A DNA stretch of 64,000 nucleotides from Geobacillus thermocatenulatus (GTDB lineage: Bacteria; Bacillota; Bacilli; Bacillales; Anoxybacillaceae): positions 63,164-127,163 of the forward strand of contig NZ_NEWK01000002.1 of NCBI RefSeq assembly GCF_002217655.1, read 5' to 3'. The notes below the pieces were generated by a model that saw only the letters and a program-made list of their open reading frames with translations, had not been told where the DNA came from and searched no databases. How positions within the stretch are numbered: the first letter of the stretch is position 1; every line of letters starts with the position of its first letter. Shown piece after piece: positions 1 through 64,000 of this stretch. A program made the translations under genes and the position numbers.

Positions 1-1
1 G

Positions 2-34
2 GTGAAAGACGGCTTGGTATACGTCGAGCTGTAG
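2..34 (+). CDS. C-terminal end of a gene, probably nitrite reductase small subunit
   Basis: Only the last ten codons are in the window (…VKDGLVYVEL, then TAG), ending 11 bases before nasC. Assimilatory nitrite reductase small subunits (NirD/NasE, Rieske-like) commonly end in a short beta-strand of this kind, and they often precede nasC in Bacillaceae. The assignment rests mainly on the neighbour and is tentative. Confidence 0.4.
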   Translation: MKDGLVYVEL

Positions 35-45
35 GAAGTGGGTGA

Positions 46-2193
46 ATGGCGATGACGAATGAATTGCTGCGCTACTTTCGCGCCAAGGAAAAAGAACGGG
101 CGTCAGAAACGGCTGCTGCGACGCAATGTCCGTTTTGCAGCGTCCAGTGCACGCTTCAGCTGGTGGAGGAGCGGATTGTAGAGCGGCGCCGCTACAAGGC
201 GGTCCCAACCGACAACCCGACGTCCAACGGCCGCCTTTGTTTAAAGGGGATGAACGCCCACCAGCACGCTTTGCATCCCGAGCGGCTGTTGTTTCCGCTT
301 GCGAAAGTGGACGGCCGGTTTGTGCGGGTCAGCTGGGAGGAGGCGCTTTCGCTAATCGCGGAACGAATCATCTCCATTCAAAAGAAAGATGGAGTCGATG
401 CGTTTGCTGTTTACGGCGGCGGATCATTGACGAACGAGGAGGCGTATTTGCTTGGGAAATTTGCCCGCGTGGCGCTCAAGACGCGGCACATCGATTACAA
501 CGGCCGTTTTTGCATGTCGGCGGCCGCGGCCGCGATGAACGACGCGTTTGGTCTTGACCGCGGGTTGACGAATCCGCTCTCCGACATTCCACTCGCCCAG
601 ACGATCATTTTGGCTGGGACCAATGTCGCCGAATGCCAGCCGACGTTGATGCCGTATTTTTATGAAGCGAAGAAGAACGGCGCTTTTATCATCGTGGTGG
701 ATCCGCGGGAAACGAAAACGGCGGCGTTGGCGGATCTGCACCTGCCGCTCAAGCCTGGAACGGACGCGGCGCTGGCCGTCGGCATCGGGAAAGTGCTGCT
801 TGACGAAGGATTTATCGATGAAGCGTTTGTGCGCGAGCGGACGGTTGGGTTTGCCGAATGGAAACAGCACATGGAAGCGGTGGAGATGGATGAGATCGTC
901 CGCATGACTGACGTGCCGGCTGAGAAGATTCGCTTGGCGGCGCGAAAGTTCGGGGAGGCGGCCGATGCGATCGTGCTCACCGCTCGTGGCTTGGAGCAGC
1001 AGGCGGACGGCTATGCGGCGGTCAGACAGTGGATCAACGTCGTGCTGGCGGTGGGGAAAATCGGTCGCCCTGGCTCCGGGTTTGGCTCGATCACCGGGCA
1101 AGGGAACGGGCAGGGAGGCCGCGAGCATGGACAAAAAGCCGATCAACTCCCGGGCTATCGAAGCATTGAGCATCCGCAACACCGGCGGTATATCGCAAGC
1201 GTATGGGGCGTTGCGCCGGATGAGCTGCCGCGAAAGGGGGTGTCAGCGTATGAAATGATGCAAAAGATCGAGGCGGGCGAGATCACCGGGCTGTTGGTCA
1301 TGGGGTCGAACCCCGTCGTCTCGGGCCCGAATGCGGCGTTTGTGGCCAAAGCGATGCAAAAACTGAAATTTCTTGTCGTTGCGGATATGTTTTTGTCCGA
1401 AACAACCGAGCTGGCCGATCTCGTGCTGCCTGTTTCGTCGTATTTGGAAGACGAAGGCACGGTGACGAACGTCGAAGGACGGGTGTGCTTTCGGCCGGCG
1501 GCTCGGAAGCGTCCTGGGGAGGTGAAACATGATTGGGAAATTTTATGCGCGATTGCGCACAAGCTTGGCAAGGGCCGCTTCTTCCCGTTCACGTCAGCCG
1601 AAGAGATTTTCAATGAACTGCGGTTGGCGAGTCGCGGCGGCAAAGCGGATTATTACGGTGTGACGTATGAGCGGCTTCGGCGCGAACGTGTCTACTGGCC
1701 TTGCCCCGATGCGCATCATCCTGGGACTCCTCGGTTGTTTACGGAACGGTTTGCTCATCCGGACGGCAAGGCTCGGTTTGCGGTTTTGCCGTTTCGGCCG
1801 GAGAAAGAGGAGACGGATGAATGGTATCCGCTTTATTTAACGACAGGAAGGGTGCTCGCCCATTATTTGAGCGGAACGCAGACGCGGCGGAGCCCGGCGC
1901 TTTCGGCGCGGCAGCCGGAGGCGACCGTTGAGATCCATCCGAGGACGGCCAAACGATACGGGATCGGCCCAGGGATGCTTGTGCGCATTGAAACGCGGCG
2001 CGGTGCGGCGGTCGTCCGCAGCCGTTACAATGATCAAATTCGCGAGGATACCATTTTTGTCCCATTCCACTGGAGCGGCCTCGGACAAATCAACAACGTC
2101 ACGTCCGATGAGCTCGATCCGCATTGCCAGATGCCGGCGTTTAAGCGGTGTGCGGCTCGGGTGCGGCCGGTGGTCGATTTGAGGAGAAATTGA
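46..2193 (+). CDS. nasC: Assimilatory nitrate reductase, catalytic molybdopterin subunit
   Basis: A 715-residue molybdopterin-bis-MGD oxidoreductase of the Nas/NarB type, which reduces nitrate to nitrite in the cytoplasm for nitrogen assimilation. The N-terminus carries the [4Fe-4S] ligands C28, C31, C35 and C65 (CPFCSVQC…GRLC). It is followed by the Mo-bis-MGD domains (GSNPVVSGPN near 425) and a C-terminal dinucleotide-binding domain (YLTTGRVLAHY…). No signal peptide is seen, in line with a soluble assimilatory enzyme rather than periplasmic NapA. The start is at ATG 46 or in-frame ATG 52, both just behind a weak GGAAG. It lies downstream of the putative nitrite reductase gene and upstream of a nitrate transporter, so this is the end of a nas cluster. 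Confidence 0.93.
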   Translation: MAMTNELLRYFRAKEKERASETAAATQCPFCSVQCTLQLVEERIVERRRYKAVPTDNPTSNGRLCLKGMNAHQHALHPERLLFPLAKVDGRFVRVSWEEALSLIAERIISIQKKDGVDAFAVYGGGSLTNEEAYLLGKFARVALKTRHIDYNGRFCMSAAAAAMNDAFGLDRGLTNPLSDIPLAQTIILAGTNVAECQPTLMPYFYEAKKNGAFIIVVDPRETKTAALADLHLPLKPGTDAALAVGIGKVLLDEGFIDEAFVRERTVGFAEWKQHMEAVEMDEIVRMTDVPAEKIRLAARKFGEAADAIVLTARGLEQQADGYAAVRQWINVVLAVGKIGRPGSGFGSITGQGNGQGGREHGQKADQLPGYRSIEHPQHRRYIASVWGVAPDELPRKGVSAYEMMQKIEAGEITGLLVMGSNPVVSGPNAAFVAKAMQKLKFLVVADMFLSETTELADLVLPVSSYLEDEGTVTNVEGRVCFRPAARKRPGEVKHDWEILCAIAHKLGKGRFFPFTSAEEIFNELRLASRGGKADYYGVTYERLRRERVYWPCPDAHHPGTPRLFTERFAHPDGKARFAVLPFRPEKEETDEWYPLYLTTGRVLAHYLSGTQTRRSPALSARQPEATVEIHPRTAKRYGIGPGMLVRIETRRGAAVVRSRYNDQIREDTIFVPFHWSGLGQINNVTSDELDPHCQMPAFKRCAARVRPVVDLRRN

Positions 2194-2296
2194 CTTGTGT
2201 GGTTCATTTCGCCGGAAAAAGCGCTCTCTTTTCCGTCTGCGGCGGGGAATCATCCCCAGCGGGGCGCGCGGACCGAGACGCGCCATAAGAAAAAAA

Positions 2297-2319
2297 CTTC
2301 CCGGCAATACGGCGGGAAG
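2297..2319 (-). terminator. Hairpin with terminator polarity on the minus strand
   Basis: CTTCCCG pairs with CGGGAAG. Nine A residues precede it on the plus strand, so it reads as stem plus U-run only on the minus strand, although both flanking genes run on plus. It may protect the nas genes from antisense transcription or be a plain mRNA 3' stem. Confidence 0.4.
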
Positions 2320-2391
2320 TAGGTGGAGAAATCGCTTTCATTTCCATTTTAACATAATGAACATTCTGTGCCAAGGGGGAGTCGGGGGAAG

Positions 2392-3594
2392 ATGGCGAGG
2401 AAATCGTTTTGGCGCGTCGGGCATGCGCCGACGCTTTTATCGTCGTTTTTGTACTTTGACATCAGCTTTATGATTTGGAACTTGCTTGGGGCGCTTGGGG
2501 TGTTTATCGCCGAACAGTTTGCGCTCACGCCGGCGGAAAAAGGGTTGATGGTCGCCGTGCCGGTGCTCGGCGGGGCGATGCTTCGCATTCCGATGGGGCT
2601 TTTGGCCGACCGCTGGGGCGGGAAGCGGGCCGGTCTGCTTGGCATGGCGGTGACAGCTGTGCCGCTTGTGTGGGGGTGGCAGTTCGCGGACCGGATGTCG
2701 GATGTGTATGCTCTTGGATTTTTACTCGGAGTGGGCGGGGCAAGTTTTGCCGTTGCACTGCCGCTGGCGAGCCGCTGGTATCCGAAAGAATATCAAGGGC
2801 TGGCCATGGGGATCGCTGGGGCCGGCAACAGCGGGACGGTGCTGGCGACGTTGTTTGGGCCGCGGCTGGCGGAAGCGTACGGATGGAACGCGGTGTTCGG
2901 ATTGGCGCTCGTGCCGCTTGTTGTCGTCTTCCTTTTGTTCGCTTGGCTGGCGCGTGAATGTCCAACAGCAGCGAAGCCCGTTTCCTTGCGTGAATACCGA
3001 GCCGTCCTCCAGCGAAAAGAAGCATGGCTGTTTTGTTTTTTTTACAGTTTGTCATTCGGCGGATTTGTCGGGCTGACGGGATACTTGGGCATTTTCTTCT
3101 TTGATGAATACAGCGTCAGCAAAGTCACGGCCGGCGATTTCGTCACCGCCGTCGTGTTCGCTGGCAGTTTCATCCGGCCGATTGGCGGCTATATCGCCGA
3201 CCGGATCGGTGGAATGCGGCTTCTTTCCTTGTTGTTTGCCGCTGGTGCGGTTTTGCTCGTTTGCATCGGCGCCTTGCCCCCTCTGTTTGTCGTGTTCGGC
3301 TTGATGCTTGTTCTCTTTCTTTGTTTCGGCGCGGCGAACGGCGCGTTGTTTCAGGTTGTTCCGACATGGTTTCCGAAAGAAGTCGGTTTGTTGACGGGCA
3401 TCATCGGCGCCGCTGGCGGACTGGGAGGGTTTTTGCTGCCGAACGTGCTCGGGGTGATGAAGCAGTGGACTGATTCTTCGGCGTATGGGTTTTGGATGCT
3501 TGCCTTCGTTTTCATGGTCGCGGTGATGACTGCTCGTCGCCTTCAAGGGACGACGGTTGCGATCGAATCGTTCTCTCAAAAAGCAGCAGAATGA
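2392..3594 (+). CDS. narK: Nitrate/nitrite transporter, NarK/NasA-type MFS
   Basis: A 400-residue, about 12-helix major facilitator protein. NarK-family signatures are present: the glycine-rich nitrate signature GAGNSGTVLATLFGPRLAE near residue 142 and its C-terminal counterpart GAAGGLGGFLLPNVLG. An MFS loop motif (GLLADRWGGKRAG) lies between helices 2 and 3. It moves nitrate in or nitrite out across the membrane. ATG 2392 is preferred over the upstream in-frame GTG 2368 because the mature N-terminus (MARKSFWRVGHAPTLL) fits the family. Purine-rich AAGGGGGA and GGGGGAA lie in front of it. It follows nasC, so it may serve assimilation, respiration (narGHJI at 36-42 kb) or both. Confidence 0.88.
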   Translation: MARKSFWRVGHAPTLLSSFLYFDISFMIWNLLGALGVFIAEQFALTPAEKGLMVAVPVLGGAMLRIPMGLLADRWGGKRAGLLGMAVTAVPLVWGWQFADRMSDVYALGFLLGVGGASFAVALPLASRWYPKEYQGLAMGIAGAGNSGTVLATLFGPRLAEAYGWNAVFGLALVPLVVVFLLFAWLARECPTAAKPVSLREYRAVLQRKEAWLFCFFYSLSFGGFVGLTGYLGIFFFDEYSVSKVTAGDFVTAVVFAGSFIRPIGGYIADRIGGMRLLSLLFAAGAVLLVCIGALPPLFVVFGLMLVLFLCFGAANGALFQVVPTWFPKEVGLLTGIIGAAGGLGGFLLPNVLGVMKQWTDSSAYGFWMLAFVFMVAVMTARRLQGTTVAIESFSQKAAE

Positions 3595-3844
3595 ATGGTG
3601 CACCTAAAAAGATGTGGGAGACTTTCAAAGGAAATCGTTTGATTGAACGAAAAACGCTGGTGGAAAACAGTTCTTTCTTTAGGTTGAGAAAGAGGGGGCG
3701 ATTTTGCGGCGTTTCTTAAGTTTTTCCAGCCTTGGCGCTGATTTCGGAAGGCTCTCACCTCTTTGACACTCCGCAGTATCATCAATTAGAGCGCGAACAG
3801 AGATAGAATTTTTCTTCGTTTAACAAAATGTGTAAAAAAACAAA

Positions 3845-3899
3845 GAGGGCTGACTCTAAAAGTCCGCTTCTGGGCGTGCTTTTGGGTCAGCCTCCTTTC
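3845..3899 (+). terminator. Long hairpin terminator after narK
   Basis: GGCTGAC pairs with GTCAGCC and the stem continues inward through CTAAAAG and CTTTTGG, followed by CTCCTTTCTT. The remaining sequence between 3595 and 4032 has no convincing gene. Confidence 0.6.
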
Positions 3900-4032
3900 T
3901 TGCACGCATGTCTGTAAAGAAACGGGCGATCTTCCTTCAGAAAACCTCCAACGGGTTTCAGACGAAGAGGGAGATCGATATAATAGGGAGGAGGAAGGTG
4001 TCAAACCTTGAAAAGAAATGGAGGAAGAAAAC

Positions 4033-4491
4033 GTGTCAAACGATCATGCGCTGCGTTTAGACCATCAGCTTTGTTTTGCCATTTATGCTTGTTCTCGTGA
4101 GTTGACGAAGTTATATCGTCCTTTTCTTGAAGAAATAGGGATTACATATCCGCAATATCTTGTTTTGCTCGTGTTGTGGGAGCAAGGGGAGACGACAATG
4201 AAAGAGCTGGGAAAACGATTGTATTTGGATTCCGGAACACTGACGCCAATGTTGAAAAGAATGGAGGAGAATGGTCTCGTTCAACGGTTGAGATCGCCAG
4301 AAGACGAACGGGTTGTGCGCGTTGTTTTAACAGAGCAGGGCAAGAAAATCAAACAAAAGGCACAATGCATACCAGAAGAAATTGTCAAACGAGTAGGGCT
4401 TTCCAATCAAGAGTGGAGCGAATTGTTGATGTTGCTGCGGTCGTTGCTTGGGCGGCTGAATGATGAACAACATTCTTCTTGGTCAAATTAA
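4033..4491 (+). CDS. ohrR: OhrR, MarR-family organic-peroxide sensor
   Basis: A 152-residue MarR-type winged-helix repressor of the ohr gene. The OhrR hallmarks are present: the reactive cysteine in DHQLCFAIYACSRE, the tyrosines of ITYPQYLVLLVLWE, and the recognition helix LDSGTLTPMLKRME with EDER in the wing. I chose GTG 4033 over the upstream ATG 4018. GGAGGAA at 4020-4026 sits six bases before this GTG, and the choice places the sensor cysteine at residue 14, close to Cys15 of B. subtilis OhrR. Two further cysteines occur (residues 20 and 112). Whether one acts as a resolving thiol, as in two-Cys OhrR proteins, cannot be told from sequence. Oxidation by organic hydroperoxides would release it from the operator in front of ohr. 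Confidence 0.9.
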   Translation: MSNDHALRLDHQLCFAIYACSRELTKLYRPFLEEIGITYPQYLVLLVLWEQGETTMKELGKRLYLDSGTLTPMLKRMEENGLVQRLRSPEDERVVRVVLTEQGKKIKQKAQCIPEEIVKRVGLSNQEWSELLMLLRSLLGRLNDEQHSSWSN

Positions 4492-4519
4492 ATCTTGTGT
4501 TTTTCTATTATATTTTGTA

Positions 4520-4545
4520 AAATTTAATTGTACACAATTTAATTT
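4520..4545. promoter_or_regulatory. OhrR operator
   Basis: AAATTTAATTGT and ACAATTTAATTT form an imperfect dyad around a two-base spacer, between ohrR and ohr. It matches the AT-rich TACAATTAAATTGT-type operator of B. subtilis OhrR. Confidence 0.75.
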
Positions 4546-4564
4546 TGAGGAGGAGAAACGAAAT

Positions 4565-4984
4565 ATGCAACCACTATATCAGACGGCAGTGAAAGCGCAA
4601 GGTGGGCGGAATGGGAAAGTGGTGTCTGACGATGGGGTGCTTTCGTTAGACGTCAAAATGCCGAAAGAGCTTGGAGGATCAGGAGGAGCCACGAATCCTG
4701 AACAGTTGTTTGCCGCTGGGTATGCCGCTTGTTTTGACAGTGCGTTGAATTTGGTCATCCGTCAAAGAAAGGCCAAGGTAGAAGGAACGGAAGTGACCGC
4801 CCAAGTGACTCTCGGAAAAGATGAGGCGGATGGCGGCTTTCAGTTAGCCGTTGTTCTTCAGGTGCGCATTTGGGGGGTCGATCGAAAGACCGCTGAAGAG
4901 CTTGTGCATGCAGCCCATCAAGTGTGCCCGTACTCCAAAGCTGTCCGCGGCAATATTGATGTAACCCTGTCGATTCAAGAATGA
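4565..4984 (+). CDS. ohr: Organic hydroperoxide reductase Ohr
   Basis: A 139-residue OsmC/Ohr-family thiol peroxidase that reduces organic and lipid hydroperoxides in the cytoplasm. Both catalytic cysteines are visible in their motifs: the peroxidatic Cys in GYAACFDSAL and the resolving Cys in HQVCPYSKAVRGN. ATG 4565 follows GAGGAGGAG at 4547-4555 and gives the canonical N-terminus MQPLYQTAVKAQGGRNG. A longer upstream reading would translate through the operator and is rejected. It sits directly behind ohrR and the operator, so repression by OhrR is the expected control. Confidence 0.93.
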   Translation: MQPLYQTAVKAQGGRNGKVVSDDGVLSLDVKMPKELGGSGGATNPEQLFAAGYAACFDSALNLVIRQRKAKVEGTEVTAQVTLGKDEADGGFQLAVVLQVRIWGVDRKTAEELVHAAHQVCPYSKAVRGNIDVTLSIQE

Positions 4985-4988
4985 TGAT

Positions 4989-5027
4989 GAGAAAAGGTGC
5001 CCGTGAAGAAATTCAGGGCACTTTCTC
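4989..5027 (+). terminator. Hairpin after ohr
   Basis: GAGAAAAGGTGCCC faces GGGCACTTTCTC. There is only a weak T-rich tail, so it may serve both ohr and the convergent small genes. Confidence 0.55.
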
Positions 5028-5036
5028 ATGATCGTT

Positions 5037-5174
5037 TTATAATCGATTTTGCAAAAATCGAAGCAGCTCATCTGCTCGGTTGCCGATGAGGGCGATCAAC
5101 TGTTCAAACATCGCATCGCGCTCCAGATCGAGCTCAATGATGCGCTTGGCCAGTTCGAGGGCTTGTTTGTCCAT
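5037..5174 (-). CDS. Small hypothetical protein, 45 aa, downstream of fbpA
   Basis: The protein MDKQALELAKRIIELDLERD… is predicted mostly helical and ends in FLQNRL. ATG 5174 lies eight bases behind a near-perfect AAAGGAGG on the minus strand, which is the main evidence that it is real. Its start lies inside the 3' end of the upstream fbpA-like gene (overlap 5134-5174), so translation may be coupled. I do not recognise the family. Confidence 0.6.
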   Translation of the reverse strand: MDKQALELAKRIIELDLERDAMFEQLIALIGNRADELLRFLQNRL

Positions 5175-5349
5175 GGCGGCGTCCTCCTTTGATCGTCTGG
5201 GCGGGGTGGAATCGTTCATATTCGCGTCGCAGTTCGGCCATTGTCCATTCTTCAAGCCGCTCGCGGTCGGCGGCTAAGCCGAACCGTACGAGCTGTTCGA
5301 TGTAAAATTGCTTTTTCTTCCGCACGGCGCTTCTCATCCATGTCCCCAT
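5134..5349 (-). CDS. fbpA: FbpA-like Fur-regulated basic protein
   Basis: A 71-residue basic protein. The core MRSAVRKKKQFYIEQLVRFG…ERLEEWTMAELRREYER resembles the B. subtilis FbpA family (Fur-regulated basic protein A), which is implicated in the iron-sparing response. In that response small basic proteins assist the sRNA FsrA. ATG 5349 follows GGAGGG on the minus strand. The last ~20 residues overlap the next small gene. No clear Fur box was found upstream; a different dyad is present at 5406-5424. Confidence 0.6.
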   Translation of the reverse strand: MGTWMRSAVRKKKQFYIEQLVRFGLAADRERLEEWTMAELRREYERFHPAQTIKGGRRHGQTSPRTGQAHH

Positions 5350-5405
5350 TCGATTCCCTCCCTGTTTTTACCTTTACCATATCATCTTTTTCTTCAGCAT
5401 ACAGC

Positions 5406-5424
5406 AAATGTGTTAAGCACATTT
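5406..5424. promoter_or_regulatory. Dyad in the fbpA-tnrA intergenic region
   Basis: AAATGTG and CACATTT form a perfect 7-bp inverted repeat around TTAAG. It lies between the divergent fbpA-like gene and tnrA. The binding protein is unknown. Half-site spacing does not fit FNR (needs six bases) or a 19-bp Fur box. Confidence 0.4.
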
Positions 5425-5443
5425 ACAGGAAATTTAAAAAATA

Positions 5444-5460
5444 TGTTAATTTTATTTACA
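5444..5460. promoter_or_regulatory. TnrA/GlnR box upstream of tnrA
   Basis: TGTTA-N7-TTACA is an exact fit to the TnrA/GlnR consensus TGTNA-N7-TNACA. A -10 TATAAT lies at 5489-5494, so the box is centred near -49, where TnrA-activated promoters carry it. A second dyad, GTTAGC-GA-GCTAAC (5464-5477), overlaps the -35 region and could be a weaker site. Confidence 0.85.
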
Positions 5461-5529
5461 AAAGTTAGCGAGCTAACATCATTTTTTGTATAATTACGTT
5501 AGAAAATATAACGTATTGAGGTGAGGAGT

Positions 5530-5835
5530 ATGACAGCTCATCCGCAAGAAGATCACTACAAATACAAAAAAGTCATTTCGATCGGGGTTGTCAGCGAACT
5601 GACCGGGCTGTCGCAGCGGCAAATTCGTTATTACGAGGAACGGAAGCTTGTGTTCCCTGACCGTTCCAAAGGAATTCGCAAATATTCGTTCGCCGATGTG
5701 GAGCAGTTGATGAAAATCGCCAATCAGCGCGAGGAAGGGGTATCGACGTGGGAAATCCGTCAGGAAATGACGAAAGAGCTGCGTGAGCGGATGTTGAAAG
5801 GGCAAATGAATGCGCATTTTCGGATGCGTTCCTGA
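5530..5835 (+). CDS. tnrA: TnrA, nitrogen-limitation regulator
   Basis: A 101-residue MerR-type regulator. It contains the conserved core [28 protein letters not shown] (helix-turn-helix and wing) and the C-terminal tail [12 protein letters not shown]. That tail is the part of TnrA bound by feedback-inhibited glutamine synthetase. It activates nitrogen-scavenging genes, such as the nas genes at the start of this window, under nitrogen limitation. The TnrA-specific tail makes GlnR unlikely. ATG 5530 sits behind GAGGTGAGGAG; the in-frame GTG 5521 lies inside that ribosome-binding site. The upstream TnrA box predicts autoactivation. Confidence 0.92.
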
Positions 5836-6100
5836 AAGGTTGGTGATTTAGTACAAAATACTGCCAGCTTCACATGTTTCGCAATTAGAGAAAAACTGTG
5901 GAATCAGCCTTCTTTTTTGGCGAAATACCGTTGATTTGCTCGTGACAGCAGTTTGTCACCGGCCTTCTAAGGATGTAGGGAAAGCAAAGGATGAGGAAGG
6001 TTTGAACAATGGTATGACTGTGGAGACCGGCAGAATAGGAAGACAGCGCCATCGGTATGACAAATTCGTATTCGTCACGGTAAGCACCCGCCGCTAAATG

Positions 6101-6133
6101 GCGCCTGCCTTCTTGAAACGCGAAGGCGGGCGC
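6101..6133. other. Strong hairpin in the tnrA-glycosyltransferase gap
   Basis: GCGCCTGCCTTC pairs with GAAGGCGGGCGC (one G-U) around a nine-base loop. There is no T-run on either side, so it is not a standard terminator. The rest of 5836-6174 shows no convincing gene. The texture resembles decayed mobile DNA, but I cannot name it. Confidence 0.35.
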
Positions 6134-6174
6134 ATTCGTTGTTGGGCTCGCTCCCCTCGGCTTGCCCCTGATGC

Positions 6175-7308
6175 TCAACGAACCGGCACGGCGGCTAAAA
6201 ACCGCTCATACAGGGCAAGCGCCGGGTCGGTGAGCGAAAGGGTGCGGTGGTATTCGTCCATCTTGGCGAGGCAGCGGGCAAGCGCCGGCGAACGGAGGAT
6301 GGAGAGGATGGCTTCCGACAGCGACGGCAACGACCGCCAATGGCGAAAATCGAAAACGAGGCCGTCCGCGCACAAAAGGCGAAAGTTCATTTCCTCTTGC
6401 CCCGGCAGCATGGCGTAAATGAACACCGGCTTCCGCTTGTGAAGACATTCGCTTAAAGTGACGCCGCCCGGCTTCGTGAGCACAAAATCCACTTTGTCGT
6501 AAAGGGCGCTCATGGCTGCAGGCGATGAAATATAACGGAGCGGGAGAAGGCGCGGATGGTTTTTCTTCCTCAATCGCTCATACAGCTGTTCATTTGTGCC
6601 GCACAACACATAATAGTCAACCGGGTCGTTCGGCGCGATTTTGCTGAAGAGACGCTCCCAATCGCCAAGGCCGAGGCTCCCGCCGCTAATGAGTCCGATA
6701 GGCCAAGGGCGCGCGGCCGGCGGCGCCGATGGATGGGCGGCGAATGCCGGATGAACGGGAATGCCGGTGACGGCGATTCGCTCGCCGGCAACCCCTTTTT
6801 GCTCGAGCGTTGCCTTCATGGCCGGATGACCGACAAAATGAACGTCGATGGCGGTTTTCCCCCATAAGTTATGGGCAACATAATCCGTATACACATTGAC
6901 GACTGGAACGTCGATGTCTCCGCGCCGCTTCAGAAGGTCGAGCAAATACGATGGAAACGCATGTGTACAAACGACGAGCGCCGGTTTGAGGCGGCGGATG
7001 AGCTGCTTTAGATGATCGGCAAACAGCCACTCGTAAGGCGGGAAAGACAGCGGTTTTGGGCTTGGACGCAAAACGGAGCGGTGGTATAGGGCGCTATACG
7101 CTCGCGGTGCGTGGCGAATGCAGCGTAAATAAAGGCGGGACACCCACTGTTCCTTGGCGCCGAGCCGTGAGGAAAGCAATTCGATTTTTTCGCACGCCAC
7201 GGCGCGGTCAACCGACCGCAGCCCCTCCGCCAGCGCCTCAGCGGCCCGATGATGGCCGGACGGAAGCTGAAGAAGGGGGAGAAAAAGCACGGTTTTCATG
7301 ACGATCAC
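6175..7308 (-). CDS. ykoN: MGDG synthase-like glycosyltransferase, YkoN-type
   Basis: A 377-residue GT-B glycosyltransferase of the monogalactosyldiacylglycerol synthase/UgtP group. The N-terminal domain has FLPLLQLPSGHHRAAEALAEGL near residue 10 and VVCTHAFPSYLLDLL. The C-terminal nucleotide-sugar domain has GLISGGSLGLGDWE and FVLTKPGGVTLSECLHKRKPVF. It would transfer a sugar from UDP-sugar to a lipid or related acceptor at the membrane face. It stands divergent to ykoP and ykoQ homologues, and B. subtilis groups ykoN, ykoP and ykoQ together. Start: ATG 7308 or ATG 7299; neither has a strong ribosome-binding site. Confidence 0.78.
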   Translation of the reverse strand: MIVMKTVLFLPLLQLPSGHHRAAEALAEGLRSVDRAVACEKIELLSSRLGAKEQWVSRLYLRCIRHAPRAYSALYHRSVLRPSPKPLSFPPYEWLFADHLKQLIRRLKPALVVCTHAFPSYLLDLLKRRGDIDVPVVNVYTDYVAHNLWGKTAIDVHFVGHPAMKATLEQKGVAGERIAVTGIPVHPAFAAHPSAPPAARPWPIGLISGGSLGLGDWERLFSKIAPNDPVDYYVLCGTNEQLYERLRKKNHPRLLPLRYISSPAAMSALYDKVDFVLTKPGGVTLSECLHKRKPVFIYAMLPGQEEMNFRLLCADGLVFDFRHWRSLPSLSEAILSILRSPALARCLAKMDEYHRTLSLTDPALALYERFLAAVPVR

Positions 7309-7523
7309 AACCTAGGCCAAATTTGGAGTTCGATTTCAGTATGTGCGGCCTGTAATCGGTTATGCGGCGGCGCAGTTCTCCTTTTTTCCCCATTTATAAT
7401 GCACCGGCGAATGTCTCACAATGTAAATGCATAGCACTAACGAAACGAACAGAAAGGAGGAAAGGCGACTCCTCCCCTGCTTATCCTCCCTTTGGCCGTT
7501 GAAGTGGGGGCCTCTTGCCAAAG

Positions 7524-8102
7524 ATGATGAAAGAGAAAGCGGTACAATGCTTGTTGGCGATGTGGGGGGCTGTTGATCCCATTTATTACGCCTGTTCCCC
7601 GCTGGAATATGCCGGCGAGGAGGCGGATGGGCGCCGCTCGATTTTCCGTGTTCGTCCGCTTCAGTATAGAGGCGAAACCATTCGGCTTTCGGATGGAACG
7701 ACGATTGAAGCGAACGACTGGCTGTTGAAAATTCATCTCCATAACGTCCGCCTCGTTCGGGAATTGCTCCATTGCAAGAGCGACATTAAAAAAGGGCGGT
7801 ATATTTTTGAGCAAGTGAAAACCGGGCTGCCGTATGTTGCTTACCATCTTTATCATCATGAACAATCGGCGCGCATGAAAGGAATTATTGGCATTACGAT
7901 GTTGAACAAAGGCTGTGAGCGGCTCGGATTTGAAATAGTAGATATTGCCAATCCGCTGTATCGCTGGTTCAAAACAGTCTCGCTGCTGCCGCTTATGACG
8001 GTGGCAAAATCTTGCATGTCGCCGTTTAGTCGCCCGCCGAAATATTTGGTGATGTCAAAGGAAAAATTGTTTTCGTTGTACGGCTGCCATCTCATCCACT
8101 AA
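7524..8102 (+). CDS. ykoP: YkoP-like protein of unknown function
   Basis: About 192 residues with no signal peptide or clear transmembrane segment. The features are SDGTTIEANDWLLKIHLHN and VRELLHCKSDIKKGRYIFEQVK in the middle and a C-terminal PPKYLVMSKEKLFSLYG. I take it as the YkoP family from these motifs and from its place between YkoN-type and YkoQ-type genes. Its biochemical role is unknown. The context suggests lipid or cell-envelope metabolism. The start is uncertain: ATG 7524, ATG 7527, or TTG 7515 closer to the GTGGGGG at 7504. Confidence 0.65.
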   Translation: MMKEKAVQCLLAMWGAVDPIYYACSPLEYAGEEADGRRSIFRVRPLQYRGETIRLSDGTTIEANDWLLKIHLHNVRLVRELLHCKSDIKKGRYIFEQVKTGLPYVAYHLYHHEQSARMKGIIGITMLNKGCERLGFEIVDIANPLYRWFKTVSLLPLMTVAKSCMSPFSRPPKYLVMSKEKLFSLYGCHLIH

Positions 8103-8162
8103 CTCCCTCTTTCTTCTCTCCTCTATTTCACTATAATGGGTATCGAGGGAGGAGAGAAGACG

Positions 8163-9011
8163 ATGACATTCTTTTTTGTTTTTTTGGCAATCTTGTCATT
8201 GCTTGCTTTGGCCATTCGCAAAGCCCACCGCAACACGTATGAAGCGGTTTTGCATAAAGTCCAAGTCGGCCGTTCAGAGGATGGAGACGGAGCCCTTCGG
8301 ATTTTGCAGCTATCGGATTTGCATCTTGAAAAACTGTCGATCACCCCGGACGATTTATACGAAAAGCTGAAAGAGGAAGCGATCGATTTGATCGCTTTGA
8401 CGGGCGACTTTTTGGACCGTGAGGAAAGCATTGTCAAACTCGGTCCGTATTTGACGGCGTTGAAACAGTTGAATCCGACATATGGCATGTACGCCGTGTT
8501 TGGCAACCACGATTACGTGCTGCAAGGCGAGTCGTTCGAGCGCCTGAAAGCGACGCTTGAGGCGCACGGCTGCGTCGTCTTGCAAAACGAGACGAAAACG
8601 ATCACCGTCAACGGTCAAACCGTCAATATCATCGGCATCGATGACTTTTACACGGGGCGCAGCGACATTGAAAAGGCGTATGCGGGCGTCAAAGACGGCC
8701 TTAACCTCGTGTTGACGCACGATCCAGACATCGTGCCGCATATGAAAGACTATCATTTTGACTACTTGCTGTCCGGCCATTTCCACGGCGGACAAATTCA
8801 TTGGCCAAAGCCGTACCATTTGGCGAAAATGAGCAAAACGCTCACCGAACGGAATATGATCAAAGGCTATCACGAATGGGACGGGAAACCGTTTTACATT
8901 AACGAAGGGCTCGGGCAAACCGGGGTGAACATCCGGATCGGCTCGAAGCCGGAAGTGACGCTCCACTTGTTGGCGCTCTCGTCTCGCAGAGAAGCGGTGA
9001 AAGCTGTCTAA
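8163..9011 (+). CDS. ykoQ: YkoQ-like membrane-anchored metallophosphoesterase
   Basis: A 282-residue calcineurin-like phosphoesterase with an N-terminal membrane anchor (about residues 2-18). All metal-binding blocks are present: LSDLHL, TGDFLD, GNHDY, LTHDPD and SGHFHGGQIHWP. Proteins of this type (YkoQ/YpbG/LpxH-like) hydrolyse phosphoester bonds in lipids or nucleotides; the substrate is not evident. ATG 8163 is chosen because GGAGGAGAG precedes it and a -10 TATAAT at 8132-8137 would overlap any earlier start. It follows ykoP by about 60 bases but has its own promoter. Confidence 0.82.
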   Translation: MTFFFVFLAILSLLALAIRKAHRNTYEAVLHKVQVGRSEDGDGALRILQLSDLHLEKLSITPDDLYEKLKEEAIDLIALTGDFLDREESIVKLGPYLTALKQLNPTYGMYAVFGNHDYVLQGESFERLKATLEAHGCVVLQNETKTITVNGQTVNIIGIDDFYTGRSDIEKAYAGVKDGLNLVLTHDPDIVPHMKDYHFDYLLSGHFHGGQIHWPKPYHLAKMSKTLTERNMIKGYHEWDGKPFYINEGLGQTGVNIRIGSKPEVTLHLLALSSRREAVKAV

Positions 9012-9032
9012 TTGGCAGCTTTTTATTTTTTT
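9001..9032 (+). terminator. Intrinsic terminator of ykoQ
   Basis: AAGCTG pairs with CAGCTT, followed by a T-rich tail (TTTTATTTTTTT). It overlaps the last codons of the gene. Confidence 0.8.
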
Positions 9033-9182
9033 ATTAGGCAGGAAAGCGGTTTTGTACGCGTATGCCATCTTGTACGGCTTTTTTTCGCAGCCGTTTCCGT
9101 GTTGTTGGATGAAGGTTCACGGCAGATTGCATAGACAAGAGAAACAATCGCCATACTTTTTAAAGAAAGGAGTGAATGGCCA

Positions 9183-10688
9183 ATGGAACCGTCGTGGAAA
9201 GCTCTCTTGCCATTTTTCGTCGTCATCCCGATTTCGATTTGGACGAAGCAAGTCATCCCGGGGCTGTTTGTCGGGCTGTTGGTTGGCAGTTATTTGATGA
9301 CCCCGTCCTTGCTTGGCGGGCTGCGGACGATGCTTCATTACGTTGTTGACAACTTAATGCAGACGAACAACATCCGCATTATCATCTTCTTGTATGTGTT
9401 CGCCGGTCTTGTCAGCATGATCAAATACACCGGCGGAATCAAAGGATTCGTCCATCTCGTCAGCCAAAAAGTGAAATCGGCGAAAACTGCTATGCTCTTG
9501 ACGTGGATGTCAACGATGGTGACATTCAGCGACCCCGATTTTCGCATCGTCACCGTCGCGCCGATCATGAAGGCGCTGCGCAAACGGCTCGGACTGTCGT
9601 CCCAGCAAATCGGCTTTGCCATTGAGGTGACATCCAACCCGGTTGTCGCGCTCATCCCAATTGCCACTGCCTTTGTCGGCTATATGGTGTCGGTCATCGA
9701 CAAGGCGCTTGATACGGCTGGCATCGGCGCGGAGCCGTACATCGTGTACGTCCGAAGCATTCCGTTTAACTTTTTCTCGTATGCCATTATTGCCGTCGGG
9801 CTCTACTACAGTTTTTTTGTCTATTCGCGCCAAAAACAAGCAGCAGTAAACAAAGAGCGGAACGAGGCGCCGATTCGGAGCTGGAACGAGCGGTTGGCGC
9901 TTGAAATGGCGGAAGAACAGCGGCCGGCTGACCATGAACCCAATAAAGCGCAAGGGGAAGAGGGAGATGCGATGCAGACGTGCCCGCGCGCCTACCAAAG
10001 AGAAACGCCGGTCAAGCCATGGAATTTGATTGTTCCGCTTTCGATCGTGCTTGTCTTGACGTTGTTTTTAAGCTGGTGGGACGGCCGCCGAGGGGCAAGA
10101 ACGTTTTGGCAGGCGTTTTTGCAAAGCGATGCGCTCGGCGCGATGTTGGAGGCGCTGTTGTTTACCGTCATCGTGACGGTTGTGTTTTTCCTTTGGCAGC
10201 GATTCAAATTGAACGATTTGTTGACTCATTTTGTCAAAGGTGGCAATGAGCTGATTTCCGTCATTTTAATGCTGGCGCTCATTTGGGCGCTGTCGGCTGT
10301 GGCTGAGGACTTAGGGTTTTCGCAATACATTACGGGCCATGTCAAACAATGGATTCCATCGTTTTTTGTCGCCCCGATTTTGTTTTTGCTCGGCGCCGTT
10401 ATTTCCTACTTCATCGGTTCGTCATGGGGGACGTGGGGGATGTTGATGCCGCTTGGTGTGACGCTGGCGAGCCAGTCGGGAACGAACATTTTGCCGGTCA
10501 TCGGCGCGGTGTTTGCGAGCGGGACGTTCGGGGCGTTTGCGTCGCCGCTTAGCGACAATACGGTGACGCTTTGCACCATTTTGGATTTGCCGGTGATGGA
10601 ATACGCGCGAACGAAGCTGATTCCGTCGTTGATCGCCGCCGGCATCGCCGCCGTTTTGTTCGGCGCGACATCGTTTCTTTTGCATTAA
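9183..10688 (+). CDS. NhaC-family Na+/H+ antiporter
   Basis: A 501-residue polytopic membrane protein of the Na+/H+ antiporter NhaC family (Pfam Na_H_antiporter). Diagnostic stretches are VTFSDPDFRIVTVAPIMKALRKRLG and VTSNPVVALIPIATAFVGYM in the first half, and SWGTWGMLMPLGVTLA and FASPLSDNTVTLCTI in the second half. A hydrophilic loop of about 50 residues (near 222-275) separates the halves. It exchanges cytoplasmic Na+ for protons, or may be an amine or organic-acid antiporter as some family members are. ATG 9183 follows AAAGGAG. It stands alone between a terminator and the next promoter. Confidence 0.82.
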   Translation: MEPSWKALLPFFVVIPISIWTKQVIPGLFVGLLVGSYLMTPSLLGGLRTMLHYVVDNLMQTNNIRIIIFLYVFAGLVSMIKYTGGIKGFVHLVSQKVKSAKTAMLLTWMSTMVTFSDPDFRIVTVAPIMKALRKRLGLSSQQIGFAIEVTSNPVVALIPIATAFVGYMVSVIDKALDTAGIGAEPYIVYVRSIPFNFFSYAIIAVGLYYSFFVYSRQKQAAVNKERNEAPIRSWNERLALEMAEEQRPADHEPNKAQGEEGDAMQTCPRAYQRETPVKPWNLIVPLSIVLVLTLFLSWWDGRRGARTFWQAFLQSDALGAMLEALLFTVIVTVVFFLWQRFKLNDLLTHFVKGGNELISVILMLALIWALSAVAEDLGFSQYITGHVKQWIPSFFVAPILFLLGAVISYFIGSSWGTWGMLMPLGVTLASQSGTNILPVIGAVFASGTFGAFASPLSDNTVTLCTILDLPVMEYARTKLIPSLIAAGIAAVLFGATSFLLH

Positions 10689-10751
10689 CGCCGTTATCGC
10701 CCTCTTTCGCCTTCCGTGATACACTAAAAGAAAAAAGAAAGGGGAACGCTG

Positions 10752-11678
10752 ATGGGAGAGGCGGAACGGCGGCTTGAGGAGCTCGGCCAATGGCGGGAGG
10801 AAGATCCGAAAGAACGGCTCGAGCAGCTGAATGAGCGGCTCGCGGTGGAGGATGCGTATTATCGGGCCGCAGAAGATGAGCGGGCGCGCGAACGGTATTA
10901 CCGCCATCTGCCGCTTGAAGGGGATGGATTGATGTTGTTTGTCCGCTATCATGAACTAGCGGCGCGCACCCATAAGCGGCGGCTGCCGTATTTTTTCAGC
11001 AAGGATGAGTATTTGTACACATGGGTCGACTTGCAGCCGGACGGAACGGTGCGCAGCTTGTATTCCGGCGAGCGGAAAGATCCAAGAACACTGATCGTTC
11101 AAGATGTGGAAACGATGAAGCGGCGTTATGAAGAGTTTCGTCAACTGTTGAAAAGGACGAAAAATGGATGGGGCGATGTGCACGAGCGGGTGAACACGAT
11201 CGAGCAGCAATGGAAATTCAATGCGGAACATGTCGTTCCGCAGTCGTGGTTTGGCGCGCGTGAACCGATGAAAGGCGATTTGCATCATTTGTTCGTCTGC
11301 CAGCCGGAGTGCAATACGATGCGGTCGAATTTTCCGTACGCGGATTTCCCGTTTTACAATCCGGAAGATCCCGACGAACAAATCCAAAACCGCTGCGGCG
11401 TCGTCCATAACGGTTATTTCGAGCCGGAATACGGCAAAGGGACGGCGGCAAGGGCGATGCTGTACTTTCTGCTTCGCTACCCGAAGGCAATCGCGAAGTC
11501 GTTTCGGCGCAAAATCGATATTCCGCTCCTTGTCCGTTGGCACGAACAATTTCCGCCGACAGTGTATGAGCATCATCGCAACAGCGCGATTTTTTTCATC
11601 CAAGGCAACCGCAATCCGTTCATTGATTTCCCGGAACTAGCGGGAAGGATGGTGTTTCCGTTTGAGGGGGCGTTGTGA
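10752..11678 (+). CDS. Endonuclease I-like nuclease, probably cytoplasmic
   Basis: A 308-residue protein. The stretch NAEHVVPQSWFG…KGDLHHLFVCQPECNTMRSNFPY is the ββα-metal core of the endonuclease I family (EndA/Dns, B. subtilis YurI/Bsn). Histidine 162 (EHVVPQS) is the expected general base, and RAMLYFLLRYP follows as in the family. Secreted relatives carry a signal peptide. This one instead starts with a charged helical region (about residues 1-55), so it may act inside the cell. ATG 10752 sits behind GAAAGGGGA. Confidence 0.78.
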   Translation: MGEAERRLEELGQWREEDPKERLEQLNERLAVEDAYYRAAEDERARERYYRHLPLEGDGLMLFVRYHELAARTHKRRLPYFFSKDEYLYTWVDLQPDGTVRSLYSGERKDPRTLIVQDVETMKRRYEEFRQLLKRTKNGWGDVHERVNTIEQQWKFNAEHVVPQSWFGAREPMKGDLHHLFVCQPECNTMRSNFPYADFPFYNPEDPDEQIQNRCGVVHNGYFEPEYGKGTAARAMLYFLLRYPKAIAKSFRRKIDIPLLVRWHEQFPPTVYEHHRNSAIFFIQGNRNPFIDFPELAGRMVFPFEGAL

Positions 11679-11762
11679 AATGAGGTTGAAGGCGAATATC
11701 GGCTTTTTTGTTTCCAAAGCGCATCTGAATCGCTTGGAAGTGGAGAAACAAGAGTGATGGCA

Positions 11763-11811
11763 AAAAAGCTGTCTCCCGAAATAAACGACCGTCTTTCGGG
11801 GACAGCTTTTT
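11763..11811. terminator. Bidirectional terminator
   Basis: AAAAAGCTGTC-CCCGAA pairs with TTCGGG-GACAGCTTTTT between the convergent nuclease and BASS transporter genes. A- and T-runs on the two sides suit both directions. Confidence 0.9.
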
Positions 11812-11841
11812 GCCTTGCTGCTAGACAAAGTGTGAAAGAGA

Positions 11842-12801
11842 TCAAGCGGAAATGGTTTGTTCGTCCGCCGCGTGGCGGTCTGCTTGTTTGCGGAAGTATG
11901 TTGCGACAATCGGACCGGAAATATTGTGCCAGACGCTGAAAATAGCGCTTGGAACGGCGGCGAGCGGCGAAAAATGGGCGGTCGCTAAGGCCGCACCAAG
12001 CCCAGAGTTTTGCATGCCCACTTCAATGGAAATCGCCTTTTGCTTCGGCGACGACAGGCGAAACAGTTTGGCAAACCAATACCCAAGCAGCAGCCCCAAT
12101 CCGTTGTGAGCGACTACAATCAGAAAAATCAGAAGCCCGCTTTTGGCAATGGCGGCTTGGTTTTGCCCGACGACGGCGGCGACGATGGCTACAATGGCGA
12201 TGACCGAAACGAGCGGCAACGCTGGGATGCACGCTTTTACTTGCTTTTGGAACAACGCCTGCGCGATGAGCCCTAATATGATCGGAATAAGCACAACTTT
12301 GACAATCGACCAAAACAAGGCGGCAGCGGATACGGACAGCCATTTTCCAGCTAAAAGCAAGATGAGCGAAGGCGTCAAAATCGGCGCCAAAATCGTCGAA
12401 ACCGAGGTGACGGCGACCGACAGCGCCGTGTCCCCTTTCGCCAAATACGTCATGACGTTGGACGCCGTTCCGCCCGGGCAGCAGCCGACTAAAATAATGC
12501 CAAGCGCCACTTCACGCGAAACCGGCAAGAAATAAGCGAGCAAAAACGCGACAAGCGGCATGATCAAAAATTGGGCGACGACACCGATGAGCACGTCAAG
12601 CGGGCGTTTGAACACTTCCTTGAAGTCATTCGCTGACAGCGTCAATCCCATGCCAAACATCACGATGCCTAGAAGCGGCACGATATACGGAGCGATCCAC
12701 GTAAATGCGCTGGGAGCGAAAAAGGCGAGCGCTCCAAACAGAAGCACCCAGATGGCAAAGGTGTTGCCGACAAAGTTGCTGATTTTTCCTAGTGTGTTCA
12801 T
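11842..12801 (-). CDS. BASS-family sodium-dependent transporter (YocS-like)
   Basis: A 319-residue, about 10-helix protein of the bile acid:sodium symporter family. Family motifs are GMGLTLSANDF, GCCPGGTASNVMTYLAKGDTALSVA (the helix-crossing Na+-site region) and EVGMQNSGLGAALA. In bacteria these proteins import organic anions such as pantoate-like or keto acids, or other carboxylates, with sodium; the substrate is unknown here. ATG 12801 is preceded by GGAGG on the minus strand, which is better than the upstream in-frame start. It is a single gene, convergent with the nuclease gene. Confidence 0.83.
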   Translation of the reverse strand: MNTLGKISNFVGNTFAIWVLLFGALAFFAPSAFTWIAPYIVPLLGIVMFGMGLTLSANDFKEVFKRPLDVLIGVVAQFLIMPLVAFLLAYFLPVSREVALGIILVGCCPGGTASNVMTYLAKGDTALSVAVTSVSTILAPILTPSLILLLAGKWLSVSAAALFWSIVKVVLIPIILGLIAQALFQKQVKACIPALPLVSVIAIVAIVAAVVGQNQAAIAKSGLLIFLIVVAHNGLGLLLGYWFAKLFRLSSPKQKAISIEVGMQNSGLGAALATAHFSPLAAVPSAIFSVWHNISGPIVATYFRKQADRHAADEQTISA

Positions 12802-12918
12802 TGAGCTTCCTCCTTGAGCAAAGATGGGAAAGATATACAAAAGATTATATACACTTTTCAGAAAAATTCAACTGATGAGGTGGCGAATTTTGAAGAAATG
12901 GTGACAATGAGGAATGAT

Positions 12919-12934
12919 TGTGAAAAATGTCACT
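12919..12934. promoter_or_regulatory. FNR-type box upstream of feoAB
   Basis: TGTGA-N6-TCACT matches the Fnr/Crp consensus TGTGA-N6-TCACA at 9 of 10 positions. A -10 TATGAT lies at 12955-12960, which places the box centre about 41 bases upstream of the expected start site. That is the class-II activator position. Confidence 0.65.
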
Positions 12935-12967
12935 CCTTTTTTCTTAGCTTATGGTATGATTGAAATT

Positions 12968-12986
12968 GAGAAGAAGAATCATTATT
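12968..12986. promoter_or_regulatory. Candidate Fur box at the feo transcription start
   Basis: GAGAAGAAGAATCATTATT matches about 13 of 19 positions of the Fur consensus. It overlaps the predicted start site, where binding would repress. The right half is good and the left half is poor. Confidence 0.5.
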
Positions 12987-13027
12987 GAACCACAGGAGAG
13001 CGGATAGAAAAACAGGGGGAAATGATC

Positions 13028-13249
13028 ATGGTGCTGACTGATTTGTATAAAGGGGAAACAGCGGTCGTCGTCCGTCTGGCCATTGAGCAGGAGGCACTGA
13101 AACAGCGTCTTCTTCATCTAGGGGTGAAAGAAGGAAAAATGGTGCGGTTGAAAGCGGCGATGCCGTTTGGCGGACCGGTGATGGTCGAAGTCGATGGGCA
13201 GGCAATCGGCTTGCGGCGCAAAGAGGCGGCGTCGATTGAGGTGAGATAA
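13028..13249 (+). CDS. feoA: FeoA, ferrous iron transport protein A
   Basis: A 73-residue SH3-like FeoA-domain protein (MVLTDLYKGETAVVV…RLLHLGVKEGKMVRL…AIGLRRKEAASIEV). It is a small cytoplasmic partner of the FeoB transporter. ATG 13028 is about eight bases behind AGGGGGAA; the upstream ATG 13022 would be too close to that site. Its stop codon abuts the feoB start codon with no gap, so the two are translationally coupled. Confidence 0.92.
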   Translation: MVLTDLYKGETAVVVRLAIEQEALKQRLLHLGVKEGKMVRLKAAMPFGGPVMVEVDGQAIGLRRKEAASIEVR

Positions 13250-15241
13250 ATGTATGTCGCTCTATTTGGCAATCCGAACACCGGCAAAACGTCATTGTTT
13301 AACTGCTTAACTGGGTCTTATGAATATGTGGGCAACTGGAGCGGGGTGACGGTCGAGAAAAAGGTGGGGGTGCTTCGCCAGCACGGGGTGCCGGTCGTCG
13401 ATTTGCCCGGCGTGTATTCGCTTCAGCCACTGTCTCGCGATGAAGGAGTGGCGACCGATTTTTTATTGACCGAGCCGTGCTCAGCGATTGTCAATATCGT
13501 TGACGCGTCGCAGTTGCGCCGCAATTTGCATTTGACCGTTCAGCTGCTGGAATTTGGCTGTCCCGTTGTCATCGCGCTAAACATGGTTGATGTGGCGGAA
13601 AAACGAGGCGTGAAAGTGGACGCCGCTAAACTGTCGAAGTATCTTGGCGTTCCTGTTATCCCGGTCATCGCCCGAACCGGAAAAGGAACGAACGAATTGG
13701 TTCACGCCGTTTTGGCGGCAAAAGATAAGCCGCACCCGGCAATCGCAATCGATTACGGCGCCGAAGTGGAGAACGCCATCAGACGCATTGCCGAGCAGCT
13801 GCCGGACGATGTGCCTGGAAACAAACGATGGGCGGCGTTGCAGTTCCTTGAGGGAAACGAGCGCATGGCCGCCTATTTGCACGGACGTTTCGATTTGTCA
13901 CCGCTGGCGGCGATCCGTGAGGAGACGGAACAGGCGCTCGGCTATCAGGCAGCCAAGCATATTTATGAAACGCGTGACCGTTGGATCAGTGAAGCGATTG
14001 CTGTGACGGCCATCGAGTTTGAGCAAAAACCGCTGACGCTAACGGAAAAAATCGACGCGGTGGTGACGAACCGCTACGTTGGGCTGCCGATTTTTTTGGC
14101 GCTGATGTATGTGGTGTTTATGCTGACGTTTAACTGGCTTGGAACGCCCCTTGCCGATCGGCTTGACGCGTTTTTCTCAGGACCGCTCACGGATTGGCTG
14201 TCCCGTCTTCTTCATTGGACAGGGGCATCGCCGTTTATCAAGGCGCTCGTCTTGGACGGCGTTGTTGCTGGGGTCGGCGGGGTGTTGGTGTTTGTGCCGC
14301 AAATTTTCATTTTGTTCTTTTTCATTTCTTTGCTTGAAGACTCCGGATATATGGCGCGCGTGGCGATGGTGATGGACCGGATGATGGAAGCGATCGGGTT
14401 AAACGGCAAGGCGTTTATCCCGATGATCATTGGCTTTGGCTGCAACGTTCCTGGAGTGATGGCGGCGCGGACGATTGAGCAGCCGAAAGAGCGGCTCATG
14501 ACGATCTTGGCGCTGCCGTTCATGTCATGTTCCGCCCGCTTGCCGGTGTACGCCTTGTTTGCCGGCACATTTTTCGCCCGCGAGCAGGCGCTTGTCGTGT
14601 TTTCGCTTTACGTGCTTGGCATTGTAGTGGCTTTGGGGCTTGCCAAGTTGTTCTCATCGACGCTCTTGAAAAACGAAAATTCGCTGTTTGTCATTGAATT
14701 GCCGCCATACCGCGTGCCGCAGGCGCTCACACTATGGCGGAGCACATGGGAAAAAGGGAAAGGATTCATCCGCAAAGCAGGAACCTTTATTTTCGGCGGT
14801 TCGGTCGCCATTTGGCTGCTGACGTATGTCGGGCCGCGTGGGGTTGGCGTTCCAATGGATGACAGTTTGCTGGCTGCGATCGGCGGGTTGATCGCACCGT
14901 TGTTGTCGCCGCTTGGCTTTGGCGCCTGGCAGGCAGGCGCCGCGTTGATCACCGGTTTTTTGGCGAAAGAAGTTGTGGTGTCGACGATGAATATTATTTA
15001 CCACGTTCATGAAGCAAGCGGGCTGAAGAAAGTGATTGCTGCCCAGTTTACGCCGCTGTCGGCGTTCAGCTTTATGGTGTTCGTTTTGCTTTACACTCCG
15101 TGTCTGGCAACCGTGGCGGCGATCCGCAAAGAAACCGGATCGTGGAAATGGACGCTGTTGTCGATTGGCATCGCCTTAACGGTTGCTTATATGATTTCAC
15201 TTCTTGTCTACCAAGCTGGAAAGATAGTAGGTTTTCCATGA
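13250..15241 (+). CDS. feoB: FeoB, ferrous iron transporter
   Basis: A 663-residue membrane Fe2+ importer. The N-terminal G domain has the P-loop GNPNTGKTS (residues 7-15), DLPGVYSL and NMVD. It is followed by a helical GDI-like domain and about eight transmembrane segments. The two Gate motifs are visible (GFGCNVPGVMAAR and LPFMSCSARLPVYALFAG), with cysteines typical of the iron pathway. It takes up Fe(II) under anoxic or reducing conditions, which suits the FNR-type box upstream and the nar operon elsewhere in this window. Confidence 0.96.
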   Translation: MYVALFGNPNTGKTSLFNCLTGSYEYVGNWSGVTVEKKVGVLRQHGVPVVDLPGVYSLQPLSRDEGVATDFLLTEPCSAIVNIVDASQLRRNLHLTVQLLEFGCPVVIALNMVDVAEKRGVKVDAAKLSKYLGVPVIPVIARTGKGTNELVHAVLAAKDKPHPAIAIDYGAEVENAIRRIAEQLPDDVPGNKRWAALQFLEGNERMAAYLHGRFDLSPLAAIREETEQALGYQAAKHIYETRDRWISEAIAVTAIEFEQKPLTLTEKIDAVVTNRYVGLPIFLALMYVVFMLTFNWLGTPLADRLDAFFSGPLTDWLSRLLHWTGASPFIKALVLDGVVAGVGGVLVFVPQIFILFFFISLLEDSGYMARVAMVMDRMMEAIGLNGKAFIPMIIGFGCNVPGVMAARTIEQPKERLMTILALPFMSCSARLPVYALFAGTFFAREQALVVFSLYVLGIVVALGLAKLFSSTLLKNENSLFVIELPPYRVPQALTLWRSTWEKGKGFIRKAGTFIFGGSVAIWLLTYVGPRGVGVPMDDSLLAAIGGLIAPLLSPLGFGAWQAGAALITGFLAKEVVVSTMNIIYHVHEASGLKKVIAAQFTPLSAFSFMVFVLLYTPCLATVAAIRKETGSWKWTLLSIGIALTVAYMISLLVYQAGKIVGFP

Positions 15242-15252
15242 AAGGAGAGAAT

Positions 15253-15402
15253 ATGATGATGGCGAATATCATCATTGGCGGAGCGATTTTTGCCTACGCC
15301 GGCTGGACGCTGGTCCGACACGTGAAAAAAAGCGCCAAAGGGGCGTGCGCGTCATGCCATGCAGCGGACCATTGCCGAGGCAGCTGCGGGACGGAGAGAT
15401 AA
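15253..15402 (+). CDS. FeoB-associated Cys-rich membrane protein
   Basis: A 49-residue protein with one N-terminal transmembrane helix (MANIIIGGAIFAYAGWTLV) and a Cys/His-rich tail (CASCHAADHCRGSC). This matches the small FeoB-associated Cys-rich family, placed third in feo operons as FeoC or other accessory genes are elsewhere. AAAGGAG (15241-15247) overlaps the feoB stop codon and precedes three in-frame ATGs at 15253, 15256 and 15259. The cysteines could bind iron or a cluster; that is inference. Confidence 0.8.
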   Translation: MMMANIIIGGAIFAYAGWTLVRHVKKSAKGACASCHAADHCRGSCGTER

Positions 15403-15415
15403 TCCGTTCAAGACA

Positions 15416-15450
15416 AACGGATTCCTGACGATCATCGGAATCCGTTTTTT
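15416..15450 (+). terminator. Terminator of the feo operon
   Basis: AACGGATTCC pairs with GGAATCCGTT, followed by TTTTCATTTT. Confidence 0.9.
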
Positions 15451-15898
15451 CATTTTCCGACGAAAGACTTTCGCTTCCATGGTTGTAGGATAGCCAAAAA
15501 ATAAGCGGGGATGCAATGGGTAAACTTTCGTTTCAACGGGCTCTGGAGGACAAAAGATCAGGCCGCTCTTTGTTTTGGCTGTTGGGTGTTGTTGCCTCAA
15601 TGATGGCCGAAACACCGGGGGTAGAAAGCTTTTTTCGTTCAACCGTTGAAACTCAAGGGAAGACCGTGAGTGTGGAGGATAAACTTTTGACAATACCCAA
15701 TACCTGCCGCAAGGTAAAAGTATGAAAAGCTGCGAATAGCGAAAAGGCGGCTTTGGATCAAGGTTCGCACAGTTGCGTAAAAACAAAGCAGCAAAAAACG
15801 ACGTTGTGGTCCTGTCATCCAAGTTTACTGGGTTGGCGATGGAATTTCACGCAATAATTGAACTTGACCCGGCTTTGGCCCACTCTTTTCCTCATTCT
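15451..15898. other. Gene-free stretch, possible mobile-element debris
   Basis: No reading frame here has a convincing start, codon pattern or known motif. It begins the accessory region and may be decayed insertion DNA, but nothing diagnostic is visible. Confidence 0.4.
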
Positions 15899-16321
15899 TT
15901 ATTCTTTTCGTTTTTGGATGGGGCGGATGTAACCTTCTAATTCGTGGACAAGATGCTGGATGCAATCATTTCCTCGGAACTTGGCATCCTCGACAAGGTA
16001 CACTGTGAAATTTTCCGCTTCTTTATTGGTCATCGTGAACTCATATCCATTCAAATCAAGGAACGTGACGAATACGGTTAAAGCCGTCCGCTTATTGCCG
16101 TTGTGGAAAATATGACCTGTCGCGATGGAATGGTAATAGCAGCACGCCTTTTCGATAATCGAAGGGAACTGTTCCTCCCCGAACAATTTCGCTTTCGGCC
16201 TTTCCAACATCCACGCGAATTTATCGGGGAATTGGATCCCCGCTTGTTCTGCGTCGTCGTACATTTCCATGACCGTGTAATGGATAAATAGGATTTCTTC
16301 CGCTGTCAAATAATAAACCAT
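15899..16321 (-). CDS. doc: Doc-type death-on-curing toxin (Fic fold)
   Basis: A 140-residue toxin of the Fic/Doc superfamily. The active-site motif is HIFHNGNKRTA (residues 70-80), with an N-terminal YYLTAEEILFIH as in Doc proteins. Phage P1 Doc phosphorylates EF-Tu and stops translation; true Fic enzymes AMPylate. Here the motif has NGNKR, intermediate between Doc (DANKR) and Fic (GNGRxxR), and lacks the second Fic arginine, so the kinase-like Doc chemistry is favoured. ATG 16321 follows GGAGGAA. It lies 20 bases behind the antitoxin gene in one operon. Confidence 0.85.
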   Translation of the reverse strand: MVYYLTAEEILFIHYTVMEMYDDAEQAGIQFPDKFAWMLERPKAKLFGEEQFPSIIEKACCYYHSIATGHIFHNGNKRTALTVFVTFLDLNGYEFTMTNKEAENFTVYLVEDAKFRGNDCIQHLVHELEGYIRPIQKRKE

Positions 16322-16341
16322 GTTTTCCTCCAGCTGCTCCT

Positions 16342-16623
16342 TTATCGATATTTCAAGTTGCGCAGCGCTTCGTCATATTTGGAGATCGCGCGGTTCATCG
16401 CCATCGCGACTTCAGGACGGACTCCTTTTGGAATTCGGTTTGCGCGTTTCATCACGATTTCCCCTCGTTCCTTGTCGTAATATATTTCGATTTCATCGCC
16501 TTTATTTAGGTTTAGCATCGTGACTAAATCTCTCGGGATGCTAACGGACAAACTATTCCCGACTTGGTTAATCCGACGTGTATACGTTTTGTCATCCTTG
16601 CTTCCCAACATTTCCGCGTCCAT
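16342..16623 (-). CDS. AbrB/SpoVT-type antitoxin of the Doc toxin
   Basis: A 93-residue protein with a swapped-hairpin AbrB/MazE/SpoVT DNA-binding domain (TRRINQVGNSLSVSIPRDLVTMLNLNKGDEIEIYYD). A helical, charged tail (VAMAMNRAISKYDEALRNLKYR) could wrap the toxin. ATG 16623 lies behind AAAGGAG on the minus strand. Upstream in-frame codons would run through the promoter and are rejected. Classical Doc pairs with Phd, so the AbrB partner is a domain-shuffled arrangement, but one known from many Firmicutes. It probably represses its own operon at the palindrome at 16648-16676. Confidence 0.82.
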   Translation of the reverse strand: MDAEMLGSKDDKTYTRRINQVGNSLSVSIPRDLVTMLNLNKGDEIEIYYDKERGEIVMKRANRIPKGVRPEVAMAMNRAISKYDEALRNLKYR

Positions 16624-16647
16624 TTCTTTTCCATCTCCTTTCCATAA

Positions 16648-16676
16648 TATGGACAAAAAGGACGTTTTTATCCATA
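16648..16676. promoter_or_regulatory. Palindromic operator of the AbrB-Doc operon
   Basis: TATGGACAAAAA and TTTTTATCCATA form a 12-bp inverted repeat with one mismatch around a five-base spacer. It sits between the promoter and the antitoxin start. The usual autoregulation of toxin-antitoxin operons makes this the likely antitoxin site. Confidence 0.7.
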
Positions 16677-16696
16677 AAACTATTACTGTATAAACA

Positions 16697-16724
16697 ATTA
16701 TAACAATAATCTTCCGAAAAGCAA
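16697..16724 (-). promoter_or_regulatory. Promoter of the AbrB-Doc operon
   Basis: On the minus strand, TTGCTT at -35 and TATAAT at -10 are separated by 16 bases. The predicted start near 16690 is just upstream of the palindromic operator. Confidence 0.7.
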
Positions 16725-16905
16725 TACGGAATAATAAAAAAGGCTTTTTGTCTTTGAACGAGAAAAACGCATGCCGCATTTTTAGAATCGATGTCGTTAG
16801 AAGGGAAAGAGGAGTGGCGCATAAAGTGAGCTTGTACGGATATACCGTCTGTGTGTTATGCCATGCCGGACATAGTGAGGTCGGAAGCGTCAAGCAGTGA
16901 AACAT

Positions 16906-17409
16906 GAAACAGCCGCGCCACGGAACGGATCAACGACGGCTATCTTTATTATTGCTTGGGGGGATTTAGTGGGTTTATCAAATACCTTTGTCTTGCCGGA
17001 GGAATGAGGAATATTCATTGTTGCGACGGATCATCCGTTTGTCATCTTGCGCCGTGAAGCCAATCCCCATAAGCGCGGAAGCGGAACGGTGAGATGAGCG
17101 AGTACGGCTTGCTGGCTGTGGGCAAGCGCGCCCAAGAATCTCCTGCCGCTAAGTGTTTGCGCAGTCGGGGGATCATTCCATTGAGGGTAGGTTCTTTTTC
17201 ACTATTCAATGGATATACATGCCGCTGTTTTTGTCGTTTCTTGTTTCGAAGAATGGCGAAAATGAAAAGAAGGAAACGATATTCATCAAAATTTGTTTAC
17301 AGTTAGGACGAACGGACTATTTACATGGAATGAAAAAAACGGTAAAAATAGAAGTGAGGACAGCAGTTTAGAAAAAAGAGAAAATTCTGTTTATCAAGGG
17401 GACAGCATT
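16906..17409. mobile_element. Gene-poor stretch with a possible IS200/IS605 3'-end remnant
   Basis: Around 17094-17160 a short frame reads SEYGLLAVGKRAQESPAAK and is followed by AAGAATCTCCTGCCGCTAAG. That resembles the decayed tail of a tnpB gene running into its right-end hairpin. No complete arm of the hairpin remains. The assignment is from general resemblance only; no other gene is seen. Confidence 0.3.
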
Positions 17410-18006
17410 ATGGTTTACGATGGAATCATTTTGTCGTTGTTGATCGGCTGGTTTCGCGGCGGAAGCCTGAAAGGGTTGGCCAACATGAAATTGCGCGGCG
17501 GTTGGTTGTTCCCGATCTTATTGGCCGTGCAGTTTGCGGTCTTTTTCTTGCAAGAGCGGGTCGTATGGATCTCGAACATGAGCAACGGCATTTTTCTCCT
17601 TGTCTACATCACCGGGCTCGCGTTTCTATGGCTCAACCGCCATCAGCCAGGGTTTTTGGTCATCTTCGCCGGCGTCTTGCTCAACTTTATCGTCATGGCT
17701 GTAAACGGCGGACGGATGCCGGTATCGATCGAAGCCGCCCAATTTCTCGGCCGCGAATACATCGAAGCGTTAAAAGCCGGTTTGTACGGCAAGCACCAGG
17801 CGATCACATCGGATACGCTTCTGCCGTTTCTCGGCGACATCATTCCGCTGTCTCCGCCGTATCCGCGCCAGCAAGTCATCAGCATCGGCGACCTCGTGAT
17901 GAACGTAGGGGCGTTCTTGTTCATCCAGCATCTGATGCTCAGCGCACCGCGGCATGGGGCAGACGATGCTGAAGAAACAACGGGTGCTCCTGCGATCAAT
18001 AAATAA
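17410..18006 (+). CDS. DUF5317-like integral membrane protein
   Basis: A 198-residue protein with about five hydrophobic helices. It has the signature-like GGSLKGLANMKLRG near the start and VNGGRMPVSIEAAQFLG in the middle, which I associate with the DUF5317 family. The function is unknown. ATG 17410 follows AAGGGGA by seven bases; an upstream in-frame extension is AT-rich, lacks membrane character and is rejected. A 30-codon gene follows it 21 bases downstream, probably in the same transcript. Confidence 0.7.
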   Translation: MVYDGIILSLLIGWFRGGSLKGLANMKLRGGWLFPILLAVQFAVFFLQERVVWISNMSNGIFLLVYITGLAFLWLNRHQPGFLVIFAGVLLNFIVMAVNGGRMPVSIEAAQFLGREYIEALKAGLYGKHQAITSDTLLPFLGDIIPLSPPYPRQQVISIGDLVMNVGAFLFIQHLMLSAPRHGADDAEETTGAPAINK

Positions 18007-18027
18007 AATTTTAAGGGGGAAAAGGAC

Positions 18028-18120
18028 ATGAAATTCAAAGCAAAACAAGTATTGATCAATTTGTTCATCCTCGGTTCGGTGATTGTGGCGTTGACGTCGG
18101 GGTTTAAACTCATTGAGTAG
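18028..18120 (+). CDS. Small single-span membrane peptide, 30 aa
   Basis: The frame encodes a positively charged N-terminus (MKFKAKQ), one hydrophobic helix (VLINLFILGSVIVALTSG) and a short FKLIE tail. AAGGGGGAAAAGGA directly precedes its ATG. The gene is close behind the DUF5317-like gene. The positive-inside pattern and good ribosome-binding site argue that it is translated. The role is unknown; it could be a subunit of the larger membrane protein. Confidence 0.55.
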   Translation: MKFKAKQVLINLFILGSVIVALTSGFKLIE

Positions 18121-18335
18121 ACAATAATGTTGACCTATATACATGCAACATGAAGAGTTAACCTCTCCGTTTTCCTGCACACCCTAAGCGTTACAGCACT
18201 TTCTCCAAAGATCCTGCAGGTTCAATCTGCAAGCTGAGTCACGGAGGAAGTTAGTTGCAGAAGGAGACCAATGTTAATTTGGGCATGTATATAGAAAAAC
18301 TGGTTCATCACCAAAAGATGTACTTGACTTTTAAC

Positions 18336-18565
18336 ATCTTTCTTTCGAAAGAAGTCTCCCACTTCGAAGCGAAGTGAAAGTGGGAGATGAATGTCGGTTG
18401 GCGTTAGTCAATGAATAGGATAGAATATGGCTAGATCGGACACCTTCGGAACGAAGGAAAGCGTAAAGGGTTCTTGTGTGCGGCTTACCGTTCGGCGAAC
18501 ACACACAAGTCGCTTGAAGCCCCCGCCTCTATAAGCGAAGCGTAGGTGGTAGGTAGCTCACAGAC
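18336..18565 (+). mobile_element. IS200/IS605-like remnant with end hairpins
   Basis: The stem TCTCCCACTTC / GAAAGTGGGAGA (18355-18387) lies just after TTTTAAC, a typical IS200/IS605 left flank. A second, decayed palindrome (CCCCCGCCTC…TAGGTGG, near 18517-18555) ends in GTAGCTCAC, a typical right end. Between them is a disrupted frame and a hairpin CTTGTGTG / CACACAAG. The piece looks like an internally deleted element keeping both ends. Confidence 0.4.
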
Positions 18566-18939
18566 AAACACGATAATCATGTTGCCCAAAGGGTTATGAG
18601 GTATAAAAAGGAAAAATGTTGTTTTGACTTTCTTTATCATGATCATTTTTTCTTTATTAAGTACACTTTGTAGTGAAGAGCCGAAAAACATACAGGGATT
18701 TTCCTGCACAGAAGCGGGGGAGACAGACTTTTCAGGTAGTCAAAGCTACAGGAAAGGGAAGAGTATCCCCCATGATCCCCAAGATCATTATCGAAGAACG
18801 TTGCGAAAAGTCCAACCATGTTGTTGTGCGATCCACTGAGGGGGGAAGTACCCCTCCCTCCGTTGGAAAATCACTCAAGCATATACAATGGTCAAGGGAC
18901 ATATCCAAACGGGAATTTCGGTTCAAATAAACTCGACGG

Positions 18940-19906
18940 CGCTGTGTCCTTGCCAGTCCAGAAGTAGCTCCAGTCCAGCGGAAAGGTTTGTTGGGATTTG
19001 GCGATGCTGTACACAGAGGCGGAGAGTACCATCGCCCCATACCGTTTCACTTCCCGGGTAAGATGTCTTCATCGTCCAATTCCCGATCGGTGCTCAAGAC
19101 GACATGAGGATTCCCTGATCCATCAGCTGGTCCATCTTCCAAGCCAGCAACACCATCGCGTCATAGAGGCCATGGATCCCCCCTCATAACGATACACGCA
19201 GCAACGCTCCTGCCCCACCTTGACGAGACGGAAGGCTTCGAACTAAGAAGGAGTCCATCAGCACATACATCGATTGAGTCAGCTTCCCCTTGATCGAGGA
19301 AAGCATCTCGATCACTAGGTCGATCTTGCTTTTTCCGGTCTTCTTGTCATATAAGCGGGACGCGAACAGAAACGCCTGCGTGAAGGTGTGTACCATCACC
19401 CAAACGAGCGAATGCCCCCAGACCGATTGATGATCCTTATGCGAGTAGTGCCAGTCGCACCCTTTCAATGGCGTGCGTTGCACGTGACAAAGGCTTCGTT
19501 TTTTGGCCAATCGGATCATCGATTGAATCACCGATTGAAAGGAAAAGGGGCTGATTCTTCCGTTCGGTGAGGCGTTCGACCCGACAAAAGATCCACGTTT
19601 GAAGCTTCCCAAGCAACCTTTCCTCATCCCAAAGGTTTTTCGTGAAAAAATGGGTGAGTGTCGTTCGATGATGGGGATGAAAACTCCAGTGATGGAGATC
19701 CGTCAGCATTCCCGAGAATCCCTTGATGGTCAAGGCATCGACAAGATGAACAAGATGCTTTAAGACCGGTTTGGAAAGTTGCAGCGTCACCCGAAGAGAA
19801 ACTGGTGGATTCCTTGATGATGTGCTAATCTACTCGTGAGACATGAACTTCCTTGTGAATGGTTTGGTAACACATCTATTTTAATCAAGGAATCAGGTTC
19901 ATGTCT
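18940..19906 (-). pseudogene. Degraded DDE transposase (IS4/IS701-like) with terminal repeat
   Basis: Several minus-strand frames carry pieces of one transposase in order. From the N-terminal end these are VTLQLSKPVLKHLVHLVDALTIKGFSGM, then LSIGDSIDDP and CDWHYSHKDHQSVWGHSLVW, then DKKTGKSKIDLVIEML and MYVLMDS. The most C-terminal pieces are VLSTDRELDDEDIL and IHGLYDAMVLLAWKMDQLMDQGIL, out of order or rearranged. Frameshifts and deletions break every frame, so it is inactive. The 5' end of the element near 19838-19906 has an inverted repeat GAGACATGAAC / GTTCATGTCTC. The exact IS family cannot be fixed without a search. Confidence 0.7.
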
Positions 19907-19994
19907 CTTCTTTATGTTGAATGGTAAATTTATGTTAGCGTATTTGCTCATCTATAGTCAGGAATCTTTACATACTATATGAGGGGGATAATAG

Positions 19995-20750
19995 ATGAAA
20001 GGAAAGAGAAGAAAGTTTGGAAAGGCTATTGCCTTTTGTTCAGCATTGTCTTTGTTGTTTATGAATAGGGGCGTCGTTGCTGCTATGAATGATTTGCATT
20101 TTATTCCAGATAAAGTTTTTGACCGTAAGATTCCTTCTTTCATGAAACCGGGAACTATGGTCACGTTCGATGAGATGGGGAAGGCGATTATTTTGTCTGA
20201 GGGAAGGGACGAAATCGTTTCCCTCTCTCCAAAAGATAAGGAGGTAGCCGAAACATTTCGGTATATGACTGACGAAGATTTGCCTGAAATAGAACCTGGA
20301 ATGGTAGTAGTATATGACGCACTAGGTGCACCAGTTGTAATTCATCAAGGGCAAGATCAATCTCTGAAAATCAAATGGAAAGAAATAAGGTTAGATGAAA
20401 ACAAGATGAATAAGGATGGACTACAAGATAATCGCAATACATCGCAACCAAATGTGACGCAATTGCAAACTGAAACCGGCTACATATCATGGTATGATGG
20501 CGAAGGAAAAAAAGGAGCAGCAGGAGTTGTGCTGAATGGGAAAAGCGCTGCTCATAAAACTATTGATTTCTATACAAAAGTAAAAACAACTAGCTTGGAA
20601 AATGGAAAAAGCACGATAGTAGAAATATTGGATCGAGGACCATATATACAGGGTAGAATACTTGATATGGTAGAAACGGCATTTTCCAACATTCATAACA
20701 CAAGAAAAGGGCTTTTTAAGGGGAGAATCCAATGGCCTATTCAAAATTAA
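19995..20750 (+). CDS. Secreted RlpA-like double-psi beta-barrel protein
   Basis: A 251-residue protein with a signal peptide (about residues 1-30, ending near VVAA). A hydrophilic middle follows, then a C-terminal RlpA-type double-psi barrel: GYISWYDGEGKKGAAGVVLNGKSAAH…VEILDRGPYIQGRILDMVETAF. Barrels with the RGPY…GRILDLS pattern occur in RlpA and related peptidoglycan-binding or lytic proteins. The catalytic competence is not clear. The gene is distinctly AT-rich with TTT/AAA codon preference, unlike the surrounding chromosome. Its end overlaps the next gene by 19 bases. GAGGGGGAT precedes ATG 19995. Confidence 0.7.
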   Translation: MKGKRRKFGKAIAFCSALSLLFMNRGVVAAMNDLHFIPDKVFDRKIPSFMKPGTMVTFDEMGKAIILSEGRDEIVSLSPKDKEVAETFRYMTDEDLPEIEPGMVVVYDALGAPVVIHQGQDQSLKIKWKEIRLDENKMNKDGLQDNRNTSQPNVTQLQTETGYISWYDGEGKKGAAGVVLNGKSAAHKTIDFYTKVKTTSLENGKSTIVEILDRGPYIQGRILDMVETAFSNIHNTRKGLFKGRIQWPIQN

Positions 20751-21808
20751 AGTGGATTATAGCGATTTTATTGTTACTATCTTTGTCATTTATGTTTTAC
20801 AACTATAAAGGAAGAGCGGCGAAAGAAAATGTGTTGGTTGAAAAACTTCTTATTCCAGTATATAAAAAAAACGGAAAGTCTAGTATGTGGGAATTCTTAC
20901 CTAATAAAAAAACAGAACGTTTGCTCCTTAAAAACAGGGAGGTGATGATATTTGGTGACATTTCAATTAACGAGAAGTGGTTGGCTTATGCAGATGCCAT
21001 TGGAACGGGTCCTTGGGAGCTTTTTGTGAAAGATTTAAAAAAAGAAAAAATATATCAATTAACAAATAATGATCAAGCTGGAGAAATCGATATCGAAATT
21101 CTCAATGAGCAACCTTTAAAAATAGGTGTATCAAGGGTTGGATTGAGCTCTCCTAAGCCAAGAATATGGATTTTTGATATTGACCATAAAAAAGCGAAAA
21201 TGGTGCATCCGATAAACGATGATCTAGTATTTGATAAGATTGAGGCGATTGATCAAAATCATATTTTGGCTGTTGCATATTCATCTAAAGATGAAGAGAA
21301 AATGTTTGAAAATCCATCGACTGTCGATGCTATCAAACATACAATCTACATGATCGACTTAAAAACTGAGAAATACAAGAAAGTGACGGAGTTCAAAGCG
21401 GGATCTGTTCAATCCATAAGTTATGTGCCGGGTAAAAACGTCATTGTTTTTGGTGCAAGTCATATGTATTTAAACTCTGTGAGCAGAAGGGGAGAAACAG
21501 GTATATACAAGTTCGATTTGGACTATCGAGTAATCAAGCCACTCTTGACTGAAAGCATGTTAAAGAAAATGAATGATACTCCTGTTGAACAGTTTGGTTA
21601 TCCTATCGCTGGGTATTTAAGTGGGAATGAAACAAAACTGTGGTTTAGCGGTATTCCCAAACACGCTAGAAAACTGATATTTGGTGAAGGAATTGAAGCA
21701 TACCCAAACGCTGTCTTTGAATATGATCTGCACAAACAGAAAGTGCGAAAAATATTTGAGAAAAAAAATACATTTATTACGAAAATGAGCATATCTTACG
21801 GGATATAA
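20732..21808 (+). CDS. Membrane-anchored TolB-like beta-propeller protein
   Basis: A 358-residue protein with one N-terminal membrane anchor (WIIAILLLLSLSFMFY) and an extracytoplasmic part. Repeating strands of the form 'W-x-A-Y-x-D…L-x-V-x-D-L' (ELFVKDLKKEKIYQLTNN, RIWIFDIDHKKAKM, TIYMIDLKTEKYKKVTE, GIYKFDLDYRVIKPL, AVFEYDLHKQKVRKI) suggest a TolB/WD40-type propeller. No catalytic motif was seen. ATG 20732 lies inside the previous gene behind AAGGGGAG, so the two form a coupled AT-rich pair flanked by transposon debris. That suggests horizontal gain and a joint surface function, which is inference. Confidence 0.6.
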   Translation: MAYSKLKWIIAILLLLSLSFMFYNYKGRAAKENVLVEKLLIPVYKKNGKSSMWEFLPNKKTERLLLKNREVMIFGDISINEKWLAYADAIGTGPWELFVKDLKKEKIYQLTNNDQAGEIDIEILNEQPLKIGVSRVGLSSPKPRIWIFDIDHKKAKMVHPINDDLVFDKIEAIDQNHILAVAYSSKDEEKMFENPSTVDAIKHTIYMIDLKTEKYKKVTEFKAGSVQSISYVPGKNVIVFGASHMYLNSVSRRGETGIYKFDLDYRVIKPLLTESMLKKMNDTPVEQFGYPIAGYLSGNETKLWFSGIPKHARKLIFGEGIEAYPNAVFEYDLHKQKVRKIFEKKNTFITKMSISYGI

Positions 21809-21919
21809 AGGATATTTAGTTATTTTATGGAAATATCACGATTCATCCCACTCCATCTCCGGCACCTGTAAAAACACAAAAAGAAACGGAAACGCTGGTA
21901 ACGCATTCTTTTCCGACCG

Positions 21920-22050
21920 GCTGCATGAGAAGATTCGCAACACCCAGATGATTTGCGAAAACCAAAGTGATCTGTCGGAAGGAGTGGCGGGGGCGTAACA
22001 TACAACAGAACCACAAACTGGCCAAAAGCATGGCTGACGCCAGTTGGTTC
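21920..22050 (+). pseudogene. TnpB (IS200/IS605) fragment
   Basis: One frame reads NHKLAKSMADASWF (about 22009-22050), a nearly exact copy of the conserved TnpB block N-H-x-L-A-K-S-I-A-D-A-S-W. Preceding frames read RLHEKIRNTQMICENQ, consistent with the upstream part of the same protein in another frame. Frame changes and missing ends show it is dead. Confidence 0.7.
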
Positions 22051-22127
22051 ATAACATTTAGTATGGAAAACAGGGGGCTTTCCATGATAAGATGAAAGAA
22101 AAATGATGTGCGGAAAGGGAGAATAAG

Positions 22128-22250
22128 ATGAATGAAATCGTCCTTTTAGCGAAAATCAAACAGCAAATGGAACGGTTTTCACCGGCGGAAAAAAGTAGCC
22201 TCTTATATTCTCGACCATTCCGAACTCGTGCTGTGCGGGGGGCTGCGTAA
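22128..22250 (+). pseudogene. Truncated RpiR/MurR-family regulator
   Basis: ATG 22128 behind AAAGGGAGAA starts MNEIVLLAKIKQQMERFSPAEK. One base later in frame, the sequence continues KVASYILDHSELVL. Together these are the N-terminus of an RpiR-type sugar-phosphate regulator. A frameshift followed by loss of all downstream sequence leaves only about 40 codons. Confidence 0.65.
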
Positions 22251-22286
22251 TCGAAAAGTTAATTTTTTAAGGTGCATTGATATAAA

Positions 22287-22321
22287 AAGAGGGAGGCGAT
22301 ACTCCTTCTTTAAAATTTTTT
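22287..22321 (+). terminator. Hairpin with T-run in the leader of the GGDEF/HD-GYP gene
   Basis: AAGAGGGAG pairs with CTCCTTCTT (one G-U), followed by TAAAATTTTTT, ending 18 bases before the next start codon. It may simply end the RpiR remnant, or act as an attenuator of the following gene. Confidence 0.55.
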
Positions 22322-22339
22322 AGCTGAGAGTGATTTTGT

Positions 22340-24169
22340 ATGGTTTTTGAACGGTTAAAAAACAAAGAAAAACTATATACTGTTGTTGTCTCTCTTTTAG
22401 GGATGTGTATATTTGCTACAGAGGTTGATATCCATTCTCAATCTTTAAAAGATTGGGTTTTAGTATATATATTGACTGGCTCTGTCGTTTTGTTGAATCT
22501 TTTTCCCATTATATTGCCCCCTAAAGCTAATTCTTTTTCAATGGATTCTGCTGTTTACTTGGCTACTCTGTTTTTATATGGATTGAACTTTACGTTACAG
22601 GTTCTTTTTATTTTTAGTGTGATAGAATTGTATCGTAATCAACGAATGTCTGCATGGAGACATTTATTTAATTTCTCAATGTATTGTTTGATGATATCAG
22701 GTGCCTATTACTCATTTTTATTCTTCGATGGGGATATTGGGAAGATAAATGTCCATCATCTATTCCCTTATTTGATTAGTTTGTTAGTTTATTTCAGTAT
22801 TAATGTATTATTGATTTTTCTTTTCTTCTATTTCATTGGACAAATATTTAAAGGCGCTCTAGAGTTAGGTGTCTTAAAAGAGGCGTGTGTTGGTTATTCA
22901 GTAACATTGCTTCTTTCAATGGTTTTAGCCATTTTATTGTCGGAAGAGAAATATTTTGGCTTGTCCTTATTTATTATTTTAGTAACGATATTGTCCATTG
23001 TTTTTAGGAAATTCTTAGAATTATACCAACTAGTCTCCAACCGCGCCAACAGAGACCACCTCACCGGCCTATACAACCACGGTTTTTTCAAAGAAGCGCT
23101 CAAGGAGCAGTTTTCCGACTGCAAGCTGTTGAAACAGCCGTTGACCTTGGCATTTCTGGATTTGGACGATTTTAAAAAATACAATGACCGGAACGGGCAT
23201 TTGCAAGGAGATCGTTTGTTGGCTTTTTTTGGGAAGCTGCTGCAAAAAGCGGTGGACGGGACGAATTTTACGGTCGCCCGCTATGGCGGCGAAGAGTTTG
23301 CCATTTTAATGCCCAATACGACGAAAAAAGACGCGTACGCGTTTTTAAACCGGCTGCGCAAAGAAGTGAACGATACATATTTTGACGGCGTCGAGCATAT
23401 TCCGTACCGCTGCCTGTCGTTTTCGTGCGGCATCGCCGAGATGGAAAAAGATATGCATGAAAGCGATGAGCTCATCCACCGCGCCGATCAGGCGCTTTAT
23501 TACGCGAAGGCGCAAGGGAAAAACAACGTCCAGCTGTATGATAAACATAATATGAGTTTGGACGAGATTCGCTTCAAGCAAGATTTGGAAGCGCTCGAGC
23601 AGCAAGTGAAGTTTTTTCTTTCCAAAGATGTCTATACATACCGCCATAGCAAACGGGTGTTTAAATACGCGTTCGAGTTTGGCAACCGCCTTGATGAGTT
23701 GACCGATCATGAGCGGCAGACGCTCGTTCTAGGGGCGCTCATCCATGATATTGGCAAAATCGAAGTGCCGCGCGATATTTTAAATAAGCGGGGAAAGTTA
23801 GAGAAGCATGAATGGGAGATCATCAAAAAGCACGTGACGTGGGGGCGCGAGATTGTGGCGGCGGAGAAGCGGTTTGATGAGTTGCTTCCGCTTGTCGAGC
23901 TGCATCACGAACGATATGATGGAAAAGGGTATCCGTACGGGCTGAAGGGGGAAGAAATCCCGAAATTGGCCCGCATTTTGTGTATTATCGACTCATTTGA
24001 CGCCATGACGACCGAGCGGCCGTACCAGCCGACGAAAACGTTTGAAGAGGCGCTTGAGGAAATCGGGCGTTGCGCAGGAACGCAGTTTGATCCGGTCTAT
24101 GCGGCGAAGTTTATCGCGTTTGTGCGGAAGCATTATTTGCCGCTTGCCGAGATGGAGCAACTGAATTAA
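22340..24169 (+). CDS. Membrane GGDEF plus HD-GYP c-di-GMP turnover protein
   Basis: A 609-residue protein. Residues 1-230 are about seven transmembrane helices (MASE-like sensor). They are followed by a GGDEF domain with an intact GGEEF active site (316-320) and substrate helix (LAFLDLDDFKKYND). An HD-GYP phosphodiesterase domain ends the protein, with HDIGK near 469 and HHERYDGKGYP at 522-532. It can in principle both make and break cyclic di-GMP at the membrane. Codon use changes sharply near 23030: the membrane part is AT-rich like the foreign genes before it, while the catalytic part is GC-rich like the host. A terminator follows at 24181. Confidence 0.88.
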   Translation: MVFERLKNKEKLYTVVVSLLGMCIFATEVDIHSQSLKDWVLVYILTGSVVLLNLFPIILPPKANSFSMDSAVYLATLFLYGLNFTLQVLFIFSVIELYRNQRMSAWRHLFNFSMYCLMISGAYYSFLFFDGDIGKINVHHLFPYLISLLVYFSINVLLIFLFFYFIGQIFKGALELGVLKEACVGYSVTLLLSMVLAILLSEEKYFGLSLFIILVTILSIVFRKFLELYQLVSNRANRDHLTGLYNHGFFKEALKEQFSDCKLLKQPLTLAFLDLDDFKKYNDRNGHLQGDRLLAFFGKLLQKAVDGTNFTVARYGGEEFAILMPNTTKKDAYAFLNRLRKEVNDTYFDGVEHIPYRCLSFSCGIAEMEKDMHESDELIHRADQALYYAKAQGKNNVQLYDKHNMSLDEIRFKQDLEALEQQVKFFLSKDVYTYRHSKRVFKYAFEFGNRLDELTDHERQTLVLGALIHDIGKIEVPRDILNKRGKLEKHEWEIIKKHVTWGREIVAAEKRFDELLPLVELHHERYDGKGYPYGLKGEEIPKLARILCIIDSFDAMTTERPYQPTKTFEEALEEIGRCAGTQFDPVYAAKFIAFVRKHYLPLAEMEQLN

Positions 24170-24180
24170 GTGAAAGAAGG

Positions 24181-24210
24181 CACTTGCCGATGGCAAGTGT
24201 TTTTTATTTT
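24181..24210 (+). terminator. Terminator after the GGDEF/HD-GYP gene
   Basis: CACTTGCC pairs with GGCAAGTG around GAT, followed by TTTTTTATTTT. Confidence 0.88.
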
Positions 24211-24215
24211 GGTTT

Positions 24216-24308
24216 TGAATGTTTTTGAATGATTTTTCTCCTTTATTGAATGATATTGATAGAAAATGAATGTTTTTGATTGATTTTTTCGTTGTCTTGG
24301 GATATGAT
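24216..24308 (+). promoter_or_regulatory. fru promoter with repeated FruR operator
   Basis: TGAATGTTTTTGAATGATTT (24216) recurs as TGAATGTTTTTGATTGATTT (24267), 51 bases apart. A shorter related TTGAATGATATTGAT lies between them. The second copy overlaps the -35 TTGATT (24280-24285), which is 17 bases from the -10 TATGAT (24303-24308). Repeats of this sort are typical DeoR-family operators. Confidence 0.7.
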
Positions 24309-24348
24309 AGAGTTGTAAGCGATATCCCCGGTGATCGGAGGTGGGAGT

Positions 24349-25101
24349 GTGCTGACCGAAGAACGCCATCGCCTCATTTTGGAGCAGTTGACGCAAAAAG
24401 GGGTTGTCAAGCTGCAGGAGCTTGTGGAGGCGACCGGGGCGTCGGAGTCGACGATTCGCCGTGATCTGACGCAGCTTGAGACCGAAAAGAAACTGCGCCG
24501 CGTGCACGGCGGGGCGGCCTTGTTGCAGCAAAAACGTGAAGAGTTAAGCGTGTCAGAAAAATCGCTGAAATATATCGAAGAAAAGCGGCGGATCGCCGCC
24601 TATGCGGCCAGCTTGGTGCAAAAAGGAAACTGCATCTATTTGGATGCGGGAACGACAACGTGGGAAATGATTCCGCATTTGGCTGGCAAAGAGGTCATTG
24701 TGGTGACGAACGGCGTGATGCATGTCGAGCGGCTGCTTGAGCATAACGTCACGACGTATTTGGTCGGCGGCATGATCAAGCCGAAAACGAAGGCGTTGAT
24801 CGGGCGCGGCGCCATCGAGTCGCTGCGGCAGTACCGCTTCGACCAATGTTTCATCGGCGCGAACGGTGTTCATTACGACTATGGTTATACGACGCCGGAC
24901 CCGGAAGAGGCACTGGTGAAATATACGGCCATGCAGCTGGCGCAGCGTGCGTATGTGCTTGCAGACCATTCGAAGTTGAATGAAAGCGCGTTCGCAAAAA
25001 TTGCGGATTTGCATGAAGCGGTGTTGATCACCGATGAATTGGATGAAGAGTGGAACGATTTGTATCGAACAAAAACAACAGTAGAGGTTGTGGCTCCATG
25101 A
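24349..25101 (+). CDS. fruR: FruR, DeoR-family fructose operon repressor
   Basis: A 250-residue DeoR-type regulator. The N-terminal helix-turn-helix has KLQELVEATGASESTIRRDLTQLE (about residues 20-43) and RVHGGA. The C-terminal sugar-phosphate sensor has YLDAGTTTWEMIPHL, VVTNGVMHVE and FIGANGVHYDYGYTTPDPEEA. Fructose 1-phosphate is the expected inducer. GTG 24349 is chosen because GGAGGTG precedes it by five bases and the product then starts like B. subtilis FruR (MLTPERH). It is the first gene of fruR-fruK-fruA, with its stop overlapping the fruK start. Confidence 0.92.
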   Translation: MLTEERHRLILEQLTQKGVVKLQELVEATGASESTIRRDLTQLETEKKLRRVHGGAALLQQKREELSVSEKSLKYIEEKRRIAAYAASLVQKGNCIYLDAGTTTWEMIPHLAGKEVIVVTNGVMHVERLLEHNVTTYLVGGMIKPKTKALIGRGAIESLRQYRFDQCFIGANGVHYDYGYTTPDPEEALVKYTAMQLAQRAYVLADHSKLNESAFAKIADLHEAVLITDELDEEWNDLYRTKTTVEVVAP

Positions 25102-26009
25102 TTTACACATGTACGTTGAATCCATCTGTTGATTATATCGTTCATCTCGATGAGCTTCATGTTGGCGAACTGAATCGTTCGGTGAAAACGTTCACATTTC
25201 CGGGCGGGAAAGGGATCAACGTGTCGCGTGTGTTGAAGCGCTTGGGTGTTGACAGCACGGCGCTTGGATTCGTCGGCGGATTTACCGGCGGGTTCATTGA
25301 AAGCGAACTTCGGAAAGAAGGCATTGCCTGCGATTTTGTTCATGTCCCAGGGCAAACGCGCATTAACGTCAAACTGAAAGCGGGGCGGGAGACGGAAATT
25401 AACGGTGAAGGCCCGATGATTGCCGATGACGATGCCGCGCAATTGATCGCGAAAGTCGGAGCGCTTTCAGCTGGCGATGTGCTTGTTCTCGCTGGAAGCG
25501 CGCCGACGTCGCTGTCGGCGGACATGTACGAGCGATTGGCGGCTGAGTCGGTGAAGCGGCGCGTTCGCCTTGTTGTTGACACGAGCGGTCCGGCGCTCGA
25601 GAGGCTGCTCGCCTGCCGGCCGTTTTTGGCTAAGCCGAACCATCATGAGCTGGCCGAACTGTTTGGTGTTGCGATGGTGACAAGAGAAGACATCGTGTTG
25701 TATGGACGACGACTGGTGGAAAAGGGAGTGGAACATCTCATTGTGTCAATGGGCGGCGACGGGGCGTTTTACTTCAATGAGGAAACGGCGCTGTTTGCCG
25801 AAGCGCCGAAAGGCGCAGTGAAAAATTCGGTCGGGGCGGGCGATTCGATGGTCGCTGGATTTTTGGCTGCCCAAGCGAACGGGAAATCGATTGAGGAAGC
25901 ATTCGCTTACAGTGTCGCCGCTGGGAGTGCGACCGCGTTTTCGGAAGATTTGTGCACGAAAGAGGAAGTGGAAGCGCTCGTCGACCGCGTCCATATCGTG
26001 CATTTATAA
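25098..26009 (+). CDS. fruK: 1-Phosphofructokinase
   Basis: A 303-residue PfkB-family kinase that phosphorylates fructose 1-phosphate to fructose 1,6-bisphosphate. PfkB motifs are MIYTCTLNPSVDYIVHLDEL at the start, GGKGINVSRVLKRLG (residues 37-51) and the C-terminal VGAGDSMVAGFLA with the catalytic Asp. ATG 25098 overlaps the fruR stop (ATGA). It works directly on the product of FruA. Confidence 0.94.
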   Translation: MIYTCTLNPSVDYIVHLDELHVGELNRSVKTFTFPGGKGINVSRVLKRLGVDSTALGFVGGFTGGFIESELRKEGIACDFVHVPGQTRINVKLKAGRETEINGEGPMIADDDAAQLIAKVGALSAGDVLVLAGSAPTSLSADMYERLAAESVKRRVRLVVDTSGPALERLLACRPFLAKPNHHELAELFGVAMVTREDIVLYGRRLVEKGVEHLIVSMGGDGAFYFNEETALFAEAPKGAVKNSVGAGDSMVAGFLAAQANGKSIEEAFAYSVAAGSATAFSEDLCTKEEVEALVDRVHIVHL

Positions 26010-26035
26010 ATTGAAAATGAAGGGGGATTGGACCA

Positions 26036-27904
26036 ATGAAGATTACGGATTTGTTGACAAACGAAACGATGATTCTCGCGCTTCAAGCCAAGACAAAGGG
26101 CGAAGTCATCGATGAACTGGCCGAAAAGCTCGCCGAAGCGGGGGCGGTCAGCGATGTGGAGGCGTTCAAACGAGCGATTTGGGCGCGCGAACAACAAAGC
26201 ACGACCGGCGTTGGAGATGGCGTCGCCATTCCGCATGCCAAAACGGCGGCGGTCAAGCGCCCAGCGGTGGCGTTCGGCCGTTCAGCGGAAGGCATTGATT
26301 ATGAGTCGCTCGATGGCAAGCCAAGCCATTTGTTTTTCATGATCGCCGCACCAGAAGGCGGGGAACAGACGCACCTTGAGGCGCTTGCCCGCTTGTCGTC
26401 GATGTTGATGGATGCGTCGTTCCGTGCTCAGCTTGAAACCGCTTCAAGCGAAGAGGAGATTGTCCGTTTGTTTGCTGAGAAAGAAAGCGAGCAAGAAGCT
26501 CCTCGGCAAGCCGCACGGGCAGAGAACGGGAGGAAAGTGCTGGCGGTGACCGCTTGTCCGACCGGAATCGCTCATACGTATATGGCCGCTGATGCACTGA
26601 AAGCGAAAGCAGCGGAAATGGGTGTGACGATCAAAGTCGAGACAAACGGCTCAGATGGAGTGAAAAACGAGTTGACGGCGAAGGAGATTGAAGAAGCAAC
26701 GGCGATCATTGTGGCGGCGGATAAACAAGTCGAGATGGACCGTTTTGACGGCAAACATGTCATTCAAGTGCCGGTCGCCCGTGCGATCCGCGAGCCGGAG
26801 AAGCTCATCGAGCAGGCGCTGCGCCAAGACGCGCCGATTTATCGAGCAAGCGGTGCGGCACGGGACAGCGTGGGAGCGGCGAAACCGAGAATCGGTTTTT
26901 ACAAGCATTTGATGAACGGCGTATCAAATATGCTTCCGTTTGTCGTTGGCGGCGGGATTTTGATTGCCCTTTCCTTCACGTTCGGCATTAAAGCGTTTGA
27001 CCCGAACGATCCGTCGTATCATCCGTTTGCCAAACTGTTAATGGACATTGGCGGCGGCAATGCGTTCGCGTTGATGGTCCCTGTGCTCGCTGCATTCATT
27101 GCCATGAGCATTGCCGATCGGCCGGGGTTTGCGCCGGGGATGGTCGGCGGCTTTCTGGCGGCGAACGGCGGAGCTGGGTTTTTGGGGGGATTGATCGCCG
27201 GTTTTTTGGCCGGGTATTTGGTTGTCGGGCTGCGCAACCTGTTCAGCCGTTTGCCGCAGTCGCTCGAGGGGATTAAACCGGTGTTGCTCTATCCGGTATT
27301 CGGCATTTTTCTCACCGGCGTCATCATGATGTATGTGGTCATTGATCCGGTGAAAGCGTTGAATGAAGGGTTGAAACATTGGCTTTCCGGCATGGGGACG
27401 GCGAATTTAGTGCTGCTTGGCGCGGTGTTGGGCGGCATGATGGCGGTCGATATGGGCGGACCGATCAACAAAGCGGCGTATACGTTTGGGCTGGCGATGA
27501 TTGAAGCGGGCAACTTTGCGCCGCATGCGGCGATTATGGCCGGCGGGATGGTGCCGCCGCTCGGCTTGGCGCTGGCGACAACGTTCTTTAAGAAAAAGTT
27601 CACAAAAGCCGAGCGCGAGGCGGGCAAAACGTGCTATATTATGGGGGCCTCGTTCATTACCGAAGGGGCGATACCGTTTGCGGCAGCTGATCCGGTGCGG
27701 GTCATTCCGTCCATCATTGTCGGTTCGGCTGTGGCAGGGGCGCTGACGATGTGGTTCCATATCGGGTTGCCGGCGCCGCACGGCGGAATTTTCGTCATTC
27801 CGATCGTCAAAGGCAGCGCATGGCTTTACATCCTTGCCATTTTGATCGGCTCCATCGTGACGGCGTTGATGGTCGGACTGTGGAAAAAAGAAGTGGAAGA
27901 ATAA
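26036..27904 (+). CDS. fruA: Fructose-specific PTS enzyme IIABC
   Basis: A 622-residue permease that imports fructose and phosphorylates it to fructose 1-phosphate. EIIA occupies about 1-150 with phospho-His67 in GVAIPHAKT. EIIB is at about 165-265 with phospho-Cys174 in ACPTGIAHTYMAADAL. The membrane EIIC domain fills the rest (GVSNMLPFVVGGGILIALSF…MGGPINKAAYTFG). AAGGGGGA precedes the ATG. It is the last gene of the operon, followed by a strong terminator. Confidence 0.95.
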   Translation: MKITDLLTNETMILALQAKTKGEVIDELAEKLAEAGAVSDVEAFKRAIWAREQQSTTGVGDGVAIPHAKTAAVKRPAVAFGRSAEGIDYESLDGKPSHLFFMIAAPEGGEQTHLEALARLSSMLMDASFRAQLETASSEEEIVRLFAEKESEQEAPRQAARAENGRKVLAVTACPTGIAHTYMAADALKAKAAEMGVTIKVETNGSDGVKNELTAKEIEEATAIIVAADKQVEMDRFDGKHVIQVPVARAIREPEKLIEQALRQDAPIYRASGAARDSVGAAKPRIGFYKHLMNGVSNMLPFVVGGGILIALSFTFGIKAFDPNDPSYHPFAKLLMDIGGGNAFALMVPVLAAFIAMSIADRPGFAPGMVGGFLAANGGAGFLGGLIAGFLAGYLVVGLRNLFSRLPQSLEGIKPVLLYPVFGIFLTGVIMMYVVIDPVKALNEGLKHWLSGMGTANLVLLGAVLGGMMAVDMGGPINKAAYTFGLAMIEAGNFAPHAAIMAGGMVPPLGLALATTFFKKKFTKAEREAGKTCYIMGASFITEGAIPFAAADPVRVIPSIIVGSAVAGALTMWFHIGLPAPHGGIFVIPIVKGSAWLYILAILIGSIVTALMVGLWKKEVEE

Positions 27905-27912
27905 CAGAGAAA

Positions 27913-27947
27913 GGAGGGTGTCCCGAAAGCGACGGGACACCCTTTCT
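27913..27947 (+). terminator. Terminator of the fru operon
   Basis: GGGTGTCCC pairs with GGGACACCC around CGAAAGCGAC, then TTTCTT. The stem core recurs at 51681. Confidence 0.88.
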
Positions 27948-27988
27948 TCATGACAAGATGCAGGGACAAACCACTTCGGTGACACGAT

Positions 27989-28023
27989 AGATTGTATCTC
28001 TCTTAAAGAGAGACGATCTTTTG
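27989..28023 (+). terminator. Second hairpin downstream of fruA
   Basis: AGATTGTATCTCTCTT folds onto AGAGAGACGATCT with a few mismatches and is followed by TTTT. It lies just before the ycgR promoter (ATGACA-17-TAAAAT, -10 near 28083). Confidence 0.5.
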
Positions 28024-28119
28024 GGACGGCCTCGTTTTCTATTTTTTTTACCAAATTTTCATGACAATGGTCGTTTCTCATGGTAAAATGAACGGTTGTA
28101 AATGAGAGGAGAACCTACG

Positions 28120-28983
28120 ATGAACACGTTTTTGCAGCTGAACACGATTTTTATCAGCATCCTGATTGAATCGTTGCCGTTCGTCGTGCTCGGGGTGTTT
28201 GTTTCCGGCGTCATTCAAATGTTTGTCAGTGAAGAGACCGTGCAACGATGGGTGCCAAAAAACCGGGGCTTGGCAATTGTGTATGCGGCGTTGATCGGGG
28301 TTTTGTTTCCTTCGTGCGAATGCAGCATCGTGCCGATCACCCGCCGTCTCGTCGCCAAGGGGGTGCCGCTTTACGCGGCCGTGCCGTTTATGTTAACGGC
28401 GCCCGTCATCAATCCGGTTGTGCTGTTTTCGACGTATATCGCCTTCGGAAGCAGCTGGACGATGGTATTGTACCGGGCGCTGTTCGCTTGCGCCGTTGCC
28501 GTTGCGATCGGTACGGTGATCGCGATTCGGCATGAAGGAAGCGAACTGCGCCATGAGAGGCGCGAGATCTCGATGATGCCTCGTACGTGGAAAGAGAAAA
28601 TGGTCGGCACCCTGCGCCATACGATCGATGAATTTTTTGCGACCGGGAAATATTTGATCATTGGGGCGTTCATTGCTTCGGCGATGCAAACGTATGTGAA
28701 AACGTCGGCGCTTGTGTCGATCGGCAATGGGAAAGTGGCGGCCTCCTTGGTCATGATGGCGCTCGCCTTCGTGCTGTCGCTCTGTTCCGAGGCGGATGCC
28801 TTTATCGCCTCGTCATTTCAAAGCACATTTCCGTTTCACGCGCTGGCAGCGTTTCTCGTTTACGGGCCGATGCTCGATGTGAAAAATACGCTCATGTTGT
28901 TTCAGTCATTCCGCGCCCGGTTTGTGTGGAAACTGATTTCCTATATCACGTTGTTTGTGTTTGTCGGATCGCTATTGATCTAG
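28120..28983 (+). CDS. ycgR: YcgR-like permease (UPF0718/DUF318)
   Basis: A 287-residue, about eight-helix membrane protein of the COG0701 permease family. The hallmark FPSCECSIVPITRRLVAKGVPLYAAVPFMLTAPVINP is present, with its two conserved cysteines, and the second-half motif LCSEADAFIASSF. Relatives are predicted to export metals, metalloids or related small solutes. ATG 28120 lies behind GAGAGGAGAA. The next gene encodes its usual partner YcgQ, 15 bases on. This YcgR is unrelated to the enterobacterial c-di-GMP receptor of the same name. Confidence 0.85.
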   Translation: MNTFLQLNTIFISILIESLPFVVLGVFVSGVIQMFVSEETVQRWVPKNRGLAIVYAALIGVLFPSCECSIVPITRRLVAKGVPLYAAVPFMLTAPVINPVVLFSTYIAFGSSWTMVLYRALFACAVAVAIGTVIAIRHEGSELRHERREISMMPRTWKEKMVGTLRHTIDEFFATGKYLIIGAFIASAMQTYVKTSALVSIGNGKVAASLVMMALAFVLSLCSEADAFIASSFQSTFPFHALAAFLVYGPMLDVKNTLMLFQSFRARFVWKLISYITLFVFVGSLLI

Positions 28984-28998
28984 CAAGGAGGTGGCGGC

Positions 28999-29847
28999 AT
29001 GATTCGCATGTATATTTTGCTTGGGTTTGCGTTTTTGTTTTTCCATTTGTATATTACGGGAGAGTTGAGCCAATACATTAATATGCGGTATGCGTATATT
29101 TCGTTTAGTGCGATGTTTGTGTTTGCTTTCCTCACGATCGTGCAGTTTGTGCTGGCAAGCCGCAGCGAGGAGCCGCATGATCATGGGGAGGAGTGCTGCG
29201 GTCATCACCATCATGAACCGTCCGCGCGCTGGCAGCGGGCGTTGAATTACCTTATTTTTGTTTTTCCGCTTGTTTCTGCCTTCTTGTTTCCCGTTGCGAC
29301 GCTCAATTCCGAAGTTGTGAAGGCGAAAGGGATTCATGTTCCTGGGATGGCGTCTGACAGCAGCGATCCGTTTGCCCAGCGGCAGTTTTTGCGTCCGGAT
29401 ACGAGCATGTATTATGGGCGCGACGATTATCAAAATGCCATGGAAAAAGAGCTGAAAAAATACAGCCGTCTCGCTCGCTTGGAGTTGAATGACCAAAATT
29501 ATTTAAATGCCATGGAAACGATTTATCAGTTTCCTGGCGAATTTGCCGCCCGTGGCATCGAATTCACCGGGTTTGTCTACCGGGAGGAAACAGCGCGCGC
29601 CAATGAGGCGTTTCTCCTTCGCTTTGGAATCATTCATTGTGTTGCGGATTCAGGGGTGTACGGGCTGCTCCTTCAGTTTCCAAAGACGGTGCCGGTTCAT
29701 AATGATGAATGGATTCGTGTGAAAGGAACGCTATCTACCATGTATTATCAGCCGTTTCATATGACGATTCCTTATGTAAACGTGACGTCATGGGAGCGGG
29801 TGGCCAAACCGAAGGAGCCGTACGTATACCGCCAATTCAATGAATAA
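28999..29847 (+). CDS. ycgQ: YcgQ-like protein (TIGR03943/DUF1980 family)
   Basis: A 282-residue protein. Three to four N-terminal transmembrane segments are followed by an extracytoplasmic domain with FTGFVYREETARANEAFLLRFGIIHCVADSGVYGLL. The loop after helix 2 contains a potential metal-binding run, HDHGEECCGHHHHEPS (about residues 55-72). The family always occurs beside COG0701 permeases and is presumed to be their partner. The substrate is unproven. AAGGAGGTGG precedes the ATG. Confidence 0.83.
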   Translation: MIRMYILLGFAFLFFHLYITGELSQYINMRYAYISFSAMFVFAFLTIVQFVLASRSEEPHDHGEECCGHHHHEPSARWQRALNYLIFVFPLVSAFLFPVATLNSEVVKAKGIHVPGMASDSSDPFAQRQFLRPDTSMYYGRDDYQNAMEKELKKYSRLARLELNDQNYLNAMETIYQFPGEFAARGIEFTGFVYREETARANEAFLLRFGIIHCVADSGVYGLLLQFPKTVPVHNDEWIRVKGTLSTMYYQPFHMTIPYVNVTSWERVAKPKEPYVYRQFNE

Positions 29848-29876
29848 GAGCGGGCCGTGGATTGGCTCGCTCTTTT
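29846..29876. terminator. Terminator between ycgQ and the MBL gene
   Basis: AAGAGCGGGCC pairs with GGCTCGCTCTT, followed by TT. It overlaps the ycgQ stop and lies between convergent genes. Confidence 0.75.
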
Positions 29877-29890
29877 CGGCCATGCTGCGA

Positions 29891-30925
29891 TCATTCTTTT
29901 GGCCATGCTTGTTGTTTCTCCGTGGTGACCGCGTCTGTTTGGCTGAACGTATTGTCGAATGGGGAAAGGGTCGTCAACGCTTGGGCGGCATCGATCACCT
30001 CGCCGAGCTTCAAGCAAAGCAAGCGCTCCTCTTCCAACCCGCGCCGCCGCCATTCAGCCCATAGGCGGTCGAGCGCTTCTTTCGGTGTATCGTCGGCCAA
30101 GCGGAACGCCCCATAATGCATCGGCACAAACAGCCGGGCGCGGCAGTCCAAAAACGCCTGCACCGCTTCTTCCGGGGTCGTGTGCTGCGGCCCCATGAAC
30201 CATTCCGGCTCGTACGCGCCGATCGGCAAGAGCGCATAGTCGATGGAAAAGCGGTCGCCGATGTCGCGAAAGCCTCGGAAGTAGCCGCTGTCGCCGGCGA
30301 AGTAGATGGTGGGGGCGCCGTTTGATGTGATCACCCATCCGCCCCAATGCGACGTGTTCGTGTCCCACAGCGTCCGCCGTGTCCAATGTTGGGCTGGAAC
30401 GAATGTGAGCGTCACGCCGCGGAATTCGGCATTGTGCCACCACGACAGCTCAGTGACATGGCGGAAGCCGCGGCGGTGGAGCAGACGGCCGAGCCCCTCG
30501 GGCACGAACACGTGCGGGTCGCCCGGCAAGCGGCGGAGGCTGCCGATATGCAAGTGGTCATAGTGGCCGTGAGAGATGAGCACAACGTCCACGGGCGGCA
30601 TGTCCTCAAGCGCGATGCCCGGAGCTGACAAGCGTTTGGCCGTGCCCATCCGCTGCGCCCAAACCGGGTCGGTGACGATCGTAACGCCGGCCAGCTGCAT
30701 GATAAAGGTCGAGTGGCCAACCCAGCAAAGCTGGGGCCGTCCGCCGGGCTTGTGAAGCCGGTCGGATTGCGGCGGCTCCATGCGGGGTACAACGTATGAC
30801 AAATCTTTTTGTTTTTGTTTTCGCTCCCGCTGCCAGCGGTAAAAATCGGCCCATGTTTTGTGTGTCGAGACGTTGTCGAGATTCGTGTATCGTTTCGGCA
30901 CGGCAGTTTCACCCCAATGGATCAT
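29891..30925 (-). CDS. NAPE-PLD/UlaG-like metallo-beta-lactamase-fold hydrolase
   Basis: A 344-residue MBL-fold protein. Its zinc motif is HGHYDH (residues 119-124), followed by PAQHW and the GDSGYF and MHYGAF blocks that complete the dinuclear site. The order VGHSTFIMQLAGVTIVTDPVW…SHGHYDH…GGWVI matches N-acylphosphatidylethanolamine phospholipase D-like hydrolases. It probably cleaves a phosphodiester of a lipid or a related substrate in the cytoplasm; the substrate is not known. ATG 30925 has GGGAG about 12 bases upstream. Confidence 0.8.
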   Translation of the reverse strand: MIHWGETAVPKRYTNLDNVSTHKTWADFYRWQRERKQKQKDLSYVVPRMEPPQSDRLHKPGGRPQLCWVGHSTFIMQLAGVTIVTDPVWAQRMGTAKRLSAPGIALEDMPPVDVVLISHGHYDHLHIGSLRRLPGDPHVFVPEGLGRLLHRRGFRHVTELSWWHNAEFRGVTLTFVPAQHWTRRTLWDTNTSHWGGWVITSNGAPTIYFAGDSGYFRGFRDIGDRFSIDYALLPIGAYEPEWFMGPQHTTPEEAVQAFLDCRARLFVPMHYGAFRLADDTPKEALDRLWAEWRRRGLEEERLLCLKLGEVIDAAQALTTLSPFDNTFSQTDAVTTEKQQAWPKE

Positions 30926-31048
30926 CTTTGCTAGGATACTCCCGTTTCCATGCGGTTATGGCAGGTGGGAGACCGTTCCATGCGTTATAATTAAAGGGTA
31001 GCAAATTTTGCTTTGTTCTACAAAATGTTTGTTCGGGAGGTGAAAGAT

Positions 31049-31450
31049 ATGTTTCAATCCTTTTCGCTTCGCACGACAAAGCGCGATGAAATGGTGGAGA
31101 TTACGTCACTTGTCGAAGAAACGGTGCGCCAGTCCGGGGTAGAAGAGGGGGTGGCGATCGTTTATTGCCCGCACACGACAGCCGGCATCACGATAAACGA
31201 AAACGCGGATCCTGATGTGAAGCGCGATATGATGCGACGCTTTGATGAAACGTATCCGTGGGAGCATCCGCTTGACCGTCATATAGAGGGAAACAGCGCC
31301 GCCCATATGAAAGCAAGCACGGTCGGCGCATCGCAACATGTTATCATTCATGAAGGCCGGTTGCTGCTTGGCCGCTGGCAAGGCATCTATTTTTGCGAGT
31401 ACGATGGGCCGCGCCATCGGACATTTTATGTGAAAGTGCTGAAAGGGTAG
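31049..31450 (+). CDS. yjbQ: YjbQ family protein (UPF0047)
   Basis: A 133-residue protein with the signature sequence [20 protein letters not shown], then [15 protein letters not shown] and [17 protein letters not shown], covering the whole UPF0047/YjbQ fold. Family members have weak thiamine-phosphate synthase activity, but the true role is unsettled. ATG 31049 lies eight bases behind GGGAGGTG; upstream in-frame codons are rejected. A -10 TATAAT occurs at 30986. Confidence 0.88.
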
Positions 31451-31451
31451 T

Positions 31452-31474
31452 AACCATAATTATATTATGTAAAC
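31452..31474. repeat. 23-bp repeat with XerD-like half-site, copy 1
   Basis: AACCATAAT, four bases, TTATGTAAAC. The same motif occurs at 56850 with 21 of 23 bases identical. The right part equals the XerD half-site of the B. subtilis dif site. Both copies lie in convergent intergenic regions just past a plus-strand gene. Confidence 0.55.
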
Positions 31475-31542
31475 AAAGAAACAGGAGAAAGCAATGGCAA
31501 CACAGCGACCGCAACGGTCTGACGGGAATAGAGAGAAGGGAA

Positions 31543-31578
31543 CGAAAAACCCGGGCAAACGTGTACCCGGGTTTTTCG
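31543..31578. terminator. Bidirectional terminator yjbQ/map
   Basis: CGAAAAACCCGGG pairs perfectly with CCCGGGTTTTTCG, giving a U-run on either strand. Confidence 0.92.
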
Positions 31579-31624
31579 AATGTCGAAAAAATCAAGCTGT
31601 TGAGAACAAGAACCATCTGCATCC

Positions 31625-32374
31625 TTACGCCGGCGTCGTCAAAATGAGCGGTCCGTTTTTCGTAATGGCGATCGTATGTTCATATTGCGCTGAATAAGAG
31701 CCGTCAATGGTGCGCGCCGTCCAGCCGTTCGGATCCATTTTGCTTTGCCATGCCCCCATGTTGACCATCGGTTCGATCGTGATGACCATCCCTTCCTTTA
31801 GACGCATCCCTTTTCCTTTTTCACCGAAGTGAGGGACATACGGTTCTTCGTGAATCGTCGGGCCGATGCCGTGTCCGGTGAAATCGCGTACGACGGAAAA
31901 GCCGCGCGCTTCGACGTACGTTTGAATGGCGTGGCCGATGTCGCCGATCCGATTGCCGAGAACGGCTTGCTCGATTCCTTTATAGAGCGACTGCTCGGTG
32001 ACGTCAAGCAGCTTTTCCACGTCTTCACTGACGTCGCCGATGGCGTACGTCCAGGCGGAATCGGCGAGCGCTCCACGCAAATTGACGACAAAGTCGATCG
32101 TGACGATATCACCTTCTTTCAGCGGCTCGTTGCGCGGAAACCCGTGGCAAATTTCGTCGTTCACCGAGGCGCACGTGGCATATGGATAGCCGCGGTATCC
32201 TTTTTGTTCCGGTTTGGCGCCGTATTTGGCCAAAAACGTTTCAACGAACCGGTCGATTTCGATCGTTGTGACGCCCGGTCCGATGCGTTTGGCGATCTCT
32301 TGATGGCAGGCGGCCAAGAGTTTCCCCGCCTCGCGCATCAATTGAATTTCCCGTTCCGTTTTGACGTGAATCAT
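31625..32374 (-). CDS. map: Methionine aminopeptidase, type I
   Basis: A 249-residue metalloprotease that removes N-terminal methionine. Type-I landmarks are HGFP, TIDFVVNLRGALADSAWTYAIG (Asp metal ligands), GHGIGPTIHEEP (His) and ITIEPMV/YEHTI (Glu). ATG 32374 follows GGAGA by eight bases. Bacillaceae often carry a second map outside the ribosomal-protein cluster, like B. subtilis YflG. The gene stands alone here, so it is probably that second copy. Confidence 0.92.
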   Translation of the reverse strand: MIHVKTEREIQLMREAGKLLAACHQEIAKRIGPGVTTIEIDRFVETFLAKYGAKPEQKGYRGYPYATCASVNDEICHGFPRNEPLKEGDIVTIDFVVNLRGALADSAWTYAIGDVSEDVEKLLDVTEQSLYKGIEQAVLGNRIGDIGHAIQTYVEARGFSVVRDFTGHGIGPTIHEEPYVPHFGEKGKGMRLKEGMVITIEPMVNMGAWQSKMDPNGWTARTIDGSYSAQYEHTIAITKNGPLILTTPA

Positions 32375-32613
32375 GCAACTGTCTCCTTTTCCCTTGATGT
32401 GTTTCGCTTCGATAAGTATTGTAGCAAAAAGAACGGTGATGTGAAACCGCGGCAATCCATTCTGAACTGCGGATCGATTCCAAGATTTCACCTCAAAATA
32501 GGATGCGAAAGAGGCGAAGATGCCTAGGAAACAGAAAGGCCCTTTGATGGGGGCATACAGAACTTTGATTGATCCTTGCCTGCAAAGAGCTTTTCTGGCT
32601 CGTCTCTGCTATG

Positions 32614-33921
32614 TCACAAGGCGGCAAACAGCTGTTTTTCTTTATCAGAAATCGTTGAGGAAGAAGGAGACGGTGCGAGCGGCAAATAAATCGACACCGT
32701 CGTTCCTTTATGTATTTCGCTTTCGATGCGAATCGTTCCGTTCATCGATTCAATGATGCGGTAGACGACCATCATCCCGAGCCCCGTGCCTTTGACGCCT
32801 TTCGTCGTAAAGTACGGTTCGCCAAGCCGTTCGAGCTGTTCTTTCGTCATGCCAACGCCGGTATCGGCGATGCGGATGAGCACGCGTCCGTTGTCAATGG
32901 AGACGTATACTTGCACCGTCCCGCCGTTAGGCATCGCTTCGATGGCGTTTTTCATTACGTTGAGCAAACATTGACGGAATTTTTCGCGCTCACCGATGAC
33001 GGAAAAAGGGGCAAGCGTCGCCTGAATATCGACGCAGCTCATATTGGCGAGCGGGCGGAGGATGTCAATGACCCGTTCAATCTCGAGCTTGACGTTCAGC
33101 TTTTCCGGCGTCTCGGGCGCCGGCTTGGCGAACGTCAAGTAATCGGTGATGATCGCTTCCGCTCGGTCAAGCTCCTCAATGGCGATGCGCGCATACTGGC
33201 GGCGTTTGTCGGCAGTCAGCGTCTGCTCTTCAATCAGTTGGATAAACCCACGCGCCGCGGTGAGCGGATTGCGAATTTCATGGGAGATGGAAGCAGCCAA
33301 ATGGGTGACGGCTTCCATTTTCTCGGCGCGAATCACCCGTTTGCGCAGCGCGATGCTATGATTCATCATCTCCCAAAACGAACAAACGACCAGCATGCTG
33401 ATCGGCTGTACAAGCAGAAAAATAAGTGTGACTGAAGATGGGGGAGAAACAGTGGCCCCCGCCATCCACTCCGTCAGGATGACCGTCAATACACCAGAAC
33501 CAAAACTAAGGGATGCGGCAAACAGTGCCCGTTGCTTGGCCGCCATTCGCAAAAACCGTTTTGTCCATACAATGCTTGTTGCTGCGATGGCGATGGAAAC
33601 GACGGCGGTGACAACGACGCCAGTTCCGCCAAACAGCGAGCGGTAAACGATCGATGTCAGCGCCAAAAAAGCGGCTGCCCCTGCTCCGCCGTACAAACTG
33701 CCAAGCCATAACGGAATTTGTCGTAGATCAAAGATAAAATCACTCCGTTCTCCGACTGGAAGTGTGATGCATAATACGATGACGACGGCGTAGCAAATGG
33801 TCGGCAAATAAAGGTGGCTCCGTTGTCCTCCCTTCTCCTGATCCGTACAGAGGGGAACGAGGAACACCGGCAGAAGGATGAAAAACAAGTTGAGCAAAAA
33901 GTCTTTGAAAATATTCAGCAT
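32614..33921 (-). CDS. kinB: KinB-like membrane histidine kinase
   Basis: A 435-residue sensor kinase. About six N-terminal helices start MLNIFKDFLLNLFFILLPVFL, very like B. subtilis KinB. The HisKA phospho-acceptor is in AASISHEIRNPLTAARGFIQL. An HATPase domain follows with NAIEAM, DTGVGM, GEPYFTTK and GTGLGMMVVYRIIESMNG. KinB feeds the sporulation phosphorelay, and no response regulator sits beside this gene, as expected for such kinases. Start ATG 33921 is chosen by alignment with KinB and a nearby AAGGTG. The open frame upstream lacks a ribosome-binding site and membrane character. Confidence 0.82.
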   Translation of the reverse strand: MLNIFKDFLLNLFFILLPVFLVPLCTDQEKGGQRSHLYLPTICYAVVIVLCITLPVGERSDFIFDLRQIPLWLGSLYGGAGAAAFLALTSIVYRSLFGGTGVVVTAVVSIAIAATSIVWTKRFLRMAAKQRALFAASLSFGSGVLTVILTEWMAGATVSPPSSVTLIFLLVQPISMLVVCSFWEMMNHSIALRKRVIRAEKMEAVTHLAASISHEIRNPLTAARGFIQLIEEQTLTADKRRQYARIAIEELDRAEAIITDYLTFAKPAPETPEKLNVKLEIERVIDILRPLANMSCVDIQATLAPFSVIGEREKFRQCLLNVMKNAIEAMPNGGTVQVYVSIDNGRVLIRIADTGVGMTKEQLERLGEPYFTTKGVKGTGLGMMVVYRIIESMNGTIRIESEIHKGTTVSIYLPLAPSPSSSTISDKEKQLFAAL

Positions 33922-34059
33922 CGCGGCACCTTCTTTCCCATCGTCAAGCTGCATAACCAGAATTTCTACAAAAACTGCGAATATATTACATTGTAACCGG
34001 AACATCACTGTTCTGTTAAGGTGAAATTGATAGTCTTTTTTTGCTATAAATCTCGTTTT

Positions 34060-34068
34060 TTCGACAAA
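34060..34068 (-). promoter_or_regulatory. Candidate Spo0A box upstream of the kinB-like gene
   Basis: TTTGTCGAA on the minus strand is an exact 0A box, 140 bases before the kinase start codon. A weaker match (CGTCGAA) lies near 34228. The region 33922-34319 is AT-rich and otherwise holds only the divergent upstream regions. Confidence 0.5.
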
Positions 34069-34319
34069 CATAGGCAGAAGAACCGTTGCATTTCTAGCGA
34101 AAAATTCCCTTTCCAAATCATTGAGGTTTTCTATCAATTGGACATATAGAGAGGTGTTTTTTGAAGAAACGATCGATCCCATGTCGACACGGTTTGTCAG
34201 TCGCTCAGACACGGTTTGTCATCCGCTCGTCGAATTTGTTGATTTTTCTTCACTCCCCCTTCCGTCTATTTCTTTATATAATCATGGATAGGGATGAGTG
34301 AGAAGGGAGAGCGAATGTA

Positions 34320-34568
34320 ATGAAAGGATTATATCAACAGCTGTCGGATTGGATTGCCGAGAAGCAACCGGTGCGTGTAAAAACCTATCAAGGGGAAGTG
34401 GTCGTGTTGCCGGTTAAGCTGTATCAGGACACGCGCAAATTGTTCGTTTACAACCGTCAAATGCGGCTGATGAATATTCCATTGGACTGGATCATTTCCG
34501 TCGAGCCGACGCGTATCATCGGTTCCTTTGACCGTCGGGGAGAAGAGGCCATGGTACATACTCGTTGA
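34320..34568 (+). CDS. Small hypothetical protein, 82 aa
   Basis: The sequence alternates strand-like segments (VRVKTYQGEVVVLPVKLYQDTRKLFVYNRQMRLMNIPLDWIISVEPTRI) and suggests a small beta-barrel, with no membrane helix. AAGGGAGAG precedes the ATG by about nine bases and a terminator follows, so it is probably a real single-gene transcript. I do not recognise the family; the layout of the C-terminal strands vaguely recalls YolD-like proteins. Confidence 0.6.
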   Translation: MKGLYQQLSDWIAEKQPVRVKTYQGEVVVLPVKLYQDTRKLFVYNRQMRLMNIPLDWIISVEPTRIIGSFDRRGEEAMVHTR

Positions 34569-34575
34569 ACGGAGG

Positions 34576-34602
34576 GCACGCGTTTTTGGGCGCGTGTTTT
34601 TT
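34576..34602 (+). terminator. Terminator after the 82-aa gene
   Basis: CACGCG pairs with CGCGTG, followed by six T. Confidence 0.85.
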
Positions 34603-34710
34603 GATGGCGGTCGGCTGTTTCTGCCTGCGGTCTGTTCTGTTGCGCTGGGCGCTATACCCAATGAAGGCGGCATTCGCGTTGCGATGTGCCAGCGAGTGGG
34701 ATGGTTTTGG

Positions 34711-34739
34711 TTGCATCGGCAAAGACCATCTTTTAGAAT
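34711..34739 (+). promoter_or_regulatory. Promoter of the hemD-like gene
   Basis: TTGCAT and TAGAAT are separated by 17 bases, about 37 bases before the start codon. Confidence 0.6.
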
Positions 34740-34776
34740 GGAAAGGACGAACGACTGACCATAAGGGGGAAGGGAC

Positions 34777-35580
34777 ATGCATGGCAAACGGATTGCCTTG
34801 TGCGCGTCACGCAAACTGGACGAAATGACAACGCTTATTGAAAAGCAAGGAGGAACGGCCATCATTCGTCCAGCGCAAGGGACCGTCTTTTCAAAGGGAA
34901 GCGAACTGGGAGAAGAAATGCGAACCGTCATCGCCATGCGGCCGGACTGGATCGTATTTACGACGGGAATCGGCTTTGAGGCGCTGTTGGAAGCGGCCGA
35001 CCGGGAGGGAATGGCTGCCCAATGGCATCGAACGATCAAGGAAGCGAACGTGGCTGCCCGCGGCTATAAAACGGTGACGGCGTTGAAACAAATCGGCGTC
35101 ACTCCGGTGGCAGTAAGCGAGGACGGGACGACGAAAGGGTTGATTGCTGCTCTTTATGGGCACGACTTTGCGGAAAAAAACGTTGTTGTACAGCTGTATG
35201 GCGACACTGCGCCAAGGCTTCGGCAATTTTTCCTTGAGCGTGGCGCGTCCTATACGGAACTACTTCCATACCGGCATGTCGCTCCGGATGAGAAGACGCT
35301 TGAGACGCTATACAATGAAGTTGTCGGTTGTGAGGTCGATGCCGTCTGTTTTACGTCGGCCATGCAAGTCCGCTTTTTCTTTTCGTTTGCCCGCGAGAAA
35401 AAAGAAATCGCACCGCTGCTTGACGCGTTTCGCACCGATGTCGTGGCCTGCGCTGTCGGCAAAGTGACAAAAGAAGCATTGGAAGAAGAGGGAGTCGATC
35501 GCGTCATCGCCCCGGAACATGAGCGGATGGGAGCGATGATCGTGACGCTCGCTCGGTATTTTGATGCCCAAGCCCTTTAG
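34777..35580 (+). CDS. Uroporphyrinogen-III synthase paralogue
   Basis: A 267-residue HemD-fold protein: RIALCASRKLDEMTTLIEKQGGTA at the start, DWIVFTTGIGFEALLEAA, VVQLYGD, DAVCFTSAMQVRFFF and CAVGKVTKEALEEEGV. These correspond to the two-lobed uroporphyrinogen-III synthase. The housekeeping hemD normally lies in hemAXCDBL, so this isolated copy is a paralogue. It may supply uroporphyrinogen III for siroheme, B12 or anaerobic heme, or have a regulatory role. AAGGGGGAAGGGA precedes ATG 34777. It stands just downstream of the nar operon's end, convergent with it. Confidence 0.75.
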   Translation: MHGKRIALCASRKLDEMTTLIEKQGGTAIIRPAQGTVFSKGSELGEEMRTVIAMRPDWIVFTTGIGFEALLEAADREGMAAQWHRTIKEANVAARGYKTVTALKQIGVTPVAVSEDGTTKGLIAALYGHDFAEKNVVVQLYGDTAPRLRQFFLERGASYTELLPYRHVAPDEKTLETLYNEVVGCEVDAVCFTSAMQVRFFFSFAREKKEIAPLLDAFRTDVVACAVGKVTKEALEEEGVDRVIAPEHERMGAMIVTLARYFDAQAL

Positions 35581-35581
35581 G

Positions 35582-35707
35582 AGGGTTGAGGCGCATCATA
35601 TTTTGGATGAGCACTTCATGAAAGAAGAAAACGTGCTCTTCCCGATGGCCGAGCGGCTGTTGTCGGACGGGGAGAAAGAGGAGCTGTTTGCACGCATGAA
35701 CGAGTGA
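35582..35707 (+). pseudogene. C-terminal fragment of a hemerythrin-type (HHE) protein
   Basis: In one frame the sequence reads VEAHHILDEHFMKEENVLFPMAERLLSDGEKEELFARMNE and stops. The HHILDEHFMKEENVLFP pattern matches the second iron-ligand helix pair of hemerythrin/RIC-like proteins. No start codon or first half exists, because the hemD-like gene ends just before it. ATG 35618 could at most give 29 residues. I take it as a deletion remnant of an oxygen- or NO-responsive protein next to the nitrate respiration genes. Confidence 0.6.
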
Positions 35708-35718
35708 CGATGGAATGG

Positions 35719-35757
35719 AAAAACGGGATGCTTCTTTGTATGGAGCATCCCGTTTTC
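35719..35757. terminator. Bidirectional terminator, end of nar region
   Basis: AAAACGGGATGC pairs with GCATCCCGTTTT. It is placed to end both the hemerythrin fragment side and transcripts arriving from narI. Confidence 0.85.
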
Positions 35758-35879
35758 TTCATGGCGCGCGGATGAGTCGGGTTGGCGCCGATCCGTGACG
35801 GAGGGGGACGGGAGGCGGATGAACGGCATCCCGTTTTCCGTGACGATGCTCGTTTGCGAGATTTAGGTTGTCTTCCGCA

Positions 35880-36584
35880 TTACTGGGCGCGGTCAAGCGA
35901 GTCGACGGATTTGGGCATCCGCTTCCGGTAGACGACGTAGCTGCGCTGCAAGTAGCGGAGCGGGAAGCTGAATACGTGAACGAGACGGGTGAACGGCCAG
36001 ACGGCGAACAAGCCGAACGCGGCGAGAATATGGATTTTGAACCAAAGCGGCACCGTTTCCATATAGGACGGGTTCGAACGGAATGTGAGGAGGCCGCGGA
36101 ACCACGGACCGATCGTCGTCCGATAGTCAAACCCGTGCGAATCGACGTTCAGAAATGTCGATGACAACCCGCTGGCGATCACGACGAGCAAAAATCCGAG
36201 CGCGATCCAGTCGCCGATGCTGCTTGTCGCCCGCACGCGCTTGACCGCCAGGCGGCGGCGGAATAAGATGACCAATCCAACAAACGCGGCCAAGCCGGCC
36301 GGAATGCCGCCGGCTAAGGCGATGACGTGGTACGTCTCTTCCGTCACGCCAAGCGCTTCGTAAAACGGCTCGGGAATGAGAATGCCCATCACGCGGCCGA
36401 CAAACACGAACAAAATGCCCCAGTGGAAGAGCAGGCTGCCAAGGCGCAGCTGTTTTTTCTCCAACAGCTCGCTTGATTTCGATGTCCAGCCGAGCTGGTC
36501 GCGCTGGTAGCGCCAAATATGGCCGGCGACAAATAGGACAAGCGCCAAATACGGAACAATCACCCAGAGAAATTGGCTGACCAT
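35880..36584 (-). CDS. narI: Respiratory nitrate reductase gamma subunit
   Basis: A 234-residue, five-helix cytochrome b that oxidises menaquinol and passes electrons through two hemes b to NarH. Heme-ligand histidines are visible in VAGHIWRYQ, LFHWGILFVFVGRVMG and LWFKIHILAAFGLFAVWPF, the pattern of NarI. AAAGGAGGTG lies before ATG 36584. It overlaps the end of narJ by 25 bases and is the last gene of narGHJI. Confidence 0.95.
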   Translation of the reverse strand: MVSQFLWVIVPYLALVLFVAGHIWRYQRDQLGWTSKSSELLEKKQLRLGSLLFHWGILFVFVGRVMGILIPEPFYEALGVTEETYHVIALAGGIPAGLAAFVGLVILFRRRLAVKRVRATSSIGDWIALGFLLVVIASGLSSTFLNVDSHGFDYRTTIGPWFRGLLTFRSNPSYMETVPLWFKIHILAAFGLFAVWPFTRLVHVFSFPLRYLQRSYVVYRKRMPKSVDSLDRAQ

Positions 36585-37135
36585 GCCGTTGCACCTCCTT
36601 TCGGGATCGGCGTCACGCCGAGTTGAGTGAATGTGTGATGGAGCGCGTCAAACAGCTGTGCATACGGGCTGCCTGCCGCTGCCAGCCGGTCGCCGATTTC
36701 GCGGATATGGCTGACATAATCGGCGAGTAAGGCGATTGTATGCTCTTGATCCGCATACGCCATCCATTCGAGCATCAGCGGCAAGTAGTCGGGCAACTCA
36801 TGTTCGGAGACGGCGAATCCAGACGCCTCGTAGCGCGCTTTTAAGACGACGAGCTCGATTCCGCGCTCCCGTTGCTCGCCGTTTGTCATATACGTAAGAT
36901 ACAAATTCGTTTTTTTGCCGAAATCAAATGTTTCGGCATATTGCTCCATCCGCTCTCGAGCCGGGGTGACCGCGAGCTGTTCGGCCACTGCCAAAAGCGG
37001 CTTGCGGACGGTTTCATCCTCGAGCGAACGGATGGCTTCGAGGCAGTCGGAAAGCGATTCCGCCCACTGTTCGTCCGGGTAAGACAACAAATACGACACA
37101 CACAAAAAGACCGTTTGCTGTTGTTCGCTGTTCAT
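36560..37135 (-). CDS. narJ: Nitrate reductase assembly chaperone
   Basis: A 191-residue NarJ/NarW-type chaperone (FLCVSYLLSYPDEQWAESL…QYAETFDFGKKTNLYLTYMTNGEQRERGIELVVLKARYEASGF…ELPDYLPLMLEWMA). It helps insert the molybdenum cofactor and heme before NarGH docks to NarI, and is not part of the final enzyme. ATG 37135 follows GGAGG. Confidence 0.93.
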   Translation of the reverse strand: MNSEQQQTVFLCVSYLLSYPDEQWAESLSDCLEAIRSLEDETVRKPLLAVAEQLAVTPARERMEQYAETFDFGKKTNLYLTYMTNGEQRERGIELVVLKARYEASGFAVSEHELPDYLPLMLEWMAYADQEHTIALLADYVSHIREIGDRLAAAGSPYAQLFDALHHTFTQLGVTPIPKGGATAWSANFSG

Positions 37136-37194
37136 TGTGAATCCTCCATTTTTGTTGTTCAAGGAGAAAGGGGCGGGGGCCCCGCCTTCTCCCT

Positions 37195-38658
37195 TTACAG
37201 CGTGCCGCAAACGCCCGGGACGCCGGCGAACGCCAGCCCGCAGCTGCCTTGTTCCGCGTACAAGTCAGCGACTTCTTCGCGGTGCGACGCCGGAATGACG
37301 AACCGGTCTTCGTATTTGGCGATCGCGAGCAGACGGTACATCTCTTCAATGTCCTCGCGGCTTAAGCCGAGCGATTCGACGAGGCGGATGTCCGGCTGTT
37401 TGTTCGTTTGTTTCGCCCGCATGTACGAGCGCATCGCCGCCATTTTTTTCAATGTCGTGCGGATGTGTGCCGTATCGCCCGCCGTCAGCAAATTTGCCAA
37501 ATACTCGATTGGAATACGCATGTTGTCAATCGCCGGGAAAATGTCGTCAGCGCTGGCGTTGCTTCCTTTTCCTTCGATTGTATTCATGATCGGGCTCAGC
37601 GGTGGAATGTACCATACCATTGGCAGCGTCCGGTATTCCGGATGGAGCGGCAAAGCGATTTTCCAGTCGACGATCATTTTATAAATCGGTGAGCGCTGCG
37701 CGGCGGCGATCCATTCGTCCGGAATGCCGGCTTCTTTCGCGGCGGCGATGACGGCCGGATCGTTTGGGTCAAGGAACATATCCAGCTGGGCGTGGTACAG
37801 CTGTTTCTCATCTGTGACACTTGCCGCTTCTTTCACTTTGTCAGCGTCATACAGCATGACGCCGATGTAGCGGATGCGGCCGACGCACGTTTCCGAGCAA
37901 ATCGTCGGCAGGCCGGCTTCGATGCGCGGGAAGCAGAGCGTGCATTTTTCCGCTTTGTTCGTCTGCCAGTTGAAATACACTTTTTTGTACGGGCAGCTTG
38001 TCACGCAATACCGCCATGCGCGGCAGGCGTTTTGGTCGACGAGGACAATGCCGTCCTCGTCGCGTTTGTACATGGCGCCTGACGGGCAGCTTGAGACGCA
38101 TGACGGGTTGAGGCAATGCTCGCAAATGCGCGGCAAGTACATCATAAATACGTTCTTAAATTCCGCTTGGATCGATTGCTCCATTTTGATGACGTTCGGG
38201 TCGACTAAGCCCGTGACATGGGCGCCGGCCAAGTCGTCTTCCCAGTTTGGCCCCCATGACAGTTCCATCCATTCGCCGGTGATGCTGGATTTCGGCCGGG
38301 CGACCGGCTGGTATTGTTTTGGCGGGCTGTTCGTCAATGTTTCATAGTCGTAGTTCCACGGCTCGTAATAGTCATCAATCGTCGGCTGGTACGGGTTGTA
38401 GAACAAATTGACGAGCCGCATCGCTTTCGAGCCGGATTTGAGCCGCAGCTCGCCGTTTTTCAACTCCCAGCCGCCTCTATATTTCTCTTGGTCTTCCCAT
38501 TGTTTCGGGTAGCCGATCCCTGGCTTCGTTTCGACGTTGTTAAAGTACATGTATTCAGCACCGGGGCGGTTCGTCCATGTGTTTTTGCATGTGACGCTGC
38601 ACGTGTGGCAGCCGATGCATTTGTCCAAATTCATGACCATGCCGACTTGCGCTTTCAT
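37195..38658 (-). CDS. narH: Respiratory nitrate reductase beta subunit
   Basis: A 487-residue iron-sulfur subunit that carries electrons from NarI to NarG. Four cluster motifs are present, starting with CIGCHTCSVTCKNTW, then CEHCLNPSCVSSCPSG, CRAWRYCVTSCPYKK (Trp in the place of a Cys, giving the [3Fe-4S] cluster) and CTLCFPRIEAGLPTICSETC. ATG 38658 starts MKAQVGMVMNLDKC as in B. subtilis; the in-frame TTG 38682 overlaps the AGGAGG ribosome-binding site. The gene begins 104 bases inside the open frame of narG. Confidence 0.95.
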   Translation of the reverse strand: MKAQVGMVMNLDKCIGCHTCSVTCKNTWTNRPGAEYMYFNNVETKPGIGYPKQWEDQEKYRGGWELKNGELRLKSGSKAMRLVNLFYNPYQPTIDDYYEPWNYDYETLTNSPPKQYQPVARPKSSITGEWMELSWGPNWEDDLAGAHVTGLVDPNVIKMEQSIQAEFKNVFMMYLPRICEHCLNPSCVSSCPSGAMYKRDEDGIVLVDQNACRAWRYCVTSCPYKKVYFNWQTNKAEKCTLCFPRIEAGLPTICSETCVGRIRYIGVMLYDADKVKEAASVTDEKQLYHAQLDMFLDPNDPAVIAAAKEAGIPDEWIAAAQRSPIYKMIVDWKIALPLHPEYRTLPMVWYIPPLSPIMNTIEGKGSNASADDIFPAIDNMRIPIEYLANLLTAGDTAHIRTTLKKMAAMRSYMRAKQTNKQPDIRLVESLGLSREDIEEMYRLLAIAKYEDRFVIPASHREEVADLYAEQGSCGLAFAGVPGVCGTL

Positions 38659-41600
38659 CTTCAAGCCAATCAACCTCCTCAAGTTTGCGGATGACGACGT
38701 ACAAGTCGCGTTGGTTGCCCGTCGGTCCGTAATAGTTGAATCCGTAGCTTAATTGTGCGTATCCGCCGATCATATGCGTCGGTTTCACATGGATGCGCGT
38801 CGGGCTGTTGTGCGTGCCGCCGCGGTTGTTCGTCAGCTTTGTGCCCGGCACGTTAATATGACGGTCTTGCGCGTGATGCATGAACGCCATGCCGCGCGGC
38901 AGCCGGTGGGAAACGACGGCGCGGGCGACGACGACGCCGTTTTCGTTGAAACATTCGATCCAATCGTTGTCGCTGATGCCGGCTTCCGCTGCGTCATCTT
39001 TGTTCATCCAGACGGTCGGCCCGCCGCGGAAAAGCGTCAACATCGGCAGCGAATCGAAATACATGCTGTGAATCGACCATTTGTTATGCGGCGTCAAATA
39101 GTTCAGGACGACTTCTTTTCCTTTTTCCGTCGGCCGTTTGTTTGAAAACGGACGGTGCGGCAACACCGGCTTGAACGTCGCCATCGTTTCGCCGAACTCG
39201 TGCATCAGTTCATGGTCGATGTAAAACGACTGCCGGCCGGTCAACGTCCGCCACGGGATGAGCCGTTCGACGTTCGTCGTAAACGGCGAGTAGCGCCGCC
39301 CGCCTTTTTCCGAGCCGCTGAACGCCGGCGAGGTGATGACTGTTTTCGGCTGGGCGGTGATTTGTTCGAACGTGAAGCACTCTTCTTCGCGTTCTTTCGC
39401 CAAGTCGGCGAGCTCCAAATCCGTCTTTTTCTCGAGCGCCTCCCACGCTTTGACCGCCATTTTCCCGTTGGTGGTTGATGACAGCGTCAAAATCGCTTCC
39501 GCTGCTTTTTTCGCTTCGCCAATGTCCGGGCAGCCGTCGGCGATTGAAGCGCGCCGGACGGTGCCGAGCCGGTGTTTCAACTGTTCATACTCGTCTTTCG
39601 CTGACCAGGCAATCCCTTTTGCGCCGATCGGCTGGCGGGCCACATTCGGGCCTAAGGCGGTCATTTGATCGTAAATCAGCGTGTAGTCGCGCTCGATGAC
39701 GTGAATGTTCGGCATCGTTTTGCCCGGGATCGGTTCGGTTTCGCCTTTGCTCCAGTCTTTCACTTCGCCGAACGGCTGCGCCAGCTCTTGCGCCGTATCG
39801 TGCAACAGCGGGGTGGCGACGACTTCTTTCATCGGCTTTAAGCCGGCTTGTTTCGCGACATCGGATACCGCTTTGGCGAGCGATTTGAAAATGTCCCAGT
39901 CCGAGCGGGCTTCCCAAAGCGGAGGCACCGCCGGGTTGAACGGATGGACGAACGGATGCATATCCGTGCTGCTTAAATCATGTTTTTCATACCAAGTCGC
40001 CGCCGGCAAAACAACGTCCGAGTAAAGCGCCGTTCCCGCCATGCGGAAGTCGAGGTTGACGAGCAAGTCGAGCTTGCCTTCCGGCGCTTCGTCGCGCCAG
40101 CGGATTTCTTCCGGGCGCAGGCTGTCGCGGTCGTCGTTTAACAAGCCGTTCGTTGTGCCAAGCAAATGTTTTAAGAAATATTCGTGTCCTTTGCCGGAGC
40201 TTGAAATTAAATTGGCGCGCCAGACGATCAAGTTGCGCGGGAAGTTGGCCTCATTGTCCGGGTCTTCAATGGCAAACTGCAGCTTTTTCTCTTTCAGCTG
40301 TTTCGCGACATAGGCGCCGATTTCTTCCGGTGTGCGGGCTCCGTGGCGGACCGCTTCGTTGTACAGCTCGATGCCGTTTTTGTTAAATGTCGGGTACGAC
40401 GGCAGCCAGCCGAGCCGCGCGGCCAAGACGTTGTAGTCGCCGGGATGCAAATAGCGCACTTTTTTGGCCAGCGGCGAGACGAGTTCGTCGACCGGCCGCT
40501 CTTCATAGCGCCATTGATCGGTCGCAAAGTAAAAGAACGATGTGCCGTTTTGCAGTTTCGCCGGTCCGATCCAGTCGCGCGCCATGGCGATTGTCTGCCA
40601 CCCTTCCACCGGCCGCAGCTTTTCCTGCCCGACGTAATGCGCCCAGCCGCCGCCGTTGACACCTTGGGCGCCGACGAACAACACTAAGTTCAACACGGCG
40701 CGGTAAATCGTATCGGAGTTGTACCAATGGTTGATTCCCGCACCGACGATCACCATCGACCGGCCGTTCGTGTCAATGGCGTTGTCGGCAAATTCGCGGG
40801 CGATTTTGATGACAAGTTCGCGCTTGACGCCGGTGATCGCTTCTTGCCACGCCGGGGTGAACGGAACGTTGTCATCGTACGAACGGGCAACGACACCGCC
40901 GATGCCGCGGTCGATGCCGTAGTTGGCCAAAATCAAGTCATAGACGGTCGTGACATACACGTCGCCCGCTTCGGTGTGCACTTTTTTCGCCGGAACGGCG
41001 CGTTCGATCGTTTTTCCGCCTTCAGCGGTGAAATACGGAAGCTTTATCGAAATGACCTCATCTTCGCTTCCCAAAAACGACAGGCGCGGTTCAATGGGCT
41101 GCCCCGTTTCCTCGTCGACGAGGCGCAAGTTCCATTTCCCCTTATCCTCCCAGCGCGCGCCGATCGTTCCGTTCGGCACGGCAAACGAGTCGGTGTTTTC
41201 ATCATAGACGACCGGCTTCCATTCGGCGTTTCCGGTTGGTTTGCCAAGGTCTTTCGCCAAGAGGAAGCGGCCGGGCGTCCATGTGCCGCCATCTTGTTTC
41301 AACGTGACGACAAACGGAAAGTCGGTGTACGTTTTGGCATATTGTTCAAAATGCGGGACGGTTCGTTTGACATAATATTCGTTTAAAATGACATGCCCCA
41401 TTGCCATCGCCAAGGCGCCGTCCGTTCCTTGCTTCACCGACAGCCAGTCGTCGGCGAATTTCGTCGACTCGGCGTAGTCCGGGCTGATGGAGACGACTTT
41501 CGTGCCGCGGTAGCGCACTTCGGCCAAAAAGTGGGCGTCCGGCGTCCGGGTGAGCGGAATGTTGGAGCCCCACGTGATGATGTAGCCGGCGTTGTACCAG

Positions 41601-42340
41601 TCGCTTGATTCCGGCACATCGGTTTGATCGCCCCAAATTTGCGGCGAGGCTGGCGGCAAGTCGGCGTACCAGTCGTAAAAGCTTAACATCGGGCCGCCCA
41701 TCAGCTGCATAAACCGAGACCCGGCGGCATGGCTGACCATCGACATCGCCGGAATCGGCGAGAAGCCGACGTTGCGGTCCGGGCCGTATTTGACAACCGT
41801 ATACAATAAAGAAGCGGCAACAAGCGTCAATGCTTCGTCCCAGCTGACGCGCACGAAACCGCCTTTCCCGCGCGCCTGTTTGTAGCGTTTTGCTTTTTCG
41901 CGGTCTTCGACGATGCTTTTCCACGCTTCAAGCGGATTGTTCGGATGAGCCGCGAGCGCCTCGCGCCACATGTCAAGCAAGATGCCGCGGACATACGGGT
42001 ATTTGACGCGCAGCGGGCTGTACATATACCAGGAGAAGCTCGCGCCGCGCGGGCAGCCGCGCGGTTCAAAGTCCGGCATATCCGGCCCGGTCGACGGGTA
42101 ATCGAGCTGCTGCCCTTCCCAGGCGACGATGCCGTTTTTGACGTAAATGTTCCAGCTGCATGACCCGGTGCAGTTGACACCGTGGGTCGAGCGGACGACT
42201 TTGTCGTGCTGCCAGCGGCGGCGGTAGGCGTCTTCCCAGGCGCGGTCGCCGTAAGTTGTCTCACTGTGGCCGTCGGCTTGGCGCTCAATCGGCCGAATAT
42301 ATTGGAAACGGTTGGCAAGCGGGGGGCGTTTTCGTTTCAT
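38555..42340 (-). CDS. narG: Respiratory nitrate reductase alpha subunit
   Basis: A 1261-residue Mo-bis-MGD subunit that reduces nitrate at the cytoplasmic face. The FS0 cluster ligands are His53, Cys57, Cys61 and Cys96 (HGVNCTGSC…RGCPRG), and the molybdenum site lies in YIITWGSNIPLTRTPDAHFL. AAGGAGTGA precedes ATG 42340. The protein matches NarG up to RDLYVVIRKLEEVDWLED. It then continues for about 33 residues (ESASRHGHEFGQMHRL…) in a frame that overlaps narH. Known homologues usually stop near that point, so a small frameshift at the 3' end is possible. Confidence 0.95.
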   Translation of the reverse strand: MKRKRPPLANRFQYIRPIERQADGHSETTYGDRAWEDAYRRRWQHDKVVRSTHGVNCTGSCSWNIYVKNGIVAWEGQQLDYPSTGPDMPDFEPRGCPRGASFSWYMYSPLRVKYPYVRGILLDMWREALAAHPNNPLEAWKSIVEDREKAKRYKQARGKGGFVRVSWDEALTLVAASLLYTVVKYGPDRNVGFSPIPAMSMVSHAAGSRFMQLMGGPMLSFYDWYADLPPASPQIWGDQTDVPESSDWYNAGYIITWGSNIPLTRTPDAHFLAEVRYRGTKVVSISPDYAESTKFADDWLSVKQGTDGALAMAMGHVILNEYYVKRTVPHFEQYAKTYTDFPFVVTLKQDGGTWTPGRFLLAKDLGKPTGNAEWKPVVYDENTDSFAVPNGTIGARWEDKGKWNLRLVDEETGQPIEPRLSFLGSEDEVISIKLPYFTAEGGKTIERAVPAKKVHTEAGDVYVTTVYDLILANYGIDRGIGGVVARSYDDNVPFTPAWQEAITGVKRELVIKIAREFADNAIDTNGRSMVIVGAGINHWYNSDTIYRAVLNLVLFVGAQGVNGGGWAHYVGQEKLRPVEGWQTIAMARDWIGPAKLQNGTSFFYFATDQWRYEERPVDELVSPLAKKVRYLHPGDYNVLAARLGWLPSYPTFNKNGIELYNEAVRHGARTPEEIGAYVAKQLKEKKLQFAIEDPDNEANFPRNLIVWRANLISSSGKGHEYFLKHLLGTTNGLLNDDRDSLRPEEIRWRDEAPEGKLDLLVNLDFRMAGTALYSDVVLPAATWYEKHDLSSTDMHPFVHPFNPAVPPLWEARSDWDIFKSLAKAVSDVAKQAGLKPMKEVVATPLLHDTAQELAQPFGEVKDWSKGETEPIPGKTMPNIHVIERDYTLIYDQMTALGPNVARQPIGAKGIAWSAKDEYEQLKHRLGTVRRASIADGCPDIGEAKKAAEAILTLSSTTNGKMAVKAWEALEKKTDLELADLAKEREEECFTFEQITAQPKTVITSPAFSGSEKGGRRYSPFTTNVERLIPWRTLTGRQSFYIDHELMHEFGETMATFKPVLPHRPFSNKRPTEKGKEVVLNYLTPHNKWSIHSMYFDSLPMLTLFRGGPTVWMNKDDAAEAGISDNDWIECFNENGVVVARAVVSHRLPRGMAFMHHAQDRHINVPGTKLTNNRGGTHNSPTRIHVKPTHMIGGYAQLSYGFNYYGPTGNQRDLYVVIRKLEEVDWLEDESASRHGHEFGQMHRLPHVQRHMQKHMDEPPRC

Positions 42341-42375
42341 TATCGTTCACTCCTTATTCGCGTTTTGTACTTTTA

Positions 42376-42418
42376 ACGATAGCCATGATGTCAATAACGC
42401 GATGTTAACTTTGTCACA
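42376..42418 (-). promoter_or_regulatory. FNR-dependent promoter of narGHJI
   Basis: On the minus strand TGTGA-N6-TAACA (42403-42418) matches nine of ten FNR consensus bases. A -10-like TATCGT (42376-42381) lies so that the box centre is about -41 from the expected start, a class-II site with no clear -35 needed. A second TGTGA half-site lies at 42431-42435. Confidence 0.65.
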
Positions 42419-42513
42419 CTTCGCGGCATTGTCACAAATTCGTCAAAGAAACGAACAAATATTCTTTCGTGTGGTATAATGGGGGAAAACGATAGACGTT
42501 TGAGGGGATTTTT

Positions 42514-43017
42514 GTGCGGTATTCAAGTCATGTCATTGCCTCATTATGTCTCGGCGCGGCGGTGTCCGCGCATACAACGCTGCCGTTTACCGCCGCCTAT
42601 ACGGCGGGGCTTGTCATCGGCAGCCTTCTTCCTGACATTGATGAGCCGTCGTCGTATGTCGGCCGCCGTTCGTTTGGCGTTTCGGACAAAATCAAAGAAG
42701 CGTTCGGCCATCGCGGCATGACCCATTCGCTCATCGCCTGGGGAGTGCTCGCCGTGCTCGTCTGGCGCGACTCGGCGTCGCCGTTTGCCATGGGGCTTGT
42801 GCTCGGCTACTTGTTTCACATTGTGGAAGATTTTTTTTCCGTCCAGGGAGTGCCGCTGTTTTGGCCGTTTTCGTCCAAGCGGTGGAAAGTGCCGCTCTAT
42901 CGGACGGGAAAAGGGGTGGAGAAAGCGCTTGTGTACATGGCATTGGCCGGATTCGTTTACTTTGGCGTCAACGGCTTGTTTTACGAATGGTGGCGGTCAT
43001 GGTTGGCGATGTGGTAA
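42514..43017 (+). CDS. YdjM-like membrane metal-dependent hydrolase
   Basis: A 167-residue protein of the YdjM family (membrane-bound, metal-dependent hydrolase fold). It has LPDIDEPSSYVGRRS and GHRGMTHSLIAWG, the metal-ligand motifs, and four hydrophobic helices. Its substrate is unknown. GTG 42514 lies behind GAGGGG by six bases. An extended -10 (TGGTATAAT, 42472-42480) gives a short leader. It is divergent from narG. Confidence 0.8.
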   Translation: MRYSSHVIASLCLGAAVSAHTTLPFTAAYTAGLVIGSLLPDIDEPSSYVGRRSFGVSDKIKEAFGHRGMTHSLIAWGVLAVLVWRDSASPFAMGLVLGYLFHIVEDFFSVQGVPLFWPFSSKRWKVPLYRTGKGVEKALVYMALAGFVYFGVNGLFYEWWRSWLAMW

Positions 43018-43102
43018 CGGCGACCGATAAGAAAAGGAAAAAAGAGGCGCGGCGGCGAATATGGTGAAAGGAACGAATTGACTAGATAAGGGGGAGAGGA
43101 AG

Positions 43103-43855
43103 ATGAACGAACAATATCCGGTACTGCCTGGCGCGGAGCCGTTTTACGCCGAAAACGGGCCGGCCGGGGTGCTGCTCGTGCACGGGTTTACCGGCACGCC
43201 CCATAGCATGCGCCCGCTCGCTGAGGCGTATGCGAAAGCGGGGTATACCGTTTGTCTGCCGCGTTTAAAAGGCCATGGGACGCATTATGAAGATATGGAG
43301 CGGACGACATTCCGTGACTGGATTGATTCGGTCGAGGAAGGGTACGAATGGCTGAAGGAACGGTGCGGGACGATTTTTGTCACTGGGCTGTCGATGGGCG
43401 GGACGCTGACGCTTTATATGGCGGAACGTTACCCGTCCATCCGCGGCATCGTCCTGATCAATCCGGCGATTGACATTCCGGCCATTCGCGCTGGTCTGGC
43501 GGCGGGGGACGAGCTGCCGAGATATCTCGATTCGATCGGTTCCGACTTGAAAAATCCGGATGTGAAAGAGCTGGCGTACGAGAAAACGCCGACCGCTTCG
43601 CTTCTTCAGCTGGCTAGGCTGATGGAGCAAGTGAAAGGCGAGCTGGAACGCGTGGCATGCCCGATTTTAATTTTCGTCTCGAACGAAGACCATGTCGTGC
43701 CGCCTGAGAACGCGGACATCATTTTTCGCGGCGTCCGATCGTCAGACAAAGAGATCGTTCGTCTGAAAAACAGCTATCATGTCGCGACGCTTGATCATGA
43801 CCAGCCGCTCGTGATTGAACGGTCGCTCCGTTTTTTCGCCAAGCATTCGAAATAG
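43103..43855 (+). CDS. Monoacylglycerol lipase (carboxylesterase)
   Basis: A 250-residue alpha/beta hydrolase, closely similar to the thermostable monoacylglycerol lipase of Bacillus sp. H257 as I recall that sequence. The catalytic triad falls at the same numbers: Ser97 in GLSMG, Asp196 in NEDH and His226 in SYHVATLD. The oxyanion loop HGFTGTPHSM is intact. It hydrolyses 1(3)- and 2-monoacylglycerols in the cytoplasm and may also act as a general short-chain esterase (Est30-like). GGGGGAGAGG precedes the ATG. Confidence 0.93.
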   Translation: MNEQYPVLPGAEPFYAENGPAGVLLVHGFTGTPHSMRPLAEAYAKAGYTVCLPRLKGHGTHYEDMERTTFRDWIDSVEEGYEWLKERCGTIFVTGLSMGGTLTLYMAERYPSIRGIVLINPAIDIPAIRAGLAAGDELPRYLDSIGSDLKNPDVKELAYEKTPTASLLQLARLMEQVKGELERVACPILIFVSNEDHVVPPENADIIFRGVRSSDKEIVRLKNSYHVATLDHDQPLVIERSLRFFAKHSK

Positions 43856-43999
43856 CCGGACCCGACGTTTTGCCCATTCCGGCCAGAACGGGATGGGTCA
43901 TTTCTTTTGTCGTTATTTTTCTTAAAAAATAGATGGCTGTTTCCGAAGGATTGTTCTAAACTTATTAGATAGCAAGATGAAATGAAGGAGTTTCGTTAT

Positions 44000-46900
44000 A
44001 TGAAAATAGAAATGATCGCATCGCTTGTGAAAGAAAAACGAATCGTCGACGCCCTCGCCGGGGTGCGGCCATACCTTGAGAAGACCGGCCCGTTTCAGTG
44101 GCGGCCGCTCATGGCGTCCTGGGACGAGATTGAACCGTTTCGGACGCTTGTCCGCCTGTTTGATTACGCGCTCATGTACCGGCATAGCGGATTGGTTGCG
44201 CGGTACGCCCATCGGAAGTTCAACACGCTGCAGACGCTTGCGTGGTTGTGCGACGAATGGCTCGATCAACGCCGGCCGCTCGATGTGGAGGAGGCGCTCA
44301 CTCCGCGCCTGACCGCCGCGCTCGAAGGACGGGTGGAGGAGCCGAGGGAAGCGATCGCCCGGGCGGCGTTTGCGTTGGTGCGCGCTTTATTGGATATGCA
44401 GCGGATCGATGAGGCGCGGGAATGGATGGATGTGGTTGCCCGTTATGAGACGGTGCCGATGCATGACAAGTGGGGCTATTTTTATATCGAAACCGGCGAC
44501 CGGAAGCGAGCGGAACAAGCGATCCGGGCTGGGTTGGACGACCCGGAGCGCGGCGACATGTGCTATTTGCTTCTTGCCGATTTGTGTGCGCTCGATGGCC
44601 GCCACCACGAGGCGCTTGCCGTTCTGGAGGAAGGAGGGCAGCGTTTTCCGCAAGTGATGGCGTTTTACGCTGAGCGCGTGCGCCGCTTGCGCGATGTGCG
44701 CGCCTACCGCGAGGCGCTCGCGGCGATGGATGAACTTGACCGCCTGAATCCGCTTCATATGCATCGCCGTTATTTCGCCCATTTGCGCGCCGAACTGTAT
44801 TACCAGCTTGACGAATGGGAGAAGCTTGAATCGCTTGTGAAAGCGGAGCCGCAGCTTGAAAAAACGCCGTACGCCCGAGCGCTTGGGCGGCAAAGGAAAC
44901 GGTCGGTGGCGCTGCCGCTTGTGCCGGTCGTGCAAAAGCATAACTATTGCGTGCCGGCGAGTTTGGAAATGATGCTTCGATTGCTTGGCTCCCCCCGCAC
45001 GCAGGATGAAGTGGCCGAACATATTTTTGATGTGCGCGGATCGAAATTGTCGACGACGGTTCATTATTTGGAAGAGCTTGGCTTTGTTTGCCGCTTTTTC
45101 GTCGGCTCGCCGCTTCGTTGGAAGCGGCTGATTGATGAGGGCGTTCCGGTGCTGTTAAGCGTCGATTATGAACAGTCATCGCACGTGCAGGTGTTGTTTG
45201 GCTATGACGAGCGGCTTGGGGCGTTGTACGTGCAAGACCCGAATCTATTTGATCCGTTTGTTGTTTCCGAGGACGAGCTTGCCAAATGGTATGCAGGGAC
45301 GCATTATTTGTCGATTGTGGTGCTTCCCCGGGAAAAAGCGGCGCTCGCCGCCGAGCTCCCTAAAGAGGAAGACCGCTATTTCCGCGAATTGCACGCGTTG
45401 GCTGAAAAGATGGACGAGGACGAACAGGCGCATTTCGCCGTGTTTGTCGCCTTTTTGCGCCAGCATGAGCACATCCCGTACACATGGCTGTATGTCATGA
45501 AGCATTTTAGCAGCGATGAGACGAAGCCGCTTGTATTGGAGTATACGGAACGAGTCTTGAACGAGTATCCGGAACATAACGACTTGCTGCTGATGGCGGC
45601 GAAAGCGTACGTCTACACGCAAGAAATGGAGAAGGCCGAAGACGTTCTCAAACGGGTGAAAGGAAAGGCGCAAAGCCCGCTCTACCATTATTTGCGCGGC
45701 CGCATTGCGTTTTTTGCCAGCCGCTACGAAGAGGCGGCCCGCTATTTTCGCACCTCGCTCCAGTTGGACCCAGACCAGCCGGAAGTGTGGAGCTATTTCG
45801 GGCTCGCCTCGGCGTACGCCGGTCATATCGAAAAAGGGCTCATCTCTTCGCGCGTGGCGGTCAGCCTGTATCCGGGCGATTTGTTTATCGAAACGAACCA
45901 CGGTGTGCTGTTGTTCCACGCGAAGCGGTTCGCCGAAGCGCGCGCCTGGTTTGATCGTCTTGTGCGCCGCGAACGGCGGGATGCCCAGCTTTGGTATGAG
46001 CGGGCCCGCTGCGACATGGAGCTTGGCCGCCGGCGCAAGGCGGAACGCGGCTTTTGTGTCGCCAAAGCGCTCGACCCGCAGGAACCGCACCCGTATTTGA
46101 TGTTGGCTGACTTGTATGATGACGACGGCGATCGGGAAAAAGCGAAAGCGGTGCTGGAAGAGGGGCTGGCCGCTGCTAGACGCTTGGCGCCGCTTTACGT
46201 CCGTCTTGGCGATCTCTATATGGAGGAAGGGGAGGCGGAACAAGCGGTTTCGTGCTATAAAGAGGCGGTCCGTCATGACCGCGATGACGTGTTCGCCCAT
46301 CTCGGCTTGGCGTCTGCCCTTGCGGAGCGCGGGGATATGGATGAGGCACGCCGGTATGTGATCGAGCAGCGCGCCCGTTTTGCCGCCAACAGCGAATATT
46401 GGCTGAACGCGGGAAGATGGCTTGTCGCCCATGGGTTCGCCGATGAGGAGGAAGGACGCGAGACGGCGCTGTCGTGGTTGGAAGAAGGGTTGCGTCTGGC
46501 TGAGTTTGAGGCGGAAGAAGCGTACGAGTTTTACCTTGATCAGCTGGCAACGCCGTCTTTAGAGGAACGCGGCCGGGCGTTTTTAGAGCAGCTTGTCTCG
46601 GCTCGCCCGACACTCGCTTCGGCCCATTCCGCTCTCGGCGTCCTTTATGAGCGGCGAGGCCGGCTGTCGAAGGCCATGACGTTTTACCGAGAAGCTGCCG
46701 CCATGGGCCATGCGCTTTCCCTCTTCCGGCTCGCGGAGCTGTGCGCCTCGCTTGGACGCCACGAAGAGGCGAAACAACAGTATGAGGCTTGTCTCAAAGC
46801 CGATCCATCGTTTGTCCTTTGCCATTTTCGCTTAGCTTCACTCTATGAGGCGGAAGGAAACGAAGAGCGGCAGCACGCGCATTTGCTTGAGGCGGTGCGC

Positions 46901-48157
46901 TTGGCCCCGAAGCGCGTCGATATGGAGCAGCTTGCCGCGATCGTGGAGCCTTCCGCGCTTCTCCGCGCGTTGGCTGACGCCCGTCCGCATGCAGGGGAGG
47001 CGTGGTATTACGACAGCCTTGGATATGTTTATGGAGCGCTCGGCCGGCGCGATCAAGAAAAGGCGGCCGTCGAGAAGGCGCTTGCTCTTGACCCGGACCA
47101 TCCTGAAGTGCTCCGCCATTGGGCGATCGTGCTGATCGCGGAAGGACCCCAAAAAGAGGCGGCGAAACTGCTCGAACAGTTGATGGTGCGCCATCCGGAT
47201 GATGAATCGTTGTACCCGTTGTATGTTGCTCTCTTTCCGAAAACGATGCGCGGCTTAGGGAAGCTGCGCCATCGACTCGAGCGGCTAAAGGCAAGCCGCG
47301 AGGCGAAAAGCGTGATGTATCGGAACACCGCCTCGGCTCTTCTCCCGTATTTTGGCGAGGAGCAGGGGGGGCATGACGAACCGGTGCGATGGTGGACAAA
47401 AGCGAAAGAATGGGTCGGCACCGTTGTCTTGTTTTCGATTGTGACCGATTTCTACGACGAAGCGATTCGCCTCAACCGCAGCGATGCGGAAGCCTACAGG
47501 CGGCTCGCCCGCTTATATGCCGCGCTCGAATTGGACAGCGATGCCGTGAAAACGTGGCGCAAAGCGCTCGCCCGCGTTTGGGATCCGTCTTTGGCGCAAG
47601 AATTTGTGGAATATTTATTGGCCGCCGATGAGGAAAGAAAACGCGAGGAAGCGAAGCGCTGGCTGGAGCGGCTGCTGGCTGATGACCCGGATGATGTCGA
47701 CCTGCGCGTGCTGCAGGCGGTCGTTTGGCTTCAAGAAGGACAGCGCGAGAAAGCCGAGCGGCAGCTCGAGGCGATCGTGGCGGAAGAACTGCTCGCCCGT
47801 GAGGCGCTCATGTTGCTTGGCGAACAGTATATGGAAACGGGCCGCTGCCAGGAAGCGGCGGCGCTTTGGGAGCGCTATGCCGATTGGTATCCTGAGAATG
47901 AAGAGTTCCATATGCAGCTTGCGGCTGTTTATGAAGAAGCGGGGCGCATCGATCAAGCGCTCGCGGCCATCGAGCGGTGCGTCCATATGGCCAACGATGC
48001 CCGGCTTCGCTACGAACGAGCCCGCTATCTCGCGCTGCTTGGACGCTTCGATGAGGCGAAAGAAGAGCTTCGGGCGGCGCTGGCGGCCGATGAAAGCGGG
48101 GAGCTGGCCGTCTTGGCAGCCGACGAGCCGGCATTTCACCGCTTGGAGCGGATGTGA
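44000..48157 (+). CDS. Giant TPR protein with embedded C39-like peptidase domain
   Basis: A 1385-residue protein without signal peptide or membrane helix. About 300 residues of helical TPR-like repeats are followed by a papain-like C39 domain. Its triad is visible as Cys317 (HNYCVPASLEMMLRLLG), His395 (SSHVQVLFGYD) and Asp413 (VQDPN), with spacing as in C39 peptidases. About 900 residues of tetratricopeptide repeats follow (for example AARYFRTSLQLDPDQPEVWSYFGLASAYAGH and EKAALEKALALDPDHPEVL). C39 domains normally cut double-glycine leaders inside ABC exporters; here it is soluble and between repeats. ATG 44000 lies behind AAGGAG. It stands alone between the lipase gene and the yidC2 leader. 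The function is unknown. Confidence 0.85.
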   Translation: MKIEMIASLVKEKRIVDALAGVRPYLEKTGPFQWRPLMASWDEIEPFRTLVRLFDYALMYRHSGLVARYAHRKFNTLQTLAWLCDEWLDQRRPLDVEEALTPRLTAALEGRVEEPREAIARAAFALVRALLDMQRIDEAREWMDVVARYETVPMHDKWGYFYIETGDRKRAEQAIRAGLDDPERGDMCYLLLADLCALDGRHHEALAVLEEGGQRFPQVMAFYAERVRRLRDVRAYREALAAMDELDRLNPLHMHRRYFAHLRAELYYQLDEWEKLESLVKAEPQLEKTPYARALGRQRKRSVALPLVPVVQKHNYCVPASLEMMLRLLGSPRTQDEVAEHIFDVRGSKLSTTVHYLEELGFVCRFFVGSPLRWKRLIDEGVPVLLSVDYEQSSHVQVLFGYDERLGALYVQDPNLFDPFVVSEDELAKWYAGTHYLSIVVLPREKAALAAELPKEEDRYFRELHALAEKMDEDEQAHFAVFVAFLRQHEHIPYTWLYVMKHFSSDETKPLVLEYTERVLNEYPEHNDLLLMAAKAYVYTQEMEKAEDVLKRVKGKAQSPLYHYLRGRIAFFASRYEEAARYFRTSLQLDPDQPEVWSYFGLASAYAGHIEKGLISSRVAVSLYPGDLFIETNHGVLLFHAKRFAEARAWFDRLVRRERRDAQLWYERARCDMELGRRRKAERGFCVAKALDPQEPHPYLMLADLYDDDGDREKAKAVLEEGLAAARRLAPLYVRLGDLYMEEGEAEQAVSCYKEAVRHDRDDVFAHLGLASALAERGDMDEARRYVIEQRARFAANSEYWLNAGRWLVAHGFADEEEGRETALSWLEEGLRLAEFEAEEAYEFYLDQLATPSLEERGRAFLEQLVSARPTLASAHSALGVLYERRGRLSKAMTFYREAAAMGHALSLFRLAELCASLGRHEEAKQQYEACLKADPSFVLCHFRLASLYEAEGNEERQHAHLLEAVRLAPKRVDMEQLAAIVEPSALLRALADARPHAGEAWYYDSLGYVYGALGRRDQEKAAVEKALALDPDHPEVLRHWAIVLIAEGPQKEAAKLLEQLMVRHPDDESLYPLYVALFPKTMRGLGKLRHRLERLKASREAKSVMYRNTASALLPYFGEEQGGHDEPVRWWTKAKEWVGTVVLFSIVTDFYDEAIRLNRSDAEAYRRLARLYAALELDSDAVKTWRKALARVWDPSLAQEFVEYLLAADEERKREEAKRWLERLLADDPDDVDLRVLQAVVWLQEGQREKAERQLEAIVAEELLAREALMLLGEQYMETGRCQEAAALWERYADWYPENEEFHMQLAAVYEEAGRIDQALAAIERCVHMANDARLRYERARYLALLGRFDEAKEELRAALAADESGELAVLAADEPAFHRLERM

Positions 48158-48238
48158 TCAATTGTTGCTTTTCTTTCGGTTGAAAGTTTGCTATTGTATG
48201 GAAAGAGAACAATCGACAGGCGAAAGGGAGGTGGACGC

Positions 48239-48508
48239 ATGGAAGCGCCTATTGATTTGCTTGTCTATATGTCGCTTGTCGGCGCGCTATGGATCATCAT
48301 GAAAGGACATACGAGCGCGCGCCGGATGGCAGGTTCGCTGTTTTATGAACCGGCGTTGGCCGCGGTTCGCGAGCATGAAGCAGAGGGAGGCGCCGAACGG
48401 GCGGCGCTTCCATGGCGCCCGCTGTTTTTGCCGCAGCGGCGGAAAATTCCCGTTCGGGAACGGACAAGCCGAACGGATGAGGATGGAAGGCCCTTTCCTT
48501 TATGTTGA
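48239..48508 (+). CDS. MifM-like leader peptide upstream of yidC2
   Basis: An 89-residue protein with one N-terminal membrane helix (IDLLVYMSLVGALWIIM, residues 5-21) and a basic then acidic hydrophilic tail ending RTDEDGRPFPLC. GGGAGGTG precedes ATG 48239. Size, topology and position match B. subtilis MifM, the leader that stalls in the ribosome when YidC1/SpoIIIJ activity is low and so switches on yidC2. Sequence similarity to MifM itself is slight, apart from the acidic cluster near the end (DED versus DEED). The last seven codons form the 5' arm of a hairpin that hides the yidC2 ribosome-binding site. Confidence 0.65.
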   Translation: MEAPIDLLVYMSLVGALWIIMKGHTSARRMAGSLFYEPALAAVREHEAEGGAERAALPWRPLFLPQRRKIPVRERTSRTDEDGRPFPLC

Positions 48509-48543
48509 AACGGCATGATTTTGCAACATGATCAAAGGAGGGC
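48490..48543 (+). promoter_or_regulatory. Hairpin sequestering the yidC2 ribosome-binding site
   Basis: GCCC-tt-TCCTTT-ATGTTG (48490-48507) pairs with CAACAT-gatc-AAAGGA-GGGC (48524-48543). The 3' arm contains the Shine-Dalgarno AAAGGAGG; the 5' arm is the end of the leader reading frame including its stop codon. A ribosome stalled a few codons before the end would hold the hairpin open. Confidence 0.75.
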
Positions 48544-48548
48544 TTTTC

Positions 48549-49298
48549 ATGAAAAAATGGGGATTGGTGCTGCTTGGCGCCGTTTTGCTTCTTGCCGGCT
48601 GCAACCGCAACGAACCGATCGACGAACATAGCCAAGGCATTTGGAACCATTATTTTGTCTACCCGATGTCGAAGCTTCTTTTGACGCTTGGGCACTGGTT
48701 TGGCGACAATTACGGCATCGCCATTATCGTGCTGACGCTCATCGTCCGCTTTTGCTTGCTGCCGCTCATTTTGAAGCAGTTCCGTGCATCGATCGCCATG
48801 CAAAAACTGCGCCCGGAGCTTATGAAGCTGCAAGAAAAATATAAAAGCAAAGACCCGGAAACGCAGCGCAAGCTCCAGCAAGAAATGATGCAGCTGTATC
48901 AAAAGCACGGCGTCAACCCGGCGAGCGGCTGCCTGCCGGTGCTCATTCAAATGCCGATTTTTATGGCGCTGTATTACGCGATTTCGCGGACGCAGGAAAT
49001 TAAAACGCATTCGTTCTTATGGGTCGAACTCGGCCATCGCGATCCGTATTTCATTTTGCCCGTTTTGGCGGCGTTGACGACGTTCATCTCGCTCCGCCTG
49101 TCGCCGTCGATGGCTGAAGAGCAAATGCCGCAAATGGCGATGATGTCGTACATCATGCCGGTGATGATTTTTATCGGCGCCAGCTCCGTTCCGTCGGCGC
49201 TGTCGCTCTATTGGGTCGTCGGCGGCTGCTTCTCGATCATCCAGTCGCTCATTTTGCGTGCTCAAATGAAGGCGGCCAAAGCGGCGGAAAACAGCTGA
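48549..49298 (+). CDS. yidC2: YidC2 membrane protein insertase (YqjG-type)
   Basis: A 249-residue Oxa1/YidC-family insertase with a lipoprotein signal (LLLAGC, Cys at about residue 20) and five transmembrane segments. The hydrophilic groove arginine is present in IVLTLIVRFCLLPLILKQFRAS. The cytoplasmic hairpin (QKLRPELMKLQEKYKSKDPETQRKLQQEMMQLYQKHGVNPASGCLPVLIQMP) is complete. Bacillus has two such proteins, SpoIIIJ (YidC1) and YqjG (YidC2). The leader and hairpin upstream argue for YidC2. AAAGGAGG lies eight bases before ATG 48549. Confidence 0.9.
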   Translation: MKKWGLVLLGAVLLLAGCNRNEPIDEHSQGIWNHYFVYPMSKLLLTLGHWFGDNYGIAIIVLTLIVRFCLLPLILKQFRASIAMQKLRPELMKLQEKYKSKDPETQRKLQQEMMQLYQKHGVNPASGCLPVLIQMPIFMALYYAISRTQEIKTHSFLWVELGHRDPYFILPVLAALTTFISLRLSPSMAEEQMPQMAMMSYIMPVMIFIGASSVPSALSLYWVVGGCFSIIQSLILRAQMKAAKAAENS

Positions 49299-49310
49299 AA
49301 CGACTTCGAC

Positions 49311-49343
49311 AATCCCCTGTCCGCTTCCAGCAGGCAGGGGATT
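49311..49343 (+). terminator. Hairpin after yidC2
   Basis: AATCCCCTG pairs with CAGGGGATT. The T-run is broken (TTGTTGTCTT). Confidence 0.6.
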
Positions 49344-49464
49344 TGTTGTCTTGTCTGCTGTCAATGCTGATATGGTATAATGGTAGAAAAGTCCAACAAG
49401 ATGTAGGCGAGATGGAAAAGCAGCAACCCGAACCGTGCAGGAAGAGGAGAAGGAGTGAATGGGA

Positions 49465-50016
49465 ATGAACAAGGCGCTTATTAACATCGACTACACCGTC
49501 GATTTCATCGCTGATCATGGCGCGCTCACATGCGGGAAGCCGGGTCAGGCGATTGAAAAAGAGCTCGTGCGGGTGACGAAACAGTTTATTGACAACGGTG
49601 ATTTTGTCGTCTTTGCCATTGACAAGCATGCGGCGGGAGACGACTATCATCCGGAAACGAAGCTGTTTCCGCCGCATAACATTGAAGGGACGGAGGGGCG
49701 AAAGCTGTACGGGGAGCTCGAGGCGGTGTATCAGGCGAACAGGCATAAAAACAATGTGTATTGGATGGACAAAACGCGCTACAGCGCGTTCGCCGGGACT
49801 GATTTGGAGCTGAAATTGCGCGAGAGAGGCATCACGGAGGTGCATTTGGTCGGCTGCTGCACCGATATTTGCGTCCTTCATACGGCGGTCGATGCGTACA
49901 ACAAAGGATTTCGCATCGTCGTCCACCGGCGGGCGGTGGCGAGCTTCGACGCGGCGGGACATGAATGGGCGCTTCGCCATTTTCGCCATACGCTAGGCGC
50001 GGAAATAGTGGAATAA
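49465..50016 (+). CDS. pncA: Nicotinamidase
   Basis: A 183-residue isochorismatase-fold amidase that converts nicotinamide to nicotinate for NAD salvage. The triad Asp9, Lys103 and Cys136 is visible (NIDYTVDF, KTRYSAF, CTDICVLHTA). Metal-site residues are in DKHAAGDDYHPE. ATG 49465 is preferred over ATG 49459 because AAGGAG is nine rather than three bases away, and the product then matches B. subtilis PncA (MKKALICIDYT). The gene is followed by pncB, as in B. subtilis. Confidence 0.95.
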   Translation: MNKALINIDYTVDFIADHGALTCGKPGQAIEKELVRVTKQFIDNGDFVVFAIDKHAAGDDYHPETKLFPPHNIEGTEGRKLYGELEAVYQANRHKNNVYWMDKTRYSAFAGTDLELKLRERGITEVHLVGCCTDICVLHTAVDAYNKGFRIVVHRRAVASFDAAGHEWALRHFRHTLGAEIVE

Positions 50017-50097
50017 TGGAGAAAACGTGATAGAATAGACGATGAACATTGTTTTATTCGGCGGCGCCGTCATTCGTGTGTTGGAGGTTGCACATTC

Positions 50098-51567
50098 ATG
50101 AAGACATATGCTGATGACAGTTTGATGCTTCATACGGACTTATATCAAATCAATATGGTCGAGACGTATTGGGAAGATCGTATGCATGAGCGCCGCGCTG
50201 TGTTTGAAGTGTTTTTCCGCAAGCTGCCGTTTGGCAACGGCTATGCGGTGTTCGCTGGGTTGGAGCGTGTCATTCAGTTTTTGCAGCAGTTCCGATTCTC
50301 TGACAGCGACATCGACTATTTGCGCCAAGAACTTGGTTACCGCGACGATTTTTTAGACTATTTGCGGACGCTTCGCTTCACCGGCACGGTCCGTTCGATG
50401 CGCGAAGGGGAAGTGGTGTTTGCCAACGAACCGATTATGCGCATTGAGGCGCCGCTTGCGGAGGCGCAGCTCATCGAAACGGCTATTTTAAACATCATCA
50501 ATTTCCAGACGCTCATCGCCACGAAAGCGTCGCGCATTAAGCATATTCTCGGGGACGAACCGGCCTTGGAGTTTGGCAGCCGGCGGGCGCAGGAGATGGA
50601 TGCGGCGCTATGGGGCGCGCGCGCGGCGTATATCGGCGGGATTGAGGCGACATCGAACGTGCGCGCTGGGAAGCTGTTTGGCATTCCGGTCGCCGGAACG
50701 CATGCCCATTCGATGATTCAAGCGTACCAGGATGAATACACGGCCTTTTTGAAGTATGCACGCCGCCACAAAGACTGTGTCTTTCTTGTCGATACGTACG
50801 ATACGTTGAAGTCGGGGGTGCCAAACGCCATTCGCGTCGCGAAGGAGCTGGGCGACCAAATCAACTTTATCGGCATCCGCATCGACAGCGGCGATTTGGC
50901 CTATTTGTCGAAAGAAGCGCGAAAAATGCTCGATGAAGCCGGATTTCCGAACGCGAAAATTTTCGCCTCGAACGATTTGGACGAAGATACGATTTTAAAC
51001 TTAAAATCGCAAGGAGCGAAAATCGATGTGTGGGGGATCGGCACAAAGCTCATTACGGCGTACGATCAGCCGGCGCTCGGCGCCGTGTACAAAATGGTGG
51101 CGATCGAAAACGAACGCGGTGAGATGGTCGATACGATCAAAATCAGCGGCAATCCGGAAAAAGTGACGACGCCGGGGCTGAAGCGGGTGTACCGCATCGT
51201 CAACAAAATCAACCATAAAGCGGAAGGCGACTACATCGCCTTAGAGAGCGAAAACCCGCAGCAAGAAGAGCGGCTGAAAATGTTCCATCCGGTGTACACG
51301 TTCATCAGCAAATTCGTCACCAATTTCGAAGCGCGTGATTTGCATGTGACGATCTTCGACAACGGCCGGCTTGTGTATACGTCGCCCCCGCTTCCGGACA
51401 TTCAAGCGTACGCGAAAGAAAGCTTGCGCTTGTTTTGGGAGGAGTACAAACGGACGCTCAATCCCGAGCAATATCCCGTCGATTTGAGCCAAGCGTGCTG
51501 GGACAATAAGATGGAAAACATCCGCAAGGTGAAAGAAAAAATTGCAGGCGCATCTTTAAGTGAATAA
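50098..51567 (+). CDS. pncB: Nicotinate phosphoribosyltransferase
   Basis: A 489-residue enzyme that joins nicotinate and PRPP to nicotinate mononucleotide, the step after PncA. Landmarks are MLHTDLYQINMVETYWE, GSRRAQEMDAALWGARAAYIGG, VAGTHAHSMIQAY and IRIDSGDLAYLSKEARKMLDEAG. TTGGAGGTTG lies before the ATG. It probably shares regulation with pncA 80 bases upstream, although a -10-like TAGAAT lies in the gap near 50030. Confidence 0.95.
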   Translation: MKTYADDSLMLHTDLYQINMVETYWEDRMHERRAVFEVFFRKLPFGNGYAVFAGLERVIQFLQQFRFSDSDIDYLRQELGYRDDFLDYLRTLRFTGTVRSMREGEVVFANEPIMRIEAPLAEAQLIETAILNIINFQTLIATKASRIKHILGDEPALEFGSRRAQEMDAALWGARAAYIGGIEATSNVRAGKLFGIPVAGTHAHSMIQAYQDEYTAFLKYARRHKDCVFLVDTYDTLKSGVPNAIRVAKELGDQINFIGIRIDSGDLAYLSKEARKMLDEAGFPNAKIFASNDLDEDTILNLKSQGAKIDVWGIGTKLITAYDQPALGAVYKMVAIENERGEMVDTIKISGNPEKVTTPGLKRVYRIVNKINHKAEGDYIALESENPQQEERLKMFHPVYTFISKFVTNFEARDLHVTIFDNGRLVYTSPPLPDIQAYAKESLRLFWEEYKRTLNPEQYPVDLSQACWDNKMENIRKVKEKIAGASLSE

Positions 51568-51597
51568 CCGCCTTGGCTGCGGGGCAAGCGCATGGTG

Positions 51598-51665
51598 TCG
51601 CTTTGCGCGCGATCGACCGCCTTAACCGGTCCCGCGCGTTGCAACGCAAAGCGATATTCTTTTTT
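51598..51665 (+). terminator. Long compound terminator of pncB
   Basis: TCGCTTTGCG pairs with CGCAAAGCGA, enclosing CGCG and GACCG / CGGTC inner stems. TATTCTTTTTT follows. Confidence 0.85.
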
Positions 51666-51678
51666 CCGCCGCAATAAC

Positions 51679-51711
51679 AAAGGTGTCCCGAACGGCGCGG
51701 GACACCTCTTT
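51679..51711. terminator. Terminator between pncB and pepF
   Basis: AGGTGTCCC pairs with GGGACACCT, with A- and T-rich flanks for both directions. The core is the same as at the fru terminator. Confidence 0.85.
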
Positions 51712-53567
51712 CATGTAGACCGCTGACGGTTTTGGCTTGGCAGCTGTCGATCGAGTTCGTCAACGAGTTCGGCGAAATGACCTAAGACCCGCTCGATCGG
51801 TTCGGGGCTTGTCATATCTACTCCGGCACGTTTGAGCAGACGGATCGGGTCATCGGATGCGCCGGAGCGCAAAAATTGTTTGTACCGCTTCACCGCCCCG
51901 CCGTTTGCATCGGTTTGGATGTCGCTCACAATGGCGTACGATGCGGCGAGCGAAGTGGCATATTTGTATACATAAAAGGCGTCATAAAAATGCGGGATGC
52001 GCAGCCAGCCGCGCGCGGCGCCGGGATCGGCGGCGTACGCCGGGCCATAATACGTTTTCAGCAGGCCAAGCCAAAGATGGTTCAGTTCGTCCGCCGTCAA
52101 GCTGCCGCCTTGGCGCACCTTGTCATGAATCATCTTCTCGAATTCGGAATACATCACTTGCGTGTACAACGTGCCGCGGATTTGCTCGATTTGTTCGATG
52201 AGCAGGCGGAGTTTTTCTTCTTTTGTTTTCGCCTGTTTGTATAAATAATCGAGCATGAGCCATTCGTTCGCGGTCGAGGCGACTTCGGCGGTGAAAATCG
52301 AATGGCCGGAATAATGGTACGGCTGCGCACGGTTCGTGTAGACGGAATGCATGGCGTGCCCAAGCTCGTGGGCCATTGTCAATACGCCATCAAGCGAACC
52401 GTTGTAATTGAGCAAGATGAACGGATGGGTGTCATACGCTCCCGTGTTGTAGCCGCCGGTATATTTTTTCGGGCGCGGGAAGACATCAAGCCATCGTTCT
52501 TGAAACGCTCGGTGCACCTGTTTGATATAGTCGGCGCCGAGCGGCTTGAGCCCTTCCAAAATCAACGTCTTCGCTGTTTCGACCGGAATCGGCTTCATTG
52601 TTTCACCGACAAGCGGCACGTACAAGTCATAGCTATGGACGCGGTCAAGCCCGAGCGCGCGCCGCCGCAGTTCGACATAACGGTGAAGCGCCGGCAAGTG
52701 GCGGCGGGTGGCGGCGATTAAGTTGTCGAACACTTCCTTCGGGACATCGTCGGCGGCGAGAGCCGCGGCAAGGCCGGATGGATAGCGGCGCACGTTCGCA
52801 TACAATTCATCTGCTTTGACCGAGGCATACAGCGTCGCGGCTGCGGTTTGTTCCATGGCTTCATAACTTTTGGCTTTCGCTTCAAACGCCGCCTTTCGAT
52901 AGCGGCGGTCCGGGTGCTCGAGCATGGCGGCGTATTGGTCGTCGGTCAATGTCACCGTTTTTCCGTTCGGCATCTTGACAGACGGCGGCTCGTAATCGCC
53001 GCGGGCGGCGTGGTCATAAATGTTCTCCGCTTCGCCGAGCGCCGGCGATAGTTTCGCGAGCAGCTGTTCTTCGCGTTTCGTGAGCGTATGCGGCTTTTGC
53101 TCACGCAACTCATGGAAGTAATAGCGGTACGCCTTCAGCGGTTTGCTTTTTTGGAGCTTCCTGAGCGTCCGGTCTGGAAGGGCGAGCAGTTCCGGCTCGA
53201 TAAACGCTGTTTTCGCCGCATATTGGGCGGCGAGCGCTTCCACTTTTGCCCCGAGCCGGGCCGCCGTTTCATCTTCAATGTTGATATCGCGTTTTAAATG
53301 GGCGTAAAGCGACAGTTTTTCGAGCTTGCGGGCCGTTTGTTCGTTTAGGGCGAACAGTTTGGCGATCATCTTTGCATCGTCAAGCTTCCCTTCAAACGCC
53401 GCCAGTTTCGGCAAGGCGTTTTTCACCGCCTTGTAGTCGCGCATCCATTCGTGTTCGGATGGGTAAATGTCGGCCACATTCCATTCGTATGCGGTTTCGG
53501 CGGCTGATGTCGGCCATGGGGAGGCCAAAAGAAGCACGGCGGCGAGCCCAAGAAGCCAGCGCTTCAT
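51711..53567 (-). CDS. Secreted oligoendopeptidase F-like metallopeptidase
   Basis: A 618-residue M3 peptidase with an N-terminal signal peptide (MKRWLLGLAAVLLLASPWPTSAAE, likely cut after SAA). The zinc motif is in MAHELGHAMH, with the third ligand Glu in FTAEVASTANEWLMLDYL. The PepF_N and M3 catalytic regions are complete, down to YAADPGAARGWLRIPHFYDAFYVYKYATS. Ordinary PepF is cytoplasmic; the signal peptide makes this an exported version that would trim peptides outside the membrane. ATG 53567 follows AAAGGACGTG. An in-frame upstream extension lacks a signal and is rejected. Confidence 0.88.
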   Translation of the reverse strand: MKRWLLGLAAVLLLASPWPTSAAETAYEWNVADIYPSEHEWMRDYKAVKNALPKLAAFEGKLDDAKMIAKLFALNEQTARKLEKLSLYAHLKRDINIEDETAARLGAKVEALAAQYAAKTAFIEPELLALPDRTLRKLQKSKPLKAYRYYFHELREQKPHTLTKREEQLLAKLSPALGEAENIYDHAARGDYEPPSVKMPNGKTVTLTDDQYAAMLEHPDRRYRKAAFEAKAKSYEAMEQTAAATLYASVKADELYANVRRYPSGLAAALAADDVPKEVFDNLIAATRRHLPALHRYVELRRRALGLDRVHSYDLYVPLVGETMKPIPVETAKTLILEGLKPLGADYIKQVHRAFQERWLDVFPRPKKYTGGYNTGAYDTHPFILLNYNGSLDGVLTMAHELGHAMHSVYTNRAQPYHYSGHSIFTAEVASTANEWLMLDYLYKQAKTKEEKLRLLIEQIEQIRGTLYTQVMYSEFEKMIHDKVRQGGSLTADELNHLWLGLLKTYYGPAYAADPGAARGWLRIPHFYDAFYVYKYATSLAASYAIVSDIQTDANGGAVKRYKQFLRSGASDDPIRLLKRAGVDMTSPEPIERVLGHFAELVDELDRQLPSQNRQRST

Positions 53568-53660
53568 ATCATCACGTCCTTTCCGTTTTTTCCTCTTGTT
53601 GGTAGTATGCGCAAGCGGAACGATTTTAGCCAAAACCAAAAAAAGAAAGGGAGACGATCA

Positions 53661-54551
53661 ATGGAACGAATCCGGTTGGCGGACGATTTGACTTTTTCCC
53701 GCCTCATTCACGGCTGTTGGCGGCTTGCGGACTGGGGCTATTCGCGCGAGCAGCTGCTGTCGCTCATTGAATTTTGTCTTGAGCGCGGCATTACGACGTT
53801 TGACCATGCTGATATTTACGGCGACTATACGTGTGAATCGCGCTTTGGCGAAGCACTGGCGTTAAAGCCAAGCTTGCGCGGTCAGATCGAGATCGTGACG
53901 AAATGCGGCATCAAGCTGCCGTCAAAATACGGGATGAAATTATATGATACAAGCAAAACCCATATCATCGCCTCGGTCGAGCAGTCGCTCGCCCATTTCC
54001 GCACCGATTATATTGATGTGCTGCTGATTCACCGCCCGGATCCGTTCATGAATCCAGAAGAGGTGGCCGAGGCGTTTGTTCGGTTAAAGCAAGATGGGAA
54101 AGTGCGCTATTTTGGCGTTTCCAATTTTAAGCGTTCGCAGTGGGAAATGCTTCAGTCGTATTTGCCGTTTCCGCTCGTGACCAACCAAATCGAAGTATCG
54201 GCGTATCGGTTGGAAAATCTTGAAGACGGCACCGTTGACCTTTGCCTTGAGAAGCGCATTCCGCCAATGGTATGGTCGCCCCTTGCCCGTGGAGCGATTT
54301 TTTCCGCTGACGATGACCGGGCGGTGCGGCTGCGCGGGACGCTTGAACAAGTGCGGAGTGAGGTGGGCGCTGAGACGATCGACGAAGTGTTGTATGCGTG
54401 GCTTCTCGTTCATCCAGCGCGGATGATGCCGATTGTCGGCTCGGGGAAACGAGAACGCATCGAGCGGGCGGTGCGGGCGCTGTCTTTGTCGCTTTCCCGC
54501 GAGCAATGGTTCGCCATCTTGCAAAGCTCCATGGGGCATGATGTGCCGTAA
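53661..54551 (+). CDS. Aldo/keto reductase, YcsN/YdhF-type
   Basis: A 296-residue NADPH-dependent reductase of the aldo/keto family. The catalytic set is Asp (FDHADIYGDY), Tyr in the same block, Lys (EIVTKCGIKLP) and His (LLIHRPDPF). It is followed by GVSNFKRSQWEM and the nucleotide-binding IVGSGKRERIERAV. The sequence style matches B. subtilis YcsN and E. coli YdhF; the natural substrate is unknown. AAAGGGAGA precedes ATG 53661. Only 12 bases separate it from topB. Confidence 0.88.
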   Translation: MERIRLADDLTFSRLIHGCWRLADWGYSREQLLSLIEFCLERGITTFDHADIYGDYTCESRFGEALALKPSLRGQIEIVTKCGIKLPSKYGMKLYDTSKTHIIASVEQSLAHFRTDYIDVLLIHRPDPFMNPEEVAEAFVRLKQDGKVRYFGVSNFKRSQWEMLQSYLPFPLVTNQIEVSAYRLENLEDGTVDLCLEKRIPPMVWSPLARGAIFSADDDRAVRLRGTLEQVRSEVGAETIDEVLYAWLLVHPARMMPIVGSGKRERIERAVRALSLSLSREQWFAILQSSMGHDVP

Positions 54552-54563
54552 GGGGAGAGGACG

Positions 54564-56720
54564 ATGAAAGTCATTATCGCGGAAAAGCCGGACCAAGGGG
54601 CGACGCTTGCCTCTATTTTTCCGCATCAAAAGCGGCAAGGATATATCGAAATTAAGCCGAACGACTTGTTTCCGGACGGGGCGTATATGACATGGGCGAT
54701 CGGGCATTTGTTCCAGCTCGCCCCGCCGGAGCGGTATCGGCCGGAGTGGAAGCGGTGGACGCTCGAGGCGCTGCCGATCATCCCGGAACGGTTTGAGTAT
54801 GAGATCGAAAAAGCGAAGGCGAAACAGTTCAAGGTTGTGAAAGAACTGCTGCGAAAGCCGGAAGTGACGGAAATCATCCATGCCGGCGACGCGGGGCGCG
54901 AAGGGGAGCTCATTGTGCGCAACATCATCCGCCTAAGCGGCGTGAACAAGCCGATGAAGCGGCTTTGGCTGTCGTCCTTGACCCCGAAGGCGATCGAGGA
55001 AGGGTTCCGCCGCCTGCTTGATGAACGGACGACGCGCCCGCTCTATGAGGAAGCGTACGCCCGCGCTTGCGCGGATTGGCTCGTCGGCATGAACGCCTCG
55101 CGCGTGTACAGCCTCTTGCTGAAAGAGCGCGGGATGAACGATGTGTTTTCCGTCGGGCGCGTGCAGACGCCGACATTGGCGCTGATCGTCCGGCGTGAGC
55201 GGGAAATCGAACAGTTCCGCCCTGAACCGTTTTGGGAAGTCGTCGCCTCGTTTGTCATCGGCGATCAGCGCTATGAAGGAAAATGGACGGATGAAAACGG
55301 CCAAACGCGTCTTGGGGACGAGGAGATGGCGAAAAAGATCGCTGCCTTTTGCCAAGGAAAACGGGCGGAAGTCGCCGACGTCCGCACGGAGCGGAAAACG
55401 TATCAGCCGCCGCTGCTGTTCAACTTATCGACCCTGCAGGCGACAGCGAACAAGTTGTACCGCTTCTCGCCGAAAAAGACGCTTGATGTGCTGCAATCGC
55501 TCTACCAAAAAGGGATTGTTTCGTATCCTCGTTCCGATTCGATGCACGTGACGAAAGGGGAAGCGGAAACATTCCCAGTGATTTTACAAAAGTTGTCATC
55601 GTTTCCAGCGTACGCGCCGTATTTTCCGTTGCCGCAGCCATCGATTTTACAGAATAAGCGTTATGTAAACGAGAAAAAAGTCACCGACCACTACGCCATT
55701 ATCCCGACCGAGCAAGTGGTGGATCCCGAGAAGCTGTCGGCCGACGAACGGAAGGTGTACGATTTGGTTGTCCGCCGCCTAATTGCCGCCCACCATCAGG
55801 CGGCGGTCATCGATTATACGACCGTCACGACGCTCGTTGACGGTCGGGCTCGCTTCGTTTCGAAAGGAAGACAAGTCGTCGAGGAAGGATGGCGCGCGGT
55901 CATCCGCCCGCATGAGGAGGAGAAAGATGCTGCGCTGCCTCCCCTTGAGCGAGGGGAGGTGGGGGAAGCGGCCGCTGTCAAGGTGAAAGAAGGGAAGACC
56001 GAGCCGCCGAAACGGTATACAGAAGGCGAACTCATCACTTTGATGAAAACAGCGGGAAAATTTTTGGATGACGAAGAACTGGAAAAAGTGCTCGCCAAAA
56101 CGGAAGGGCTTGGCACGGAAGCAACAAGGGCGGCGATCATTACCATGCTGAAAGAGCGGAAGTATATTGAAGTGAAAAAGAACCTCGTATATGCGACCGA
56201 CAAGGCGAAAGTATTGATCGAGGCGCTTGGCGGCACGATTCTCGCCTCGCCGGAAATGACGGCGAAATGGGAGCAGCGCTTAAGCGAAATCGGCGAAGGG
56301 AGCGCCTCATCAGCCGCCTTTATGGAACAGGTGAAAAAGTTGGCGCAAAAAGTGGTCGCTGACGCCATCGCCGCCGCGCCGAATTGGAATTTCAGAGGGG
56401 TTGACACCGCCTCGATCCAGCGGACAAGGAAGAAAAAAACGATGGGCGAGAAGCTTGGGACGTGCCCGCTTTGCGGCGGGACCGTCGTCGACAAAGGAAC
56501 GTTGTACGGCTGCGACCAGTACGCGAAAACAAAATGCTCGTTTACGATCTCCAAACGAATTCTTGGCAAATCGATTTCGGCGGCCAATGTGAAAAAACTG
56601 CTTTCTCAAGGAAAAACGAATGTCATCAAAGGATTCAAAAAAGGCGAGAAAACGTTTGACGCTATTCTCGTTTGGGATGAAAATGAGAAGAAATTGTCGT
56701 TTCAATTTCCGAAGCGGTGA
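54564..56720 (+). CDS. topB: DNA topoisomerase III
   Basis: A 718-residue type IA topoisomerase. It has a Toprim domain (MKVIIAEKPDQGATLASIF…IHAGDAGREGELIVRNI) and the active-site tyrosine 321 in GIVSYPRSDS. A C-terminal zinc-ribbon-like segment (CPLCGGTVVDKGTLYGCDQYAKTKCSFTISKRILGKSIS) completes it. It resolves single-stranded or hemicatenated intermediates during replication and recombination. AAGGGGAGAGG lies before the ATG. Confidence 0.95.
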   Translation: MKVIIAEKPDQGATLASIFPHQKRQGYIEIKPNDLFPDGAYMTWAIGHLFQLAPPERYRPEWKRWTLEALPIIPERFEYEIEKAKAKQFKVVKELLRKPEVTEIIHAGDAGREGELIVRNIIRLSGVNKPMKRLWLSSLTPKAIEEGFRRLLDERTTRPLYEEAYARACADWLVGMNASRVYSLLLKERGMNDVFSVGRVQTPTLALIVRREREIEQFRPEPFWEVVASFVIGDQRYEGKWTDENGQTRLGDEEMAKKIAAFCQGKRAEVADVRTERKTYQPPLLFNLSTLQATANKLYRFSPKKTLDVLQSLYQKGIVSYPRSDSMHVTKGEAETFPVILQKLSSFPAYAPYFPLPQPSILQNKRYVNEKKVTDHYAIIPTEQVVDPEKLSADERKVYDLVVRRLIAAHHQAAVIDYTTVTTLVDGRARFVSKGRQVVEEGWRAVIRPHEEEKDAALPPLERGEVGEAAAVKVKEGKTEPPKRYTEGELITLMKTAGKFLDDEELEKVLAKTEGLGTEATRAAIITMLKERKYIEVKKNLVYATDKAKVLIEALGGTILASPEMTAKWEQRLSEIGEGSASSAAFMEQVKKLAQKVVADAIAAAPNWNFRGVDTASIQRTRKKKTMGEKLGTCPLCGGTVVDKGTLYGCDQYAKTKCSFTISKRILGKSISAANVKKLLSQGKTNVIKGFKKGEKTFDAILVWDENEKKLSFQFPKR

Positions 56721-56849
56721 CGAAGGCAACAGGCGTTGGGGACGGGAGGCTTGGCGAAAAAGGCGGACCGATGGCGGTCCCCCGATCTGGCCTCCTTTTT
56801 CTCAAATGATGCACCGAATCGGGTCAAATGGGAACAGTTTTGTTTTGAA

Positions 56850-56872
56850 AACCATAATAATGTTATGTAAAC
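56850..56872. repeat. 23-bp repeat with XerD-like half-site, copy 2
   Basis: AACCATAAT, four bases, TTATGTAAAC. It differs from the copy at 31452 at two positions only. Here the next base is T, giving the full TTATGTAAACT half-site of dif. It lies between topB and the convergent glycerophosphodiesterase gene. Confidence 0.55.
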
Positions 56873-56898
56873 TCAAATTCCGACAGTCTCCCCGCAGG

Positions 56899-57780
56899 TC
56901 AATCAATGGCAGGGCGGCGGCAGGCGGCAATGCGGCCAGGGCGGTCTGGATAATCGGTGAATAGGCCGTCAACGCCCATGGCGCATAGGCGAGCGAGATC
57001 GTGTGGTTCATTGACGGTATAGACATGAACCATGAGTCCGCGGCCATGGGCGGCGCGCACCCACTCTTCGGTGACGGCTGAGAGCGGCAAGCCGATGCCA
57101 TCGGCATAGACGGCGATTTGTTGCAACAGCTCGTCGCGGCCGCTTCGCGCTTCCTTTTCGCCGACCAATTGAATGAGCGGGACGCCGCGCGGGATGAGCG
57201 GCCGGAGCGCCTGCAAACTTTCTGGATGGAACGATTGAAACATGACGCTTCCGCGCTGGAGAACGCCGTGTTTTTGCAATAGGCGGGCGACCGCCCGTTC
57301 GATGCCGGGCTGTTTCGTTTCGACGTACAACGGAACGTTTACACGTTCCGCTTTCAGCATCCGAACCACCTCATCAAGCGTCGGAACGCGTTCGCCGGCA
57401 AAGCGTGGATCGAACCACGATCCGGCATCCAATTTTTTGAGCTCACGCAATGAAAAATCGCTGACCCGCCATGGCGAGCGGTGCGGGTAAACCGTTTCGA
57501 CATTTGTCGTCCGGGCGAGCGTCGCATCATGCAGGGCAACGAGCTTCCCGTCTTTCGTTGCGCGCACATCGACTTCGATATAATCGGCATTCATGAGGGC
57601 GGCGAGGCGGTAGGATGAGAGCGTATGCTCCGGCGCGTGTCCGGACGCGCCGCGGTGGGCGATGACGGCGGTTTTCGGCTGGCTGGGTGGCTGCCAGGCA
57701 GCTGTGGCCGCTAAGACGATCGGCAGCGATAGCCAAAACAATGCGCAAAGATAGAAGCGAAAAACCATGATCTGGCGCAT
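56899..57780 (-). CDS. Secreted glycerophosphodiester phosphodiesterase
   Basis: A 293-residue GDPD-family TIM barrel with an N-terminal signal peptide or anchor (MVFRFYLCALFWLSLPIVLAATAA). The catalytic histidines lie in IAHRGASGHAPEHT and LVALHDATLARTTN, and EVDVRATKDGKL supplies metal ligands. It hydrolyses glycerophosphodiesters (possibly teichoic acid or phospholipid fragments) to glycerol 3-phosphate. ATG 57780 is eight bases behind GGGAG, better than ATG 57786. The related gene in B. subtilis is glpQ or yhdW-type; which applies is not clear. Confidence 0.85.
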   Translation of the reverse strand: MRQIMVFRFYLCALFWLSLPIVLAATAAWQPPSQPKTAVIAHRGASGHAPEHTLSSYRLAALMNADYIEVDVRATKDGKLVALHDATLARTTNVETVYPHRSPWRVSDFSLRELKKLDAGSWFDPRFAGERVPTLDEVVRMLKAERVNVPLYVETKQPGIERAVARLLQKHGVLQRGSVMFQSFHPESLQALRPLIPRGVPLIQLVGEKEARSGRDELLQQIAVYADGIGLPLSAVTEEWVRAAHGRGLMVHVYTVNEPHDLARLCAMGVDGLFTDYPDRPGRIAACRRPAID

Positions 57781-57954
57781 AGACATCTCTCCCTTCCAGT
57801 ATCATATCGGGAAAACAAGTGCGAGAGAAAACGAGGGGATATAGCAGGGAAAGGATGTTTGTACCGATAGTGTCGCACATCAAACAAAGGGATATTCAGT
57901 TTGATGCATAAAGTGCGTTATCATGCCGCATACTGTAAACGACAACAAAACGTT

Positions 57955-58025
57955 GGGCTATAGCCAAGCGGTAAGGCAACGGACTTTGACTCCGTGATGC
58001 GCTGGTTCGAATCCAGCTAGCCCAG
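57955..58025 (+). tRNA. tRNA-Gln (anticodon TTG)
   Basis: A seven-base acceptor stem (TGGGCTA / TAGCCCA), D arm with AAGCGGTAAGGC, anticodon stem ACGGA / TCCGT with loop CTTTGAC giving anticodon TTG, and T arm CTGG-TTCGAAT-CCAG. Discriminator base G; CCA is not encoded. It is a lone tRNA gene followed by a terminator. Confidence 0.95.
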
Positions 58026-58064
58026 CTGAATCGCCGGACGGGGTCCGCTCGTCCCGGCAGCCCA

Positions 58065-58099
58065 AACGGCTTCCGCCATGTTGTGCGGGGCCGTTTTTT
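58065..58099 (+). terminator. Terminator downstream of tRNA-Gln
   Basis: AACGGC (58065) pairs with GCCGTT and is followed by TTTT, with an inner CCGC / GCGG stem. Confidence 0.75.
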
Positions 58100-58261
58100 C
58101 GTTCGCCGGAAAGCGGGGACGAGAACATCTTTTTATCGTTTTCAGCGGTCCCGCAAGGATACGCATCCGATTCCCGAGCAGAAACAGCGCGGCAAAAAAT
58201 GTGGAGTCGGCAGGATTTTGACGAATGGCGGCGAATGAAAAAAGCGAAAGGGGAGAGGGTC

Positions 58262-58747
58262 ATGAAAACAGCTGATTTATGCGATCAATGTTTAGATGAG
58301 CTGCAAGTCTGCGAGTTGCCGTTTCAATCGTACGGCGGAAAACGGATGTTTTTTGGGCCGATCGCGACGGTCGACGTGTTTGAGGACAACGTTCTTGTCC
58401 GCGAAGCGCTCGAGACGGTGCCGCCGGGGACGGTGCTCGTGGTCGATGGAAAAGGCTCGCGCCGCGTCGCGCTATTAGGCGACCGGTTGGCGCAAATCGC
58501 CTGCGACCGGGGGCTTGCCGGCGTCATCATCCACGGCTGCATCCGCGATTCGGCGGAAATCGGCCGCATGCCGCTTGGGGTCATGGCGATCGGCACATGC
58601 CCGGTGAAAAGCAAAAAAGAAGGAAAAGGCGCCCGCGACGTTGTGCTCGAGTTCGGCGGCGTCCGCTGGGAGCCGGGCGCATACGTGTACGCCGATTCCG
58701 ACGGGGTTGTCGTTGCTCGTGAAGATGTCCGTCTAAAAAGCGATTGA
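58262..58747 (+). CDS. rraA: RraA-family protein
   Basis: A 161-residue RraA-fold trimer protein. It has MKTADLCDQCLDELQVCELPFQSYGG, GDRLAQIACDRGLAGVIIHGCIRDSAEI (the G-D-x20-R-D aldolase-type motif) and EFGGVRWEPGAYVYADSDGVVV. In E. coli RraA inhibits RNase E. In organisms without RNase E it is taken to be a 4-hydroxy-4-methyl-2-oxoglutarate or oxaloacetate-type lyase. AAGGGGAGAGG lies before ATG 58262. Its last 119 bases are repeated at 59478 with 106 identities. Confidence 0.88.
   Translation: MKTADLCDQCLDELQVCELPFQSYGGKRMFFGPIATVDVFEDNVLVREALETVPPGTVLVVDGKGSRRVALLGDRLAQIACDRGLAGVIIHGCIRDSAEIGRMPLGVMAIGTCPVKSKKEGKGARDVVLEFGGVRWEPGAYVYADSDGVVVAREDVRLKSD
58629..58747 (+). repeat. Direct repeat, 3' end of rraA (left copy)
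   Basis: 119 bases matching 59478-59596 without gaps. The first 68 are identical, and the 13 mismatches cluster in the last 51. The repeat ends exactly at the stop codon in both copies. Confidence 0.95.
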
Positions 58748-58846
58748 TGGTCGTCATATAAGGGAGTTACACTGTGATTGTACGAAGGCGTTTCGATGTT
58801 TGGACAGTGATATAACGGATACAAAGAACAAGTTGAGGTGATCGAG

Positions 58847-59101
58847 ATGAAATGGCAGGAGGTGCGTTCATCGTATCCAAACCAGTTCGTGAAAGTACAG
58901 ATATTGAAATCCCGCTTACAGGGGGACCGAGAAATCATTGAAGAAGTGGATGTGATGGGAACCGTTTCGAATGAGGATGCAACTCGGGAGTTGTTGCAAT
59001 CAAAAGGGAATCAGCTTGTTTATCACACGAGCCACAAGGAAATTGTTTTAAAAGTTCGGAAAGCGATTGGCCTGAGAGGGAAAGCTCACGATGCAGATTG
59101 A
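58847..59101 (+). CDS. Small protein paired with a retropepsin-like protease
   Basis: An 84-residue soluble protein (MKWQEVRSSYPNQFVKVQILKSRL…VDVMGTVSNEDATRELLQS…YHTSHKEIVLKVRK). I do not recognise it by name, but it is typical of short ORFs found before clan AA aspartic protease genes. GAGGTGATCGAG precedes ATG 58847. It overlaps the next start by 11 bases, which suggests coupled translation. Confidence 0.7.
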   Translation: MKWQEVRSSYPNQFVKVQILKSRLQGDREIIEEVDVMGTVSNEDATRELLQSKGNQLVYHTSHKEIVLKVRKAIGLRGKAHDAD

Positions 59102-59471
59102 ATATCGTGATGGATTGCTGTTTGCATCGATCGAAATCGTTTATCAAGGAAGGTCTAAGTTGATTCATAACATGGTGATTGATACTGGTGCGGCGAAAAC
59201 AGTGATTTCTCAAAATGCAGTAGAGGACATCCATTTGTGGGTAGAGCCAGGCGATCGTATTGTGGCTTATTACGGAATCGGTGGGAAAGAGTACGCGTTT
59301 ACAAAAAAACTAGACTGTATTCAGCTAGATTCTTTCCAGCTAAGAGAGTATGAGATTGATTTTAGCGGGATGGACTATGAAGGGATTAACGGTTTGTTAG
59401 GATTGGACATATTGCTGGACGCTGGATTTGTCTTAGACCTAGACAAGTTGGAGATGTATCGATCTGGTTGA
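59091..59471 (+). CDS. Retropepsin-like aspartic protease
   Basis: A 126-residue single-domain clan AA protease. The active-site loop is MVIDTGAAKTVIS, with catalytic Asp31 (D-T-G-A). The flap-like glycine-rich turn is IVAYYGIGGKEYAF, and the second hydrophobic-hydrophobic-glycine element is INGLLGLDILLDAGF. Like viral retropepsins it would have to dimerise. The substrate is unknown. The base composition is lower in GC than the flanking rraA copies. It ends six bases before the right rraA repeat. Confidence 0.82.
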   Translation: MQIEYRDGLLFASIEIVYQGRSKLIHNMVIDTGAAKTVISQNAVEDIHLWVEPGDRIVAYYGIGGKEYAFTKKLDCIQLDSFQLREYEIDFSGMDYEGINGLLGLDILLDAGFVLDLDKLEMYRSG

Positions 59472-59477
59472 AATGGA

Positions 59478-59596
59478 GCGCCCGCGACGTTGTGCTCGAG
59501 TTCGGCGGCGTCCGCTGGGAGCCGGGCGCATACGTGTACGCCGATGCCGACGGCGTTGTCGTGGCCCGTGAAGATTTGTCAGCAAAAAACGGTTGA
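59478..59596 (+). repeat. Direct repeat, 3' end of rraA (right copy)
   Basis: An orphan copy of the last 119 bases of an rraA reading frame, still ending in TGA. It has no start and is not a gene. The sequence following it (59597 onward) is probably the original neighbour of rraA. Confidence 0.95.
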
Positions 59597-59666
59597 CGGC
59601 CGCCATCAAGTTGTACTACGATGAAAACGGATGCTTGTTCCATGACAAGATCAATAGGCGAGAAAC

Positions 59667-59837
59667 AAACAAGGTGCCTAAGCCTGCTTAAAGGCTTGGG
59701 TGAAAAGGGAAGCCCGGTGAAAGTCCGGCACGGTGCCCGCCACTGTGATGGGGAGCTTTGCGGCAGCAAGTCACTGAAGGATGCTTCGGGAAGACGCCGC
59801 CAAGCGATGATCCTCAGTCAGGAGACCTGCCTTGTTT
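59667..59837 (+). ncRNA. Cobalamin riboswitch
   Basis: The conserved core is readable: AAAAGGGAAGCCCGGTGAAAG, then GGCACGGTGCCCGCCACTGTGA and AGTCAGGAGACCTGCCT (B12 box). The closing stem P1 is AAACAAGG (59667-59674) with CCTTGTTT (59830-59837). A terminator follows at 59939, so adenosylcobalamin binding should end transcription before the cbi genes. Confidence 0.95.
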
Positions 59838-59938
59838 GGATCGGACGGATGCCTACGGGACTATAGGCAGACGTGCGGGAGAATGATGGCTGCATTAGGC
59901 CTGTTTGGGCCGTTTACGGCTTTCGTATACATTTTTCT

Positions 59939-59969
59939 GCACCTCTGCTGTAGAGGTGCTTTTTCTTTT
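59939..59969 (+). terminator. Riboswitch expression-platform terminator
   Basis: GCACCTCT pairs with AGAGGTGC, followed by TTTTTCTTTT. Confidence 0.9.
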
Positions 59970-60033
59970 GCCGAAAACCTGCCCGTCTGTCTGCGTCTAA
60001 ATTCTATCATTCTAGCCAAAAAGGGGGGATTCG

Positions 60034-60432
60034 GTGGCGACATGGGATTTGCGGGGAATGAAGCATCATGTGCTCATTTGCAACGGAGGGACGTGCCTCC
60101 GCCATGGCGGAGATGACGTGACAATGGCGGTGCGCGAGGAGATCGCCCGCCTCGGGCTTGACGACGCTGTCCATACAACAAGGACGCGCTGCAACGGACG
60201 ATGCCAAGACGCGTGCGTGATGATCGTCTATCCGCAAGGCGTCTGGTATCGACAGATGACGCCGGAGCGGGCGAAGGAGGTTGTGCGCGCTCATTTGGAT
60301 GAGGGGTTGCCTCTTTTGAAATGGGCGACGTATGAATATGAAGACGAATTGGTGTTGACACCAGCTGGCGAACGGGAGGCGCCAAGCGGAAAACGGAAAA
60401 CGGAACATGCTGCGAAAGGAGTGAAGGGATAA
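60034..60432 (+). CDS. cbiW: CbiW-like (2Fe-2S) ferredoxin-type protein
   Basis: A 132-residue protein with a thioredoxin-like ferredoxin fold. The likely cluster ligands are Cys16 and Cys21 (CNGGTC) and Cys53 and Cys57 (CNGRC), with Cys61 nearby, followed by VMIVYPQGVWYRQMTPE. A gene like this, CbiW, opens the anaerobic cobalamin operon of B. megaterium; its role is thought to be electron transfer or cobalt handling. GTG 60034 is five bases behind AAGGGGGG. It is the first gene under the riboswitch and abuts cbiM. Confidence 0.75.
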   Translation: MATWDLRGMKHHVLICNGGTCLRHGGDDVTMAVREEIARLGLDDAVHTTRTRCNGRCQDACVMIVYPQGVWYRQMTPERAKEVVRAHLDEGLPLLKWATYEYEDELVLTPAGEREAPSGKRKTEHAAKGVKG

Positions 60433-61176
60433 ATGAAGAGAGCGGTTCGATGGAGCGGAATGGCGGCTTTGTTCGTTTTCTATTTTTTGTTGACGAATGA
60501 AAATGAAGCGTATGCCATGCACATTATGGAAGGATTTTTGCCTGTCAAATGGGCGCTGTTTTGGTGGCTGTTGTTTTTGCCGTTCTTTGTGTTCGGATTG
60601 CGGCGGCTTGTGCATACGCTGAAGCAGCACCCCGAACATAAGCTTCTGATGGCGTTAGCTGGCGCGTTTACATTTGTATTGTCGGCGTTGAAAATTCCAT
60701 CCGTCACCGGCAGCAGTTCCCATCCGACCGGGATCGGCTTCGGCTCGGTTTTGTTTGGACCGTGGGTGATGGTGGTGATCGGCACAGTCGTTCTTCTCTT
60801 TCAAGCGCTGCTTCTTGCCCACGGAGGAGTGACGACACTTGGAGCCAATGCCATGTCGATGGCGATCGTCGGCCCGTTCGTCGCGTATGGAGTGTATCAC
60901 CTGTGCCGAAAAGGGGCGGTATCCAATCGAGCGGCTTTGTTTCTTGCCGCTTGTTTGTCTGACTTGGCCACATATGTCATGACGTCCCTGCAGCTTGCCT
61001 TGGCGTTCCCTTCTCCTGATGGGGGAGTCATCGCCTCGTTTCTGAAATTCGCCGGCATTTTTGCCATTACACAAGTGCCGTTGGCGGTGACGGAAGGCAT
61101 CATAACGGTGATCGTCTGGAACTGGCTTGCTTCCTATCAAGCTTCTCCGCTGTTCAAAAAGGAAAAGGGGGCGTAA
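60433..61176 (+). CDS. cbiM: CbiM, cobalt ECF transporter substrate-binding subunit
   Basis: A 247-residue membrane protein. The leader is followed by the Co2+-binding N-terminus [17 protein letters not shown], where the Met-His at the processed end binds cobalt. [18 protein letters not shown] and [21 protein letters not shown] are the family blocks. It is the S-component of the cobalt importer CbiMNQO. Its start codon follows the cbiW stop directly. Confidence 0.95.
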
Positions 61177-61180
61177 TGCG

Positions 61181-61474
61181 ATGAAGAAAAATGGCTTGCT
61201 CGTGTTGCTGGCTGCTTTGCTTGTCATCATTCCGCTTTGGTGGGCGCGCGGATCAGAGTTTGGTGGAACGGACGATCAGGCGGAAAAAGCCATTCAAACG
61301 CTCGACCCGCATTACCAGCCGTGGTTTGAGTCGATCTTTACCCCTCCAGGCGGCGAAGTCGAAACGCTTCTGTTCTCGCTGCAGGCCGCGCTTGGCGCCG
61401 GCGTGATCGGCTACGTCGTCGGGTTGTACAAAGGGCGTTCGGAGCGGAAAAACAGCCATGATTCGCGAGTTTGA
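61181..61474 (+). CDS. cbiN: CbiN, cobalt transporter auxiliary subunit
   Basis: A 97-residue protein with two transmembrane helices around an extracytoplasmic loop (GTDDQAEKAIQTLDPHYQPWFESIFTPPGGEVETLLFSLQAALGAGVIGY), the CbiN pattern. The loop inserts into CbiM for metal loading. It overlaps cbiQ by 17 bases. Confidence 0.93.
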   Translation: MKKNGLLVLLAALLVIIPLWWARGSEFGGTDDQAEKAIQTLDPHYQPWFESIFTPPGGEVETLLFSLQAALGAGVIGYVVGLYKGRSERKNSHDSRV

Positions 61475-62183
61475 CCGTTGGGCGTATGACAACCGGCTGC
61501 GGGCATGGCGGGCGGAGTGGAAGCTTATCGTGGCGTTTGTTATGCTTGCCGTTGTTATGATGGGCGGCTGGCGCGAGCAATGGCTTGTGCTCATCGGAAT
61601 GGCGTATTGGATTGTTGCTCGCGCACGAGTGCCGTTTTCCGTATATGGAAAAGCGATGCTGGCGGCATCTGTTTTTTTAGGGATCAGCCTGCTGACGCTT
61701 GTTGTGTCTGTGTCGGTTCCTTTTCGAATAACTTTCATCGACAGCCAGCTGCAGCCGGCTGCAAAGCTCGCCGTCCGCTCTCTCGCTGCCTGGTCGTGTT
61801 TGTTTTTCCTTCTTATTACGACGCCGGCGCCGGACTTGATTGCGTTGCTGAAGCGAATGCGGCTACCGGCGGCGCTTGTGGAACTTTGTTTTCTTATGTA
61901 TCGTTTTATCTTTTTGCTCGAGCAGGCGGCCGCAGAGCTGATGCTGGCGCTGCGAGCCCGCAGTGGGGGAACGCATTGGCGGCATGGTGGGATGCTGATG
62001 TACCAACTGTGGGTGAAAACGTGGCAGTCGTATGAATCGTTCAGCCGTTCGCTTGCGGCGCGTGGAGGCGTCGTGTCGTGCGGGTACAGGCATCAGCAGG
62101 AAAAGGCGCATGTGCCTCTTGCCGATATTGCGGCCGGCATCATTATGGCCTTGCTGCTTGGTTGGGCATGGCGGAAGGGGTGA
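61458..62183 (+). CDS. cbiQ: CbiQ, cobalt ECF transporter transmembrane subunit
   Basis: A 241-residue T-component (MIREFDRWAYDNRLRAWRAEWKL at the start; coupling helices with ALRARSGG and FSRSLAARGG). The Ala-Arg-x coupling motifs contact the ATPase CbiO. Confidence 0.9.
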   Translation: MIREFDRWAYDNRLRAWRAEWKLIVAFVMLAVVMMGGWREQWLVLIGMAYWIVARARVPFSVYGKAMLAASVFLGISLLTLVVSVSVPFRITFIDSQLQPAAKLAVRSLAAWSCLFFLLITTPAPDLIALLKRMRLPAALVELCFLMYRFIFLLEQAAAELMLALRARSGGTHWRHGGMLMYQLWVKTWQSYESFSRSLAARGGVVSCGYRHQQEKAHVPLADIAAGIIMALLLGWAWRKG

Positions 62184-62977
62184 AAACGTTGCTGCTGCGG
62201 ATGGAACGAGTGAAATACGCTTACCAGGCGGAACGGTATGTGCTAAATGGGGTTGATTGGGAAATTCCAGAGCGAAAAAAATGCGCATTGATCGGGCCAA
62301 ACGGCTGCGGCAAAACAACGTTGTTTCTTCATTTGAACGGGCTGCTGCGGGCGCAGGAAGGAACAGTGTATTGGAAAGGGCGCAACATGTATGAACGAGG
62401 AGCGGATTGGGCGCAATGGCGGCGTGAAGTCGGCATCGTCTTTCAAAACCCGGAGCATCAAATCCTTGCTCCGCTCGTGCGTGATGAATTGGCGATCAGC
62501 TTAGTCCATGCCGGAATCGATCGAGAAAAAATGAGGGAGGCGCTTGCCGCGATTACGGCGGAATACCACCTTCAATCTTGGCTGGACCGCCCGACCCATC
62601 AATTCAGTCTCGGACAGAAAAAATGGCTGACGCTCTGCTGTACGATGGCGGCCAAGCCGGACTTGCTCGTATTGGACGAACCGACCGCCTATTTGGATCA
62701 GCATCAGACAAAGCAGTTTCTCAAACAAATTGACGCCATTCACCAGGCGGGGACGACTGTGTTGATCGCCACCCATGACATGGATTTCGTCTGGCAGTGG
62801 GCGGATGTCGTCGCGGTCATGCACGAAGGACGGATCGTGATGCAAGGGGCACCCGAAGACGTATTCGCCGACCGCCAGCGGCTGTTGGACATTCGCTTGG
62901 ATGTTCCGCTGTTCGTGCGGCTTTGGCAAGCATGGCGGCCAGAGGAAAAGATCGTCCCCCGATGTGTTGCGCCGTGA
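62168..62977 (+). CDS. cbiO: CbiO, cobalt ECF transporter ATPase
   Basis: An ABC ATPase of about 269 residues. Walker A is GPNGCGKTT, the Q-loop is in VFQNPEHQILAPLV, the signature is FSLGQKKWLTL (a variant of LSGGQ), Walker B is LLVLDEPTA and the H-loop is ATHD. It powers CbiMNQ. The start is uncertain: ATG 62168 overlaps cbiQ by 16 bases, GTG 62180 forms a GTGA overlap, and ATG 62201 is also possible. None has a clean ribosome-binding site. Confidence 0.9.
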   Translation: MAEGVKTLLLRMERVKYAYQAERYVLNGVDWEIPERKKCALIGPNGCGKTTLFLHLNGLLRAQEGTVYWKGRNMYERGADWAQWRREVGIVFQNPEHQILAPLVRDELAISLVHAGIDREKMREALAAITAEYHLQSWLDRPTHQFSLGQKKWLTLCCTMAAKPDLLVLDEPTAYLDQHQTKQFLKQIDAIHQAGTTVLIATHDMDFVWQWADVVAVMHEGRIVMQGAPEDVFADRQRLLDIRLDVPLFVRLWQAWRPEEKIVPRCVAP

Positions 62978-63041
62978 AAGGGACATGAGCGGCGAATGGA
63001 GTGTGAAAAATGGGTGCTAGGCGGCAAAAGGAGGGATCATG

Positions 63042-64000
63042 ATGAGCGGCAAATTGCTCATTGTCGGCTTCGGCCCGGGAAGCGTCGACCATATGACGAA
63101 ACGGGCTCGGGAAGCGATTGAAGAAAGCGACGTCATCATCGGCTACAAAACGTACATCGAACTTGTGCGCGATCTCATTGCTGGAAAGGAAATCATCAGC
63201 ACCGGCATGACCGAAGAAGTGAGCCGCGCCCAAGCGGCGGTGAAGTGGGCCGAGCGCGGCAAAACGGTTGCCGTCATCTCCAGCGGCGACGCCGGGTTGT
63301 ACGGCATGGCGGGGCTCGTGTATGAAGTGCTGATCGAAAAAGGGTGGACGAAAGCGAGTCCGATTGAAGTCGAAGTCATCCCCGGCATTTCCGCGATTCA
63401 TTCGTGCGCCGCTTTGCTTGGCGCCCCGATTATGCACGATGCGTGTACGATCAGTTTGAGCGACCATTTGACGCCGTGGGAGCTGATTGAAAAGCGGATT
63501 GCCGCCGCCGCCGCGGCCGATTTTGTCATCGCGCTGTACAATCCGAAAAGCGGGCGGCGTACTCGGCAGATTGTGGAAGCGCAGCGAATCCTGCTCCGCC
63601 ATCGTGCGCCGACAACACCCGTTGGACTCGTGAAAAGTGCGTACCGAGAACGGCAGCATATCGTCCTCACCGACTTGGCGCATATGCTGGACCATGAAAT
63701 TGGCATGTTGACGACGGTCATTATCGGCAACTCGACGACTTTTGTTCACGATGGGCTCATGATCACGCCGCGCGGCTACCAGCGCAAATATCAGTTGACG
63801 GCCGACGTCCAGCCGCTCAAGCCGCATGAGCGGCTGCGCAAAGAGGCGGAGCCATGGGCGCTTGATCAGACAAAACCGCTGGAAGAGCTGGATGAAGGGA
63901 ACGGAGGAGCGTTTCGGCCGTTTGCTGCGGCTGCCTCCGCTTTCGGCGACGAGAAAGACCGCGGTTTGGCCGCCGTGGCGGTTTGGCCGCCGGCTGTGGA
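63042..64000 (+). CDS. cbiH60: CbiH60-type precorrin-3 methyltransferase, cut by window end
   Basis: The first ~239 residues form a cobalt-precorrin-3 C17-methyltransferase (GFGPGSVDHMTKRAREAIEESDVIIGYKTYIEL…ISSGDAGLYGMAGLVYE…IPGISAIHSCAALLGAPIMHD…NPKSGRRTRQI…TTVIIGNSTTF). The enzyme contracts the corrin ring. The frame then runs on past the normal end without a stop to 64000, which suggests the long CbiH60 form of B. megaterium with an extra C-terminal iron-sulfur/nitrite reductase-like domain. AAAAGGAGGG precedes ATG 63042 (or ATG 63039). Confidence 0.85.
   Translation, partial: MSGKLLIVGFGPGSVDHMTKRAREAIEESDVIIGYKTYIELVRDLIAGKEIISTGMTEEVSRAQAAVKWAERGKTVAVISSGDAGLYGMAGLVYEVLIEKGWTKASPIEVEVIPGISAIHSCAALLGAPIMHDACTISLSDHLTPWELIEKRIAAAAAADFVIALYNPKSGRRTRQIVEAQRILLRHRAPTTPVGLVKSAYRERQHIVLTDLAHMLDHEIGMLTTVIIGNSTTFVHDGLMITPRGYQRKYQLTADVQPLKPHERLRKEAEPWALDQTKPLEELDEGNGGAFRPFAAAASAFGDEKDRGLAAVAVWPPAV

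Follow-up and report, generated by a model that had tools for sequence, protein, structure and literature searches.

A candidate YidC-monitoring leader peptide upstream of yidC2 in Geobacillus and its relatives

What does a small membrane-spanning leader do when it is encoded directly ahead of a second gene for a YidC insertase? The question is raised by the window analyzed here (the whole stretch of 64,000 nt), in which an 89-codon open reading frame, hereafter the window leader, precedes yidC2 in an arrangement that the original prediction likened to MifM-YidC2 of Bacillus subtilis. As judged from the comparisons of sequence and predicted RNA structure set out below, the leader very probably serves as a substrate through which YidC activity is monitored and, by putative nascent-chain arrest, yidC2 expression is controlled, in the manner of MifM.

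The leader-yidC2 locus and its distribution

The window leader, a proposed YidC-monitoring arrest peptide on the grounds of its sequence and family conservation, occupies positions 48239..48508 of the + strand (89 codons and the stop). Its ATG lies at 48239 and its stop codon at 48506-48508, leaving a gap of 40 nt to the ATG of yidC2 at 48549, and these coordinates confirm the predicted 89-residue leader, with one N-terminal membrane helix, ending 40 nt before yidC2. A strong ribosome-binding site, AAAGGGAGGTGG, precedes the leader (48223..48234, + strand). An in-frame TTG at 48188, which would give a leader of 106 amino acids, was rejected as the start: the MEAP start is conserved genus-wide, and one locus (L019) has no room for such an extension. 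Further upstream lies a possible extended -10 promoter element for the leader-yidC2 unit, TGCTATTGT (48189..48197, + strand); TGnTAT is kept at this position in 16 of 17 aligned family upstream regions (17 of the 39 family loci), and a CTTTTCTTT-like block stands at the expected -35 place. Since a strict promoter-consensus scan does not list the TGCTATTGT element, its promoter role is presumptive. The preceding gene (43982-48157), which ends 81 nt upstream of the leader, encodes a very large TPR protein; of its 1391 residues, 316-421 form a peptidase C39-like domain.

The downstream gene (48549..49298, + strand) encodes a second YidC/Oxa1 insertase, as indicated by matches of its product to Pfam 60KD_IMP (PF02096, E=2.1e-56) and NCBIfam yidC_oxa1_cterm (TIGR03592, E=6.3e-64). 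Its N-terminus is lipoprotein-like, with an LPAM_1 score of 18.5 bits that lies under the Pfam cut-off of 20. A primary gene, yidC1, is present elsewhere in the same genome in an rpmH-rnpA-yidC context, its product being 52% identical to YidC2; a leader directly before a second yidC, in a genome that also carries the primary one, is the arrangement characteristic of MifM.

The leader is widely retained. The leader of Geobacillus zalihae NBRC 101842 matches the window leader with 100% identity. A leader is present in 14 of 14 genomes of the genus, and YidC2 is encoded in 39 of 41 genomes of the family. Loci that had lost the leader and kept yidC2, which the original prediction named as evidence against itself, were looked for, and a leader stands at 39 of 39 family loci with yidC2 (37 recognized by a KIP pattern, L049 and L053 by direct reading). 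The two family genomes without YidC2 differ in kind. One (G022) is a draft in which only yidC1 is among the matches listed; in the other (G007), the match to the window ends about 12 nt into yidC2 and transposase-like ORFs come next. The latter locus (L056, G007:C1:1512000-1515500), in a Geobacillus genome with leader and hairpin intact and no other YidC2 among the matches listed, is an apparent natural loss of yidC2. Separately, one genome with an intact leader-yidC2 pair also holds a second, decayed copy (L058, G020:C25:1-2500), with an in-frame TGA in the leader and a large internal deletion in yidC2, attributable to contamination or to duplication.

Similar leaders occur outside the family. 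When 299 genomes of the order were searched with a profile of 29 family leaders (A1), the best five matches outside the family (E 1.8e-6 to 1.4e-5) all lay directly upstream of a yidC. Inspection upstream of 15 further yidC genes revealed a like leader in five (G294, G150, G177, G233, G121) and none in the remaining 10, each of them a yidC1 with an rpmH or rnpA motif as its neighbor. A wider profile (A2), to which six leaders found by A1 or by inspection were added, matched 71 of 397 genomes at E<=0.05, 17 of them from the family itself; among 20 non-family matches that were fetched, 17 (E<=0.006) lie directly upstream of a yidC. Weak A2 matches in G327, G217 and G108 (E 0.018 to 0.033), none adjoining yidC, were discarded as leaders. 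In total, 27 leaders upstream of yidC were found in six other families, and five of the order's other families show a KxP...DEE pattern. The original prediction had suggested that the arrest sequence may have evolved in a thermophile; nothing shows this, and the pattern recurs in those five families.

Two leaders depart from the rest. Those of L135 and L136 (f43, genus g68 of the Bacillus family) are alike in their N-terminal half, end in a C-terminus without KxP and DEE (FLWMTKQMRRYDSGDDVPS), and have a frame that extends about 37 nt beyond the yidC start point; they possibly carry another arrest sequence and were left out of all motif, hairpin and spacing counts. Motif comparisons accordingly refer to an alignment (A3) of 33 leaders that covers six families, with that of the window counted and g68 omitted. 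Hairpin and distance sets also omit the near-copies L087-L089, L129, L141, L142 and L144, and comprise 58 leaders, 40 from the family and 18 of the 27 others.

A conserved membrane helix and C-terminal block

Two parts of the peptide stand out. Firstly, hydropathy and flanking charge predict a membrane helix at codons 5-21 (48251..48301, + strand), with acidic residues before it and basic residues after it. The best 17-residue hydropathy of the window leader is 2.11, with a net charge of -1 before and +3 after the helix, and hydropathy is at least 1.6 in all 33 A3 leaders, the window included; on hydropathy and flanking charge alone, the helix would take the N-out/C-in orientation that is characteristic of MifM. 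Secondly, a C-terminal block, RRKIPVRERxSRTDEDGR (residues 67-84), is conserved and constitutes the proposed arrest region (RRKIPVRERTSRTDEDGR, codons 67-84, 48437..48490, + strand), as identified by family alignment and pN/pS. E2, Y10, K69, P71, E81 and G83 are invariant among 29 aligned family leaders, and across the 33 leaders of six families K69 and P71 remain invariant while E2 and D80 are nearly so. Additionally, an acidic cluster of the kind used to define MifM (mean charge <-0.3 in five residues, positions 70-100) is found in 33 of 33 A3 leaders, with D/E counted here as -1 and K/R as +1, where the published filter used the idpr package (PMC10987492).

Conservation ends at GR84. The original prediction had placed the arrest sequence, with due caution, in RTDEDGRPFPLC; this placement does not hold, for conservation covers residues 67-84 and stops, the residues past GR84 are variable, and the tail PFPLC serves as a hairpin arm, that is, as RNA. 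Consistent with this division, pN/pS among nine genus leaders is 0.38 over codons 1-84, with 0.24 for codons 1-25, 0.56 for codons 26-58 and 0.24 for codons 59-84, values which indicate that the helix and the putative arrest region are under peptide-level selection and that the middle is loosely constrained.

Conservation of a helix and a C-terminal block beside yidC2 might also be expected of a small membrane protein with a job of its own, such as a partner of YidC2, that merely precedes the gene. Such a protein is very improbable here: the middle third is loose, the tail and stop are free, and the co-varying hairpin over the yidC2 SD, described below, would need a separate explanation. Moreover, Pfam and NCBIfam hold no model matching more than one of the 33 leaders, the sole match of the window leader falling far under cut-off. 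A PDB search with the leader profile gave 0 matches.

Constraint on the motif extends to its codons. The Gly83-Arg84 pair (GGA-AGG; 48485-48490 of the window, + strand, and family loci L017-L056) stands out in codon counts from 39 distinct family leaders: Gly83 is encoded by GGA in 38 of 38 cases and Arg84 by AGG in 35 of 35, the other three leaders having Ser. AGG is rare elsewhere: it makes up 8 of the 298 Arg codons that precede this point in those leaders, and 4 of the 190 counted in four genes of the window. The GGA-AGG bases form part of the outer stem of the hairpin in Geobacillus and are unpaired in the fold of several other family lineages. Such invariance points to a constraint on the codons or on the RNA at the site where arrest is proposed, for which a slow codon there, or the SD-like character of GGAAGG, are possible reasons.

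A predicted hairpin at the Shine-Dalgarno sequence of yidC2

The Shine-Dalgarno sequence (SD) of yidC2, AAAGGAGGG (48534..48542, + strand), lies in the 3' arm (48524..48550, + strand, from the fold) of a predicted hairpin whose 5' arm (48483..48507, + strand, from the fold and an arm-swap test) falls within the last codons of the leader. The minimum-energy fold (-25.2 kcal/mol) pairs 48483-48493 with 48540-48550, 48496-48499 with 48536-48539, and 48500-48507 with 48524-48531; the three stacked stems claimed by the original prediction between the last leader codons and the yidC2 ribosome-binding site are thus recovered, slightly longer than described. Pairing involves seven of the nine SD bases and extends to the first two nucleotides of the yidC2 ATG. 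Taken alone, the window fold is moderately unusual, with z scores of -2.3 and -2.6 and 5 of 200 shuffles equally stable in each test.

Comparison among relatives is more telling. Over 53 distinct leader regions, mean pairing of the SD core is 0.91, versus 0.67 when the 5' side is shuffled with dinucleotides kept; it reaches at least 0.8 in 40 regions and falls below 0.8 in 13. In 28 of the 53, no more than 5% of shuffles match native SD pairing, a level that the other 25 fail. Eleven yidC1 SD regions, with rpmH or rnpA motifs upstream, served as a negative control and gave a mean of 0.36, with none at 0.8 or above and none at the 5% level (the closest, L093, reaching 0.76 with 6% of shuffles), and 10 Bacillus mifM loci, the positive control, gave a mean of 0.98, six of them reaching the 5% level. 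Loss of the hairpin where yidC2 is kept was also looked for: SD pairing is weaker at some family loci, namely L030 (0.60), L038 (0.64) and L053 (0.74).

The arms differ between lineages: Geobacillus has GGCCC/GGGC where a sister genus has CTCCTTGTTTG/CAAACAAGGAG. The original prediction had proposed covariation across Geobacillus genomes as a check. The register of the hairpin shifts by one base between lineages (in an alignment of 29 of the 38 distinct family regions), and for this reason an arm-swap test and an anchored count were used in place of formal pair counting. Among 39 non-redundant regions, native arms pair at -19.3 kcal/mol and swapped arms at -12.7 kcal/mol, a mean cost of 6.6, and 0 of 20000 permutations reach the native value, kinship among genomes not being removed. 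With the same proviso, the counts are 0/20000 for the own family (n=23), 109/20000 for the own genus (n=7) and 0/20000 for the others (n=16). The native 5' arm is the best partner in just 8 of the 39 regions and among the top three in 23. In the anchored count, 80 of 114 inner pairs are standard against a shuffled mean of 69.3, a value reached once in 20000 (23 sequences, 19 distinct inner stems, kinship again not removed); pairs 3-6 are standard in just 9-11 of 19. Together these data indicate that an SD-covering hairpin is conserved and that its arms co-vary, the strong evidence being comparative and not that of a single sequence.

A TTTT run follows the stem in the window, as it might if the hairpin were a transcription terminator within an attenuator; alternatively, a hairpin over an SD could melt with heat, as an RNA thermometer. 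Together these two readings are very improbable, and the least likely of those considered. The terminator reading was rejected because the T-run is not kept across the family, other lineages having GGAGGATC or GGAGGTCTCTTATG in its place, and a terminator scan gives no site at the hairpin. For attenuator and thermometer alike, no Rfam family reaches gathering score around the locus, and the hairpin overlaps a leader that is conserved in amino acids.

Plain translational coupling, by which ribosomes passing or terminating in the hairpin would open it with neither arrest nor sensing of YidC, deserves closer attention, since the hairpin itself is well supported and most family members end their leader 18-45 nt ahead of the point where yidC2 starts, within the hairpin or close to it. 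Distances within the locus speak otherwise. Across the 58 leaders the acidic motif stands 46-63 nt from GGAGG (sd 5.1, the search for GGAGG being confined to distances of 38-80 nt), whereas its distance to the stop codon ranges from 15 to 153 nt (sd 29.2). The stop is in fact the loosest element: in L039 it comes right after GR, yet the hairpin arm continues beyond the ORF, and in three family leaders (L034, L041 and L055) the frame continues for about 74-107 nt beyond the point where yidC2 starts, L055 being the longest at about 107 nt. Because the motif-SD distance is tight and the stop position loose, arrest at the motif fits better than termination. Peptide-level constraint on the helix and C-terminal block, and a helix-to-motif spacing held at 52-62 residues in 33 leaders, also argue against coupling, which is accordingly regarded as improbable.

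Arrest at the motif was further considered with a crude model of the ribosome footprint. A modelled stall at the motif brings pairing of the window SD core down from 0.98 to 0.24. Over all 9 nt of the SD, pairing starts at 0.82 and drops to 0.48-0.50 when codons 84-86 occupy the P site, but to just 0.63-0.65 when codons 82-83 do. Taken over the 53 regions, mean pairing drops no further than 0.51, with just 14 at or below 0.3, and L049, L050, L053, L092 and L137 stay above 0.9, the value rising in L049, L050 and L053.

Relation to MifM and proposed mechanism

The design attributed to the locus by the original prediction is present in its several elements: a second yidC downstream, a predicted N-out helix, a C-terminal acidic motif, a like spacer, and an SD hairpin that starts at the motif. 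MifM (YqzJ), upstream of yidC2 (yqjG) in B. subtilis, shares the downstream second yidC, the N-terminal helix and the C-terminal acidic cluster. Its helix-to-motif spacer measures 55 residues by the method that gives 62 for the window leader and a median of 59 (range 52-62) for the 33 leaders; the published MifM spacer has a median of 54 (PMC10987492). The 5' arm of the SD hairpin starts at the motif and lies under the modelled stalled ribosome, as in MifM, the model being incomplete in many relatives; 10 Bacillus mifM loci have an SD hairpin with a motif-to-GGAGG distance of 49-52 nt, compared with 61 nt in the window.

The residues responsible for arrest differ. MifM requires R69, I70, W73, I74, M80 and N81 together with its DEED cluster, stalls from D89 to S92, and has its species specificity modulated by Met90 of uL22, according to PMC4423224. 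Neither the window leader nor the consensus of 33 relatives contains RIxxWIxxxxxMN; in its stead the window leader has a basic KxPxRE block, with DEDG or DEEG where MifM has DEED. The uL22 loop, by contrast, is shared with MifM-bearing genomes: residues 80-94, Met90 included, are identical to those of two genomes whose MifM is 95-97% identical.

That the primary sequence is barely like MifM, as originally stated, holds for B. subtilis MifM and also after profile searches. The A1 profile scores 0.6 bits against MifM in HMMER, and hhalign gives it no match in register. A wider profile scores 7.6 bits and ranks 14 of 1995 against its own shuffles, and the widest gives an hhalign match in which RRKI..DEDG is aligned in register to IRKV..DEED (prob 18%, P=0.0013), a marginal result. 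The profile search did not retrieve mifM in any of 10 genomes that carry it; the same search did retrieve the yidC leader of two genomes from another genus of the Bacillus family, at about 5e-4 and over the N-terminal half only. Homology to MifM is not demonstrable from these comparisons. Because the RIxxWIxxxxxMN residues are absent and such homology is not demonstrable, the leader is classed as a variant: it is best read as a peptide that would work like MifM with different arrest residues, distinct from MifM itself.

Known YidC monitors have arrest sequences that are unrelated to one another (PMC13183943). CliM (uC_KYxIW), the Clostridia yidC2 leader, resembles the window leader in having one helix and lying upstream of a yidC; its arrest is relieved by YidC insertion, and mRNA structure lowers yidC2 expression (PMC13183943). 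Its K-Y-x-I-W near the C-terminus is absent from the translated window leader, and the accessible text of PMC13183943 mentions no acidic cluster for it. ApcA, the actinobacterial yidC2 leader, has one or two helices and also lies upstream of yidC2 (PMC7897499), and differs in its R-A-P-G residues (PMC10987492); inspection of the window translation reveals no C-terminal residues like R-A-P-G or R-A-P-P (ApcA/RAPP-like).

The published MifM cluster comprises 572 Firmicutes leaders, for which the charge filter applied above was used (PMC10987492). Since 33 of 33 leaders pass this filter, the 572-sequence set may already hold them; the word Geobacillus is absent from the main text of that paper, and literature searches combining MifM or yidC2 with Geobacillus, other genus names or MifM homologs found nothing on this leader among the papers listed.

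The following mechanism is proposed. In free mRNA, the hairpin would close over the yidC2 SD, as folding and the co-varying arms suggest. During translation of the leader the N-terminal helix would emerge and be inserted N-out/C-in by YidC. Where insertion is fast, the pull on the chain would take the ribosome through the motif, the ribosome would leave, and yidC2 would stay closed. Where YidC1 is short, the ribosome would halt at or just past DEDGR, at about codons 82-86, with RRKIPVRER at or below the tunnel constriction, as residue counts against the MifM structure imply. The halted ribosome would then cover the 5' arm, as the modelled footprint indicates, and free the SD such that yidC2 could be translated.

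A broader, speculative and on balance doubtful extension is that the widespread YidC monitor of the order forms a separate arrest class, defined by [RK]-K-x-P-x-[RK]-E and DEE[GD] and having tunnel contacts of its own, that the textbook RI-WI-MN motif known from B. subtilis MifM is a local, derived version, and that arrest in the Geobacillus family is aided at the codon level by the invariant rare AGG (35 of 35 Arg) that directly follows the acidic cluster.

Counting that of the window, six families have the motif, and in them a common function, gene neighborhood and RNA geometry would be combined with different tunnel-facing residues. They may constitute a natural series in which to ask which nascent-chain residues arrest the ribosome, how arrest sequences turn over, and what role a rare codon plays, and the heat-stable Geobacillus ribosome could prove convenient for structures of stalled complexes.
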